Assembly: GCA_903864435.1 (NCBI GenBank)
Contig: CAIPFY010000371.1
Location: forward strand, 1-44,562
Direction of reading: 5' to 3'
DNA: 44,562 nt
From: an uncultured Chloroflexota bacterium
Lineage (GTDB): Bacteria; Chloroflexota; Anaerolineae; Aggregatilineales; Phototrophicaceae
Shown: positions 1 through 44,562 of the stretch, piece by piece
Layout of the letters: each line of letters starts with the position of its first letter
Position numbering within the stretch: position 1 is the first letter of the stretch
Translations under genes and position numbers: made by a program
The notes under the pieces: model-generated
The model's database searches: none
Seen by the model: only the letters and a program-made list of their open reading frames with translations
Told to the model about the DNA's origin: nothing

Positions 1-536
1 GCGCGATTGACCTGCCGCAAGATCGTGTGACCTTGCTGGATAGCGGCACGTTGAGCATGGGGCTGGGTTTTCAAGTGCTGGCTGGTGCCGAGGCCGCTGC
101 TTCTGGCGATGTCGCCGCTGTGCTAGAGGCCATCCGGCAGGCGCAGCAGCGGATCAAGGTGTATGCTGTGCCGGAGACAATGGAATATTTACGGCGCAGT
201 GGTCGGGTGGGTTGGACGGCTGCCAGCGCCGCCGCGCTCTTGCAGATCAAGCCGATTGTGAGCGCGGAAGGCGGCGCGATCCAGTCTGTCGCCCGCGTCC
301 GAACGTTCGGGAAGGCCATCGAGAAACTGGTGGAGCTGGTGCGCGCCGAAGCGCCTCTCGAAAAATTAACCCTCCTCCATACGAACAATATGGAAGGTGT
401 GGATCGCATGAAGTCCCTGCTGGCAGATGTGCTGCCCTCGCAGTTGTTTATCGTGAACGCTACCCCAGTTATTGGGACGCATATCGGACCGAAGGCGCTG
501 GGTGTCGCCACCCTGCGGCAAAGCCGGAGATCATAA
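1..536 (+). CDS. DegV family (FakB-like) fatty-acid-binding protein, 3' part
   Basis: The frame is open from base 3 with no start inside the window, so the N-terminal part of the gene lies upstream; about 177 C-terminal residues are present. DegV proteins bind a fatty acid and, as FakB, present it to the kinase FakA for phosphorylation and entry into phospholipid synthesis in the cytoplasm. The visible family features are a DSGTLSMGLGF stretch near the 5' edge, a HTNN segment and a HIGPKALGV segment near the C-terminus. The stop is 7 bases before recG, so the two are probably co-transcribed. In Firmicutes fakA also lies close to recG, which supports the assignment. The family is secure; binding of fatty acid by this copy is inferred. 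Confidence 0.85.
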   Translation, partial: AIDLPQDRVTLLDSGTLSMGLGFQVLAGAEAAASGDVAAVLEAIRQAQQRIKVYAVPETMEYLRRSGRVGWTAASAAALLQIKPIVSAEGGAIQSVARVRTFGKAIEKLVELVRAEAPLEKLTLLHTNNMEGVDRMKSLLADVLPSQLFIVNATPVIGTHIGPKALGVATLRQSRRS

Positions 537-543
537 TTTCGCT

Positions 544-3500
544 ATGCCTTCAGCACTCGAAACGTTAGTCAAAATCCTCAAACTGGAACGCGAGCAGGGC
601 TGCAAAAACTCAGCCGTGATTGGCGGGTTAGGCGGTGATTTCAGCCAGAAGTGGAGCGCGGATGCTCACCAGCAAGCCCGTAAACCGGAGCATCATCTTT
701 TAGTGGATGAGCTTTTCGGGTTGCTCCACCAGTATGAGGTTGCGGATAAAAAGAACGATCGTCTGGCGAAAATTAACTACATGCTTGACCGGATCACCGG
801 ACGGGTTCCGCCCCCGCCGGAGTTCCGTGCGCCGCCTGCGCCCGCCGTCAGCGAGACAGCGCCGCCGCCGGATGCGGAAAGTAGCGAATTGCCGCCTCGC
901 CCCGAATCAGAGGAGAACCGTCGTCCGCGTTCGCCCGAACGCCCGCGCCGTGAACCGCGTCCCGAACGTCCGCCGCGTGGTGAACGCAGCGAGTCGCAAC
1001 CTGAACGTCTGCCGCGTGGTGAACGCAGCGAGTCGCAACCCGAACGCCCACCGCGTGGTGAACGCAGCGAATCGCAACCGGAACGCCCACCGCGTGGTGA
1101 ACGCAGCGAGTCGCAACCCGAACGTCCGCCGCGCAGCGAACGTAGCGAATCGCAACCGGAACGTCCGCCGCGTGGCGAACGCAGCGAGTCACAACCCGAA
1201 CGTCCGCCGCGCAGCGAACGCAGTGAGTCCCAACTGGAGCGCGAACCGCGTGGCGAACGTTCGCCGCAGAAACCGCGTCCTCCGCAGCCGCCACGCCCGC
1301 AGAAGCCTTCGCGTTCGTCCCAGTCGGATGAAGACGATGATGGCGATAACGGCGAGTTCAGCGAACGTGGCGGGGATGGCGGCGGCTACGGTTACGACGA
1401 CTACGATTCGCCGCGTCAGCGCGGGAAGGGCGGGCGCAATCAGCCGCCTGTCCGCGACATTCCCGAACCCGTGCATCTGGCCCGCCCGCCGCGCCGTTCG
1501 CGGCCTGCGTTGAGCGCCGAAGAAGCCGACGATATTTTGCGCGGGCTGCGCGAATCGGTCACAACCATCAAGGGCGTGGGGCCGGCGATGGGCGGGACGC
1601 TCGAAAAATTGGACTTGCGGAGAATCGAAGACCTGCTGACCTACTTCCCGCGCCGTCATGATGATTACACCCGTATGCGGACGATCAAGCGGCTGGTTCC
1701 AGATGACATTAACCCTTCAACTGTGATCGGCACGGTGGTTCATGCTGAAGTTCGCGCCGGACAGGGCGGACGCAAAGATTTCTTTATGGTGCTGGATGAC
1801 GGGACTGCCCGGATGGCAGTGACGTTCTTCGGGCAGCATTTCCTCATCCGCACCATCAAGAAGGGGCAGCAGCTTGTCCTGAGTGGCAAAGTGTCGCTGT
1901 GGCGTGGACAGGTGCAGATGAACAATCCCGACTGGGAGCCGATGGATGTGGAGAATCTGCATACGGTAGGAATCGTGCCGGTGTACGGCCTGACCGAAGG
2001 GCTGAGTATGCGCGTGATGCGTAAGATCATGCGCAACACCGTCACCTACTGGGCGGATCGTGTGCCGGATTTCGTGCCGGAAGCCACGTTGGAACGCTGC
2101 GAACTGGCTGATCTGGGCTGGACGCTGCGGCAGATGCACTTCCCCGAAGGTTGGGATCATCTGGCGCACGCCAAAAACCGCCACCTGTTCGATCGGTTGC
2201 TAATTCTGCAACTGGCAATGCTGGCGAACCGTCGTCAATGGCAGTCGGTTCCGGCGCAGCCGTTGACGGTATCCGATGAATTTTTGGATGGGTTCATCAG
2301 CGCTGTGTTCCCGTATCCGCTGACCAGCGCACAGCGCCGCGCTGTGGACGACATTCGCCGCGACGCTGCCAACACGCTCCCCATGAACCGTTTGCTGCAA
2401 GGCGATGTCGGTTCGGGCAAGACGGCGGTGGCGGTGGTGGCAATCGCGCTGGCACTGGCGAACGGCAAGCAGGCCGCGTTGATGGTGCCGACGAGCATCC
2501 TCGCCGAACAGCATTACCGCAACGTGAGCGCGACGCTGAAGCAGATGCCGGGTGAACGGCCTCCAGTGGTGGCGCTGCTCACGGGGGCGCTTTCGACCAG
2601 CGAACGCGAATCGATCTACCGGGGCATGGCAGACGGTTCGATTGATGTGGTGATTGGCACGCACGCGCTGATTCAGGAAGGCGTGACCTTCAACGATCTG
2701 GGCGTGGCGGTGATTGATGAGCAGCATCGTTTCGGTGTGGAACAGCGGAAGGCGCTGCGCGGCAAGGCCACCAACCCGCATCTGCTGGTGATGACGGCTA
2801 CGCCGATTCCGCGCTCGCTGGCGCTGACCATTTTTGCCGATCTTGATCTATCGGTGATGGATGAGATGCCGCCGGGGCGCATCCCGATTGAAACCCGTGT
2901 GATTCAGCCGGTTGAACGCAGTCGCATCTACAACTTCATCGAAGCGCAGTTGAACGAAGGGCGGCAGGCGTTCGTGGTGCATCCGCTGGTGGAGGCTTCC
3001 GAAACGATTGAAGCTCCTGCTGCCGTAGAAGCCTATGATCGGCTGCAAAAGGTCTTTTTCCGGCACAAGGTTGGCCTGTTGCACGGGCGCATGAAACCCG
3101 CCGAAAAAGATGAGGTGATGGCGGCTTTTGCCAGCGGCGAGATTCAAGTGCTGGTGACGACTTCGGTGGCGGAAGTGGGCGTGAACGTGCCGAATGCCAC
3201 CGTGATGATGATCGAGGGCGCGGATCGCTTCGGTCTGTCGCAACTGCACCAGTTCCGGGGGCGCGTGGGGCGCGGCGAACATGCTTCGTACTGTCTGCTG
3301 CTCTCGGATACCAACTTGGAAGAAGCGCAGCAGCGGTTGGCGATTATGGAATCCACCAATGACGGCTTTAAGCTGGCGGAGATGGACTGGAAACTGCGCG
3401 GGGCGGGTGATCTGGTGGGGACGCGGCAAAGCGGCGGCAGCACCATTGATATGATGCGTGAGATTACGCCGCATCTGGTGGAACTGGCGCAGCGCGAGGC

Positions 3501-3603
3501 GCGGACTATTTACGCCGAAGACCCTGATCTGGCGCAGGAGCAGCACCGCTTGCTGGCGCAGCGCGTGAGCCAACTGCACAATGAACGAACCGATTTGAGT
3601 TAG
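544..3603 (+). CDS. recG: ATP-dependent DNA helicase RecG with long N-terminal extension
   Basis: RecG remodels stalled replication forks and branch-migrates Holliday junctions. From the ATG at 544 the protein has 1019 residues, against roughly 690 in typical RecG. Residues 1-90 form a small predicted helical domain. Residues about 95-330 are a Pro/Arg/Glu-rich disordered region with tandem 13-residue repeats and then an acidic Gly/Asp/Tyr-rich patch. The standard wedge/OB region follows (IKGVGPAMG, then YFPRRHDDY). Helicase motifs are intact: GDVGSGKT (from about residue 620), DEQHRFGV (about 725), MTATPIPRSLAL, then TTSVAEVGVNVPNA and QFRGRVGRG. The start at 544 is preferred because the frame upstream of it overlaps the DegV gene. 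Function of the core is secure; the role of the extension is unknown. Confidence 0.95.
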   Translation: MPSALETLVKILKLEREQGCKNSAVIGGLGGDFSQKWSADAHQQARKPEHHLLVDELFGLLHQYEVADKKNDRLAKINYMLDRITGRVPPPPEFRAPPAPAVSETAPPPDAESSELPPRPESEENRRPRSPERPRREPRPERPPRGERSESQPERLPRGERSESQPERPPRGERSESQPERPPRGERSESQPERPPRSERSESQPERPPRGERSESQPERPPRSERSESQLEREPRGERSPQKPRPPQPPRPQKPSRSSQSDEDDDGDNGEFSERGGDGGGYGYDDYDSPRQRGKGGRNQPPVRDIPEPVHLARPPRRSRPALSAEEADDILRGLRESVTTIKGVGPAMGGTLEKLDLRRIEDLLTYFPRRHDDYTRMRTIKRLVPDDINPSTVIGTVVHAEVRAGQGGRKDFFMVLDDGTARMAVTFFGQHFLIRTIKKGQQLVLSGKVSLWRGQVQMNNPDWEPMDVENLHTVGIVPVYGLTEGLSMRVMRKIMRNTVTYWADRVPDFVPEATLERCELADLGWTLRQMHFPEGWDHLAHAKNRHLFDRLLILQLAMLANRRQWQSVPAQPLTVSDEFLDGFISAVFPYPLTSAQRRAVDDIRRDAANTLPMNRLLQGDVGSGKTAVAVVAIALALANGKQAALMVPTSILAEQHYRNVSATLKQMPGERPPVVALLTGALSTSERESIYRGMADGSIDVVIGTHALIQEGVTFNDLGVAVIDEQHRFGVEQRKALRGKATNPHLLVMTATPIPRSLALTIFADLDLSVMDEMPPGRIPIETRVIQPVERSRIYNFIEAQLNEGRQAFVVHPLVEASETIEAPAAVEAYDRLQKVFFRHKVGLLHGRMKPAEKDEVMAAFASGEIQVLVTTSVAEVGVNVPNATVMMIEGADRFGLSQLHQFRGRVGRGEHASYCLLLSDTNLEEAQQRLAIMESTNDGFKLAEMDWKLRGAGDLVGTRQSGGSTIDMMREITPHLVELAQREARTIYAEDPDLAQEQHRLLAQRVSQLHNERTDLS
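961..1266 (+). repeat. 39-bp in-frame tandem repeats in recG
   Basis: Seven 39-bp units begin at 961, 1000, 1039, 1078, 1117, 1156 and 1195, with a diverged partial eighth from 1234. Each encodes a 13-residue unit of the type PERPPRGERSESQ, with single changes such as PERLPRG or PERPPRS. Units differ mainly at third codon positions, for example cgtccg against cgcccac, so the amino-acid pattern is kept while the DNA drifts. The array lies in the disordered linker between the N-terminal domain and the RecG wedge domain. It also opens long spurious frames on both strands. Confidence 0.95.
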
Positions 3604-3615
3604 GGGCGCTAACGT

Positions 3616-4152
3616 ATGAGCATCATCCGCCGTGCTGTATATCCGGCTTCGCTCGACCCGATTCACTACGGGCATATTGATGTCGCCCAACGGGCTGCCC
3701 GTATTTTTGATGAGGTGATCGTGGCGATTTATGATCGCCCGAAGAAGAACATTTTGTTCAGCGTTGAGGAACGTGTGCAACTGGCTGAAATGGCGTTTCG
3801 GGACATGACGAATGTACGAGTTGCGCGCTACTCCGTTTTGACTGTAAACTATGCGCAACACGTTGGGGCGATGGCTCTGATTAGAGGATTGCGGGTGTTT
3901 TCGGATTTCGAGTTTGAGTTTCGGATGGGTTTAGCCAACAAAAAGCTGGCTCCCGAAATTGAAACCATCTCGATTATGACCGACGAAAAGCATCTTCATA
4001 TCAGTTCCAGCACCATCCGCGAAATTGCTGAACTAGGTGGCGATGTTTCTAATATGGCACCGCCCTTTGTGGTTGAAGCCTTGAAGATGCGCTTTGCAGA
4101 ACTGCATGCAAATCAAGGTGTTTCTGATTACAATATCAGTATTCGGGATTAA
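3616..4152 (+). CDS. coaD: Phosphopantetheine adenylyltransferase
   Basis: CoaD transfers AMP from ATP to 4'-phosphopantetheine, making dephospho-CoA, the penultimate step of CoA synthesis. The 178-residue protein (usual length about 160) has the nucleotidyltransferase (H/T)xGH signature in the stretch YPASLDPIHYGHID, with His20 as the catalytic histidine. It also has IRGLRVFSDFEFEF, the IET segment and the ISSSTIRE motif that contacts the adenylate. The usual Gly-Ser-Phe before DP is Ala-Ser-Leu here, a mild departure. The gene starts 12 bases after recG and is followed by a SepIVA-like gene, so a DegV-recG-coaD-sepIVA transcript is likely. It has about 25 extra residues, mostly at the C-terminus. 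Confidence 0.95.
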   Translation: MSIIRRAVYPASLDPIHYGHIDVAQRAARIFDEVIVAIYDRPKKNILFSVEERVQLAEMAFRDMTNVRVARYSVLTVNYAQHVGAMALIRGLRVFSDFEFEFRMGLANKKLAPEIETISIMTDEKHLHISSSTIREIAELGGDVSNMAPPFVVEALKMRFAELHANQGVSDYNISIRD

Positions 4153-4197
4153 CAGTTTGTTCCTGACGTCCGAAACGGTTTTGGAGGGGTAAAGCGA

Positions 4198-4752
4198 ATG
4201 GATATCCAGCATCTTGTGGATCGTCTGGAAGAATTGATTGATGAAGGACGGCACATGCCGTTTAGCAAGTTCACGATGATTGACGAGGAACGCGCCCTCG
4301 AAATCATTGACCAGATGCGCATTTCGATCCCTGAAGAAATCGAAAAGTCATCTCGCGTGCTGGCGCAGCGCGACCGCATTATGGCGCAGGCCAACGAGGA
4401 AGCGGCGCGGATGATTCAGACCGCACGCGATCAGGCTGTGCAGCAGCTTGACCGCGAGGCCAGCGTACAGGCGGCGCAGAACCGTGCGGCCAATCTGGTC
4501 GAGCAGGCGCGGCAGGAAGCCGAAGCCATCACACGCGGCGCCGATCAGTATGTGATGGAAACACTGGCGCGGATGGAACAGCAGTTGTCGCGGGCGTTGG
4601 GCGTGGTGCGTAACGGCATCAATGAAGTGGCGGCCAATGGCGCGGTGCAGCCGCAGCCTCCGGCACAGTTCCCGGTGCCTACGAATCGGCAGGCTTTTGA
4701 ATATGAGATTCCGGCGCAATCTGTCGATTCTAAGAAAGACGACAAGAAGTAG
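4198..4752 (+). CDS. SepIVA/DivIVA-like coiled-coil protein
   Basis: This is a soluble 184-residue protein with no signal peptide or membrane segment. Residues 1-60 hold a conserved N-terminal part (DRLEELIDEG, then LEIIDQMRISIPEEIE). Residues about 60-145 are a long Ala/Glu/Gln/Arg-rich coiled coil, and the tail is Pro/Gln-rich and then charged. From memory the pattern resembles mycobacterial SepIVA, a DivIVA-domain septation factor whose gene also lies beside coaD; the IPEEIEKSSRVLAQRD part is the closest match. A role as a membrane-associated scaffold in division or growth is inferred from that resemblance and the neighbour. A strong ribosome-binding site (GGAGGGG, about 4183-4189) precedes the ATG. 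The alternative is a generic ATP-synthase B/E-like coiled coil. Confidence 0.7.
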   Translation: MDIQHLVDRLEELIDEGRHMPFSKFTMIDEERALEIIDQMRISIPEEIEKSSRVLAQRDRIMAQANEEAARMIQTARDQAVQQLDREASVQAAQNRAANLVEQARQEAEAITRGADQYVMETLARMEQQLSRALGVVRNGINEVAANGAVQPQPPAQFPVPTNRQAFEYEIPAQSVDSKKDDKK

Positions 4753-4783
4753 GATTCGCGTCGAGTTTATGATGTGTTGAGCA

Positions 4784-4811
4784 GGGTATCCATTTGCGGA
4801 TACCCTTTTTT
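4784..4811 (+). terminator. Rho-independent terminator after the recG-coaD gene group
   Basis: A perfect 8-bp stem (GGGTATCC at 4784-4791 with GGATACCC at 4798-4805) has a 6-base loop and is followed by six T residues. It lies 32 bases after the SepIVA-like stop codon and 17 bases before the comEC start, so comEC should depend on read-through or its own promoter. Confidence 0.9.
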
Positions 4812-4827
4812 GTTATAGACAGGCGTT

Positions 4828-7200
4828 ATGCGGCTCGTTTATTTTGTGTTCGGCGGCGTGGCGGGTATTTTGCTGGCGGCCAGTGTGCCCCTGAATCCGG
4901 CGGTTGTGTGGCTGGCGGCGCTGGTGCTGGCTGTGGCGCTACTGCGGTTGGCGCGGCATGTCTCGCCGGGGCGGGCGCTGGGTTGGGTGGCGCTGGGTTT
5001 CGCGCTCGGCGGGCTGCGGTTTGCGCTGTTGCCGCCCCCTGCGGACATCAGCCACTATAACCAGATGGGCGGCATGACCCTCGAAGGCGTGGTCGTGGCT
5101 GAACCGGATGTCCGCGATGAACGGATTGATCTGCGCGTGCAGGCCGAAACCGTCACCCGTGCTGGAAAAACCCTGCCCACCGATGGCACCGTTCTCGTTC
5201 AGCTTTCCCGCGATCAGACTGGCATCCATTACGGGGATGTGGTGCGGGTGACGGGCGACCTCATCGTGCCGCCGCGCTTTGACGGTTTTTCCTACGCGGA
5301 TTATCTGGCACGCAGCGGGGTCTACAGTATCCTGCGCCATGCCAGTGTCGAAGTGCTTCGCACAGAGGCAGGGAATCCGCTGCTGGCGGCGCTGTTCACG
5401 CTCAAAGACCGCGCTCGTACCAACATCGTGCGCAGTTTGCCAGAACCCGCTGCCGGACTGCTTTCCGGTATTCTGCTCGGTGATGCCCGGAGCCTGTCGC
5501 CGGATGTGGCTGACGCTTTCAACCGCGTGGGCGCTTCGCACATTATTGCGATCAGCGGGTTCAATATGGCGGTGGTCAGCGGTGTGGTGATGCGCTTGCT
5601 TGCGCGGATGCACATCCGGGGGCGGCGGGCTGCGTTTCTGGGGATTATCACGGTGCTGTTGTATACCGTGCTGGTGGGCGCTTCCCCGGCGGTGCTGCGG
5701 GCGGCGCTGATGAGCAGTTTGCTGGTGATGGGCGCTGCGCTGCGGCGGCGCACCTTCGTACCGGCTTCGTTAGCATTTGCGACGATTGTGCTGGCGGCCA
5801 TCAACCCGAATGTACTGTGGGATGTGGGCTTCCAACTGAGTTTGTTCGCAACGTTGGGCATCTCGGTGCTGGCCGATCCGTTGGGGCATGTGTTCCAGTA
5901 CGGGCTGGCGCGGGTGCTGCCGCGCCGGGCGCTGGCGTTCGCGGCGGACATCCTTGCTGAACCGCTGGTGATTTCGGTGGCGGCACAAATTGCTGTGCTG
6001 CCGATCATCGTGCTGGCGTTTGAGCGGCTGTCGCTAGTGGCGCTGTTCGTGAATTTGCTGGTGATCCCGGTGCAGGCGTATTTACTGCTGATGGGGCTGG
6101 CGGCACTGCTGGTATCGCTGCTGTTGCCCGCCGCCTCGCAACTCCTGTTCTGGCTCGATCTGGTGCTGCTCGGTTGGACTCTGGGTGTGGTTCGCGCTTT
6201 TGCGCAGATTCCGCTGGCAGAAGTGAAATTCGGCGCGGATTCGCGGGGGGTGGCGCTTTACTACCTGCTGCTGATTGGAGGTGCGGTGATGACGGTTGTC
6301 CATCCGCAGGGACTGCGTGCGCTGGCGGCATTCGTTCGCCGCCGCCGGGTGTTGGTGACGACGGCAGGCGCAGCGCTGCTGGTGATTGTGTTGATGGCGG
6401 CCGTAATCATCAGCCGACCGGATGGCCTGCTGCATGTGTGGTTTTTGGATGTGGGGCATTCTAATGCGGTGCTGATTCAGACGCCGGACGGCGCACACTT
6501 TCTTGTGGATGGCGGACAGTATCCTTCTCGCTTGCTCACGGGGGTTGGCGACCGCTTGCCGTTCAATGATCGGGTGATCGAGTCGTTGCTGTTGACTCAG
6601 CCGGACGCTTTTAACTATGCGGCGCTGCCAGAAATGTTCAATCGCTACGCGGTGGGCGTGGTGCTGACCAACGGACAGCCCAATTTGGAACCGGCCTATG
6701 TGGAGATGACCGGAAGGCTGGCGGATCGTTTGCTGCCGGTGGTGGCGGGCTATCGTGCGGAAAGCAGCGACGGCGTGCGGCTGGAAGTGCTGAATCCGCA
6801 AACGCCGCCCACCCTCGCGGAACCGCTGGATGACGGGACGCTGGTGCTGCGTTTGACCTATGGCGAGGTGTCTTTTCTGCTGACAGGCGATTTGAGCGTG
6901 AAAGGGCAAGAAATGCTGCTGGATAGCGGGCAATGGCCGCTGGCGACGGTGCTGCAACTGCCCAAACATGCTGCGGCGCGTTCGCTGAATGCGGCATTTT
7001 GGGCGGCGGTGCAGCCCTCGGCGGCGGTGGTGCAGACTGACCCCGCGAATCAGGCGGGCGACCCGGATGGTGATGTGTTAAGGCTGTTGGGCGCTGTTCC
7101 CGTATACCGGACGGATCACTGGGGGACAGTTCATTTTTTCACCGATGGGGTGTCTCTCTCGGTGGTGGGGGACAAGAACGAACCGGCGCAACCTGAGTGA
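4828..7200 (+). CDS. comEC: ComEC/Rec2-type DNA-uptake channel protein with degenerate MBL domain
   Basis: ComEC forms the inner-membrane channel that carries single-stranded DNA into the cytoplasm during natural transformation. The 790-residue protein shows N-terminal membrane segments (about 1-65) and an OB-like soluble region. The competence domain has the conserved stretch SHIIAISGFNMAVVSG near residue 240 and many membrane helices to about 530. A C-terminal metallo-beta-lactamase-like region starts at FLDVGHSNAVLI (about 538). Its metal motif, normally a His-x-Asp-x-Asp-His type sequence, reads LLLTQPDAFNY (about 587), so the expected metal ligands are missing. The later TGD (about 686) and a PKHAA histidine remain. 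Pilus and ComEA genes are not in the window. The family call is secure; nuclease activity is doubtful. Confidence 0.9.
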   Translation: MRLVYFVFGGVAGILLAASVPLNPAVVWLAALVLAVALLRLARHVSPGRALGWVALGFALGGLRFALLPPPADISHYNQMGGMTLEGVVVAEPDVRDERIDLRVQAETVTRAGKTLPTDGTVLVQLSRDQTGIHYGDVVRVTGDLIVPPRFDGFSYADYLARSGVYSILRHASVEVLRTEAGNPLLAALFTLKDRARTNIVRSLPEPAAGLLSGILLGDARSLSPDVADAFNRVGASHIIAISGFNMAVVSGVVMRLLARMHIRGRRAAFLGIITVLLYTVLVGASPAVLRAALMSSLLVMGAALRRRTFVPASLAFATIVLAAINPNVLWDVGFQLSLFATLGISVLADPLGHVFQYGLARVLPRRALAFAADILAEPLVISVAAQIAVLPIIVLAFERLSLVALFVNLLVIPVQAYLLLMGLAALLVSLLLPAASQLLFWLDLVLLGWTLGVVRAFAQIPLAEVKFGADSRGVALYYLLLIGGAVMTVVHPQGLRALAAFVRRRRVLVTTAGAALLVIVLMAAVIISRPDGLLHVWFLDVGHSNAVLIQTPDGAHFLVDGGQYPSRLLTGVGDRLPFNDRVIESLLLTQPDAFNYAALPEMFNRYAVGVVLTNGQPNLEPAYVEMTGRLADRLLPVVAGYRAESSDGVRLEVLNPQTPPTLAEPLDDGTLVLRLTYGEVSFLLTGDLSVKGQEMLLDSGQWPLATVLQLPKHAAARSLNAAFWAAVQPSAAVVQTDPANQAGDPDGDVLRLLGAVPVYRTDHWGTVHFFTDGVSLSVVGDKNEPAQPE

Positions 7201-7215
7201 AACAGGCTGCGCCGG
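7183..7215. other. Inverted repeat between convergent genes
   Basis: CCGGCGCA (7183-7190) is perfectly repeated inverted as TGCGCCGG (7208-7215), overlapping the comEC stop codon. The gene on the other strand ends at 7245. It may act as a shared transcription end, but it has no T tract on either strand, so I do not call it an intrinsic terminator. Confidence 0.4.
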
Positions 7216-7244
7216 ATGATTGCGTGTGGGTAGGAATAAGTTGG

Positions 7245-7610
7245 TTAGCGTTGGGCGACGAACCAGAATAGGAAGAAGTACAGGCCCGCAAAGACCGAAC
7301 AGATGACAGAGGGTACCTGTGATTTCTTGGCCTGTGTGATGCCCGCAATAATCATGGGCAGCACGAACATGCCCGCGTTGATAATCAGCGACCCGAATTC
7401 ACGCGGGGCGAGGACATCCAGCTTGGCGATGACCGCCATCGCTGCCACAGCACCCGCCATCAAGGTCGGGACGAGCTGCTTGTCGGACTGCATGAACATG
7501 ACGATCACCGCGAGTAAAAACACGAGGTACAGGAAGATGTCCCACACCAGCGCGATGCCCGGACGCGGCCCCAGCTTCGCCAGAATGTCTTGTACGGTTA
7601 ATGTACCCAT
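7245..7610 (-). CDS. Small four-helix membrane protein of unknown function
   Basis: The 121-residue product has four hydrophobic stretches (about residues 20-40, 46-62, 74-92 and 100-118) separated by short polar turns, so it is almost certainly an integral membrane protein. There is no signal peptide and no motif I recognise. The ATG at 7610 is preceded on the minus strand by a good ribosome-binding site (GAGGAG), which argues that the gene is real. The HAD gene lies 58 bases upstream on the same strand and may be co-transcribed. Function is not known; no enzyme residues stand out. Confidence 0.75.
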   Translation of the reverse strand: MGTLTVQDILAKLGPRPGIALVWDIFLYLVFLLAVIVMFMQSDKQLVPTLMAGAVAAMAVIAKLDVLAPREFGSLIINAGMFVLPMIIAGITQAKKSQVPSVICSVFAGLYFFLFWFVAQR

Positions 7611-7668
7611 TCCAATCTATCTCCTCTGCTGCAAGTTGTAAGCTGTTTGTTCACGATAGTAGCACAAG

Positions 7669-8289
7669 TCATGTTTGTTGGCGTGGCGGCGCGGGCAGCC
7701 ATTTGTTCAGAGCCGTTTGCAAAGACGCGGGTGTGGTATATTGGATACCATTCATTCCAACTGCTTGTGCGCCCTCGATATTGGCTGGCATATCGTCAAT
7801 AAACAGGGTTTCGTCGGGGCGGCAGCCCAGTAGGTCGAGGACGGCTTGATAGGCGCGTGCATCCGGTTTCATCACGCCAATATCGGCGGAGATGACCAGT
7901 GGATCAAAAAGGTCAGTGATTCCGAGATGGTCGAGTTTGTGACGGAGATGCGGCCCGTCGTTGCTGAGTAGCGCCACACGCAGGCCGCGTTCGCGTAGGC
8001 TTTTTGCGATCTGAACCAATGCGCTATCCAGCGAATCGCCGCTGTAGAAGTCGTCCGCCAGTTGGCGCACCTCATCGGCGGTCAGGTGAAGTTGTTGGGC
8101 TACATCCTGCCAGTACGACTCCATCGAAAGTTGGCCTTTTTGGGCGGCACGCCAGCTTTCACTCCCGTGTACAATGCGTTCGACGCTACCGGGGGGAAGG
8201 CCGAGTCGGTGATCCCACTGGTGGCGTGGCTGGTAATCTGTGGTTTTCATAAAGACGCCGCCGAAGTCGAAAATGATGGCTTGTAGCAT
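7669..8289 (-). CDS. HAD-superfamily hydrolase (subfamily IA)
   Basis: The 206-residue protein has the four HAD motifs in order: DFGGVF near residue 8 (motif I), LLSND (motif II Ser), the Lys of GVMKPD (motif III) and LFIDDMPANIEGAQ (motif IV). A helical cap lies between motifs I and II. Motif I has Gly where the general-acid second Asp (DxD) normally stands, as in several YihX-like members, so the protein may be a weak phosphatase or a dehalogenase-like hydrolase. The substrate cannot be read from sequence. The start codon is 35 bases from the divergent YihY-type gene, so both promoters must overlap or lie inside coding sequence. Confidence 0.85.
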   Translation of the reverse strand: MLQAIIFDFGGVFMKTTDYQPRHQWDHRLGLPPGSVERIVHGSESWRAAQKGQLSMESYWQDVAQQLHLTADEVRQLADDFYSGDSLDSALVQIAKSLRERGLRVALLSNDGPHLRHKLDHLGITDLFDPLVISADIGVMKPDARAYQAVLDLLGCRPDETLFIDDMPANIEGAQAVGMNGIQYTTPASLQTALNKWLPAPPRQQT

Positions 8290-8324
8290 ACGGGTATCCT
8301 GCGATTAAGGTTCTAAAGAGTTGA

Positions 8325-9236
8325 ATGATGATGGCACGAATCCGCCGTTGGTGGCATGACCAGACCCCCGAAGCCCGTGAACTGCCCGGCTATGTACGGC
8401 AGGCCGTTATCAATTTTGCGGGGTCAGGTCTGCGGCAAGCGGCGGCTCTGGCCTATTATGCGATTTTTTCGGTTTTTCCGCTGACTCTGTTGCTGGCGGT
8501 GGGCGTCGGGCGTGTGCTGGGGCCGGTGGCGGCGCAGGAACAGCTTGCGAACGCTTTGAGCATGTTCCTGCCGCCGGATACGGTGACGCTGCTGCAAACC
8601 AATGTCGCCGAAGCGATTCAGCAGAGCGATTCGTTCACCGCGATCGCGCTCATTGGTTTGGTGTGGTCGGCGCTAGGGTTGTTTTCCAACATCACCACCT
8701 CGCTCGATATTATTTTCGCGGTGCCCGCCCGCCGCAGCCTGTGGCGGCAGCGGTTGGTCGCCGTGTTCATGACGTTCATCCTCGTGGTGCTGGTCACGGC
8801 GTCGTTCCTCACCTCGGCGGTGCTGCGGCTCATTACGGCTTCCTTGCTCGGTCAGCCTAGCTCATGGCTGACCATCGGGACGGTGTTCCTGCCGTTGGGG
8901 CTGAACATGGTCATTTTCGCGCTGCTGTTCCGCTACGTGCCAGCCCGCTATGTGCATTGGGATGCAGTGTGGCCGGCGGCGATTCTGGGGGCAATCGGGT
9001 GGGAATTGGCGAAGTCTGGTTTCATCTGGTACACCAGCGGGGTCGCCAATTTTCAGTTTATCTACGGCGGTATTGCCACCGCGATAGTTCTGTTATTGTG
9101 GGCATATATCATCGCCGCGATTTTTCTTTTGAGCGCCGAAGTGTGCGCCCAGTTGAATTTGTGGTTTACAGTGCAGGATGAAGACCGCTGGCGTGAACCG
9201 GAAACCCGCAGTCCGGATTCTGTTTTGCTCCCTTGA
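8325..9236 (+). CDS. YihY/BrkB (UPF0761) family inner-membrane protein
   Basis: This 303-residue protein has about six membrane helices. The family's N-terminal pattern is present: QAAALAYYAIFSVFPL around residues 38-55. So is the later YGGIATAIVLLLWAYIIA region with a LLSAEVCAQLN segment. BrkB/YihY proteins are widespread inner-membrane proteins; an older label of ribonuclease BN is wrong and the true function is unsettled. Three consecutive possible ATG starts (8325, 8328, 8331) make the exact start uncertain by two residues. The stop overlaps an in-frame TTG of the nusB frame, and nusB proper starts 68 bases later. Confidence 0.88.
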   Translation: MMMARIRRWWHDQTPEARELPGYVRQAVINFAGSGLRQAAALAYYAIFSVFPLTLLLAVGVGRVLGPVAAQEQLANALSMFLPPDTVTLLQTNVAEAIQQSDSFTAIALIGLVWSALGLFSNITTSLDIIFAVPARRSLWRQRLVAVFMTFILVVLVTASFLTSAVLRLITASLLGQPSSWLTIGTVFLPLGLNMVIFALLFRYVPARYVHWDAVWPAAILGAIGWELAKSGFIWYTSGVANFQFIYGGIATAIVLLLWAYIIAAIFLLSAEVCAQLNLWFTVQDEDRWREPETRSPDSVLLP

Positions 9237-9304
9237 TTCTAGGCAGGCGTTCGGTTCTGTTGTACACTCTGACCGAAAATGATGATTGCTCAAGGTGTAT
9301 AGCA

Positions 9305-9886
9305 TTGACTGATTTGCCTGATTTCGGTGGGGATGATGTGGAAATTGTGGCGCGGGAAGATATTACACACCCTCCTACTGAGGATGAACGTAGTATCGCC
9401 CGTCATTCTGCCCTTCAAATTCTGTATGAAGTGGATTGCGCTCATCATGCGGTGGGTACAGCCATCAACTCGCATTTGATCGAGAATAAGCTCTCCCCCA
9501 AATCAACGCGCTTTATGCAGAGCTTGGTGACGGGCGTCGTGAACACATCCCGAACCTTAGATCGCCACATTCAACCGTTTGCGACTGATTTTCCTCTGGA
9601 TCAACTTTCAATCGTTGACCGTACCATTTTGCGGATGGCCTTGTACGAATTTGCCGCTTACCCCAACACGCCTTTGAGTGTTATCATCGCTGAAGCTACT
9701 GAAATGGCGAATTTATTTGGCGCAGACGGCTCAACGCGGTTCGTCAACGGTGTGCTTGCGTCTTTGCTGGGCGCGGCACCCGCAACTCTGCGTGCTGCTA
9801 TCGTGCCGCAGCCCACTGACACCGGAGATGAGGAAGATCATGCAACCGAAGCTCAACCTCCCAAGCCGCCAACCGACCGCACCTAA
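9305..9886 (+). CDS. nusB: Transcription antitermination factor NusB
   Basis: NusB binds boxA RNA together with NusE (ribosomal protein S10) to stop premature termination of rRNA transcription. The core from RHSALQILYEVD onward matches the all-helical NusB fold, with LDQLSIVDRTILRMALYE and the final FVNGVLASL typical of the family. I place the start at TTG 9305 because AAGGTG (9292-9297) sits 7 bases upstream. The frame stays open back to TTG 9233, which would add 24 residues and overlap the previous gene. The protein (193 residues) exceeds the usual 140 because of a polar N-terminal stretch and a C-terminal tail that overlaps tatC by 47 bases. Confidence 0.88.
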   Translation: MTDLPDFGGDDVEIVAREDITHPPTEDERSIARHSALQILYEVDCAHHAVGTAINSHLIENKLSPKSTRFMQSLVTGVVNTSRTLDRHIQPFATDFPLDQLSIVDRTILRMALYEFAAYPNTPLSVIIAEATEMANLFGADGSTRFVNGVLASLLGAAPATLRAAIVPQPTDTGDEEDHATEAQPPKPPTDRT

Positions 9887-10649
9887 GACCCCTCCGGTGA
9901 ATGCTGACGTAGAAAGCCCCGAATTGGAAGGTTCGCGGATGACCCTGTGGGATCATCTGGATGAACTGCGGCAGCGGTTGACCAAAGCCATCTTCGCGCT
10001 AGTGGTGGGGACGGTTTTTGGCGTGTTAGTGGCTACGCCGGTGTTAGAGTATTTGCAGCAGCCGTATGGTCGCCCGTTCACCACACTGGGGCCGACCAGC
10101 GGCGTAGTCGAATATTTCCGCGTATCGCTCCTCATCGGTGGCATCATCGCCATTCCGATCATGACCTATCAGGTTCTCATGTTTGTGGTGCCGGGGCTGA
10201 CCAAACGTGAACGGCGCGTTCTGCTGTATTCCATCCCCCCGATTACGCTTCTGTTTCTGGTGGGCGTGGCCTTTGCATGGTTCTTGCTGATTCCGCCTGC
10301 GCTCGGCTTTCTGGAGAGCTTCCAGCCCACGCTCTTTAAGCCGGAATGGACACCCGAACTTTATTTGAGTTTCGTGACTTCGCTCCTGTTCTGGATGGGC
10401 GTGGCGTTTGAAACCCCGTTAATTTTCTTCGTGCTGTCGCTCATCGGGTTTGTCTCACCGGGCACGCTCATGCGTAACTGGCGAATCGCGGTGGTGGGGT
10501 CATCGGTGGCTGCTGCCATGATTACGCCGACCATTGATCCGGTGAACATGGCGCTGGTAATGGTTCCGCTGCTGGTGCTGTATGCGCTAAGTATCGTGCT
10601 GACCAGTATTGGTATTCGCTTTAATCGCGCCGAGGGCGACACTGAATAG
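9840..10649 (+). CDS. tatC: Twin-arginine translocase subunit TatC
   Basis: TatC recognises the twin-arginine signal of folded exported proteins and nucleates the Tat translocase in the cytoplasmic membrane. The 269-residue product shows the family N-terminus MTLWDHLDELRQRL (about residue 34), the first periplasmic part with QQPYGRPF, a SFVTSLLFWMGVAFETPLIFF-like region (cited here by its FETPLIFF core) and the C-terminal TPTIDPVNMALVMVPL. Six membrane helices fit. The ATG at 9840 lies inside the nusB 3' end and has GATGAGG just upstream, so translation is probably coupled. An internal ATG at 9939 would remove a Pro-rich leader of 33 residues. TatA/TatB are not in the window. Confidence 0.93.
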   Translation: MQPKLNLPSRQPTAPKTPPVNADVESPELEGSRMTLWDHLDELRQRLTKAIFALVVGTVFGVLVATPVLEYLQQPYGRPFTTLGPTSGVVEYFRVSLLIGGIIAIPIMTYQVLMFVVPGLTKRERRVLLYSIPPITLLFLVGVAFAWFLLIPPALGFLESFQPTLFKPEWTPELYLSFVTSLLFWMGVAFETPLIFFVLSLIGFVSPGTLMRNWRIAVVGSSVAAAMITPTIDPVNMALVMVPLLVLYALSIVLTSIGIRFNRAEGDTE

Positions 10650-10755
10650 GGGGATATGTCAAATCCCCATCCCGATCATTGTCATTACCGGCTGAAAGCT
10701 GCCCCGCATCGTCGGACGCTTGGCAGACCTTCCCGATCAGCAAGAGGATATCCTC

Positions 10756-11661
10756 ATGTCAACATTCCTTCCTCCACCTGTTCGTATTTATGGCGTACCG
10801 ATGGACTTGGGGCAGAACCGGCGCGGCGTGGATATGGGGCCGAGCGCGATTCGCTACGCAGGGCTGGATAGCCGTCTGGAACGACTAGGGCTGACCGTGC
10901 GCGAAGGTGGCAACATCCATGTGCCGAACGTGGAAGAAATTCGCCATCTGACGCAGATTCCCAACGCGCATAATGCACAGGCCATCGCGGACGTGTGCCG
11001 TGATATTTACGATGCCATGTGCAAAACCATACAGGCCGGCGAACGGGCGATCTTTTTAGGTGGCGATCACAGCATGGCGCTAGGGACGGTGGCGGGGGCA
11101 TTGACCCGCGCTGAACGGGTGGGCGTGCTGTGGGTGGATACGCATGGCGATTTCAACACGCCGGACATTAGCCCTTCGGGGAATGTGCATGGCATGGTGC
11201 TGGCTGCGTTGATGGGGCGCTGTCCGCCGCCGCTGCGAATCGGTGACAAAATGTTGCAACCCGATCAGGTGGTACTCATCGGTGTGCGCGATCTGGATGT
11301 GGAGGAGAAACGCGCCCTGCGGGATGTGGGTGTGCGTGTGATGACCATGCGCGATGTGGACGAGAACGGCATGGCGGATGTGATGCGGGCGGCGCTGCGG
11401 GCGCTGGGGAATGTGGATGCGATTCATGTCAGCTTCGATATGGATGTCCTCGACCCGATGGTGGCTTCCGGTGTGGGGACGGCAGTCCCCGGTGGCCTGA
11501 CTATCCGCGAGGCGCACCTCATTATGGAAATGCTGGCGGATGATGGGCGGGTGCAATCGCTCGATCTGGTCGAAGTGAATCCGATTCTGGATGAGCGCAA
11601 CCGGACGGCACTGGTGGCCGTTGAACTGGCCGCCGGATTGTTCGGGCAGCGGATTATCTAG
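10756..11661 (+). CDS. rocF: Arginase (ureohydrolase family)
   Basis: Arginase hydrolyses L-arginine to ornithine and urea using two Mn2+ ions. The 301-residue protein carries all metal motifs: GGDHS (about residue 102), [11 protein letters not shown] (Asp128, His130, Asp132) and SFDMDVLDP (Asp228, Asp230). The SGNVHGM segment and VEVNP near the end fit arginase better than agmatinase, though agmatinase or another guanidino hydrolase cannot be excluded. The ATG at 10756 has AGAGGAT 7 bases upstream. The 106 bases before it hold a small GGGGAT/ATCCCC hairpin (10650-10668) and no promoter I trust. sat follows after 29 bases. Confidence 0.85.
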
Positions 11662-11690
11662 GCGTAAGGCGAACGAGGGATAGAATCGCT

Positions 11691-12887
11691 ATGACTGAGC
11701 AGGTGTCCCCGGTATCTACGATCCCGCCACATGGCGGTCAACTGGTGAACCGCCTGTGTGCGGAGGGCAGCGAGGCCGGTGCGCTGCGGGCGCGGGCTGC
11801 GTCTGCGCCGCATGTGCGCCTCTCCGAACTGTCGCTGTCCGATCTGGAACTGATTGCTACGGGCGTATACAGCCCGCTGACGGGTTTCATGGGGCAGGCG
11901 GATTATGCGCGGGTGGTGTCGGAGATGCGGCTGGCGGACGGCCTCGTGTGGAGCATCCCGATCACGCTGCCGGTGACGGTGCTAGAAGCGGAACGCTTGA
12001 CGGTGGGCGGCGATGTGGCGCTGCTGGATTCTGCCGGACAGCTTGTCGGGTTGCTGGAACTATCCGACATCTACACCTATGACCGGATGACCGAAGTGCA
12101 ACAGGTGTACGGCACGACGGACGCGGCACACCCCGGCGTGGCGCGGGTGCTGGCGCAGGGGGATCGCTATCTAGCGGGTGCGGTGTGGTTGTTGCGCGCA
12201 CCTCAACCCCCATTCCCTGACATTGACTACACACCGGCGCAGACCCGTGCGCTGTTCGCGGAGCGCGGGTGGCGGCGGATTGTGGCCTTCCAGACGCGCA
12301 ACCCGATTCACCGCGCTCATGAGTACTTGCAGAAGTGTGCGCTAGAGATGGCGGACGGGCTGCTGCTGCACCCGCTGGTGGGCGAAACCAAGTCGGACGA
12401 CGTGCCTGCGGCGGTGCGCGTCGAAAGCTATCATGCCGTGCTGGAACATTATTATCCGGCGGGGCGGGTGCTGCTGGCGGCGTTCCCGGCGGCCATGCGT
12501 TATGCTGGCCCACGAGAGGCCATTTTCCATGCGCTGTGCCGCAAGAACTACGGCTGTACCCATTTCATTGTGGGGCGCGACCATGCGGGTGTGGGGAACT
12601 ACTACGGCACGTATGACGCGCAGCGCATTTTCGAGCGATTCGACCCCGCCGAAATCGGCATTACGCCGCTGCTGTTTGAACATGCTTTTCACTGTCATGC
12701 CTGTGGACAGATCGTGACCGCCAAAACTTGCCCCCACGACTCCAGCCAATGGCTGCACCTCAGTGGCACGCAGGTGCGTGCACGGTTGGCGGCGGGCGAA
12801 CTGCTGCCGCTGGAGTTCACCCGTCCCGAAGTCAGCCGCGTGCTGATGCGTGTTTATGCGCCTGCGCCATCATCGGCATCTAAATGA
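11691..12887 (+). CDS. sat: Sulfate adenylyltransferase (ATP sulfurylase)
   Basis: This enzyme makes adenosine 5'-phosphosulfate (APS) and pyrophosphate from sulfate and ATP, the first step of sulfate activation. It is the single-chain Sat/MET3 type, not CysDN. The 398-residue protein shows [12 protein letters not shown] (about 200-212, with the HxxH nucleotide-binding motif), [15 protein letters not shown], and a C-terminal Cys pattern CHACG...C (about 335-347) like the zinc site of some bacterial Sats. It has no fused APS kinase domain; instead cysC follows as a separate gene after 28 bases. The ATG has GAGGGAT upstream. No APS reductase or dissimilatory genes are visible, so assimilation or PAPS supply is the likelier role. 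Confidence 0.93.
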
Positions 12888-12915
12888 GCATTCCGCCAGA
12901 GGAGGCGGCTTCTTC

Positions 12916-13458
12916 ATGATCGAGCATCCCGGTTTTGTATTGTGGTTCACGGGGCTTTCCGGCGCGGGTAAGACCACGCTGGCGAAGGCGATTGAAGCGG
13001 AATTGCAGCAGCGCGGCGTGCGCGTGGAACGGCTGGACGGCGATACGGTGCGCCAGAGTTTGACCCGCGATTTAGGCTTCTCGAAGGAAGACCGCGATAA
13101 GAACATCGAACGGGTGACGTTCGTGGCGAAGCTCCTCAGCCGCAATCAGGTGGCGGTGCTGGCGGCCTTCATCTCGCCTTACCGCGAAACGCGAGCCATG
13201 ATCCGGCGCGAGACGACCAACTATATCGAAGTGTTCGTGGACGCGCCGATGACCGTCTGCGAAGCGCGGGATACCAAAGGGCTGTACGCCAAAGCGCGGG
13301 CGGGCGAGATTCCCAACTTCACAGGCGTGAATGACCCGTATGAAGCGCCGGAAAATCCTGATCTGCACATCTGCACCGATCTGGAATCGGCGGAGCAGTC
13401 GGTGGCGACCCTTTTGCGCTGGCTGGAGACGCGGGGCTTGATTCCGGTCACACCCTGA
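12916..13458 (+). CDS. cysC: Adenylylsulfate (APS) kinase
   Basis: CysC phosphorylates APS at the 3' position to give PAPS, the sulfate donor for reduction or sulfation. The 180-residue protein has the P-loop GLSGAGKTT near residue 13, [27 protein letters not shown], the FISPYRETR segment and [12 protein letters not shown], all typical of APS kinases. I choose the ATG at 12916 because GAGGAGG lies about 10 bases upstream; an upstream ATG at 12850 lies inside sat and would add a non-conserved 22 residues. It forms a two-enzyme unit with sat. The stop codon overlaps the -35 element of the aconitase promoter. Confidence 0.93.
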
Positions 13459-13483
13459 CAGTCGGGCGCGTTTTGGGTAGAAT
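13455..13483 (+). promoter_or_regulatory. Sigma-70-type promoter for the aconitase gene
   Basis: CTGACA (13455-13460), a 17-base spacer and TAGAAT (13478-13483) match the housekeeping consensus at five of six positions each. Transcription would start near 13490 and give a leader of about 130 bases before the aconitase ATG. Confidence 0.7.
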
Positions 13484-13566
13484 GTGTACCCGTCAATGCG
13501 TCTAGCAATAGATGTGTGTGTATTAGCGGCTTTTTGAGGCTGCTTATTTCTGTTGGCAGCGTGAAG

Positions 13567-13583
13567 GCGCTCCGCATGAGCGC
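13567..13583 (+). other. Hairpin in the aconitase 5' leader
   Basis: GCGCTC and GAGCGC form a perfect 6-bp stem with a 5-base loop about 40 bases before the start codon. A second, weaker stem (AGCGGC with GCTGCT, one G-U pair) lies upstream around 13524-13543. No riboswitch class is recognised; this could only be a local leader structure. Confidence 0.4.
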
Positions 13584-13622
13584 AGTCGTTTCCGATCAGT
13601 CAGCGAATGGAAAGGTCAGGTT

Positions 13623-16328
13623 ATGGCGACACGGGTTGATACATTTGGTACACGCGGCACGTTCAAGGCGGGCGGCAGCGAAGTAGTGATCTACCGCCTG
13701 AAGAAGCTGATCGAGCAGAACATCGGGCATGTGGATAAGCTGCCCTTCAGCATCAAGATTCTGCTGGAGAACGCGCTCCGCAACCTCGATAATTTTCAGG
13801 TGAACGAGGACGCGATTCGCAATCTGGCGGGTTGGAATGCCAAAGCGCCGCAGCAAGTGGAAATCCCCTTCAAGCCCGCCCGCGTGATTTTGCAGGACTT
13901 CACCGGCGTGGCCTGCGCGGTGGACTTGGCGGCGCTCCGCAGCGCAATGGTGCGTATGCAGGGCGATGCCAAGCAGATTAACCCGGTTGTGCCGGTTGAT
14001 CTGGTGATTGACCATTCGGTGCAGGTGGATCGCTTCGGTTCGACGGACGCCATTCGCGCCAATGCGGTGTTCGAGTTCGAGCGCAATCAGGAACGCTATG
14101 AATTCCTGCGCTGGAGCCAGCAGGCATTCGATAACTTCAAGGTTGTGCCGCCTGCGACAGGCATTGTGCATCAGGTCAACCTCGAATATCTGGCGAAGGG
14201 CGTGCAGATCGTCACCGATGAGGACGGCTCACAGGTGGCGCTGCCGGATACGCTGGTCGGTACCGACAGCCACACCACCATGATTAACGGTCTGGGCGTG
14301 CTGGGTTGGGGCGTGGGCGGTATCGAAGCCGAAGCTGCAATGCTCAACCAACCTGTCTACATGCTGATGCCGGAAGTGATCGGCTTCAAGCTGACCGGAC
14401 AACTGCGCGAAGGCGCGACGGCGACCGATCTGGTGCTGATGGTCACGCAGATGCTCCGTAAGAAGGGCGTGGTGGATAAGTTCGTGGAATTCTACGGCAC
14501 CGGCTTGAGCAAGCTGTCGCTGGCTGACCGCGCTACGATTGCGAACATGGCTCCTGAATACGGCGCGACGATGGGCTTCTTCCCGGTGGACGACGAAACC
14601 CTGCGCTTCATGCGCCGCACCGGACGCGACGAGAACCTTGTGCAACTGGTGGAAGCCTATTGCAAGGAACAGGGTTTGTTCCGCACCGATGCCACCCCCG
14701 ACCCCGAATTTACCGACGCGCTGGAACTCGATCTGTCGGAAGTGGAGCCGAGCATGGCTGGCCCCAAGCGTCCGCAGGATCGGGTGTTGCTGCGCGAGAT
14801 GCAAAAATCCTTCCAGAGCAGCCTGACCACCCCGATTGATAAGCGCGGTTTCGCGCTGGAAGAATCGGCGCTGGGCAAGCGTGCCACGCTGGGGACGAAT
14901 GGTTCGACTTCGGAAATCGGTCATGGTGTGGTCGTGATCGCCTCCATCACCAGTTGCACCAACACCAGCAACCCCTCGGTGATGCTGGGCGCGGGTTTGC
15001 TGGCGAAGAAAGCCGTCGAAAAGGGCTTGACCGCCAAGCCGTTCGTCAAGACCAGCCTCGCCCCCGGTTCGCGTGTGGTGACGGAATATCTGGATAAGGC
15101 TGGCCTGACCCCCTACTTGCAGGCGTTGGGCTTCTATACGGTGGGCTATGGTTGCACCACCTGTATCGGCAACAGCGGCCCGCTGCCGGAAGTGATCGCC
15201 AACACCATCAAGGACAACAAGCTGGTCGCCTCGGCAGTGCTGAGTGGCAACCGTAACTTTGAAGGCCGCATCAATCCGTTCGTGAAGGCCAACTATCTGG
15301 CCTCCCCGCCGCTGGTCGTGGCCTACGCGCTGGCCGGCACGGTGGATATTGACCTGTTGACGCAGCCCATCGGCCATGACCGCGACGGCAACGATGTGTT
15401 CCTGAAGGACATTTGGCCGTCGCAGCAGGAAGTTCTGGATACCATCGAGAACACGGTCACGGCTGATCTGTACATCAAGCAGTACGGTAGCGTTTACACC
15501 GGCAACGAGATGTGGAACGCGATTCCGGTCAGCGGTGGCGATGTGTACAACTGGAACACCAGCAGCACCTACATTCAGGAACCGCCGTTCTTCGTGGATC
15601 TGGCACCGAAAGCCAGCGCGATCCAGTCGGTGAAGGGTGCGCGCGTCCTCGGTCTGTTCGGGGACTCGATCACCACCGACCACATTTCGCCGGCTGGCGA
15701 TATTGCGGTGGACAGCCCCGCCGGACGTTACCTGATCGAGCATGGTGTGGAGCGCAAAGACTTCAACACCTACGGTACGCGGCGCGGAAACCATGAAGTG
15801 ATGATGCGCGGCACGTTTGCCAACATCCGCCTGCGCAACAACCTTGTGCCGGGAACCGAAGGCGGCATCACGCTGCATTTCGGCAGCGGCAAGGTGATGC
15901 CCATCTACGATGCGGCCATGCAGTATGTGGCGGACAAGACCCCGCTGGTCATCCTCGCGGGCGTGGACTACGGCATGGGTTCCAGCCGTGACTGGGCGGC
16001 CAAAGGTACGTACCTGCTGGGTGTGAAGGCCGTCATCGCCAAGAGCTTTGAGCGCATTCACCGCAGCAATCTGGTTATGATGGGTGTGCTGCCGCTGGTG
16101 TTCAAGGCGGGCGAGGGCTGGGATACGCTCGGCCTGACGGGTAAAGAAACCTTCGACATCCTCGGTCTGGAAGCTCTCCAACCCGGTCAGGAATTGACGG
16201 TGGTGGCGACGGCTGAAGATGGCAGCAGCAAGCAGTTTACGGTGACGGCGAAGATCAACACGCCGGTGGAACTGGAATACTACCGTAACGGTGGCATCCT
16301 CCACACGGTGCTGCGTAACCTGCACTAG
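13623..16328 (+). CDS. acnA: Aconitate hydratase, AcnA type
   Basis: Aconitase interconverts citrate and isocitrate in the TCA cycle with a [4Fe-4S] cluster. The 901-residue protein is full length for the AcnA/IRP family. Cluster ligands are Cys445 in [12 protein letters not shown] and Cys511/Cys514 in [13 protein letters not shown]. Other family marks are [22 protein letters not shown] and the C-terminal swivel-domain stretches [14 protein letters not shown] and [13 protein letters not shown]. It is monocistronic in appearance, with its own promoter upstream and a terminator downstream. With korAB in the same window it supplies adjacent parts of the TCA cycle. A moonlighting RNA-binding role is possible for this family but not shown. 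Confidence 0.97.
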
Positions 16329-16380
16329 AATTGGCTGGTCGCCCCGGTCACACGGGGCGCTGATAGTGTAAGATGGAAAG

Positions 16381-16407
16381 GCACGATTGAACCTTCATCG
16401 TGCTTTT
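16381..16407 (+). terminator. Intrinsic terminator after aconitase
   Basis: GCACGAT (16381-16387) pairs with ATCGTGC (16397-16403), followed by TTTT. A GC-only hairpin without T tract (CGCCCCG 16340-16346 with CGGGGCG 16353-16359) lies just upstream, so two structures close the aconitase transcript. Confidence 0.75.
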
Positions 16408-16435
16408 CTGATTCGGATTGGACTGACCGTTGTGT

Positions 16436-16464
16436 TTGTCACATGACGGGTTATTGAGGATAAT
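16436..16464 (+). promoter_or_regulatory. Promoter placed to give a leaderless rnhA transcript
   Basis: TTGTCA (16436-16441), a 17-base spacer and GATAAT (16459-16464) each match five of six consensus positions. The -10 ends only 6 bases before the rnhA ATG at 16471, so transcription should start at or next to the start codon. The same bases also include GAGG, which could instead act as a ribosome-binding site for a longer transcript. Confidence 0.55.
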
Positions 16465-16470
16465 TCGCCT

Positions 16471-16920
16471 ATGGACAACCTTTCCAAAGTGATTATTTAT
16501 ACCGATGGCGGCGCGAAGCCGAATCCCGGTGCGGGCGGATGGGCTGCGCTGTTGATCTGGGGCGCTGAAGTGCGCGAACTCAGCGGCGGCGAACCCCGGA
16601 CGAGTAACAACCGCATGGAACTGACGGCGGCGATTATGGCGCTGGAGGCGCTCAAAACGCCGTGCGAAGTGGAGTTCCATACCGATAGTCAGTACGTCAA
16701 AAACGGGATTACACAGTGGATGGCGAATTGGGTGCGGAATGGTTGGAAAACCGCCGCCAAAACGCCGGTGCTGAATCAAGACCTATGGGAACGACTACAC
16801 GCCGCCACGCAACGCCATAAGATCGTGTGGAAGTGGGTGCGCGGTCACGCCGGACATGAACAGAACGAACGTGTGGATGCGTTAGCCACCGCAGCCCGCG
16901 AAAAAATGCGCCCATCATAA
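16471..16920 (+). CDS. rnhA: Ribonuclease HI
   Basis: RNase HI cuts the RNA strand of RNA-DNA hybrids, removing R-loops and primers. The 149-residue protein has the complete catalytic set: Asp12 (IYTDGG), Glu50 (RMELTA), Asp72 (HTDSQYV) and Asp136 (NERVDALA), with the flexible-loop His126 in RGHAGHEQ. It lacks an N-terminal hybrid-binding domain and the length is standard. It is preceded by the aconitase terminator and a promoter close to the start codon, and followed after 29 bases by an aminotransferase gene on the same strand, which may be read from the same promoter. Confidence 0.96.
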
Positions 16921-16949
16921 GTGCCTCAGCAGAACAGGACGATAGCCCG

Positions 16950-18119
16950 ATGCCCACCTTTGCGAACCGAGTTGCACCTTTTGGAACCACTATTTTCAGC
17001 GAAATCAACAATCTGGCTGCCGAGTATGGCGCGGTCAATCTAGGGCAGGGGCGACCCGATTTTGATGGCCCCCCCGATCTGATTAACGCGGCAGTCAAAG
17101 CGTTGCAGGGCGGGCAGCAGTACAACCAGTATCCGCCGGGTATTGGTGCGCCGGAGTTTCGCAAGGCATTGGTGAACCATGCTGCCAAATTCTACGGGTT
17201 GGATGTAGACCCGAATCGCGGTGTGGTGGCCACCCCCGGCGCGACGGAAGCAGTGTTTGCCAGCATTATGGGGCTGGTTGATCCCGGTGATGAGGTCATC
17301 GTCATCGAGCCGTATTTCGACAGTTATGTGCCGAATATCCTGATGGCCGGCGCGAAACCGGTCTTTGTGCCGCTGCACCCGCCGGAGTGGACTCTCGACC
17401 CGGACGAATTGCGGCGGGCGTTCACTCCGCGTACTAAGGCACTCCTGTGGAATTCGCCACAGAACCCCACCGGACGAGTGTTCACCCGTGCCGAGATGCA
17501 GGTGGTGGCAGATTTATGCATCGAGCATGATGTGATCGTGATCTCCGACGAGGTGTACGAGCATCTGGTGTTTGGTACGGCGCAGCACGTTCCGATTGCT
17601 TCGCTCCCCGGCATGTTCGAGCGCACGGTGACGGTGAGCAGCCTCGGCAAGAGCTATAGCGTGACGGGCTGGAAGTTAGGCTGGGTGTATGGTGCGCCGG
17701 AATTGGTGACGGGCGTGATGCGTGCCCATCAGTTCATCGCTTTTGCCGTGCATCATCCGTCGCAGATTGCGGGCGCGTTTGCGATGGGGCTGCCGGGGAC
17801 GTACTACGAAGACCTGCAATCCATGTACACCGCCAAGCGCGATATTCTGATGGCCGGTCTGAATGCGGCTGGTCTGAAAGCCAAACAGCCCGAAGGCACG
17901 TATTTCGTCATGGCGGATTTCTCCGATGTGTTCGACGGGAATGATGTGGAATTCACCGCCCATCTCATCAAGAACATCGGTGTGGCCTGCATCCCACCAT
18001 CGCCGTTCTACTGCGAGGAACACCGTCATATCGCCTCCAAGCAGGCGCGGTTCGCCTTCTGCAAAGGGGACGATACGCTGCGGCAGGCTTCCGAACGGTT
18101 GGCGAAACTGCGTCGTTGA
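16950..18119 (+). CDS. PLP-dependent class I/II aminotransferase (YbdL/kynurenine aminotransferase-like)
   Basis: This is a fold-type I aminotransferase of 389 residues. The PLP-binding Lys234 sits in SSLGKSYSVTGWKLGW; NSPQNPTG, ISDEVYEHLVF and the N-terminal VNLGQGRPDFDGP are also present. The combination, especially GQGRPDF and the short N-terminus, resembles methionine/kynurenine aminotransferases (YbdL and KAT) more than aspartate aminotransferases. The amino donor is therefore likely methionine, glutamine or an aromatic acid, but substrate cannot be fixed from sequence. AGGAC upstream of the ATG may serve as the ribosome-binding site. It lies between rnhA and an M14 carboxypeptidase, which suggests amino-acid salvage at most. 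Confidence 0.88.
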   Translation: MPTFANRVAPFGTTIFSEINNLAAEYGAVNLGQGRPDFDGPPDLINAAVKALQGGQQYNQYPPGIGAPEFRKALVNHAAKFYGLDVDPNRGVVATPGATEAVFASIMGLVDPGDEVIVIEPYFDSYVPNILMAGAKPVFVPLHPPEWTLDPDELRRAFTPRTKALLWNSPQNPTGRVFTRAEMQVVADLCIEHDVIVISDEVYEHLVFGTAQHVPIASLPGMFERTVTVSSLGKSYSVTGWKLGWVYGAPELVTGVMRAHQFIAFAVHHPSQIAGAFAMGLPGTYYEDLQSMYTAKRDILMAGLNAAGLKAKQPEGTYFVMADFSDVFDGNDVEFTAHLIKNIGVACIPPSPFYCEEHRHIASKQARFAFCKGDDTLRQASERLAKLRR

Positions 18120-18154
18120 GCGTTTGCCTATGAATATGAATAAAGGGTAGCACC

Positions 18155-19843
18155 ATGCCTGAGATTCGTTTTGATCGGTACTATCGGTATGACGAACTGA
18201 CGCGCCTGTTGATGGCGTATGATGAAGAATACCCCGGCCTGATTCAGGTCAGCAGCATCGGCAAGAGCCATGAGGGGCGCGACATCTGGTTGGTGACGGT
18301 GACGAACGAAGCCACCGGTTCTGCCAGTGAGAAACCTGCGCTGTGGGTGGATGGCAACATTCACGCTTCGGAGGTGTCGGCCTCCACCGCCTGCTTGCAC
18401 CTGCTGCACACACTCACCAGCCAGTACATGAAAGACCCGGAGATCACGCGCTGCCTCGATACCCGTGCGTTCTACATTTGCCCGCGCATCAACCCCGACG
18501 GTGCGGAATGGGCGCTGGCAGATAAGCCGGTGATTATTCGTTCCGGCACGCGCCCGTATCCCTATGATGAAGATGCCCTCAGCGGCTTGACAGAAACCGA
18601 TGCTGATGGCGATGGTCGCGTGTTGCAAATGCGGATTGAAGACCCGAACGGCGGCTGGAAAGAGTATCCCGACGAGCCGCGGTTGCTCATCCGCCGCGAT
18701 CCTACCGAGGTGGGCGGGCGCTACTTCCGTGTGCTGCCCGAAGGCACGCTCAAGAATTACGATGGCGTGACCATTGAGATTCCCAACCGCAAACAGGGGC
18801 TCGATTTCAACCGCAACTTCCCGCTGGAATGGCGGCAGGAGTCCGAACAGAGTGGGGCGGGGCCGTACCCTACCAGTGAGCCAGAAATTCGTGCGGTGGT
18901 GCATTTCATCGCCACCCACCTGAATATTCATGGGGCGGTCACATTCCACACCCACAGTGGCGTGCTGCTGCGGCCTTATGGCACGCACAACGACGAACAC
19001 TTCCCGGCAGAGGATTTGTGGACGTTCCAGAAGATCGGGGAGAAGGGGACGGAGATCACAGGTTATCCGGCGGCCTCGGTCTATCACGAGTTCCGCTATC
19101 ACCCCAAAGAGACGATCACCGGCGTGTTCGATGATTGGGTGTATGACCACTTCGGCACGTATGCGTGGACGGTGGAAATCTGGAGTCCGCAGCGGCAGGC
19201 CGGCATCGAGAAGTTCAAGTTCATCGAGTGGTTCCGCGAACACCCGCTGGAAGATGATTTCAAGCTGCTCAAGTGGAGCGACGAGGCGCTGGCCGGACAC
19301 GGCTACGTGAACTGGTATCCGTTCGATCATCCCCAGTTGGGGCGGGTAGAACTGGGCGGGTGGAATTATCAGTACGCATGGCGCAATCCGCCGCCGCATT
19401 TGCTCGAAAACGAGATTTCGCGCTTTGCCGAATGGCTGATCTGGAAGAATCTGATTTCACCCCGTCTGGAACTGCACAGCGTCCAGATGACCCCGTTGGG
19501 GAACGATCATTACCGAGTGCAGATGGTCGTTCACAACACGGGTTGGCTGCCCAGCTACGGCAGCAAGCGGGCGCTGGATCGCAAAGTGGTGCGCGGCGTG
19601 GTGGCAGAGATCGAATTGCCGCCGGGTGCAACGCTGGTTTCGGGCAAGCAACGCGAGGAAATCGGTCAGTTGGAAGGGCGCAGCAACATGGGTTCGTCGC
19701 TGCTGTCGTGGGCGGATATTGGTGTGACCAGTGACCGCGCTAAAGTGGCATGGGTGATCTATGCGCCGCACAAGGGCTTCGTGCAACTAACGGCTCGCCA
19801 CGAACGGGCGGGTGTGGTGCGCGAAGATGTGGAATTGGTCTAA
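18155..19843 (+). CDS. M14 family zinc carboxypeptidase
   Basis: M14 peptidases remove C-terminal residues with one Zn2+. The ligands are visible: His70 and Glu73 in GNIHASEVSAS and His267 in FHTHSGVLLRPYG; the catalytic Glu341 is in AWTVEIWSP. FNRNFPLEW supplies the substrate-binding Asn-Arg. The 562-residue chain is longer than the 300-residue catalytic domain: the last 150 residues look like a beta-rich accessory domain (HNTGWLPSYGSKRAL region). There is no signal peptide, so it is probably cytoplasmic, unlike many M14 enzymes. The pseudouridine synthase starts on the base after its stop. Peptidase fold is secure; the exact substrate is unknown. Confidence 0.9.
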   Translation: MPEIRFDRYYRYDELTRLLMAYDEEYPGLIQVSSIGKSHEGRDIWLVTVTNEATGSASEKPALWVDGNIHASEVSASTACLHLLHTLTSQYMKDPEITRCLDTRAFYICPRINPDGAEWALADKPVIIRSGTRPYPYDEDALSGLTETDADGDGRVLQMRIEDPNGGWKEYPDEPRLLIRRDPTEVGGRYFRVLPEGTLKNYDGVTIEIPNRKQGLDFNRNFPLEWRQESEQSGAGPYPTSEPEIRAVVHFIATHLNIHGAVTFHTHSGVLLRPYGTHNDEHFPAEDLWTFQKIGEKGTEITGYPAASVYHEFRYHPKETITGVFDDWVYDHFGTYAWTVEIWSPQRQAGIEKFKFIEWFREHPLEDDFKLLKWSDEALAGHGYVNWYPFDHPQLGRVELGGWNYQYAWRNPPPHLLENEISRFAEWLIWKNLISPRLELHSVQMTPLGNDHYRVQMVVHNTGWLPSYGSKRALDRKVVRGVVAEIELPPGATLVSGKQREEIGQLEGRSNMGSSLLSWADIGVTSDRAKVAWVIYAPHKGFVQLTARHERAGVVREDVELV

Positions 19844-20431
19844 GTGGCTGCTGCCGAGCGCATCCTAAAGTTCTGGAAGCCTTACGGCGTTCTGACGCAG
19901 TTCACGGACGCACAGGGCAGGCCGACTCTGGCGGATTACATCCCGGTCAGCGGCGTATATGCTGCGGGCCGGCTTGATCTGGACAGCGAAGGCTTGCTGC
20001 TGCTGACCGACTCGGCGCGGCTGAAAACCCGCCTGACCGACCCGCGTTTTGAGCATCCGCGCACCTACTGGGTGCAGGTGGAGCGCATACCGGACGAGGC
20101 CGCGCTGGAACGCCTGCGGGCGGGCGTGGAGTTGAACGATGGTTGGACGCGCCCCGCGCAGGTGCGTCCGATACAACCGCCCGATTTGCCTCCGCGTGAT
20201 CCGCCGGTGCGCTTCCGCAAGACCGTGCCGGATGGATGGTTGGCGTTGACGCTGACCGAAGGGCGCAACCGGCAGGTGCGGCGGATGACGGCGGCGGTGG
20301 GGCATCCCACGCTGCGCTTGGTGCGCTGTGCGATTGGCACGATCACGCTCGAAGGGCTGCAACCGGGCGAATGGCGCGACCTGAGCGCCGCCGAAAGCGA
20401 ACAGTTACGCGCCAGCACCGGCTTGCGCTGA
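19844..20431 (+). CDS. rluE: RluE/RsuA-family 23S rRNA pseudouridine synthase
   Basis: The enzyme isomerises a specific uridine in rRNA to pseudouridine. The 195-residue protein has the family core with catalytic Asp45 in [23 protein letters not shown] near the start, and [10 protein letters not shown] with the conserved Arg/Gln residues. It lacks an N-terminal S4 domain, as RluE does, so U2457 of 23S rRNA is the likeliest target by family; other small RsuA-type targets are possible. Translation starts at GTG directly after the TAA of the carboxypeptidase gene with zero spacing, pointing to coupling. Confidence 0.85.
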
Positions 20432-20511
20432 AGTCTGCGATATGCGAAAATGCGAACGTGTGTTCAGTTTGTCGCCCTGCATAGACATTGAAAGTTGAGC
20501 GCAACCTCTCC

Positions 20512-21156
20512 ATGATCGAGCAATCACAACCGACTTACTTCGTCGCCATCGCCGGCAATATCGGCGCGGGAAAAAGCACGCTGACGGGGATGTTAAGCCA
20601 CGTTTTCAGCTGGGAGCCGTTTTATGAGGCCAATGCCGAAAACCCCTATCTATCCGATTTTTATCAGGATATGCAGCGGTGGAGTTTCCACTCGCAGGTG
20701 TTTTTCCTCGGCAAGCGGCTGGAGCATCATCACCAGTTATTGGCGCATCCCGGCAGCGTGGTGCAAGATCGCACCGTGTACGAGGATGCGGAGATTTTCG
20801 CCCGCAACCTGTATGAGCAGGGGAATATGACCGGGCGCGATTATGATGCCTATCGTCGCCTGTATGATGCCATTCGCGCTTTTGTGCCGCCGCCGGATTT
20901 GATGATTTACCTAGAGTGCAGCGTGGAACAACTGGAGGAACACATCCGCCGCCGGGGGCGCGATTACGAACGCAATATCTCGGCAAATTATCTGGCGCGT
21001 TTGAACCGCCTGTATGACCGCTGGATTGATGGCTGGACATCTTGCCCGGTGCTGCGCGTCCGCATTGATGGTGTTGATTTCCAGCACAACCCGTCCGATT
21101 TTGAGCAGATTCGGCAGGCCGTCGAAAATCAACTGGGATTGATGAAAACGCACTAA
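20512..21156 (+). CDS. Deoxynucleoside kinase family protein
   Basis: Deoxynucleoside kinases phosphorylate salvaged deoxynucleosides to the monophosphates. The 214-residue protein has the P-loop AGNIGAGKSTL near residue 15. The Glu of FYEAN and the VQDRTVYEDAEIFARN stretch follow (DRS/DRT motif with the catalytic Glu region), and then the lid Arg-rich segment IRRRGRDYERNI. These match the dGK/dAK/dCK family. The base preference cannot be set reliably. I use ATG 20512; an in-frame TTG at 20488 would add eight residues. There is no obvious ribosome-binding site for either. The next gene starts 130 bases later with its own promoter. Confidence 0.88.
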   Translation: MIEQSQPTYFVAIAGNIGAGKSTLTGMLSHVFSWEPFYEANAENPYLSDFYQDMQRWSFHSQVFFLGKRLEHHHQLLAHPGSVVQDRTVYEDAEIFARNLYEQGNMTGRDYDAYRRLYDAIRAFVPPPDLMIYLECSVEQLEEHIRRRGRDYERNISANYLARLNRLYDRWIDGWTSCPVLRVRIDGVDFQHNPSDFEQIRQAVENQLGLMKTH

Positions 21157-21173
21157 ATAAACGTCCACGCCTA

Positions 21174-21202
21174 TAGACAGTTTTCACAAATCATGCTACA
21201 CT
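21174..21202 (+). promoter_or_regulatory. Promoter of the GntR-korAB operon
   Basis: TAGACA (21174-21179), a 17-base spacer and TACACT (21197-21202) form a plausible sigma-70 promoter. A perfect TATAAT at 21210-21215 just downstream lacks a good -35 and could be a second -10. Both precede a palindrome (21214-21243) in the leader of the regulator gene. Confidence 0.6.
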
Positions 21203-21213
21203 CGACGAATATA

Positions 21214-21243
21214 ATCCATAGGATTCATCAGATGAATATGGAT
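21214..21243. promoter_or_regulatory. 30-bp nested palindrome, likely operator of the GntR regulator
   Basis: The inner repeat ATTCATC-A-GATGAAT (21223-21237) is a perfect 7-bp dyad around one base. An outer ATCCAT (21214-21219) is matched by ATGGAT (21238-21243), with three unpaired bases AGG on the left. The dyad starts at the candidate TATAAT and about 12 bases after the TACACT -10, where a bound repressor would block transcription. FadR-type regulators bind such short dyads and usually control their own operon. An RNA hairpin is the alternative reading. Confidence 0.65.
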
Positions 21244-21286
21244 GCGGTGGTTTAATCGGTGAACTGCCGCTGCGTGTGAAGACGGG

Positions 21287-22018
21287 TTGAACGGCGTGGC
21301 GGATATTCGTCTGGACTCTGATCTGCTCAACTACATCATTCAAGAGCAATTCGAGCCGGGTGCGCGCCTGCCCACCATCAGCGAGCTTCAGGACGAGTCG
21401 CGGTTGGGCGTGAGCGCCAGCAAAGTGCGCGAAGAACTGGAAGTGGCGCGGGCGCTGGGGCTGGTGGATGTGCGCTCCAAGACGGGTATGCGTCTGAAAG
21501 AGTACAGCTTCGCGCCGGCGGTGCATCTCCGCCTGTTCTATGCGCTGGCGCGGGATGTGCGCTACTTCGAGTATTTCAGCGCCCTGCGAACGCACCTCGA
21601 AATGAGCTTCTGGCACGAAGCCTGCGAACTGCTCACGCTGGAAGACAAGAACGAGATGCGCGGCTATCTGGTTGCGGCGCGTTCCAAACTCAGCGGACAG
21701 CGCATTCGCATCCCCTTTGAAGAACACCGCGCTTTTCACCTCACCGTCTTTCGACATCTCGATAATCCTTTTGTCCTCGGTTTGCTGGAAGTGTACTGGG
21801 AAGCGTATGCGGCGGTTGAACTCAATCGTTACGCGGATTTGAGCTACCATCAGCAGGTTTGGGACTACCATGAACGCATTCTGGACGCGATTTGCAGTGG
21901 TGACTTCGACGCGGCTCAGAAGGCGTTTATTGAACATACGCGGCTGCTGCATCATCAGCCCCGTATGCAGGATGTAGATCATGCAGCAGCACTGGTCGAA
22001 AATAAAGTCACCGAATAA
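21287..22018 (+). CDS. GntR-family (FadR/FCD) transcriptional regulator
   Basis: The 243-residue protein has an N-terminal winged helix (LPTISELQDESRLGVSASKVREEL, cited in parts: TISELQDESRLG, KVREELEVARALG) and a C-terminal all-helical FCD ligand domain. The FCD domain carries metal/ligand His positions in FEEHRAFH, YHERILDA and EHTRLLHH. FCD members respond to small carboxylic acids or acyl compounds. The gene lies 39 bases upstream of korA on the same strand, so it most probably regulates the ferredoxin oxidoreductase operon and itself, perhaps with a 2-oxoacid as ligand. The start is TTG 21287; GTG 21296 is possible. Ligand and sign of control are inference. Confidence 0.85.
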   Translation: MNGVADIRLDSDLLNYIIQEQFEPGARLPTISELQDESRLGVSASKVREELEVARALGLVDVRSKTGMRLKEYSFAPAVHLRLFYALARDVRYFEYFSALRTHLEMSFWHEACELLTLEDKNEMRGYLVAARSKLSGQRIRIPFEEHRAFHLTVFRHLDNPFVLGLLEVYWEAYAAVELNRYADLSYHQQVWDYHERILDAICSGDFDAAQKAFIEHTRLLHHQPRMQDVDHAAALVENKVTE

Positions 22019-22057
22019 CTCTAGGAGTGGCGCAGAAGACTGCGTAAAGGACTTACA

Positions 22058-23902
22058 ATGGGTGTCATGGATAAAGAACTAGAATCAAAAACTTCATATT
22101 CGGGCAAGAAGATCGTGAATGACTTCACGCTCACCGCCGCCACTCGCAACGGCACGGGCAGCCAGACATCGAACAATGTGCTGGTGCTGTCGCTGTTTAA
22201 GATGGGCATTCCGGTGAACGGGAAGAACCTGTTCCCTTCCAATATTAAAGGCTTGCCGACGTGGTATACCATTCGCGCCAGCAAGGATGGCTATACCGCC
22301 CGTCCTTCTAGCTCGGAAGTGGCGGTGGTCTTTAATCAGGATACCGCTGCCGAGGATATTCAGAAATTGCCCGCAGGCGGCGTTGCCATCGTCCCGCAGG
22401 AATGGCACTGGACGCACAGCCGCGAGGACATTTATTACTACGAAATTCCGGTTGACCCGATGGTGAAGGAAGCCGGGATTGCGTCTGAACTGCGCGAGCG
22501 CGTGGCGAACATGGTCTATGTGGGCGCGGTGGCGCACCTGTTCAGCATTCCGATGGACATCATCTGGCAGGCGCTGTTGACCAATTTCAGTGGCAAGGAA
22601 AAACCCGCTAAGATCAACTTTGACATGGTGCAACGCGCCTACGACTGGTCGGTTGCCAACATGGTCAAGCAGGACGGCTTCTCGTATGAGCCGATGCCGG
22701 GTGGCAACACTGGCAAGATCGTGATTACGGGCAACGAAGCGGCGGGTATCGGCACGCTGTTCGGTGGCGTGCAGGTGGTGGGCTGGTATCCGATCACTCC
22801 TTCGACCAGCCTGATTGATGCCATGTTCGATCATCAGGCGCTGCGTAAAGACCCGGAGACGGGGCTGAACACGGTAGGCATCATGCAGGCCGAAGACGAA
22901 ATCGCCGCCATCGGCACGATTGTTGGTGCAGGGTGGGCGGGCGCACGTTCAATGACGGCCACCAGCGGCCCCGGCATCAGTCTGATGGCGGAGTTCACGG
23001 GTTTGGCCTATTACGCCGAAATCCCGTGCGTGATCTGGGATGTGACGCGCATCGGCCCCAGCACCGGTATGCCCACGCGCACCAGTCAGGGCGATCTGCT
23101 GTTCATCCACTTCCTTGGTCATGGCGATACCCGCCAGATTACGCTCCTTCCCGGCAGCGTGGCGGAATGTTTCGAGTTCGGTTGGCGGGCGTTGGATGTG
23201 GCTGAAGTCTGCCAGACTCCGGTGTTCGTGATGAGCGACCTCGATCTGGGCATGAACAACTGGGTGTCCGAGCCGTTCGTGTACCCCGACGAGCCGATTA
23301 ATCGTGGCAAGACGCTTAACCTCGAAACCCTGACCCAGTTCATCGAAGAAAAGGGCGAGTGGTGGCGTTATAAGGACTATGACGGCGATGGTATTCCGTA
23401 CCGCACCGTTCCCGGCACCGACCATCCCCGCGCCGCCTATTTCACACGCGGCACTGGTCACAATGAAAAAGCTGGCTACAGCGAACGCCCCGAAGATTGG
23501 ATGAACAATCTGCGCCGCATCGAGCGCAAGATCAACAACACACGCAAGACGCTGCCGCAACCGGTGGTCAAGACCATGCCCGGCGCGAAGGTCGGCATCC
23601 TCTCGTTCGGCTCGAACGACCCCGCCATCCTCGAAGCGCGTGACCGGCTGGCCGCCGAAGGGATCGCGACGGATTATATGCGCGTGCGTGCGCTGCCGCT
23701 GTCCGAAAGCGTGATGGAATTCATTCGCAAATACGAGCGCGTCTATCTCCCGGAGAACAATTTCGACGGGCAACTGGCGCAGATTATCCGGCTGGAAACC
23801 AGCGAAAGCACGCAGCACATGGTTTCGCTGCCGCTGGGCGACGGTCTGCCGATGACGGCTGCATGGGTTGTAGAAAACATCAAGAAACACGAGGGGAAAT
23901 AA
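22058..23902 (+). CDS. korA: 2-oxoacid:ferredoxin oxidoreductase, alpha subunit (gamma-alpha fusion)
   Basis: With KorB this enzyme oxidatively decarboxylates a 2-oxoacid, probably 2-oxoglutarate, to the acyl-CoA while reducing ferredoxin; some members run in the reductive direction. The 614-residue chain has an N-terminal gamma domain (about 15-190), then the pyrimidine-binding alpha domain. That domain starts at GNEAAGIGTLFGGVQVVGWYPITPSTS (cited by its YPITPSTS core) and continues with QAEDEIAAIG and TATSGPGISLM. A C-terminal domain closes the chain. This fused architecture with a separate two-domain beta is typical of KorAB. AAAGGA 6 bases before the ATG is a good ribosome-binding site. 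Substrate (2-oxoglutarate against pyruvate or branched-chain) is likely but not proven. Confidence 0.92.
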   Translation: MGVMDKELESKTSYSGKKIVNDFTLTAATRNGTGSQTSNNVLVLSLFKMGIPVNGKNLFPSNIKGLPTWYTIRASKDGYTARPSSSEVAVVFNQDTAAEDIQKLPAGGVAIVPQEWHWTHSREDIYYYEIPVDPMVKEAGIASELRERVANMVYVGAVAHLFSIPMDIIWQALLTNFSGKEKPAKINFDMVQRAYDWSVANMVKQDGFSYEPMPGGNTGKIVITGNEAAGIGTLFGGVQVVGWYPITPSTSLIDAMFDHQALRKDPETGLNTVGIMQAEDEIAAIGTIVGAGWAGARSMTATSGPGISLMAEFTGLAYYAEIPCVIWDVTRIGPSTGMPTRTSQGDLLFIHFLGHGDTRQITLLPGSVAECFEFGWRALDVAEVCQTPVFVMSDLDLGMNNWVSEPFVYPDEPINRGKTLNLETLTQFIEEKGEWWRYKDYDGDGIPYRTVPGTDHPRAAYFTRGTGHNEKAGYSERPEDWMNNLRRIERKINNTRKTLPQPVVKTMPGAKVGILSFGSNDPAILEARDRLAAEGIATDYMRVRALPLSESVMEFIRKYERVYLPENNFDGQLAQIIRLETSESTQHMVSLPLGDGLPMTAAWVVENIKKHEGK

Positions 23903-23903
23903 G

Positions 23904-24956
23904 ATGCCTCCGAAAGCACCTGCCAAGACAAATGCGCTGGGCTTGACCCGCGAAGACTATAAAGGCACGAAAAGCACACTGTGCCCCGGCTGCGGTCACG
24001 ATTCGATCAGCAATCAGATCATCAGCACCACTTACGACATGGGGCTGGATCAGCACAAGCTCATCAAGCTGAGTGGCATCGGCTGCTCCAGCAAGACTCC
24101 GGCTTACTTCCTCGGACGGGCGCATGCGTTCAACTCGGTGCATGGTCGTATGCCCTCGGTGGCGACAGGCGCGACGTTGGCGAACCGTGACCTGATCGCC
24201 ATCGGCGTGAGTGGCGACGGCGACTCCGGCAGCATCGGCATGGGACAGTTCAAACACGTCATGCGCCGCAATGTGCCGATGGTCTACATCATCGAGAACA
24301 ACGGCGTGTACGGCCTGACCAAAGGCCAGTTCTCTGCCACCTCGGATGCGGGGCAAACCCTGCGCTACTACGGCAAGAACGAACTACCCGCAATTGACCT
24401 GTGTATGGAAGCCATCATGGGCGGCGCGACCTTCGTGGCCCGCAGCTTCTCCGGCAACAGCAAGCAGGTGCAGACGCTCCTGCGGGCGGCGCTGGCGCAC
24501 AAGGGGACGGCGGTGGTGGACATCATCAGCCCGTGCGTGACCTTCAACAACACGCCCACCTCGAACAAGAGCTACGACTATGGCAAGGCCAACGAAATTC
24601 CGCTGCACGAGATCGAACTCATCCCCGAAGGTTGGGTGCCGGATCGTGAAGAAATTGCCATCGAAGATTATCCCGAAGGCGAAGTCATCAGCGTTCGGAT
24701 GCACGATGGCTCGTTCGTGCGCTTGAAGCAGGCGGGCCGCGATCACGATCCGCGCAGCCGCATCGGTGCGCTGACGCTGCTGGAGAACGCGCAGATGGAG
24801 CAGTTGTTCATCACCGGTCTGCTGTACTACGAAGAACCGCGTCCTACACTGGCGGATACGCTGCGTCTGGTGGAAGCCCCGCTGGCGCACCTGCCCGAAG
24901 AAAAGCTGCGTCCCAGTAAGGAAACGCTGGCTAATCTGATGACCGAGTTCATGTAG
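23904..24956 (+). CDS. korB: 2-oxoacid:ferredoxin oxidoreductase, beta subunit
   Basis: The beta subunit binds thiamine pyrophosphate and a [4Fe-4S] cluster. The 350-residue protein has LCPGCGHDSIS near residue 28 (Cys cluster ligands), the GIGCSSKTPAYF segment, the TPP/Mg signature GDGDSGSIGMGQFKH and IIENNGVYGLTKGQFS, as well as DIISPCVTFNN with a further cluster Cys. It starts one base after the korA stop and uses a ribosome-binding site inside the korA end (GAGGGGAAA). No separate ferredoxin gene is adjacent. The operon ends at the strong terminator downstream. Confidence 0.95.
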   Translation: MPPKAPAKTNALGLTREDYKGTKSTLCPGCGHDSISNQIISTTYDMGLDQHKLIKLSGIGCSSKTPAYFLGRAHAFNSVHGRMPSVATGATLANRDLIAIGVSGDGDSGSIGMGQFKHVMRRNVPMVYIIENNGVYGLTKGQFSATSDAGQTLRYYGKNELPAIDLCMEAIMGGATFVARSFSGNSKQVQTLLRAALAHKGTAVVDIISPCVTFNNTPTSNKSYDYGKANEIPLHEIELIPEGWVPDREEIAIEDYPEGEVISVRMHDGSFVRLKQAGRDHDPRSRIGALTLLENAQMEQLFITGLLYYEEPRPTLADTLRLVEAPLAHLPEEKLRPSKETLANLMTEFM

Positions 24957-24983
24957 GCGAGGTCGTTAGGACGAAGTGATAGA

Positions 24984-25021
24984 ACACCCTTTGCGGGATT
25001 GTCCGCGAAGGGTGTTTTTTT
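24984..25021. terminator. Terminator between korB and the convergent histidine-kinase gene
   Basis: ACACCCTT pairs with AAGGGTGT, extended inward by GCGG/CCGC, and is followed by a run of seven T on the plus strand. On the minus strand an A tract precedes the same stem. The kinase stop codon lies in the T run, so this end is shared by the convergent genes, with the plus strand the better terminator. Confidence 0.9.
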
Positions 25022-26477
25022 ATTTGGCGACGGGGTGCGTTTCCAGTGTGGGTAGGTGCGCTCTGGCGGGTAGATAGCCGTTCGGCGTGGCGCTGACCGG
25101 AGCGCGGCGCACAGTGATAGTGAACACGCTACCTTCCCCCACGCGGCTCTGTACCGCAATCGTCCCGCCCTGCTTTTCGATCAAGGCTCTGGCAATCGTC
25201 AGTCCCAGCCCGTAGCCTTCGCCATGTCGGGCGGGGTCGGCGCGGTAGAAACGTTGGAAGATGAGGGGCAGTTTGTCCTCCGGGATGCCCATGCCGGTAT
25301 CGCGCACGTGCAGGGCGATCTGCGCCGTTTCGACATCCACTTTTAGCTCGACCTGACCGCCGGTTGGCGTGAACTTGAAGGCGTTATCCAGTAGGATGAG
25401 CAGCACCTGTTTGAGCATGTCGCGGCGGCCTAGCGCGTTCACATCCGGCACGGCGCTCACGGTGAAGTTTTGCTTTAGGGGCAGGGCGGCGAATTGCCGC
25501 TGCACTTCTCCGATAAGCGAGGGTAGCGCCACATCATCCAGATCGAGGGTGCTGCTGTGTTCGGCGCGGGCGAGGGTCATCAAATCTTTGACCAACCGGA
25601 TCATGCGCTCACTTTCCGAAACGCTGTCGGAAAGTACGGCTTGACGGTCACTTTCGGAAATCGGCGGGTCACGCTGGAGCAGCGCCAGATTGCCGCGCAG
25701 GGTGGTCAGCGGCGTGCGGAGTTCGTGCGAAGCGTCTGCCAGAAATGACCGCTGTGCATCCAACGCCTGCGCCACCTTCTGATAGGCCGCGTCCAGCGCC
25801 CCCAGCATACTGTTGAAGGTGGTCGCAAGGCGGCCCACTTCGTCCTGCGGGCCGTCATAGGTCACGCGCCGCTGGAAATCGCGTTCTGTACCGATGACCT
25901 GTGCGGTGCGCGTCAGGTGGTCAATCGGGCGTAGTGACGCACCTGCGACGAACCAGACCCCCGCGACGGCGATTACCAGCGTGACCAGCCCACCCAGAAT
26001 CAGGCCGGTGCGCAGGGTGTTTAACGCCTGCTGCTGGTCTACAATCGAACGTGCCACCTGCAAGATTCCGATGGTCTGCCCGTCCGCGATCAACGGTTGG
26101 CTGTACACCAGCAGCGGCGTATCCTGTACCCACGCGATTTCGTAGACCGGCTGACCGCTTTGCAACTGACCGAGGCCGCCATTGCTGAGGGGCAGCGCAT
26201 GACCGTCGAGATTGTCGGTGCGCCCGACTACATTTCCTTTGGCATCGCAGGCTTGCCAGTAATTTTGCCGGTTGCCGACATTATCGGCAGGCCACTGGAA
26301 ATAGCCCAGTGCGAACGGGTCGGTTTGGACGAGGCGGCGCATTTCGGCGGCCAGCGTCGATTCCATGAAGGAACGGGTGGAATGTTCCATCGTGATATAC
26401 AGCAGCACGCCGAACCCCATCAAACTGAGCGCCAGTATGCTGCCGTAAAAGAGTGTGAGACGTGAACGAATGGACAT
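25020..26477 (-). CDS. Sensor histidine kinase (HisKA/HATPase_c, MprB-like)
   Basis: The 485-residue protein has a first membrane helix (about 8-30), an extracytoplasmic sensor region of roughly 125 residues, and a second helix (about 158-180). A HAMP domain follows (RPIDHLTRTAQVIG onward). HisKA has phospho-acceptor His251 in SHELRTPLTTL, and HATPase_c has an N-box (LLDNAFKFTP), DTGMGIPEDK and GYGLGLTIAR. It is thus a complete membrane kinase. ATG 26477 is preferred to GTG 26486 because AGAGGG then sits at a normal distance. The response-regulator gene lies 20 bases upstream and is certainly its partner. The sensor region has no recognisable ligand motif. Confidence 0.93.
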   Translation of the reverse strand: MSIRSRLTLFYGSILALSLMGFGVLLYITMEHSTRSFMESTLAAEMRRLVQTDPFALGYFQWPADNVGNRQNYWQACDAKGNVVGRTDNLDGHALPLSNGGLGQLQSGQPVYEIAWVQDTPLLVYSQPLIADGQTIGILQVARSIVDQQQALNTLRTGLILGGLVTLVIAVAGVWFVAGASLRPIDHLTRTAQVIGTERDFQRRVTYDGPQDEVGRLATTFNSMLGALDAAYQKVAQALDAQRSFLADASHELRTPLTTLRGNLALLQRDPPISESDRQAVLSDSVSESERMIRLVKDLMTLARAEHSSTLDLDDVALPSLIGEVQRQFAALPLKQNFTVSAVPDVNALGRRDMLKQVLLILLDNAFKFTPTGGQVELKVDVETAQIALHVRDTGMGIPEDKLPLIFQRFYRADPARHGEGYGLGLTIARALIEKQGGTIAVQSRVGEGSVFTITVRRAPVSATPNGYLPARAHLPTLETHPVAK

Positions 26478-26497
26478 AAGAAACACCCTCTGGCAGT

Positions 26498-27175
26498 CTA
26501 TTCCTCCAACCGCAGCGCGTAACCCACACCGCGTATGGTCTGAATCAGGCGGGATTTGTCACCCGTTTCTAGTTTACTCCGCAGGTGGCCGATATGCACT
26601 TCTAGCACGTTTGAGTCTCCAGTGAAGGGATAGCCCCACACCACTTCGAGAATGCGTTCGCGGGTATGCACGCGGCGTGGGTAACGCATGAAATACAGCA
26701 GTAGATCGTATTCCTTCGGGCTGAGAAGGATGATCTGCTCGCCGCGCCGTACCTGCCGCGTGACCGGATTGAGCGAAAGATCGTCGTAGGTCAGCATCCG
26801 ATCTTCTTCGTCCGGTTGCGAACGCCGTAGCAGCGCCCGGATGCGGGCCAGCAGTTCTTCCGGCTCGAACGGCTTGATGAGGTAATCATCCGCGCCGCTG
26901 TCCAAGCCCATCACGCGGTCTTCCAGCGCGTCTTTGGCGGTGAGCATGATGATGGGGATATGGTCGGCGCGGCTGACGCGGCGGGCGACTTCCAGCCCGT
27001 CCAGACCGGGCATCAGCCAGTCGAGGACGATCACATCCGGGCGGTGGGTTTGCGCTTGTGACAGGGCTTGCTGCCCGTCCATTGCCACCAAAACCTCGTA
27101 GCCTTCATACAACAGGGTGCGGCGCAGCATGTCAATCACTTTCTGGTTATCGTCCACAATCAAGATACTCGACAT
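26498..27175 (-). CDS. OmpR/PhoB-family response regulator
   Basis: The 225-residue protein has a receiver domain with acidic pocket (VDDN, residues 7-10), phospho-acceptor Asp52 in VLDWLMPG, Thr in MLTAKDA and Lys in LIKPFEPEE. It also has a C-terminal winged helix ending in GDKSRLIQTIRGVGYAL. AGGAGG 7 bases before ATG 27175 fixes the start; an upstream in-frame start at 27199 would add eight residues without a binding site. It is transcribed with the kinase gene and divergently from the DUF3105/DUF305 genes, which are its obvious candidate targets. Direct repeats with 11-base period lie in the 200-base divergent region. Confidence 0.95.
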   Translation of the reverse strand: MSSILIVDDNQKVIDMLRRTLLYEGYEVLVAMDGQQALSQAQTHRPDVIVLDWLMPGLDGLEVARRVSRADHIPIIMLTAKDALEDRVMGLDSGADDYLIKPFEPEELLARIRALLRRSQPDEEDRMLTYDDLSLNPVTRQVRRGEQIILLSPKEYDLLLYFMRYPRRVHTRERILEVVWGYPFTGDSNVLEVHIGHLRSKLETGDKSRLIQTIRGVGYALRLEE

Positions 27176-27248
27176 GCTGTAGCCTCCTGCACATTGCACT
27201 GGATGTGTGTTGATCTTACGTCAGATGGCTAAAGTGGCGTTAAGGCCA

Positions 27249-27266
27249 GTCTGAAGATTGTCTGAA
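27249..27266. promoter_or_regulatory. Direct repeat, possible response-regulator binding site
   Basis: GTCTGAA occurs at 27249-27255 and again at 27260-27266, an 11-base period, the normal spacing for tandem OmpR-family half sites. It lies between the divergent regulator and DUF3105 genes. A related TCTGAT/TCTCAGAT pair occurs near 27302-27323. No convincing -35/-10 pair could be assigned for either direction. Confidence 0.4.
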
Positions 27267-27375
27267 TCTCATTTCGGGGAGCATTAGCTTTTCTTCAGGA
27301 ATCTGATAACTGGTTCTCAGATAGTGATGGCATGATGCGGAGACTCGTTTTATCGGCTTAATGGGGAACATAAGA

Positions 27376-28005
27376 ATGGCTTCTGATAAGGAAACCAAGC
27401 GATCTGTCCGGCCTGCATCTGGTCAGAAAGCCGCGCCGGGTTGGCTGACGACTGATCGTATGTTCATCGGCGGCAGTGTGCTGGCGATTCTGGCGATTCT
27501 GGGTGTCATTGTGGTGGTTACAGCACAGAATGGGGACGCGCTTAACCGGCAGATTGACGGCGTGCAGATCATCAACGTCCCCGCGCCGGGGCATGTGACC
27601 ACGCCCGTGACCTATGAGCAGATTCCGCCTGCGGGCGGGTTGCACCATCCGGTGTGGCAGCAGTGCGGCGTATATACCGAGCCGATTGCTAACGAACATG
27701 CGGTGCATTCGCTGGAGCATGGCGCGGTGTGGATTACCTATCAACCCGATCTTCCGGCGGATCAGGTGGCGATTCTCCAGACGATTACGGTGCAGAGTAC
27801 CCACCGCCTGCTCAGCCCGTATTCCGGCATCTCCAGCCCGATCATTTTGACGGCGTGGGGGTATCAACTGCCGCTGGAACGGGCGGACGATCCGCGTTTG
27901 GCGCAGTTCCTACAGAAGTACGAACAGGGCAAATCCACGCCGGAGATGGGCGCGACCTGCAACGGGGGCGAAACGCGCACGTTGGCGCAGATTGGGCAGC
28001 GTTAG
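27376..28005 (+). CDS. DUF3105 membrane-anchored protein
   Basis: The 209-residue protein has a short basic cytoplasmic start, one membrane helix (about residues 31-50) and an extracytoplasmic domain. That domain is rich in conserved His: GGLHHPVWQQCGVY and NEHAVHSLEHGAVWITYQP, the latter diagnostic of DUF3105. Biochemical function of the family is unknown; the clustered His, Glu and a Cys look like a metal site. The ATG at 27376 has GGGGAA 7 bases upstream; ATG 27361 has none. The DUF305 gene follows after 6 bases, and the two-component genes are divergent, so a regulated envelope pair is likely. Confidence 0.85.
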   Translation: MASDKETKRSVRPASGQKAAPGWLTTDRMFIGGSVLAILAILGVIVVVTAQNGDALNRQIDGVQIINVPAPGHVTTPVTYEQIPPAGGLHHPVWQQCGVYTEPIANEHAVHSLEHGAVWITYQPDLPADQVAILQTITVQSTHRLLSPYSGISSPIILTAWGYQLPLERADDPRLAQFLQKYEQGKSTPEMGATCNGGETRTLAQIGQR

Positions 28006-28011
28006 CGCACG

Positions 28012-28626
28012 ATGATGGAACAAAACCCTATTTTCACGACTCCCGCGCAGGCTTTGCGCGGGCTGCTTATGTTGCTGATCGGCGGGTTACTAGGGGCGCT
28101 GGCTGTGCTGGTCTGGCAGGGGGCACGGGCAGCCCCCGTCAGCGAACCATCGCCGGAAACCGGCTTCGCCCGCGATATGATCGTGCATCACAATCAGGCG
28201 ATTGAGATGGCGCTGCTGGTCTATAATCAGGGTTCGGACAGCGTTCTGAAGGGGATCGCGCTGGACATGCTGTTGACGCAGCAGACGCAAATCGGGCAGA
28301 TGCAGGGCTGGTTGCATGTGTGGAATCTGCCGATTGCAGGGACTGTGCTGCCGATGACATGGATGGGAATGCCTACTAGCGGATTGATGCCGGGTATGGC
28401 TACCTCGAACCAGATGGCTGCGCTGCGCGATTCTTCGGGGACTGCGGCGGACAGGCTATTTATTCAACTTATGATTCCGCATCATCAGTCCGGGATTCAC
28501 ATGGCGAACGCCATTCTAAGCCTCACCTCGATTCCGGCGGTGCGTGACCTTGCCCTGTCGGTCGTGACTTCACAGGAGCGCGAGATTCAGGAATTGGATA
28601 CCCTCCTCACTCAACTTCCGGCATGA
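28012..28626 (+). CDS. DUF305 protein (CopM-like, exported)
   Basis: The 204-residue protein has an N-terminal hydrophobic segment (about 14-38) serving as signal or anchor. A four-helix DUF305 domain follows, with the paired motifs FARDMIVHHNQAIEMALLV and LMIPHHQSGIHMANAIL. Each contains HH plus a nearby Met, as in family members that bind copper; the cyanobacterial CopM is a DUF305 protein encoded with a two-component system. Copper or other metal binding outside the membrane is thus inferred. It starts 6 bases after the DUF3105 stop. A DUF305/DUF3105 pairing also occurs in other bacteria as far as I recall. ATG 28012 or 28015 could be the start. Confidence 0.85.
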   Translation: MMEQNPIFTTPAQALRGLLMLLIGGLLGALAVLVWQGARAAPVSEPSPETGFARDMIVHHNQAIEMALLVYNQGSDSVLKGIALDMLLTQQTQIGQMQGWLHVWNLPIAGTVLPMTWMGMPTSGLMPGMATSNQMAALRDSSGTAADRLFIQLMIPHHQSGIHMANAILSLTSIPAVRDLALSVVTSQEREIQELDTLLTQLPA

Positions 28627-28643
28627 TGCCGCACGGTTGATAT

Positions 28644-28663
28644 ACCCCCCATTTTTGGGGGGT
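28644..28663 (+). terminator. Hairpin after the DUF305 gene
   Basis: ACCCCCCA and TGGGGGGT form a perfect 8-bp stem around a TTTT loop, 18 bases after the stop. Only a short T-poor tail follows, so it is a possible but weak terminator. Confidence 0.5.
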
Positions 28664-28770
28664 TCGCTATTCTGGACGTGCTGAATCGCGCAAGAAAGCG
28701 TATAACAGAGCAGCATGGGGGCTGTTCGCCTGTTTCGGTTGATCCGTAGCTGCACGCCTTGCGGATAACC

Positions 28771-28794
28771 GGTCAGATGCAATTGCACCCGACC
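28771..28794. promoter_or_regulatory. 24-bp dyad upstream of the P-type ATPase
   Basis: A perfect 10-base palindrome TGCAATTGCA (28778-28787) is flanked symmetrically by GGTC (28771-28774) and GACC (28791-28794). It lies 70 bases before the ATPase ATG within a 237-base gap (28627-28863) that otherwise holds no gene. A weak -10 (TACAAA, 28804-28809) just downstream would put the dyad over the -35 region, where an operator would act. Confidence 0.5.
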
Positions 28795-28863
28795 AAGACA
28801 TGCTACAAATTTAACGGGTTCTGCTGGCTTCACTGCTGCTCTGTGGGGGGGAAGGTGATTTGA

Positions 28864-31800
28864 ATGTCTGATTATTACAAGTTTACTGCACAACAGTCGC
28901 TGGATGATTTACATGCTCGACGCGAGGGGCTAACCGACGCCGAGGTATCGGCGCGTCAAGTGGAATATGGGCGGAACAGCCTTCCCGCTGGCGAGGGGAC
29001 AAACTGGATTAAGCTGGTTTTAGGCCAGTTTACCGACCTGATGGTGATTATCTTGATTGCGGCTGCCGTCATCTCGGCGTTCCTCGGTGACTCGAAAGAT
29101 GTGGTCGTCATTCTGGCGATTGTGATTCTGAACGCGATCATTGGCACTTATCAGGAATTTCAGGCGGAGAAGGCTCTAGCGGCCTTGAGCGCGATGCAGG
29201 TGCCGCTGGTACGGGTGCGCCGTGCCGGTGAAGTGTTGCAGATCAGCGCCGAGGAACTGGTTCCCGGCGACATTGTGATTATCGGTGAAGGTGATCGCAT
29301 TCCGGCGGATGGCCGTTTGATTGAGAACCGCAGTCTGCTGGTGGAAGAAGCCATGCTCACCGGCGAGTCGGTGCCAGTTGAAAAGCAAATCGCGCCGGTT
29401 GAAGGGGAGCAGGTTGGTATTGGCGACCGTGCCAACATGCTGTTCATGGGGACGACTATCAACTTCGGTCGCGGTGAAATGGTGGTGACGCGCACGGGAC
29501 TCAAGACTGAACTGGGCAATATTGCCGCCATGCTGCTGCAAGTTCAGGAAGGTATATCACCGCTTCAACGCCGTTTGAATAAACTGGGACAAATTCTAGC
29601 CAGTGGCGCGGGCATTATTGTCGCGGTGGTCTTTGTGGCGGGCGTGCTGCGCGGCATCCCGTGGCAGGATATGTTCTTGACTTCCATCAGCCTCGCTGTG
29701 GCGGCTGTGCCGGAAGGGTTGCCGGCGCTGGTGACGATCAGCCTGTCGTTGGGTGCATCGCGCATGGTACAGCGGCACGCGCTCATCCGGCGGTTGCCCG
29801 CTGTGGAAACGCTCGGTTCGGTGACGATCATCTGCTCGGACAAAACCGGCACGCTGACCAAGAACGAAATGACCGCCACCCGGCTCGCGCTGCCGGGGCA
29901 TGATGAGGTGACGATCACCGGCATCGGCTATACCCCGCAAGGCAAATTTCAAGTCGCGCAGAACACGGTGGATTTTTCGATAGATTATCCGCTGCGGCGC
30001 TTCGTGATGGCGATCACACTTTCCACAAATGCCCATCTGCAAGAAGGCGATCGTGAAGGTAGCTTGAATGTGGTGGGCGATACCACCGAAGGCGCGTTGC
30101 TGGTGGCCGCGCAGAAAGTGGGTTGGTCGCGGCAGCAGTTGGAAACCGAAATGCCGCGTGTTTCCGAACTGCCGTTCAGCAGCGAACGCAAAGCCATGAC
30201 GACTGTGCATCAGGTGGAGAGCGTCGAAGGCAAGCGTTTGTTCGCAGACAGCGCCTATATCTCGATTACGAAGGGTGCGCCCGACCAACTGCTGGAGTGG
30301 GCGACCCATGAAATGCTGTCGAATGAGCCATCGGCGCTGACAGCCGAACGCCGCCACGAATGGCGTTCGCGGATTGATTCGCTGGCGCAAAGTGGATTGC
30401 GGGTGCTAGGAATCGCCTATCGCCCGTTGAATGAAGTGCCGGAAGAACTTCAGGTGGAGCAGATTGAGCGCGGCCTATACTTGCTCGGTTTGGTCGGCAT
30501 CCTCGACCCGGCGCGCCCCGAAGCGCGGGAGGCTGTGCAGACGGCGAAAGACGCGGGCATTCGCTCGATTATGATTACCGGCGATCATGCGTTGACCGCT
30601 GAAGCCATTGCGCGTGATCTGGGTATTCTCGCGGAAGGCCAGCGCGTCGTGACCGGCGCTCAACTCGACTCGATGACCGATGACCAACTGCGCGAGTCGC
30701 TCAAACACACCTCGGCTTTTGCCCGTGTGTCGCCGGAACACAAGCTCCGTCTGGTGCGGGTGCTGCAAGCGCAGGATCATATCGTGGCGATGACCGGAGA
30801 CGGCGTAAACGATGCCCCCGCGTTGAAACAGGCCGATATTGGCGTGGCGATGGGGATCACCGGCACCGATGTCAGCAAAGGCGCGGCAGAGATGGTGCTG
30901 ACGGATGACAACTTCGCGTCCATCGTGGCGGCGGTTGAAGAAGGCCGTGTCATCTACGACAACATTCGTAAGTTCATCAAGTATTTGCTCAGTTCCAATG
31001 TGGGCGAAATCCTTGTGATGTTCATTGCGCTCATCGCTGGTTTGAAAATTCCGCTGCTGGCGATTCAGATTTTGTGGATCAACCTCGTCACAGATGGTTT
31101 GCCGGCGATTGCGTTGGGCTTCGAGCCTGCCGAAAAAGGCGTGATGAAGCGCAAGCCGCGCCCGATTACGGAAAGCATATTTGCTGGCGGGTTGGGCATA
31201 CACATTTTCTGGGTTTCTATCCTGCTGACCAGCATTACGCTAGGAGCGTATCTGTATGGATATGCTTCTCACGGGATGAACCCGTTGAGCAGCACATTGG
31301 GCGTGGAGACGCTGAACGCCGAGCAAATGCAGCGGCTTCTGGGCGAAAAGACCTATACTGATCTCGTTCCCACCAACTGGGACAGCATGACTACCGATGA
31401 ACGGGTGACGCTGTTGAAGGCGCACGAAACAGATGCGGCGACGGCAGAGGAAGGCAGCGGCGGCATTCTGGGCAAAGCGGAACAACTGCCGCGCACGTTG
31501 GGGTTCACCGTACTGGCACTGGGGCAGATTTTTCATGTGATGGCGATCCATGCCGGCGATCGCGTGTCGTTCTTCAAGACGTGGTTTAGCAAGAACCGCC
31601 TGCTGCTGGTGGCCGTCCTGTCTACCTTCCTGCTGCAATTGGGTGTGGTTTACCTGCCTTTTATGCAGGCGACGTTCGAGACATCCCCGTTGAGCCTAAC
31701 GGAACTCGCGCTGGCGATTGGGCTATCCGCTGTAATTCTGGCGGCGGTCGAGGTCGAAAAGGCGCTGCGGCGCTCTCGTTCTCCACTAGCGGCTGATTAA
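28864..31800 (+). CDS. P2A-type cation-transporting P-type ATPase (Ca2+-ATPase-like)
   Basis: The 978-residue pump has all P-type domains: an N-terminal cation-ATPase segment, an A domain with MLTGESVPVEK and phosphorylated Asp326 in CSDKTGTLTKNE. The N domain, the hinge TGDGVNDAPALKQADIG and ten membrane helices follow. M4 has AAVPEGLPALV and M6 has NLVTDGLPAIALG, the residues that form Ca2+ site II and part of site I in SERCA/PacL pumps; it lacks the CPx motif of copper pumps. It therefore most likely exports Ca2+ (or Mn2+). Residues about 810-870 form a long non-conserved loop between late helices. GGAAGGTGAT upstream is the ribosome-binding site. Confidence 0.93.
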   Translation: MSDYYKFTAQQSLDDLHARREGLTDAEVSARQVEYGRNSLPAGEGTNWIKLVLGQFTDLMVIILIAAAVISAFLGDSKDVVVILAIVILNAIIGTYQEFQAEKALAALSAMQVPLVRVRRAGEVLQISAEELVPGDIVIIGEGDRIPADGRLIENRSLLVEEAMLTGESVPVEKQIAPVEGEQVGIGDRANMLFMGTTINFGRGEMVVTRTGLKTELGNIAAMLLQVQEGISPLQRRLNKLGQILASGAGIIVAVVFVAGVLRGIPWQDMFLTSISLAVAAVPEGLPALVTISLSLGASRMVQRHALIRRLPAVETLGSVTIICSDKTGTLTKNEMTATRLALPGHDEVTITGIGYTPQGKFQVAQNTVDFSIDYPLRRFVMAITLSTNAHLQEGDREGSLNVVGDTTEGALLVAAQKVGWSRQQLETEMPRVSELPFSSERKAMTTVHQVESVEGKRLFADSAYISITKGAPDQLLEWATHEMLSNEPSALTAERRHEWRSRIDSLAQSGLRVLGIAYRPLNEVPEELQVEQIERGLYLLGLVGILDPARPEAREAVQTAKDAGIRSIMITGDHALTAEAIARDLGILAEGQRVVTGAQLDSMTDDQLRESLKHTSAFARVSPEHKLRLVRVLQAQDHIVAMTGDGVNDAPALKQADIGVAMGITGTDVSKGAAEMVLTDDNFASIVAAVEEGRVIYDNIRKFIKYLLSSNVGEILVMFIALIAGLKIPLLAIQILWINLVTDGLPAIALGFEPAEKGVMKRKPRPITESIFAGGLGIHIFWVSILLTSITLGAYLYGYASHGMNPLSSTLGVETLNAEQMQRLLGEKTYTDLVPTNWDSMTTDERVTLLKAHETDAATAEEGSGGILGKAEQLPRTLGFTVLALGQIFHVMAIHAGDRVSFFKTWFSKNRLLLVAVLSTFLLQLGVVYLPFMQATFETSPLSLTELALAIGLSAVILAAVEVEKALRRSRSPLAAD

Positions 31801-31812
31801 TTCTGGTTTTCT

Positions 31813-31854
31813 GCGGGAGATTGGCAATAAGCTATTGCGAATTGCTTCTCCCGC
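31813..31854 (+). other. Long two-tier hairpin after the ATPase gene
   Basis: GCGGGAGA (31813-31820) pairs perfectly with TCTCCCGC (31847-31854). Inside it GCAATA (31824-31829) pairs with TATTGC (31833-31838). It lies 12 bases after the ATPase stop and has no T run, so it may stabilise the mRNA end or act as a weak terminator. Its 3' half overlaps the candidate promoter of the next gene. Confidence 0.5.
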
Positions 31855-31862
31855 TGTAGACT
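31835..31862 (+). promoter_or_regulatory. Candidate promoter for the DsbA-like gene
   Basis: TTGCGA (31835-31840), a 16-base spacer and TAGACT (31857-31862), four of six consensus matches each. It would start transcription about 40 bases before the ATG at 31910. Confidence 0.35.
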
Positions 31863-31909
31863 CTTACTCTGTATTTGAATGATTCCAAGGATCATGAAAG
31901 GGTTTTCTA

Positions 31910-32815
31910 ATGAGCCGAGCAAGAACCGTAGAACGCCGCAAAGAGCGCGAACAAGAACGTAAGCGTCAGCGCCAGACATTGGTGCTGGGTGGTATTGTGG
32001 CAGCTGTTGTGATTCTGGCTGTTTTGATTGTGCTGATTAATCAGCCTGCCGAAGCACCTATTCCGCCGGAGACGGCTACCCGTTATGAAGGGCTGGTGCA
32101 GGGAAAGACGGATGAAGGCTTCCCGACTCTGGGTAGCAATGATGCTCCGGTGAAAGTGGTCGAATATTCGAGCTTTGACTGCACGCATTGTAAGGACTTC
32201 CATGAAAATGTGACCTCGGACATTGTGGATCGGGTGCGGAATGGTGAAGTGCAGTTCACCTATGTGCCGATTTACGGGACGGGCAGCCTTCAAAACGGGC
32301 TTGGCGCGGCGAAGGCGGCGATTTGTGCGGGTGAGCAGGGTCTGTTCTGGCAGACGCACGATGCGCTGTTCAACTGGCAAGGACTGTATGCCAACACCGC
32401 TTTCTCGCAGAACCGGCTGAACACTGGCATGACGAATCTGGGTGTGGATAAGACCCAGTGGGACGCTTGTATGGCGGGCGATCAGGCGGTCAGCGTTGCG
32501 GATGCTGCGGTGAAGGCAGGGCAAGCGCAGAATATCCCCGGCACGCCCTCGGTATTCGTCAATGGTTCCATCGTGCAAACGCCCGATCTGGCGAGCGTGA
32601 ACGCCGCGATTGATGCGGCGCTGGCGGCTGCGGGCTTGCAGCCTGTCACCCCGGCTGAAGCGACGCCGGAAGTGACGGTTGCTCCGGTGGCAGAAGCGAC
32701 CACTGAGGCGACGGCTGCGGTGGTGGAAGCGACGGTTGAAGTGACCACCGAAGCGGCTGCTCCGGCGGCGGAAGCGACGGTTGAAGCCACGCCGGAAGCG
32801 ACGCCAGCTTCATAG
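31910..32815 (+). CDS. Membrane-anchored DsbA-family thiol-disulfide oxidoreductase
   Basis: The 301-residue protein has a highly basic cytoplasmic start, one membrane helix (about 23-44) and an extracytoplasmic thioredoxin-like domain (about 70-240). The active site is Cys91-Thr-His-Cys94 in SSFDCTHCKDFH, and GTPSVFVNG supplies the cis-Pro loop. It resembles BdbD/DsbA_2-type proteins that oxidise or isomerise disulfides of exported proteins. Further Cys occur in AAICAGEQG and DACMAGD. The last 57 residues are an Ala/Thr/Glu/Val low-complexity tail. AAAGGG lies upstream of the ATG. The gene ends at a bidirectional terminator. Confidence 0.88.
   Translation: MSRARTVERRKEREQERKRQRQTLVLGGIVAAVVILAVLIVLINQPAEAPIPPETATRYEGLVQGKTDEGFPTLGSNDAPVKVVEYSSFDCTHCKDFHENVTSDIVDRVRNGEVQFTYVPIYGTGSLQNGLGAAKAAICAGEQGLFWQTHDALFNWQGLYANTAFSQNRLNTGMTNLGVDKTQWDACMAGDQAVSVADAAVKAGQAQNIPGTPSVFVNGSIVQTPDLASVNAAIDAALAAAGLQPVTPAEATPEVTVAPVAEATTEATAAVVEATVEVTTEAAAPAAEATVEATPEATPAS
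32643..32812 (+). repeat. Degenerate VEAT/PEAT repeat tail of the DsbA-like gene
   Basis: Repeated gaagcgacggttgaa-like units encode a tail of the type PEATPEVT, AEATTEAT, VEATVEVT, AEATVEAT. It is an Ala/Thr/Glu-rich low-complexity C-terminus, probably an extended surface segment, and a hot spot for slippage or length variation. Confidence 0.7.
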
Positions 32816-32833
32816 CGGTGGGTTGAACGACTG

Positions 32834-32873
32834 AAAAAAAAGGGACGCTGCCCACCGGGGCGCGTCCCTTTTT
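32834..32873. terminator. Bidirectional terminator between the DsbA-like and HIT genes
   Basis: An A tract, the stem GGGACGC/GCGTCCC with an inner GCCC/GGGC pairing, and a T tract make a near-symmetric terminator that works on both strands. It separates the convergent genes ending at 32815 (+) and 32895 (-). Confidence 0.92.
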
Positions 32874-32894
32874 GTTACCTTGTGAAAATCGAAC

Positions 32895-33245
32895 TTATTC
32901 TTTGCGGGGCAGCAGCGGCCCCAATCGCCTTCCGCCGACGAGGTGCATGTGCAGGTGATAGACTTCTTGCCCGCCATCGTAGCCGCAGTTGACGATCAGC
33001 CGGTAGCCATCTTCGGCGACCCCTAGCTCCTGTGCCACTTTCTTAGCGACGGTGAACAGCCGACCTAGCGCGGCTTCATGTTCCGGTTGCACATCGTTGA
33101 CGGTAGCGATTTCGACATTCGGGACGATCAGGATATGGACGGGCGCGGCGGGATTAATGTCCTTGAAGGCCGTCACCAGATCATCCTGATAGACAATCTC
33201 GGACGGGATTTCGCGCCGGATAATTTTACTGAAAAGGGTAGTCAT
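32895..33245 (-). CDS. HIT-family (HINT-type) nucleotide-binding hydrolase
   Basis: HINT proteins hydrolyse phosphoramidate or acyl adenylates such as AMP-lysine. The 116-residue protein has the His triad in [11 protein letters not shown], the N-terminal [18 protein letters not shown] and the [14 protein letters not shown] stretch, all standard for bacterial HINT. It lies 12 bases downstream of fabG and is the last gene before a bidirectional terminator, so it closes the minus-strand run. GGGAG precedes the ATG. The physiological substrate is not known for this branch. Confidence 0.94.
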
Positions 33246-33257
33246 GCGGTGCGCTCC

Positions 33258-34004
33258 CTACATTGCCATGCCGCCGTCCACCACCAGCACATGCCCGGTG
33301 ATGTACGCGGCCTCGTCGGAAGCGAGGAATGCGGTGGAGAGCGCCACATCTTCCACGCTGCCCCAACGTCCCAGCGGGATGTTCTGGTTCAGTTGCGCCG
33401 TGATTTCTGGCGGCAGGTCTTTGGTGAGGTCGGTCAGGACGAAACCGGGCGCAACCGCGTTCACTGTGATGCTACGCGAGGCCACTTCCCGCGCCAGTGC
33501 TTTCGTCAGGCCGATGATTCCGGCTTTGCTGGCGCTGTAGTTGGTCTGTCCGGCGTTGCCCGCAATCCCGCTGATGCTGGTGATGTTGATGATGCGCCCG
33601 TAACGCTTCCGCATCATGGTTTTAACGGCGGCTTTCGAGCAAAGCCATGTGCTGCGGAGGTTGGTCTGGATAACCGTGTCGAAATCTTCCGGTTTCATCA
33701 GCATAATCAGATTGTCGCGGGTCGTGCCGGCATTGTTCACCAGAATATCGAGTTTGCCATAGGCATCCGTCGCGGCTTTGATGAGCGCGTTGGCGCCTTC
33801 GTCGGTGCTGACATCGGCTTGTACCGCCTGTGCCGTCCCGCCCCCCGCCTTGATTTGTTCGACCACTTCTTCAGCGGCAGCGGCGTTACTCTGGTAATTC
33901 ACCACCACCGTCGCGCCGCGTTTGGCGAGTTCAAGTGCGATGCCGCGCCCGATTCCCCGGCTGCCGCCCGTTACGATTGCGATCCGATCGGTTAATTGCG
34001 CCAT
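33258..34004 (-). CDS. fabG: 3-oxoacyl-ACP reductase-like SDR
   Basis: FabG reduces 3-oxoacyl-ACP with NADPH in type II fatty-acid synthesis. The 248-residue classical short-chain dehydrogenase has the nucleotide motif TGGSRGIGRG (12-21), NNAG (90-93) and the catalytic Ser143, Tyr156 and Lys160 in NYSASKAG. The C-terminus VLVVDGGMAM is FabG-like. Other acetoacetyl-CoA or alcohol dehydrogenases of the same family cannot be excluded because no other fab gene is adjacent. AGAGGATG lies before the ATG. The gene sits 70 bases after the beta-propeller gene and 12 bases before HIT. Confidence 0.88.
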   Translation of the reverse strand: MAQLTDRIAIVTGGSRGIGRGIALELAKRGATVVVNYQSNAAAAEEVVEQIKAGGGTAQAVQADVSTDEGANALIKAATDAYGKLDILVNNAGTTRDNLIMLMKPEDFDTVIQTNLRSTWLCSKAAVKTMMRKRYGRIINITSISGIAGNAGQTNYSASKAGIIGLTKALAREVASRSITVNAVAPGFVLTDLTKDLPPEITAQLNQNIPLGRWGSVEDVALSTAFLASDEAAYITGHVLVVDGGMAM

Positions 34005-34074
34005 AGGTCATCCTCTCGTCTGCTGTATCCGGTTATTGTCGCGGGCTACTATACCGCATCCGGCGGATTCTGGC

Positions 34075-35625
34075 TTATCCGCCCACCCATCCGAGTAGCT
34101 GTATCGAGCCGCGCAGCGATCCGGTCAGGTTGACGCTGCCGAAGCCGTTGATCTGCGCGACATAGACATCCACCCGCCCGTCACGGGTAGGGTTCACTCC
34201 GGTGAAGGTCAGCCATTGACCATCCGGGGAATAACTGGGGTTGCACATGCTCGGCGGCGCGATGCCGTTGGTGATGGATTCCAGTGCGCTGCCGCTGAAG
34301 ATGTGGATTCCGTAAGGGCATTGACCGTTTACGCCGCCGATAGCAATCCGCGACGAGTCAATTGACCACGAGGCGCTCAAGCCAAAGCGGGCGAACGTTA
34401 AATCGGTGATTCGCCCGATCACGCTGCCATCCACATACAGGGCGACGATTTCCGCCGAGTCGGTGCCGACGCTTTGATAGATCACCGCGCTGCCGTCCGG
34501 CGCCCATGTGTCTGACAGGCGAATCGGGTTTTCGTTCCCGTCCCGCTGCCGTACTTCGCGGGTTTGCAGGGTGGTCGCGTCGCTGATGAACAGGCGGCGT
34601 TCGTTGTCCCCAAAGGTCGGGTCGCCGCTGGCAAAGACCAGATTGCGGGCGTTGATCCAGCGCGGTCGTTCGGTGACGAACACATCCGAGACGCGCTGTG
34701 TGTTGCCGGTTGCCACGTCTAACAGGTAGACCTGACCGCCGATGGGCGGTGCAGTGGTGAGGGCATCACAAGCGTTCGCCTCGCCGGGAATCCATGAGGG
34801 ACACTGGTCGCGGTCAGAGAGAAACGCCAGATAGCGTCCATCGGGCGACCAGACCGGGGCGAAATCGTAGGCACCGCCGGGGGTGACATTCTGAAGGTTG
34901 GAACCATCCCGACCAATGGTGAAAATGTCCATGTCGTAGCCGGTTGCCAGCGCAATCGCCAGATTGGAACCGTCTGGCGACCAGATGGGTTCGCTGAACA
35001 TGCCGCGCTGCACCAGCGATAGAATGGGCAGGATGCGGGCGCTGATCCGGCTTTGCAGATCGAGTACATACAGGCCGGTTGCCACGCCGGAAGAATCTTC
35101 GATGAAATAGGCGATCGAGCGCCCATTGCGCGAGATGTAAATTTGATTGCCGGTGGAGGAGGGCGTTTGCAAAATCGCCACCCGCGCCGCTGAATCAGTT
35201 GGCGGAACGTAATACAGCGTTTGCAGGCCGGTGGCGGGCTGCGGGGTGCGGCGGTCGCCCAAGCCATCGCGGTCATTCTGGTTGATAAACGCCAGTACCG
35301 GGATGGAGAGCGTTTGAAGGATGTCCGGCGATACGTCCGCCATTTTCCAGTTGTCGAACACAAACCCGGATGTGGCTTCGGGCGTGATGCTGGCGGTGGG
35401 GGTAATGGTGGCGGTCGCGGTGGCTGTCGGCGTGTCGGTGGCGGTGGGCGATGCCGTTGCGGTGGCTGTCGGCGGCAGCGGTGTGGGCGTGAGCGTGAGT
35501 GTTGCCGTCGGTGTGACCGATGGCGTGAGGGTCGGGGTAGCGGTAGGCGTCGGTGTCGGCGGGGTTAAGGCTGCGCAGGATGTGGTTAGCAGGGCTATAA
35601 GAATCAGAACGGACAAGCGGCGCAT
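34075..35625 (-). CDS. TolB-like beta-propeller lipoprotein
   Basis: The 516-residue protein starts with a lipoprotein signal ending in LTTSC (Cys17), so ATG 35625 is chosen over an upstream in-frame start at 35649. Residues about 20-80 are a Thr/Pro/Ala-rich spacer of TPTATPT type. The rest is a beta-propeller of PD40/WD40-like blades with repeated WSPDG-type turns (PIWSPDGSNLAI, PVWSPDGRYLAF, TWAPDGSAVIY, SYSPDGQWLTF). It is anchored outside the membrane and probably binds a protein or glycan; no catalytic residues are seen. Such lipoproteins are common in Chloroflexota. It lies between the LysM lipoprotein and fabG on the same strand. Confidence 0.85.
   Translation of the reverse strand: MRRLSVLILIALLTTSCAALTPPTPTPTATPTLTPSVTPTATLTLTPTPLPPTATATASPTATDTPTATATATITPTASITPEATSGFVFDNWKMADVSPDILQTLSIPVLAFINQNDRDGLGDRRTPQPATGLQTLYYVPPTDSAARVAILQTPSSTGNQIYISRNGRSIAYFIEDSSGVATGLYVLDLQSRISARILPILSLVQRGMFSEPIWSPDGSNLAIALATGYDMDIFTIGRDGSNLQNVTPGGAYDFAPVWSPDGRYLAFLSDRDQCPSWIPGEANACDALTTAPPIGGQVYLLDVATGNTQRVSDVFVTERPRWINARNLVFASGDPTFGDNERRLFISDATTLQTREVRQRDGNENPIRLSDTWAPDGSAVIYQSVGTDSAEIVALYVDGSVIGRITDLTFARFGLSASWSIDSSRIAIGGVNGQCPYGIHIFSGSALESITNGIAPPSMCNPSYSPDGQWLTFTGVNPTRDGRVDVYVAQINGFGSVNLTGSLRGSIQLLGWVGG
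35386..35568 (-). repeat. Thr/Pro-rich low-complexity linker in the propeller lipoprotein
   Basis: On the plus strand this reads as a run of ggtggcggt/gtcggcgtg-like units; on the minus strand it encodes alternating TPT, TAT and SPT units for about 60 residues. It is the spacer between the lipid anchor and the propeller and is likely O-glycosylated or extended on the surface. Confidence 0.75.
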
Positions 35626-35722
35626 GGATATATTAACCTCGTTAGACATGCAATCCGATCGTCAAGGATACCACGCGCCCGCCCCCCGGACTATGCGGAA
35701 AGTGGGCGCTTGCTCACCGCCA

Positions 35723-37114
35723 TCAACCAATCTGAACGCTGGTGGCGGTGGGGTCAGGCGGCAGAATAACCTGAATGCGCACGGCATAAGGCAGTTGGCG
35801 ACCATCCGAATACAGCAGCAGCAGCGTGTAGGAACGGTCTGCGGTGGGGCAGACCTGTGCGCTGGTGGCGGTGGTGGGCTGGCCTTCAAACAGCGTTTGC
35901 GCCCCGCTGACGGCATCCCAGCGCACGGTAGTACACTGTCCTTGCGTCAGGGGAGTCTGGTCGGCACGCAGGTTGGGATTCAGTACGGCGGGTGTGGCTG
36001 TTGGCGGCACGCTGGTGACAGTCGCGGTAGCGGTCAGGGTGGGCGGCAGGCTGGTCAGAGTCGGCGTGGGCAGGGCGAACGGCACCCGCAGCGTTTGACC
36101 GGCTTGAATGAGGTTTGCGTCCGGCAGGCAGTTGGCACGCTGAAGCTCATCGGCAGTCAGGCTAAAGCGGCTGGCGATGCGGAACAACGTGTCCCCGCTT
36201 TGTATCACATAGGTGAACGTCCAGTCCCCGCGTGGGACGCAGGCTATCGGCTGTGCGGTGGGCGGGGCAATGGCTGAAGGCGCGACGGGCTGCGCCGACG
36301 GCGGCACCACAACCTGCCGATCTAAGAGCGACAGCGGCGCACGCACCACCGCCTGTGCATCGAACGGTTCGGGTTGGGAGGGGGGCGCAGCGGCTTGCAG
36401 GCCATCCGTGCCGCCTAGCGCCACCCGTACCTGTGTGCCGGGTTGTACGACGCGGGTGGTATTGAAGGCGCTGACGGTAACAGACCCTTCGATGGTGGCA
36501 ACGCGCATTTCTGCGCCCTGTCGCGCCGTCAAATAGATGGTAGAGCCGAGCGAAAGGCTGGTGCCATTAATGGTGAGCGCCGATTGTGATCCTTCCGGTG
36601 ATTGGATGACCAGCGCGGATTCGGGGGCGTTCGCGCAGGTGGTGCTGGCGAGTCCTGTTTTGACGACGACTGCGTTCATCCCCGGCGTGATGTTGTCCAG
36701 CGTGGCGTCGCCATACAGGACGAAGGTGATGTTCTGACCGGGCAGCGTTCCGGGGAGATTGGCCTGCGCTTTGAGAAGCGCAACGCCCCATGTTTGATTG
36801 GTCTGATCGAACGGGGCTGTGACCAACCGCTTTACACTCAGCAGGTCTACAATGTCGCCAACGGCGGAAAAGGCGGGCAGGTTGCCGGATTGAAACTCGG
36901 CTTGCACCAGTACATTTCCGTAACAGGCCTCGTTGCGCCCCAGTGCAGCGCAGGCTGTATCAGCGCGGTTGAGCGCCATTGTGACCATTTCATCGCAGGA
37001 AAGCGGGGCGGGGGTGGTGGGCTTGGGTGGCGCAACCGTAGGGGCGGGTGTGGTTCCCAGATTGCAACCCGCGAGCATCCATACGAGACAGAGCCATAGA
37101 CTCCAACGCAACAT
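35723..37114 (-). CDS. LysM-domain lipoprotein
   Basis: The 463-residue protein has a lipobox LAGC near residue 17, so ATG 37114 is chosen (GGGGAG about 7 bases upstream). A Cys-containing N-terminal domain (about 40-150) and a FecR-like segment follow (EMRVATIEGSVTVSAFNTT, with VVQPGTQVRV). Then comes a Pro-rich spacer and one LysM repeat (YVIQSGDTLFRIASRFSLT through AGQTLRVPF), and after a Thr/Pro linker a short C-terminal beta domain. LysM binds N-acetylglucosamine polymers such as peptidoglycan. It is thus a surface lipoprotein that may bridge membrane and wall. Function beyond binding is unknown. Confidence 0.8.
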   Translation of the reverse strand: MLRWSLWLCLVWMLAGCNLGTTPAPTVAPPKPTTPAPLSCDEMVTMALNRADTACAALGRNEACYGNVLVQAEFQSGNLPAFSAVGDIVDLLSVKRLVTAPFDQTNQTWGVALLKAQANLPGTLPGQNITFVLYGDATLDNITPGMNAVVVKTGLASTTCANAPESALVIQSPEGSQSALTINGTSLSLGSTIYLTARQGAEMRVATIEGSVTVSAFNTTRVVQPGTQVRVALGGTDGLQAAAPPSQPEPFDAQAVVRAPLSLLDRQVVVPPSAQPVAPSAIAPPTAQPIACVPRGDWTFTYVIQSGDTLFRIASRFSLTADELQRANCLPDANLIQAGQTLRVPFALPTPTLTSLPPTLTATATVTSVPPTATPAVLNPNLRADQTPLTQGQCTTVRWDAVSGAQTLFEGQPTTATSAQVCPTADRSYTLLLLYSDGRQLPYAVRIQVILPPDPTATSVQIG

Positions 37115-37162
37115 CGTTAATCTCCCCAACTCCCCGGCGGCATAAGCGCATCATAGCAGACT

Positions 37163-38623
37163 TTATGCCATCCCCGGTACGCCCCTTTCGTCCTGTTCGT
37201 GTTGTTCGTTATGCAGAATGTAGTACGAGCCGCGCTTCTGCCCCATTTTTTTCAGGATGCTTTTGCTCACCAGATCAGCCAGATCGCGGCGGATTGTTTC
37301 GGGGTGAACATCCGGGCACAGGGCTTGCAGATCGCTGTTGGTAATCCGGTAGTTGCCTTCGTCATGGTGCAGATGCAGTAGCGCCGCTTCCTGACGGGGG
37401 TTGATTTCCAGCCCTTTGTAGCGTCCGTTAAACGCTAACGGTTTCGCGGCGGCTTCGGCAGCGGTGGGTTCGGTGCTTTCGTTACGCAGGACGACGCGGA
37501 AGCCGCCTGAAGTTTCCTCGAAATTGGGTTCGCGCAGCTTTTGCTGCCGCATTAAGTCAATCACGCGGTCTACGCCGTAGCCGAGTCGCTCGATAAACCC
37601 CATGTCGGAAAGCACCTGCACGATGGCAGGATTGCGCGAGAACCGTTCATCTTTGATGTTGTCAATCGTGACCGGGCCGGGCAGCCGCCCCGGACTGGTG
37701 ACTTCCATCCGGTTGCTGAAAATGAACAATCGGATGCCATCCCCGTTAATCTGATAATCGCGGTGGGCGACGGCGTTTACAACCAGTTCACGCGCTGCTT
37801 CCATCGGGTATTCATAGGCTTCTGCTCGCGCCATCGTCGCGCCCAGTTGTACGCCTTTTCGCAGGTAATCCGCCAGAAACATTTCCGCCCGTTTGATCTG
37901 ATCTGGCAGCGTGCCGCTGATGTCCTGCCGGTGGAACGTGTCGCTCATGGCATCCCCGGCGAAGCGAACAGCGGTGATTTCTGCCCCGCGCACGAACCGC
38001 TGCGGGTCTTTGCCGAACAGCAAAATTCCGGCATGGGTGGGGATCAACTGGCCTTCCTGTTCGGTCAGGCAGCCGCGTTTGACCAGCAGTTGTTCGGGCG
38101 TAATGTCCCCCATACCGTTCAGGCTGGCGGCATAGGCGCGTACTTTTTCCCAATCGAGGTCGCTTAGTGCGGCGCGGCTGGTTTCCGTTTCAAAATGCGC
38201 TTCGCCGCGCCCCACGATCAAGCGGTGAAGTTCGCGGGATTTCAGGAGGATATTTTCAGCCCCCCGCCGCTGCCAGAACCGCCCCTCTAGCCCGTAGATA
38301 TGCGGCATACCACGCGGAATGGTCAACGCCACCACCGGTCGGCTATGTACGCGGACAACCTGCGGCAGCGGCGCGATCAGCGGCGGATCTATGGCAAGAG
38401 CCGCTTTGAGCAGCAAATCCACCGTTTCGCTGGCATTTCTGACGCCCTGCACGCTGCCGGATGTGTCGTCAATGCCCATCAAAATCGTGCCGCCGATGCT
38501 GTTCGCCATCGCCGCCATCGCGGCTGCCACGCTCTCGGTATTCTGGGGGTCTGCGAACCATTCGACGCGCTCGCCCCGACCATTCTTGAGGAGTCCGAGA
38601 ACTTCTTCCGGTGATGTGGTCAT
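37163..38623 (-). CDS. AlbA_2 / GHKL-domain transcriptional regulator-like protein
   Basis: The 486-residue cytoplasmic protein combines an N-terminal AlbA_2 (Schlafen-related) domain (about 10-130) with a GHKL ATPase-like C-terminal part. Marks of the first are ERVEWFADPQNTESVAAAMAAMANS, cited here by its AMANSIGGTILMGIDD core, and RFWQRRGAEN. Marks of the second are ARELVVNAVAHRDYQ and SPGRLPGPVT. A final winged-helix-like region follows (NSDLQALCPDVHPETIRRDL). Proteins of this make-up are predicted ATP-dependent DNA-binding regulators. It starts 23 bases after lon on the same strand and may control, or be controlled with, the protease. No target is known. Confidence 0.82.
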   Translation of the reverse strand: MTTSPEEVLGLLKNGRGERVEWFADPQNTESVAAAMAAMANSIGGTILMGIDDTSGSVQGVRNASETVDLLLKAALAIDPPLIAPLPQVVRVHSRPVVALTIPRGMPHIYGLEGRFWQRRGAENILLKSRELHRLIVGRGEAHFETETSRAALSDLDWEKVRAYAASLNGMGDITPEQLLVKRGCLTEQEGQLIPTHAGILLFGKDPQRFVRGAEITAVRFAGDAMSDTFHRQDISGTLPDQIKRAEMFLADYLRKGVQLGATMARAEAYEYPMEAARELVVNAVAHRDYQINGDGIRLFIFSNRMEVTSPGRLPGPVTIDNIKDERFSRNPAIVQVLSDMGFIERLGYGVDRVIDLMRQQKLREPNFEETSGGFRVVLRNESTEPTAAEAAAKPLAFNGRYKGLEINPRQEAALLHLHHDEGNYRITNSDLQALCPDVHPETIRRDLADLVSKSILKKMGQKRGSYYILHNEQHEQDERGVPGMA

Positions 38624-38646
38624 ATTTGCCTACTTTTCCACCGCCG

Positions 38647-41112
<2,466 letters not shown>

Positions 41113-41162
41113 CCGTGCTTTCCTTGATTTATCGTGAGTAGCGGACTTGTGACTTTACCCTA

Positions 41163-41223
41163 ACTATACACTGAATACAACGAGTCTTGGATTGCCCTAA
41201 CCTTTCGGCTAGACTTGACTCGT
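41163..41223. promoter_or_regulatory. Divergent lon / FlgD-like promoter region with inverted repeat
   Basis: ACGAGTC (41180-41186) recurs inverted as GACTCGT (41217-41223), 30 bases apart, about one operator pair with three helical turns. Rightward, TTGGAT (41187-41192), 17 bases and TAGACT (41210-41215) is a weak promoter for the FlgD-like gene. Leftward, TATAGT (minus strand, 41168-41163) may be a -10 for lon. I found no CIRCE-type heat-shock element. Confidence 0.4.
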
Positions 41224-41246
41224 GATCTGAAGGGAGTACCGTGCTT

Positions 41247-42650
41247 ATGCGAATATCTGCTGTGCTGGCGGTGGTCGTTGCGCTGGTCGTGCTGGTGCTG
41301 GTCGTGGTGGTTGGTCAGGCCATCATCCGCCCCAATCTGCCGCTGATTGCGCGTGCTGTGTCGTCTCTGGAACGCATGACCCCGAATGCCGATGGCGATT
41401 CGGATGTAACCGAGTTTTCGTACAGCCTATCCCGGAATGCGACTGTTTCCATTTACTTTGAAACCCCGGAAGGCGTTCACTTCGATTTCCGGCGCGACGA
41501 GCCGCGTATTGCGGGCGATTATGCCGTGCTGTTTAGCGGCGTGGTGGGCGGGTTCACGCTGCCGAGTGAAACCATCAACGGCGATGTGCAGCGGCGCTTG
41601 ATGCCCGATGGCAGTTATACATGGCATCTGGTGGCGAAAGATGCCGAATCCGGTGAGCAGTCCGAAATATCAGGGGCGCTGACCATTGAACAGGGGGCAA
41701 CCGAATTGCCCGAACTGATTGATTTCAGTGTGGCGCCGCAGGTGTTCACGCCTAATCAGGATGGCATTGAAGACCGTGTACAGGTCAACGTGTACCTGAA
41801 TAAAGAGGCTGATCTCAGCGTGTATTTGATCGGCCCGGACGGCGCGTTGATCTACATTCCCGAACTGGCGGAAGGCCGTCAACCGGGTGAACCGGGGCGT
41901 CATCTGTTCGACTATGATGGCGGCATTGATCTGGGTGTGGAACCGCCGCCAGACGGCACCTATACCGTTGTGGCGGTTGCGCAAGATTTGGAAGGGCAGC
42001 GCGTACAAAAGACGGATACCCTGACGCTGCAATCCGGCGGTGATCCACAGGCTGAAATTGTGTCACAGCCGAACGGTGTGGATGTGGTCTTTACCACGCG
42101 CCCGTATGATGAGGGCTATTTTGCCGATTCAGGCACAGCGGGGAAGGCGGTTGAGTCGCCTGACTTGCCGACTGATCTTGAGTTTTCGACGGTCACTTTG
42201 CTGGTGGGCGATCTGCTGGTTTTCAAGCTGACGGTGGAAAACTACGGTAGCGTGCCGATCCGCACCAGCGGCCCGTGGCCGGGGACGGTCTACCAGCAGG
42301 ATCAGGTGTGGGGCGCGATGGGTATTTATGAGGAGTCCGGGTCATGGCGGGTGGGCATCAACTGTTCGACCACCACCCGCGACTTTCCATGGCGATGGGG
42401 AGTGGGCGCGCCGGATGTGCTGGAAAAGCAAGTTGATGCCGTCACCGGTCAGACCTTCTACTATTTGCCTGCCGGAGCGCGTAGTGTGGTGTGGGGCGCG
42501 GTGCGTATGACTGATCTGGTGGAAGCCCGCAATCCGCAGCAGTGTTGGGCGGGTTTGATTCATGAAGATGTAGAAGTGAGCATTCGCAACTCCCGTGTGG
42601 GCGCACGCGACATCGAACTGGTGCAGCCGACTGCCGGACAGGGCGGCTAA
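41247..42650 (+). CDS. Membrane-anchored protein with FlgD-like Ig repeats
   Basis: The 467-residue product begins with one long hydrophobic helix (about residues 3-28). Two beta-rich FlgD-Ig-type modules follow: MTPNADGDSDVTEFSYSL with the PDGSYTWHLVA ending, then VFTPNQDGIEDRVQVNVYL with PPDGTYTVVAVAQD. A further beta domain with two Cys (GINCS, QQCW) closes the chain. FTPNQDG-type motifs occur in flagellar-hook and surface-repeat proteins. It is an extracytoplasmic anchored protein, probably binding or structural; no enzyme site is visible. AGGGAG lies 10 bases before ATG 41247, though GTG 41241 is possible. It is divergent from lon and upstream of a lipoprotein gene. Confidence 0.75.
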   Translation: MRISAVLAVVVALVVLVLVVVVGQAIIRPNLPLIARAVSSLERMTPNADGDSDVTEFSYSLSRNATVSIYFETPEGVHFDFRRDEPRIAGDYAVLFSGVVGGFTLPSETINGDVQRRLMPDGSYTWHLVAKDAESGEQSEISGALTIEQGATELPELIDFSVAPQVFTPNQDGIEDRVQVNVYLNKEADLSVYLIGPDGALIYIPELAEGRQPGEPGRHLFDYDGGIDLGVEPPPDGTYTVVAVAQDLEGQRVQKTDTLTLQSGGDPQAEIVSQPNGVDVVFTTRPYDEGYFADSGTAGKAVESPDLPTDLEFSTVTLLVGDLLVFKLTVENYGSVPIRTSGPWPGTVYQQDQVWGAMGIYEESGSWRVGINCSTTTRDFPWRWGVGAPDVLEKQVDAVTGQTFYYLPAGARSVVWGAVRMTDLVEARNPQQCWAGLIHEDVEVSIRNSRVGARDIELVQPTAGQGG

Positions 42651-42659
42651 TGCTATAAT
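42651..42659 (+). promoter_or_regulatory. Extended -10 promoter before the PhnD-like gene
   Basis: TGC followed by a perfect TATAAT (42654-42659) forms an extended -10, immediately after the stop of the previous gene. The -35 (CTGCCG at 42631) is poor, as often with extended -10 promoters. The start would be near 42666, 33 bases before the ATG. Confidence 0.6.
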
Positions 42660-42698
42660 TCTTTCAGCGCCGATTGCGCCGGAGAAGGGTGTTACCCG

Positions 42699-43679
42699 AT
42701 GAAGACCCGTTCCCTCATCGTTCTTTGCTGCCTGCTGCTGATGCTGGCGCTGGCTTCATGCCGCCGCGAAGCGCCGCAGGCACAGGCGACTGCTGCCCCC
42801 ACGCTCACGCCCACACCGCGTTCGACGCCGCTGCCGGCGCTGCCCACAGTGGCTCCGCCCGGTTCTGCCGAAAACCCTTTGCAGATGGTGATCCCTGTTT
42901 CGGTGGCGGGAGCCAAGCTGGATGCGTCGGCAGTACAGGCCGCGCTTCTGGAACAGTCCGGCCTCAGCGTGAGTATTGTGGTGGTAGACCGTGATGCGGA
43001 TGCGCTGGCTGCGGTCTGTGCGCCGGGAGCGTTGCCTTCGGTGGCGTGGTTGGGCGGGCTGGCGCTGGTTTCTGCCCGCGCACAGAACTGCGGTGAGGTC
43101 ATCCTGCAAGTGCAGCGGACAGTGCAGCGGCAGGATAGCACTGGCGAAACGGTGAGCCTTATCGCGCTCAAGAAGGGCGCTGCGACGCTTAGTGGCTTGA
43201 ACGATAAAACGATCTGCCGGTTGAGCAATGGCGATCTGTACACATGGCTGATTCCGGCTGTGATGCTTCGCGCTGGCGGGTTGGATACGACCGAATTGGC
43301 GACCCGTGATGTGGAGCAGCTTGCGCAGATTATGCCCGCACTGACTGCTGGCGATTGTGATGCTGCCGGCGTGCCTTCGAGTGTGCTGGCAACCGGCGGC
43401 GAACTGGCTGCCGACAGCGATCAGTTGACGGTGCTAGGCGAAAGTCCCGCTTTCCCGTATGGGGTGCTGGTGGTACCGCCGGAAGTGCCTTTGGGGGCGC
43501 GGTTGGCACTGACGCAAGCCCTGACCACGCTGGCGAAACCGGGCAGCGCCACCGCGCCACAGCTTCGTTCGCTACTGGGGCAGACGGCGCTGCTACCGGT
43601 GGGCGCAGATGCGTTTGATGATCTCGATCAATTTATTCGCCAGACCGGGTTGGATTTTACCCTGCTTGGAGAGGGCTGA
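42699..43679 (+). CDS. PhnD-like substrate-binding lipoprotein
   Basis: The 326-residue protein has a lipoprotein signal with LASC (Cys21), a Thr/Pro spacer (about 30-55) and a periplasmic-binding-protein fold in two lobes. PLQMVIPVS opens lobe one and KKGAATLSGLNDKTICRLSNGD is a PhnD-like stretch. AGDCDAAGVPSSVL corresponds to the ligand region of phosphate/phosphonate-type binders. No ABC permease or ATPase gene is adjacent, so transport cannot be assumed; it could be a stand-alone sensor or binding protein. It has its own extended -10 promoter and a GGAGAAGGG ribosome-binding site. The glycosyltransferase gene starts 3 bases after its stop. Confidence 0.75.
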   Translation: MKTRSLIVLCCLLLMLALASCRREAPQAQATAAPTLTPTPRSTPLPALPTVAPPGSAENPLQMVIPVSVAGAKLDASAVQAALLEQSGLSVSIVVVDRDADALAAVCAPGALPSVAWLGGLALVSARAQNCGEVILQVQRTVQRQDSTGETVSLIALKKGAATLSGLNDKTICRLSNGDLYTWLIPAVMLRAGGLDTTELATRDVEQLAQIMPALTAGDCDAAGVPSSVLATGGELAADSDQLTVLGESPAFPYGVLVVPPEVPLGARLALTQALTTLAKPGSATAPQLRSLLGQTALLPVGADAFDDLDQFIRQTGLDFTLLGEG

Positions 43680-43682
43680 TTG

Positions 43683-44562
43683 ATGCCGGCTCTCGCTGTG
43701 ATTGTGGTGACGTGGAATACACGCGAACTGGCGCTGCAAACCCTTCGCAGCCTGTATGCCGATTTAGACGTGAATGGCCCCCCGGCGCAGGTGTATGTGG
43801 TGGACAGCGCCTCGTCCGATGGCACAGTGGAAGCGGTTCGTGCTGAATTTCCGCAGGCGCGGGTGATTGCCAGCAACGAAAACATTGGTTTCGCGGCTGG
43901 CAACAATGTCGCGCTGCGCGAAATCGGCTTCGGGCAGGCTTCAGCGGGTGATTTGCCGGAGGCGGTCTACCTGCTGAATCCCGATACGATCACCCATTCG
44001 GGGGCAACTCGCGCCCTGTACGATGCCCTGATGGGCAACCCTGCGGCGGGGTTCGTGGGGGCGCGTTTGAGCTATGGAGATGGCTCGTTCCAGCACAGCG
44101 CGTTCGGTTTCCCCGGTTTGCGCCAGTTATGGGTCGAATTTTTCCCAACGCCGGGGCGCTTCATCGAGGGGCGCTTTAACGGGCGCTACCCCCGTACCGC
44201 TTATGCAGGCGGTCAGCCGTTTGCGGTGGACTGCGTGTTGGGCGCGGCGTTTATGCTGCGGCGTGAAGTGATCCTTCAGACGGGTATGTTTGACGAGCAG
44301 TTTTTCATGTATTGCGAGGAAATTGACTGGCAGCGGCGCATTCAACGGGCAGGCTGGAACGGCTACTGTGTGCCTGCCGCGCAAGTCACGCATCTGGGCG
44401 GGCAGAGTACCGGGCTGGTGCGTCCGCGCAGTTTCGTGAATCTCTGGACGAGTCGCTTACGCCTGTATGCCAAGCATTACGGGTCGCTAAAACTGAACGC
44501 GGCACGCTGGCTGGTGCGGGCGGGGATGCGCCGCCGTCGGGCTGCGCTGCACGCGGATACCA
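43683..44562 (+). CDS. Glycosyltransferase family 2 (rhamnosyltransferase-like), 5' part
   Basis: The frame is open from ATG 43683 to the window edge, 293 codons, so the C-terminus is missing. It shows a GT-A fold: AVIVVTWNTRELALQTLRSL at the start (nucleotide-sugar region), VYVVDSASSDGTVEAV, NIGFAAGNN, the metal-binding YLLNPDT (DxD-like NPD), and the acceptor part FDEQFFMYCEEIDWQRRIQRAGW with the catalytic-type ED/EE. These match dTDP-rhamnosyl or related transferases that add sugars to cell-surface polysaccharide. It begins 3 bases after the binding-protein stop with GGAGAGG upstream, so it belongs to the same transcript and may lead into a polysaccharide cluster beyond the window. Confidence 0.9.
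   Translation, partial: MPALAVIVVTWNTRELALQTLRSLYADLDVNGPPAQVYVVDSASSDGTVEAVRAEFPQARVIASNENIGFAAGNNVALREIGFGQASAGDLPEAVYLLNPDTITHSGATRALYDALMGNPAAGFVGARLSYGDGSFQHSAFGFPGLRQLWVEFFPTPGRFIEGRFNGRYPRTAYAGGQPFAVDCVLGAAFMLRREVILQTGMFDEQFFMYCEEIDWQRRIQRAGWNGYCVPAAQVTHLGGQSTGLVRPRSFVNLWTSRLRLYAKHYGSLKLNAARWLVRAGMRRRRAALHADT

Follow-up and report, generated by a model that had tools for sequence, protein, structure and literature searches.

A divergent two-component system and a DUF3105–DUF305 gene pair as a probable copper-responsive envelope module in an uncultured Chloroflexota bacterium

Two described copper systems are the closest references for the locus discussed here. In C. glutamicum, the CopRS system (cg3281-cg3289) is encoded divergently from an envelope copper operon, both sides are activated strictly with copper, and a single site, TGAAGATTT-N2-TGAAGATTT, is bound (PMC3140484). 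The Synechocystis genes copM, copR and copS belong to a single operon; CopM is a periplasmic protein that binds Cu(I), and its loss leads to copper sensitivity (PMC4335983).

The window (the whole stretch of DNA that was analysed, 44,562 nucleotides) is a single contig from a 5.39-Mb genome in 464 contigs, whose close relatives are MAGs of Chloroflexota (Anaerolineae). It contains the genes of a kinase and an OmpR-type regulator on the minus strand, followed after a 185-bp gap by a DUF3105 and a DUF305 gene on the plus strand. The comparison with relatives suggests that this locus works as a small switch for sensing copper, and that copper handling by DUF3105 has been overlooked. DUF3105 is found in 129 of 301 sampled Chloroflexota genomes and also in Actinomycetota and Deinococcota, and no paper naming it was found in the open-access literature searched. 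Because it pairs with DUF305 and is found between SCO1 and PCuAC, it acquires a role in envelope copper handling that can be tested, and the small divergent promoter is where the signal could be read out.

Layout of the locus and its intergenic sites

The sensor histidine kinase gene (25020-26486, minus strand; HAMP, HisKA and HATPase profile matches) and the OmpR/PhoB-type response regulator gene (26498-27175, minus strand; Response_reg and Trans_reg_C profile matches, ATG start at 27175) are separated by the divergent promoter region (27176-27360, delimited from the sequence and by comparison with relatives) from the DUF3105 gene (27361-28005, plus strand) and the DUF305 gene (28012-28626, plus strand), which are spaced by 6 bp. 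This layout agrees with the first-pass annotation, which had described a complete kinase/regulator pair divergent from two genes. On one side, the module is flanked by a terminator-like hairpin of 17 pairs with a T tail (24981-25018, plus strand, from a terminator scan), which divides the kinase gene from an upstream oxidoreductase operon. On the other side is an ATPase gene (at 28864), which is called Ca-type here as Ca types are its nearest matches, yet it scores under their cut-offs. A C6-ATTTTT-G6 hairpin just 3' of DUF305 (28645-28662, plus strand), seen in the sequence, is a possible transcript end; it has no T run behind it and is absent from the terminator-scan list. The Ca-ATPase and a DsbA-like gene (31910) had earlier been suggested as possible members of the same stress response, but this suggestion is not retained, because neither gene adjoins the module in three related loci, namely L056, L057 and L055 (for which G001/L003 are other handles), and because the C6/G6 hairpin intervenes directly after DUF305. 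Besides DUF305, no copper gene adjoins the module in the window. Away from the window, the same genome encodes a copper-type P-ATPase (G000:C214:2884-4656; TIGR01511, 597 bits).

The 11-base direct repeat noticed earlier in the gap is actually a repeat of the 7-base GTCTGAA at an 11-bp period. Its copies at 27249-27255 and 27260-27266 are the tandem half-sites of box A (GTCTGAA-N4-GTCTGAA; 27249-27266, plus strand), the proposed regulator site. When the four loci that share the kinase/regulator genes (the window, L055, L056 and L057) are compared, CTGAA-N6-CTGAA is found at the same gap position in all of them and the rest of the gap sequence has largely diverged; this shared position makes box A more than a chance repeat. 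Box B (27284-27298, plus-strand coordinates) is an 11-bp repeat, degenerate in the window (TTAG-N7-TCAG) and exact (TCAG-N7-TCAG) in the other three loci; its half-site TCAG is the complement of CTGA, that is, the box A half-site on the opposite strand. Regulators of the OmpR/PhoB family usually have operators built as tandem repeats with an 11-bp period, and the opposite orientation of the two boxes suggests control of both gene sets. In L057, a TnpB-like transposase gene (L057:765-1922) is inserted between the regulator gene and the DUF3105 promoter, and the tandem sites remain on the DUF3105 side of it. In the window's own genome, CTGAARANNNNCTGAAWY is matched exactly at two places, the one outside the locus being inside coding sequence. 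Matching of the site pattern gave 19 matches against 2 for the reversed-pattern control, a gap for which base-order bias can account; the one-mismatch matches are placed only roughly, and no genome-wide regulon is derived from them.

The sensor kinase, the regulator and the two envelope proteins

In the extracytoplasmic sensor region of the kinase, M41, M49, C80 and H96 (residue numbers count from the GTG at 26486; translation could also start at an ATG three codons further on) are common to the three intact module kinases. In the ten relatives compared, M41, M49 and C80 are replaced throughout and H96 is kept in two. Methionine, cysteine and histidine are the usual Cu(I) ligands, and from the three sequences we infer that these four residues may bind copper. 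Across 41 related genomes, kinase orthologues of at least 60% identity occur only beside DUF3105, and the sole one other than the window kinase is that of G001 (61%). The own-genome paralogue is at 38%, the kinase of G050 at 50% and every remaining kinase at 43% or less. The G050 kinase is not taken as a module orthologue, as it is in another context, adjoined by a sugar-kinase-like gene, lacks the Met/Cys ligands and belongs to a genome without detected DUF305 or DUF3105. The regulator shares 72-78% identity with the corresponding proteins of L055, L056 and L057. It occurs together with both DUF genes only in the window, L055 and L057, the contig of the last stopping inside or before the kinase gene; in L056, the two-component genes are accompanied by DUF3105 but not by DUF305. 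The arrangement with both DUF genes, known from three loci and one partial one, is rare, and broad synteny of the kinase and regulator genes with the DUF3105–DUF305 pair is not supported. Neither protein reaches the cut-offs of the heavy-metal two-component models TIGR01386/TIGR01387 (kinase 201.9 versus 292.55, regulator 201.4 versus 279.2). The two-component proteins of C. marinum encoded at an exact CopR box are likewise under these cut-offs (194.3 and 164), so this failed test carries little weight.

The DUF305 protein is, by sequence, a CopM relative: it scores over the curated cut-offs of PF03713 (150.6 bits versus 27) and of the CopM model NF049983 (94.6 versus 90), and it matches solved CopM chains. 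It has two HH..M motifs, DMIVHHNQAIEM and LMIPHHQSGIHM, which are at least 93% conserved across the family, and also a Met-rich linker. A hydrophobic helix is present at about residues 15-40 (judged by eye), in agreement with a TM-anchored or secreted protein. The DUF3105 protein (PF11303, 156.8 bits versus a cut-off of 25) also starts with a hydrophobic helix, residues 31-62 in the model, which would be a TM helix preceding an extracytoplasmic domain. As both plus-strand genes encode such an N-terminal helix, export or membrane anchoring is likely. In the family alignment of DUF3105, H78, H95, H116 and H120 are near-invariant, and H95, H116, E119, G121 and W166 are invariant across the family; C102 and C200 are kept in at least about three quarters of the members. 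The earlier description of two exported genes with HH..M or clustered histidine motifs is thus upheld, export being likely.

The DUF3105 model, calculated from 92 sequences, has pLDDT values of 97-98 over most of the domain, and the order of its strands and helices is as in thioredoxin. The top rows of a Foldseek search are mostly thioredoxins, with a best E of 0.039, and the VIA comparisons gave Z of 6.0-6.5 (for example, rmsd 2.4 over 85 residues), a range that may also reflect a common arrangement. The likeness of the model to thioredoxin is thus structural only, at the level of the fold. At the start of the second helix, the CxxC is absent, the sequence there being YQPDLPADQ, without cysteine. 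P160 precedes the fourth strand, where thioredoxin has its cis-proline, as compared by eye. H116 and H120 are spaced by one helical turn, either on the first domain helix or at its end, and H95 is near in sequence. A profile-profile test of DUF3105 against a DsbA-like set found no relation, and its recruitment by an iterated DsbA profile is therefore read as model drift. No solved chains matching DUF3105 by sequence were found. The likeliest role of DUF3105 would be that of a copper chaperone or storage partner. A bolder proposal, which is offered tentatively and may well prove wrong, is that DUF3105 represents a new class of thioredoxin-fold, His-rich, CxxC-less copper-binding envelope proteins that partner CopM/DUF305, with this locus as a minimal copper-sensing unit dedicated to the pair. 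Two further forms of DUF3105 were seen. In L146, L150 and L153 (G232, G243 and G251), it is fused C-terminally to a multi-pass membrane protein of about 500 residues with a HEFGHA motif (a sub-cut-off Peptidase_M50 match in one of the three), and in L080 and L099, the DUF3105 genes occur as a tandem pair.

Genomic context and the metal handled

DUF305 is found within 300 bp of DUF3105 in 56 of the 79 nearest DUF3105 loci, a set that is redundant (with many Herbidospora, Salinispora and Arthrobacter loci) and biased to near relatives. The gene order is divergent in 24 of these 56, DUF3105-DUF305 in 21 and DUF305-DUF3105 in 11, and the pairing spans Actinomycetota, Deinococcota and Chloroflexota. 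It is intact in nine of the ten plasmid regions inspected (hosts: Deinococcus, Rubrobacter, Rhodococcus, Streptomyces, Kineococcus, Kocuria and Paenarthrobacter), an IS110 following DUF3105 in the tenth, and most plasmid loci have CopC, CcdA/ResB/CcsB, CDF or metal ATPase genes nearby. In the Chloroflexota sample, DUF305 is present in 48/301 genomes. According to the listed coordinates, the pair is adjacent in just four of the 301 (the window's own genome, G065, G115 and G180), so the linkage is uncommon within this phylum.

In several relatives, the neighbours of the pair are copper genes. In L200 (G065, same class), SCO1, DUF3105, DUF305 and PCuAC follow each other, together with rhodanese, cupredoxin, multicopper oxidase and heavy-metal ATPase genes. 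In the same-genus genomes G009, G012 and G014, DUF305 and DUF3105 are in one island with two copper-type ATPases, which in G014 score 598 and 585 with TIGR01511 (cut-off 397). The island families were scanned with the G014 and G012 proteins, the rest being assigned by similarity. In these islands, the genes that come after DUF305 encode a NarL-type regulator and a kinase and are unrelated to the two-component genes of the module, and DUF3105 adjoins redoxin-like and DsbA-like genes (in G012 also a CcdA-like gene). The same islands (L192-L198) also contain c-type-cytochrome-like, YceI, DUF2085 and rhodanese genes. A copper ATPase and a CsoR-family repressor are beside DUF3105 in Arthrobacter echini (L062) and in an Anaerolineaceae locus (L099). 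Other genes, some of them housekeeping, flank the pair in Herbidospora (L064) and Salinispora (L125); among the scanned neighbours in Herbidospora, Salinispora and Nocardiopsis, no copper genes were found. In L094, the neighbour is a cytochrome bd oxidase subunit gene. Genes for lspA/signal peptidase II and lnt recur near DUF3105-DUF305 or copper clusters (L105:7033-7593, L167, L169, L137 and L214).

The CopM-model score, the pairing with DUF305, the copper islands, the dedicated kinase, its sensor residues and the conserved tandem sites together argue that the locus is probably a self-contained copper-responsive envelope module, with DUF3105 and DUF305 as its copper handlers. Context gives the copper reading good support and sequence gives it moderate support, and the same lines of evidence favour the first-pass proposal of a copper-type envelope module with DUF3105 as metal-handling partner. 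In the mechanism that we propose, the gene order, the protein families, the conservation of the sites, the clade-specific sensor residues, the copper genes near relatives of the pair and the predicted fold come from the analysis, and the identity of the metal, the binding of the regulator and the direction of copper transfer are what we infer. The kinase would respond to an excess of Cu(I) (or Ag(I)) on the outer side of the membrane via M41, M49, C80 and H96 and would phosphorylate the OmpR-type regulator. This regulator would then bind the two opposed 11-bp tandem sites in the 185-bp gap, and could thereby activate its own operon as well as the divergent DUF3105-DUF305 operon. Outside the membrane, DUF305 would bind copper through its HH..M motifs and its Met-rich linker, and DUF3105, with its four histidines and two cysteines, may bind copper and pass it to or from DUF305, or alter its redox state.

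Instead of copper, the module might handle a different soft or transition metal (Zn, Cd, Hg or more than one of them), the pair then acting as a general metal sink of the envelope. Zn/Cd-like contexts are indeed seen in Deinococcus QL22 (L134), where ZntA-like ATPase, CDF and ArsR genes surround the pair, and in L104, with CDF and a heavy-metal ATPase that scores higher on Zn/Cd than on Cu models; on a Streptomyces plasmid (L171), an alkylmercury lyase gene is nearby. This reading is nevertheless rather improbable, since the neighbours with the most specific roles are copper genes (SCO1, PCuAC, CsoR family, CopC and copper ATPases) and CopM, the characterised DUF305 protein, binds copper. Alternatively, the module could provide copper for respiratory oxidases or c-type cytochromes, or assemble them, instead of detoxifying it. 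This would agree with SCO1 and PCuAC flanking the pair in L200 and with a CcsB/ResB/CcdA or cytochrome oxidase assembly gene near the pair in L137, L169 and L170, but it is considered unlikely, because genes for copper-export ATPases, multicopper oxidase and CsoR-type repressors serve detoxification and because a two-component system of its own, acting through one local site, resembles a stress response.

The third explanation concerns the signal: the kinase and regulator would sense general envelope or thiol stress, and their adjacency to the metal pair would be incidental. Their family scores are generic, WalK and PhoB being best yet under cut-off, and the identity of the regulator to the corynebacterial CopR (42%) does not stand out against L113 (40%). 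The recognition helix VHIG-LR-KL, which is shared with the corynebacterial CopR, is not taken as a sign of kinship, as an overall identity of 42% is ordinary for the family. Against an incidental adjacency, the kinase has orthologues only at DUF3105 loci, conservation extends to the intergenic sites, and the Met/Met/Cys/His ligands are common only to the module kinases, which leaves this explanation with little probability.

Comparison with described copper systems

The closest CHARACTERISED system is C. glutamicum CopRS, with which the window shares an OmpR-type pair divergent from envelope genes and one local site of 11-bp period. In its geometry, the corynebacterial-type divergent promoter with such a tandem site is present in the window, the regulator site being putative. 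The CopR box TGAAGATTTgaTGAAGATTT and the window sequence TGAAGATTgtcTGAATCT are alike in 13 of 18 bases; this likeness was spotted post hoc and has a chance of about 1% in such a region by a hand estimate, and is thus a lead only. On a C. marinum plasmid (L214), an exact CopR box is found between CueP-multicopper oxidase-TlpA and copRS-HMA-copper ATPase-DUF305 genes, with DUF305 inside the copRS operon there. The corynebacterial divergent operon encodes a secreted protein (a CueP-family member in C. marinum), a multicopper oxidase, the product of an unknown gene and TlpA, without DUF3105, and the corynebacterial system has a copper ATPase and an HMA protein, both of which the window module lacks. 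No multicopper oxidase, CueP-type protein or copper ATPase gene is beside the window module. Although the layout is alike, the regulated genes differ, and the module is therefore not filed as a member of the CopRS regulon.

The Synechocystis copMRS genes are similar in that a DUF305 copper-binding protein is encoded with an envelope-sensing two-component system. They differ by forming a single operon instead of a divergent arrangement, by having the HME-RND pump copBAC as part of the system, and by the absence of DUF3105. With this difference in operon structure and the unrelated NarL-type pair that follows DUF305 in the same genus, close homology to copMRS is not supported for the module, which the first-pass annotation had called possibly copMRS-like. 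At the level of the proteins, the CopM/DUF305 metallochaperones (NF049983, PF03713) share the HH..M motifs with the window protein, which scores over their cut-offs and differs by its likely N-terminal TM anchor. The SCO1/SenC thioredoxin-fold copper chaperones resemble DUF3105, only at the level of the fold, in the membrane-anchored thioredoxin-like structure predicted for it, in having cysteines and histidines and in the copper context, SCO1 adjoining DUF3105 in L200, but DUF3105 differs from them in having neither a PF02630 match nor a CxxxC site.
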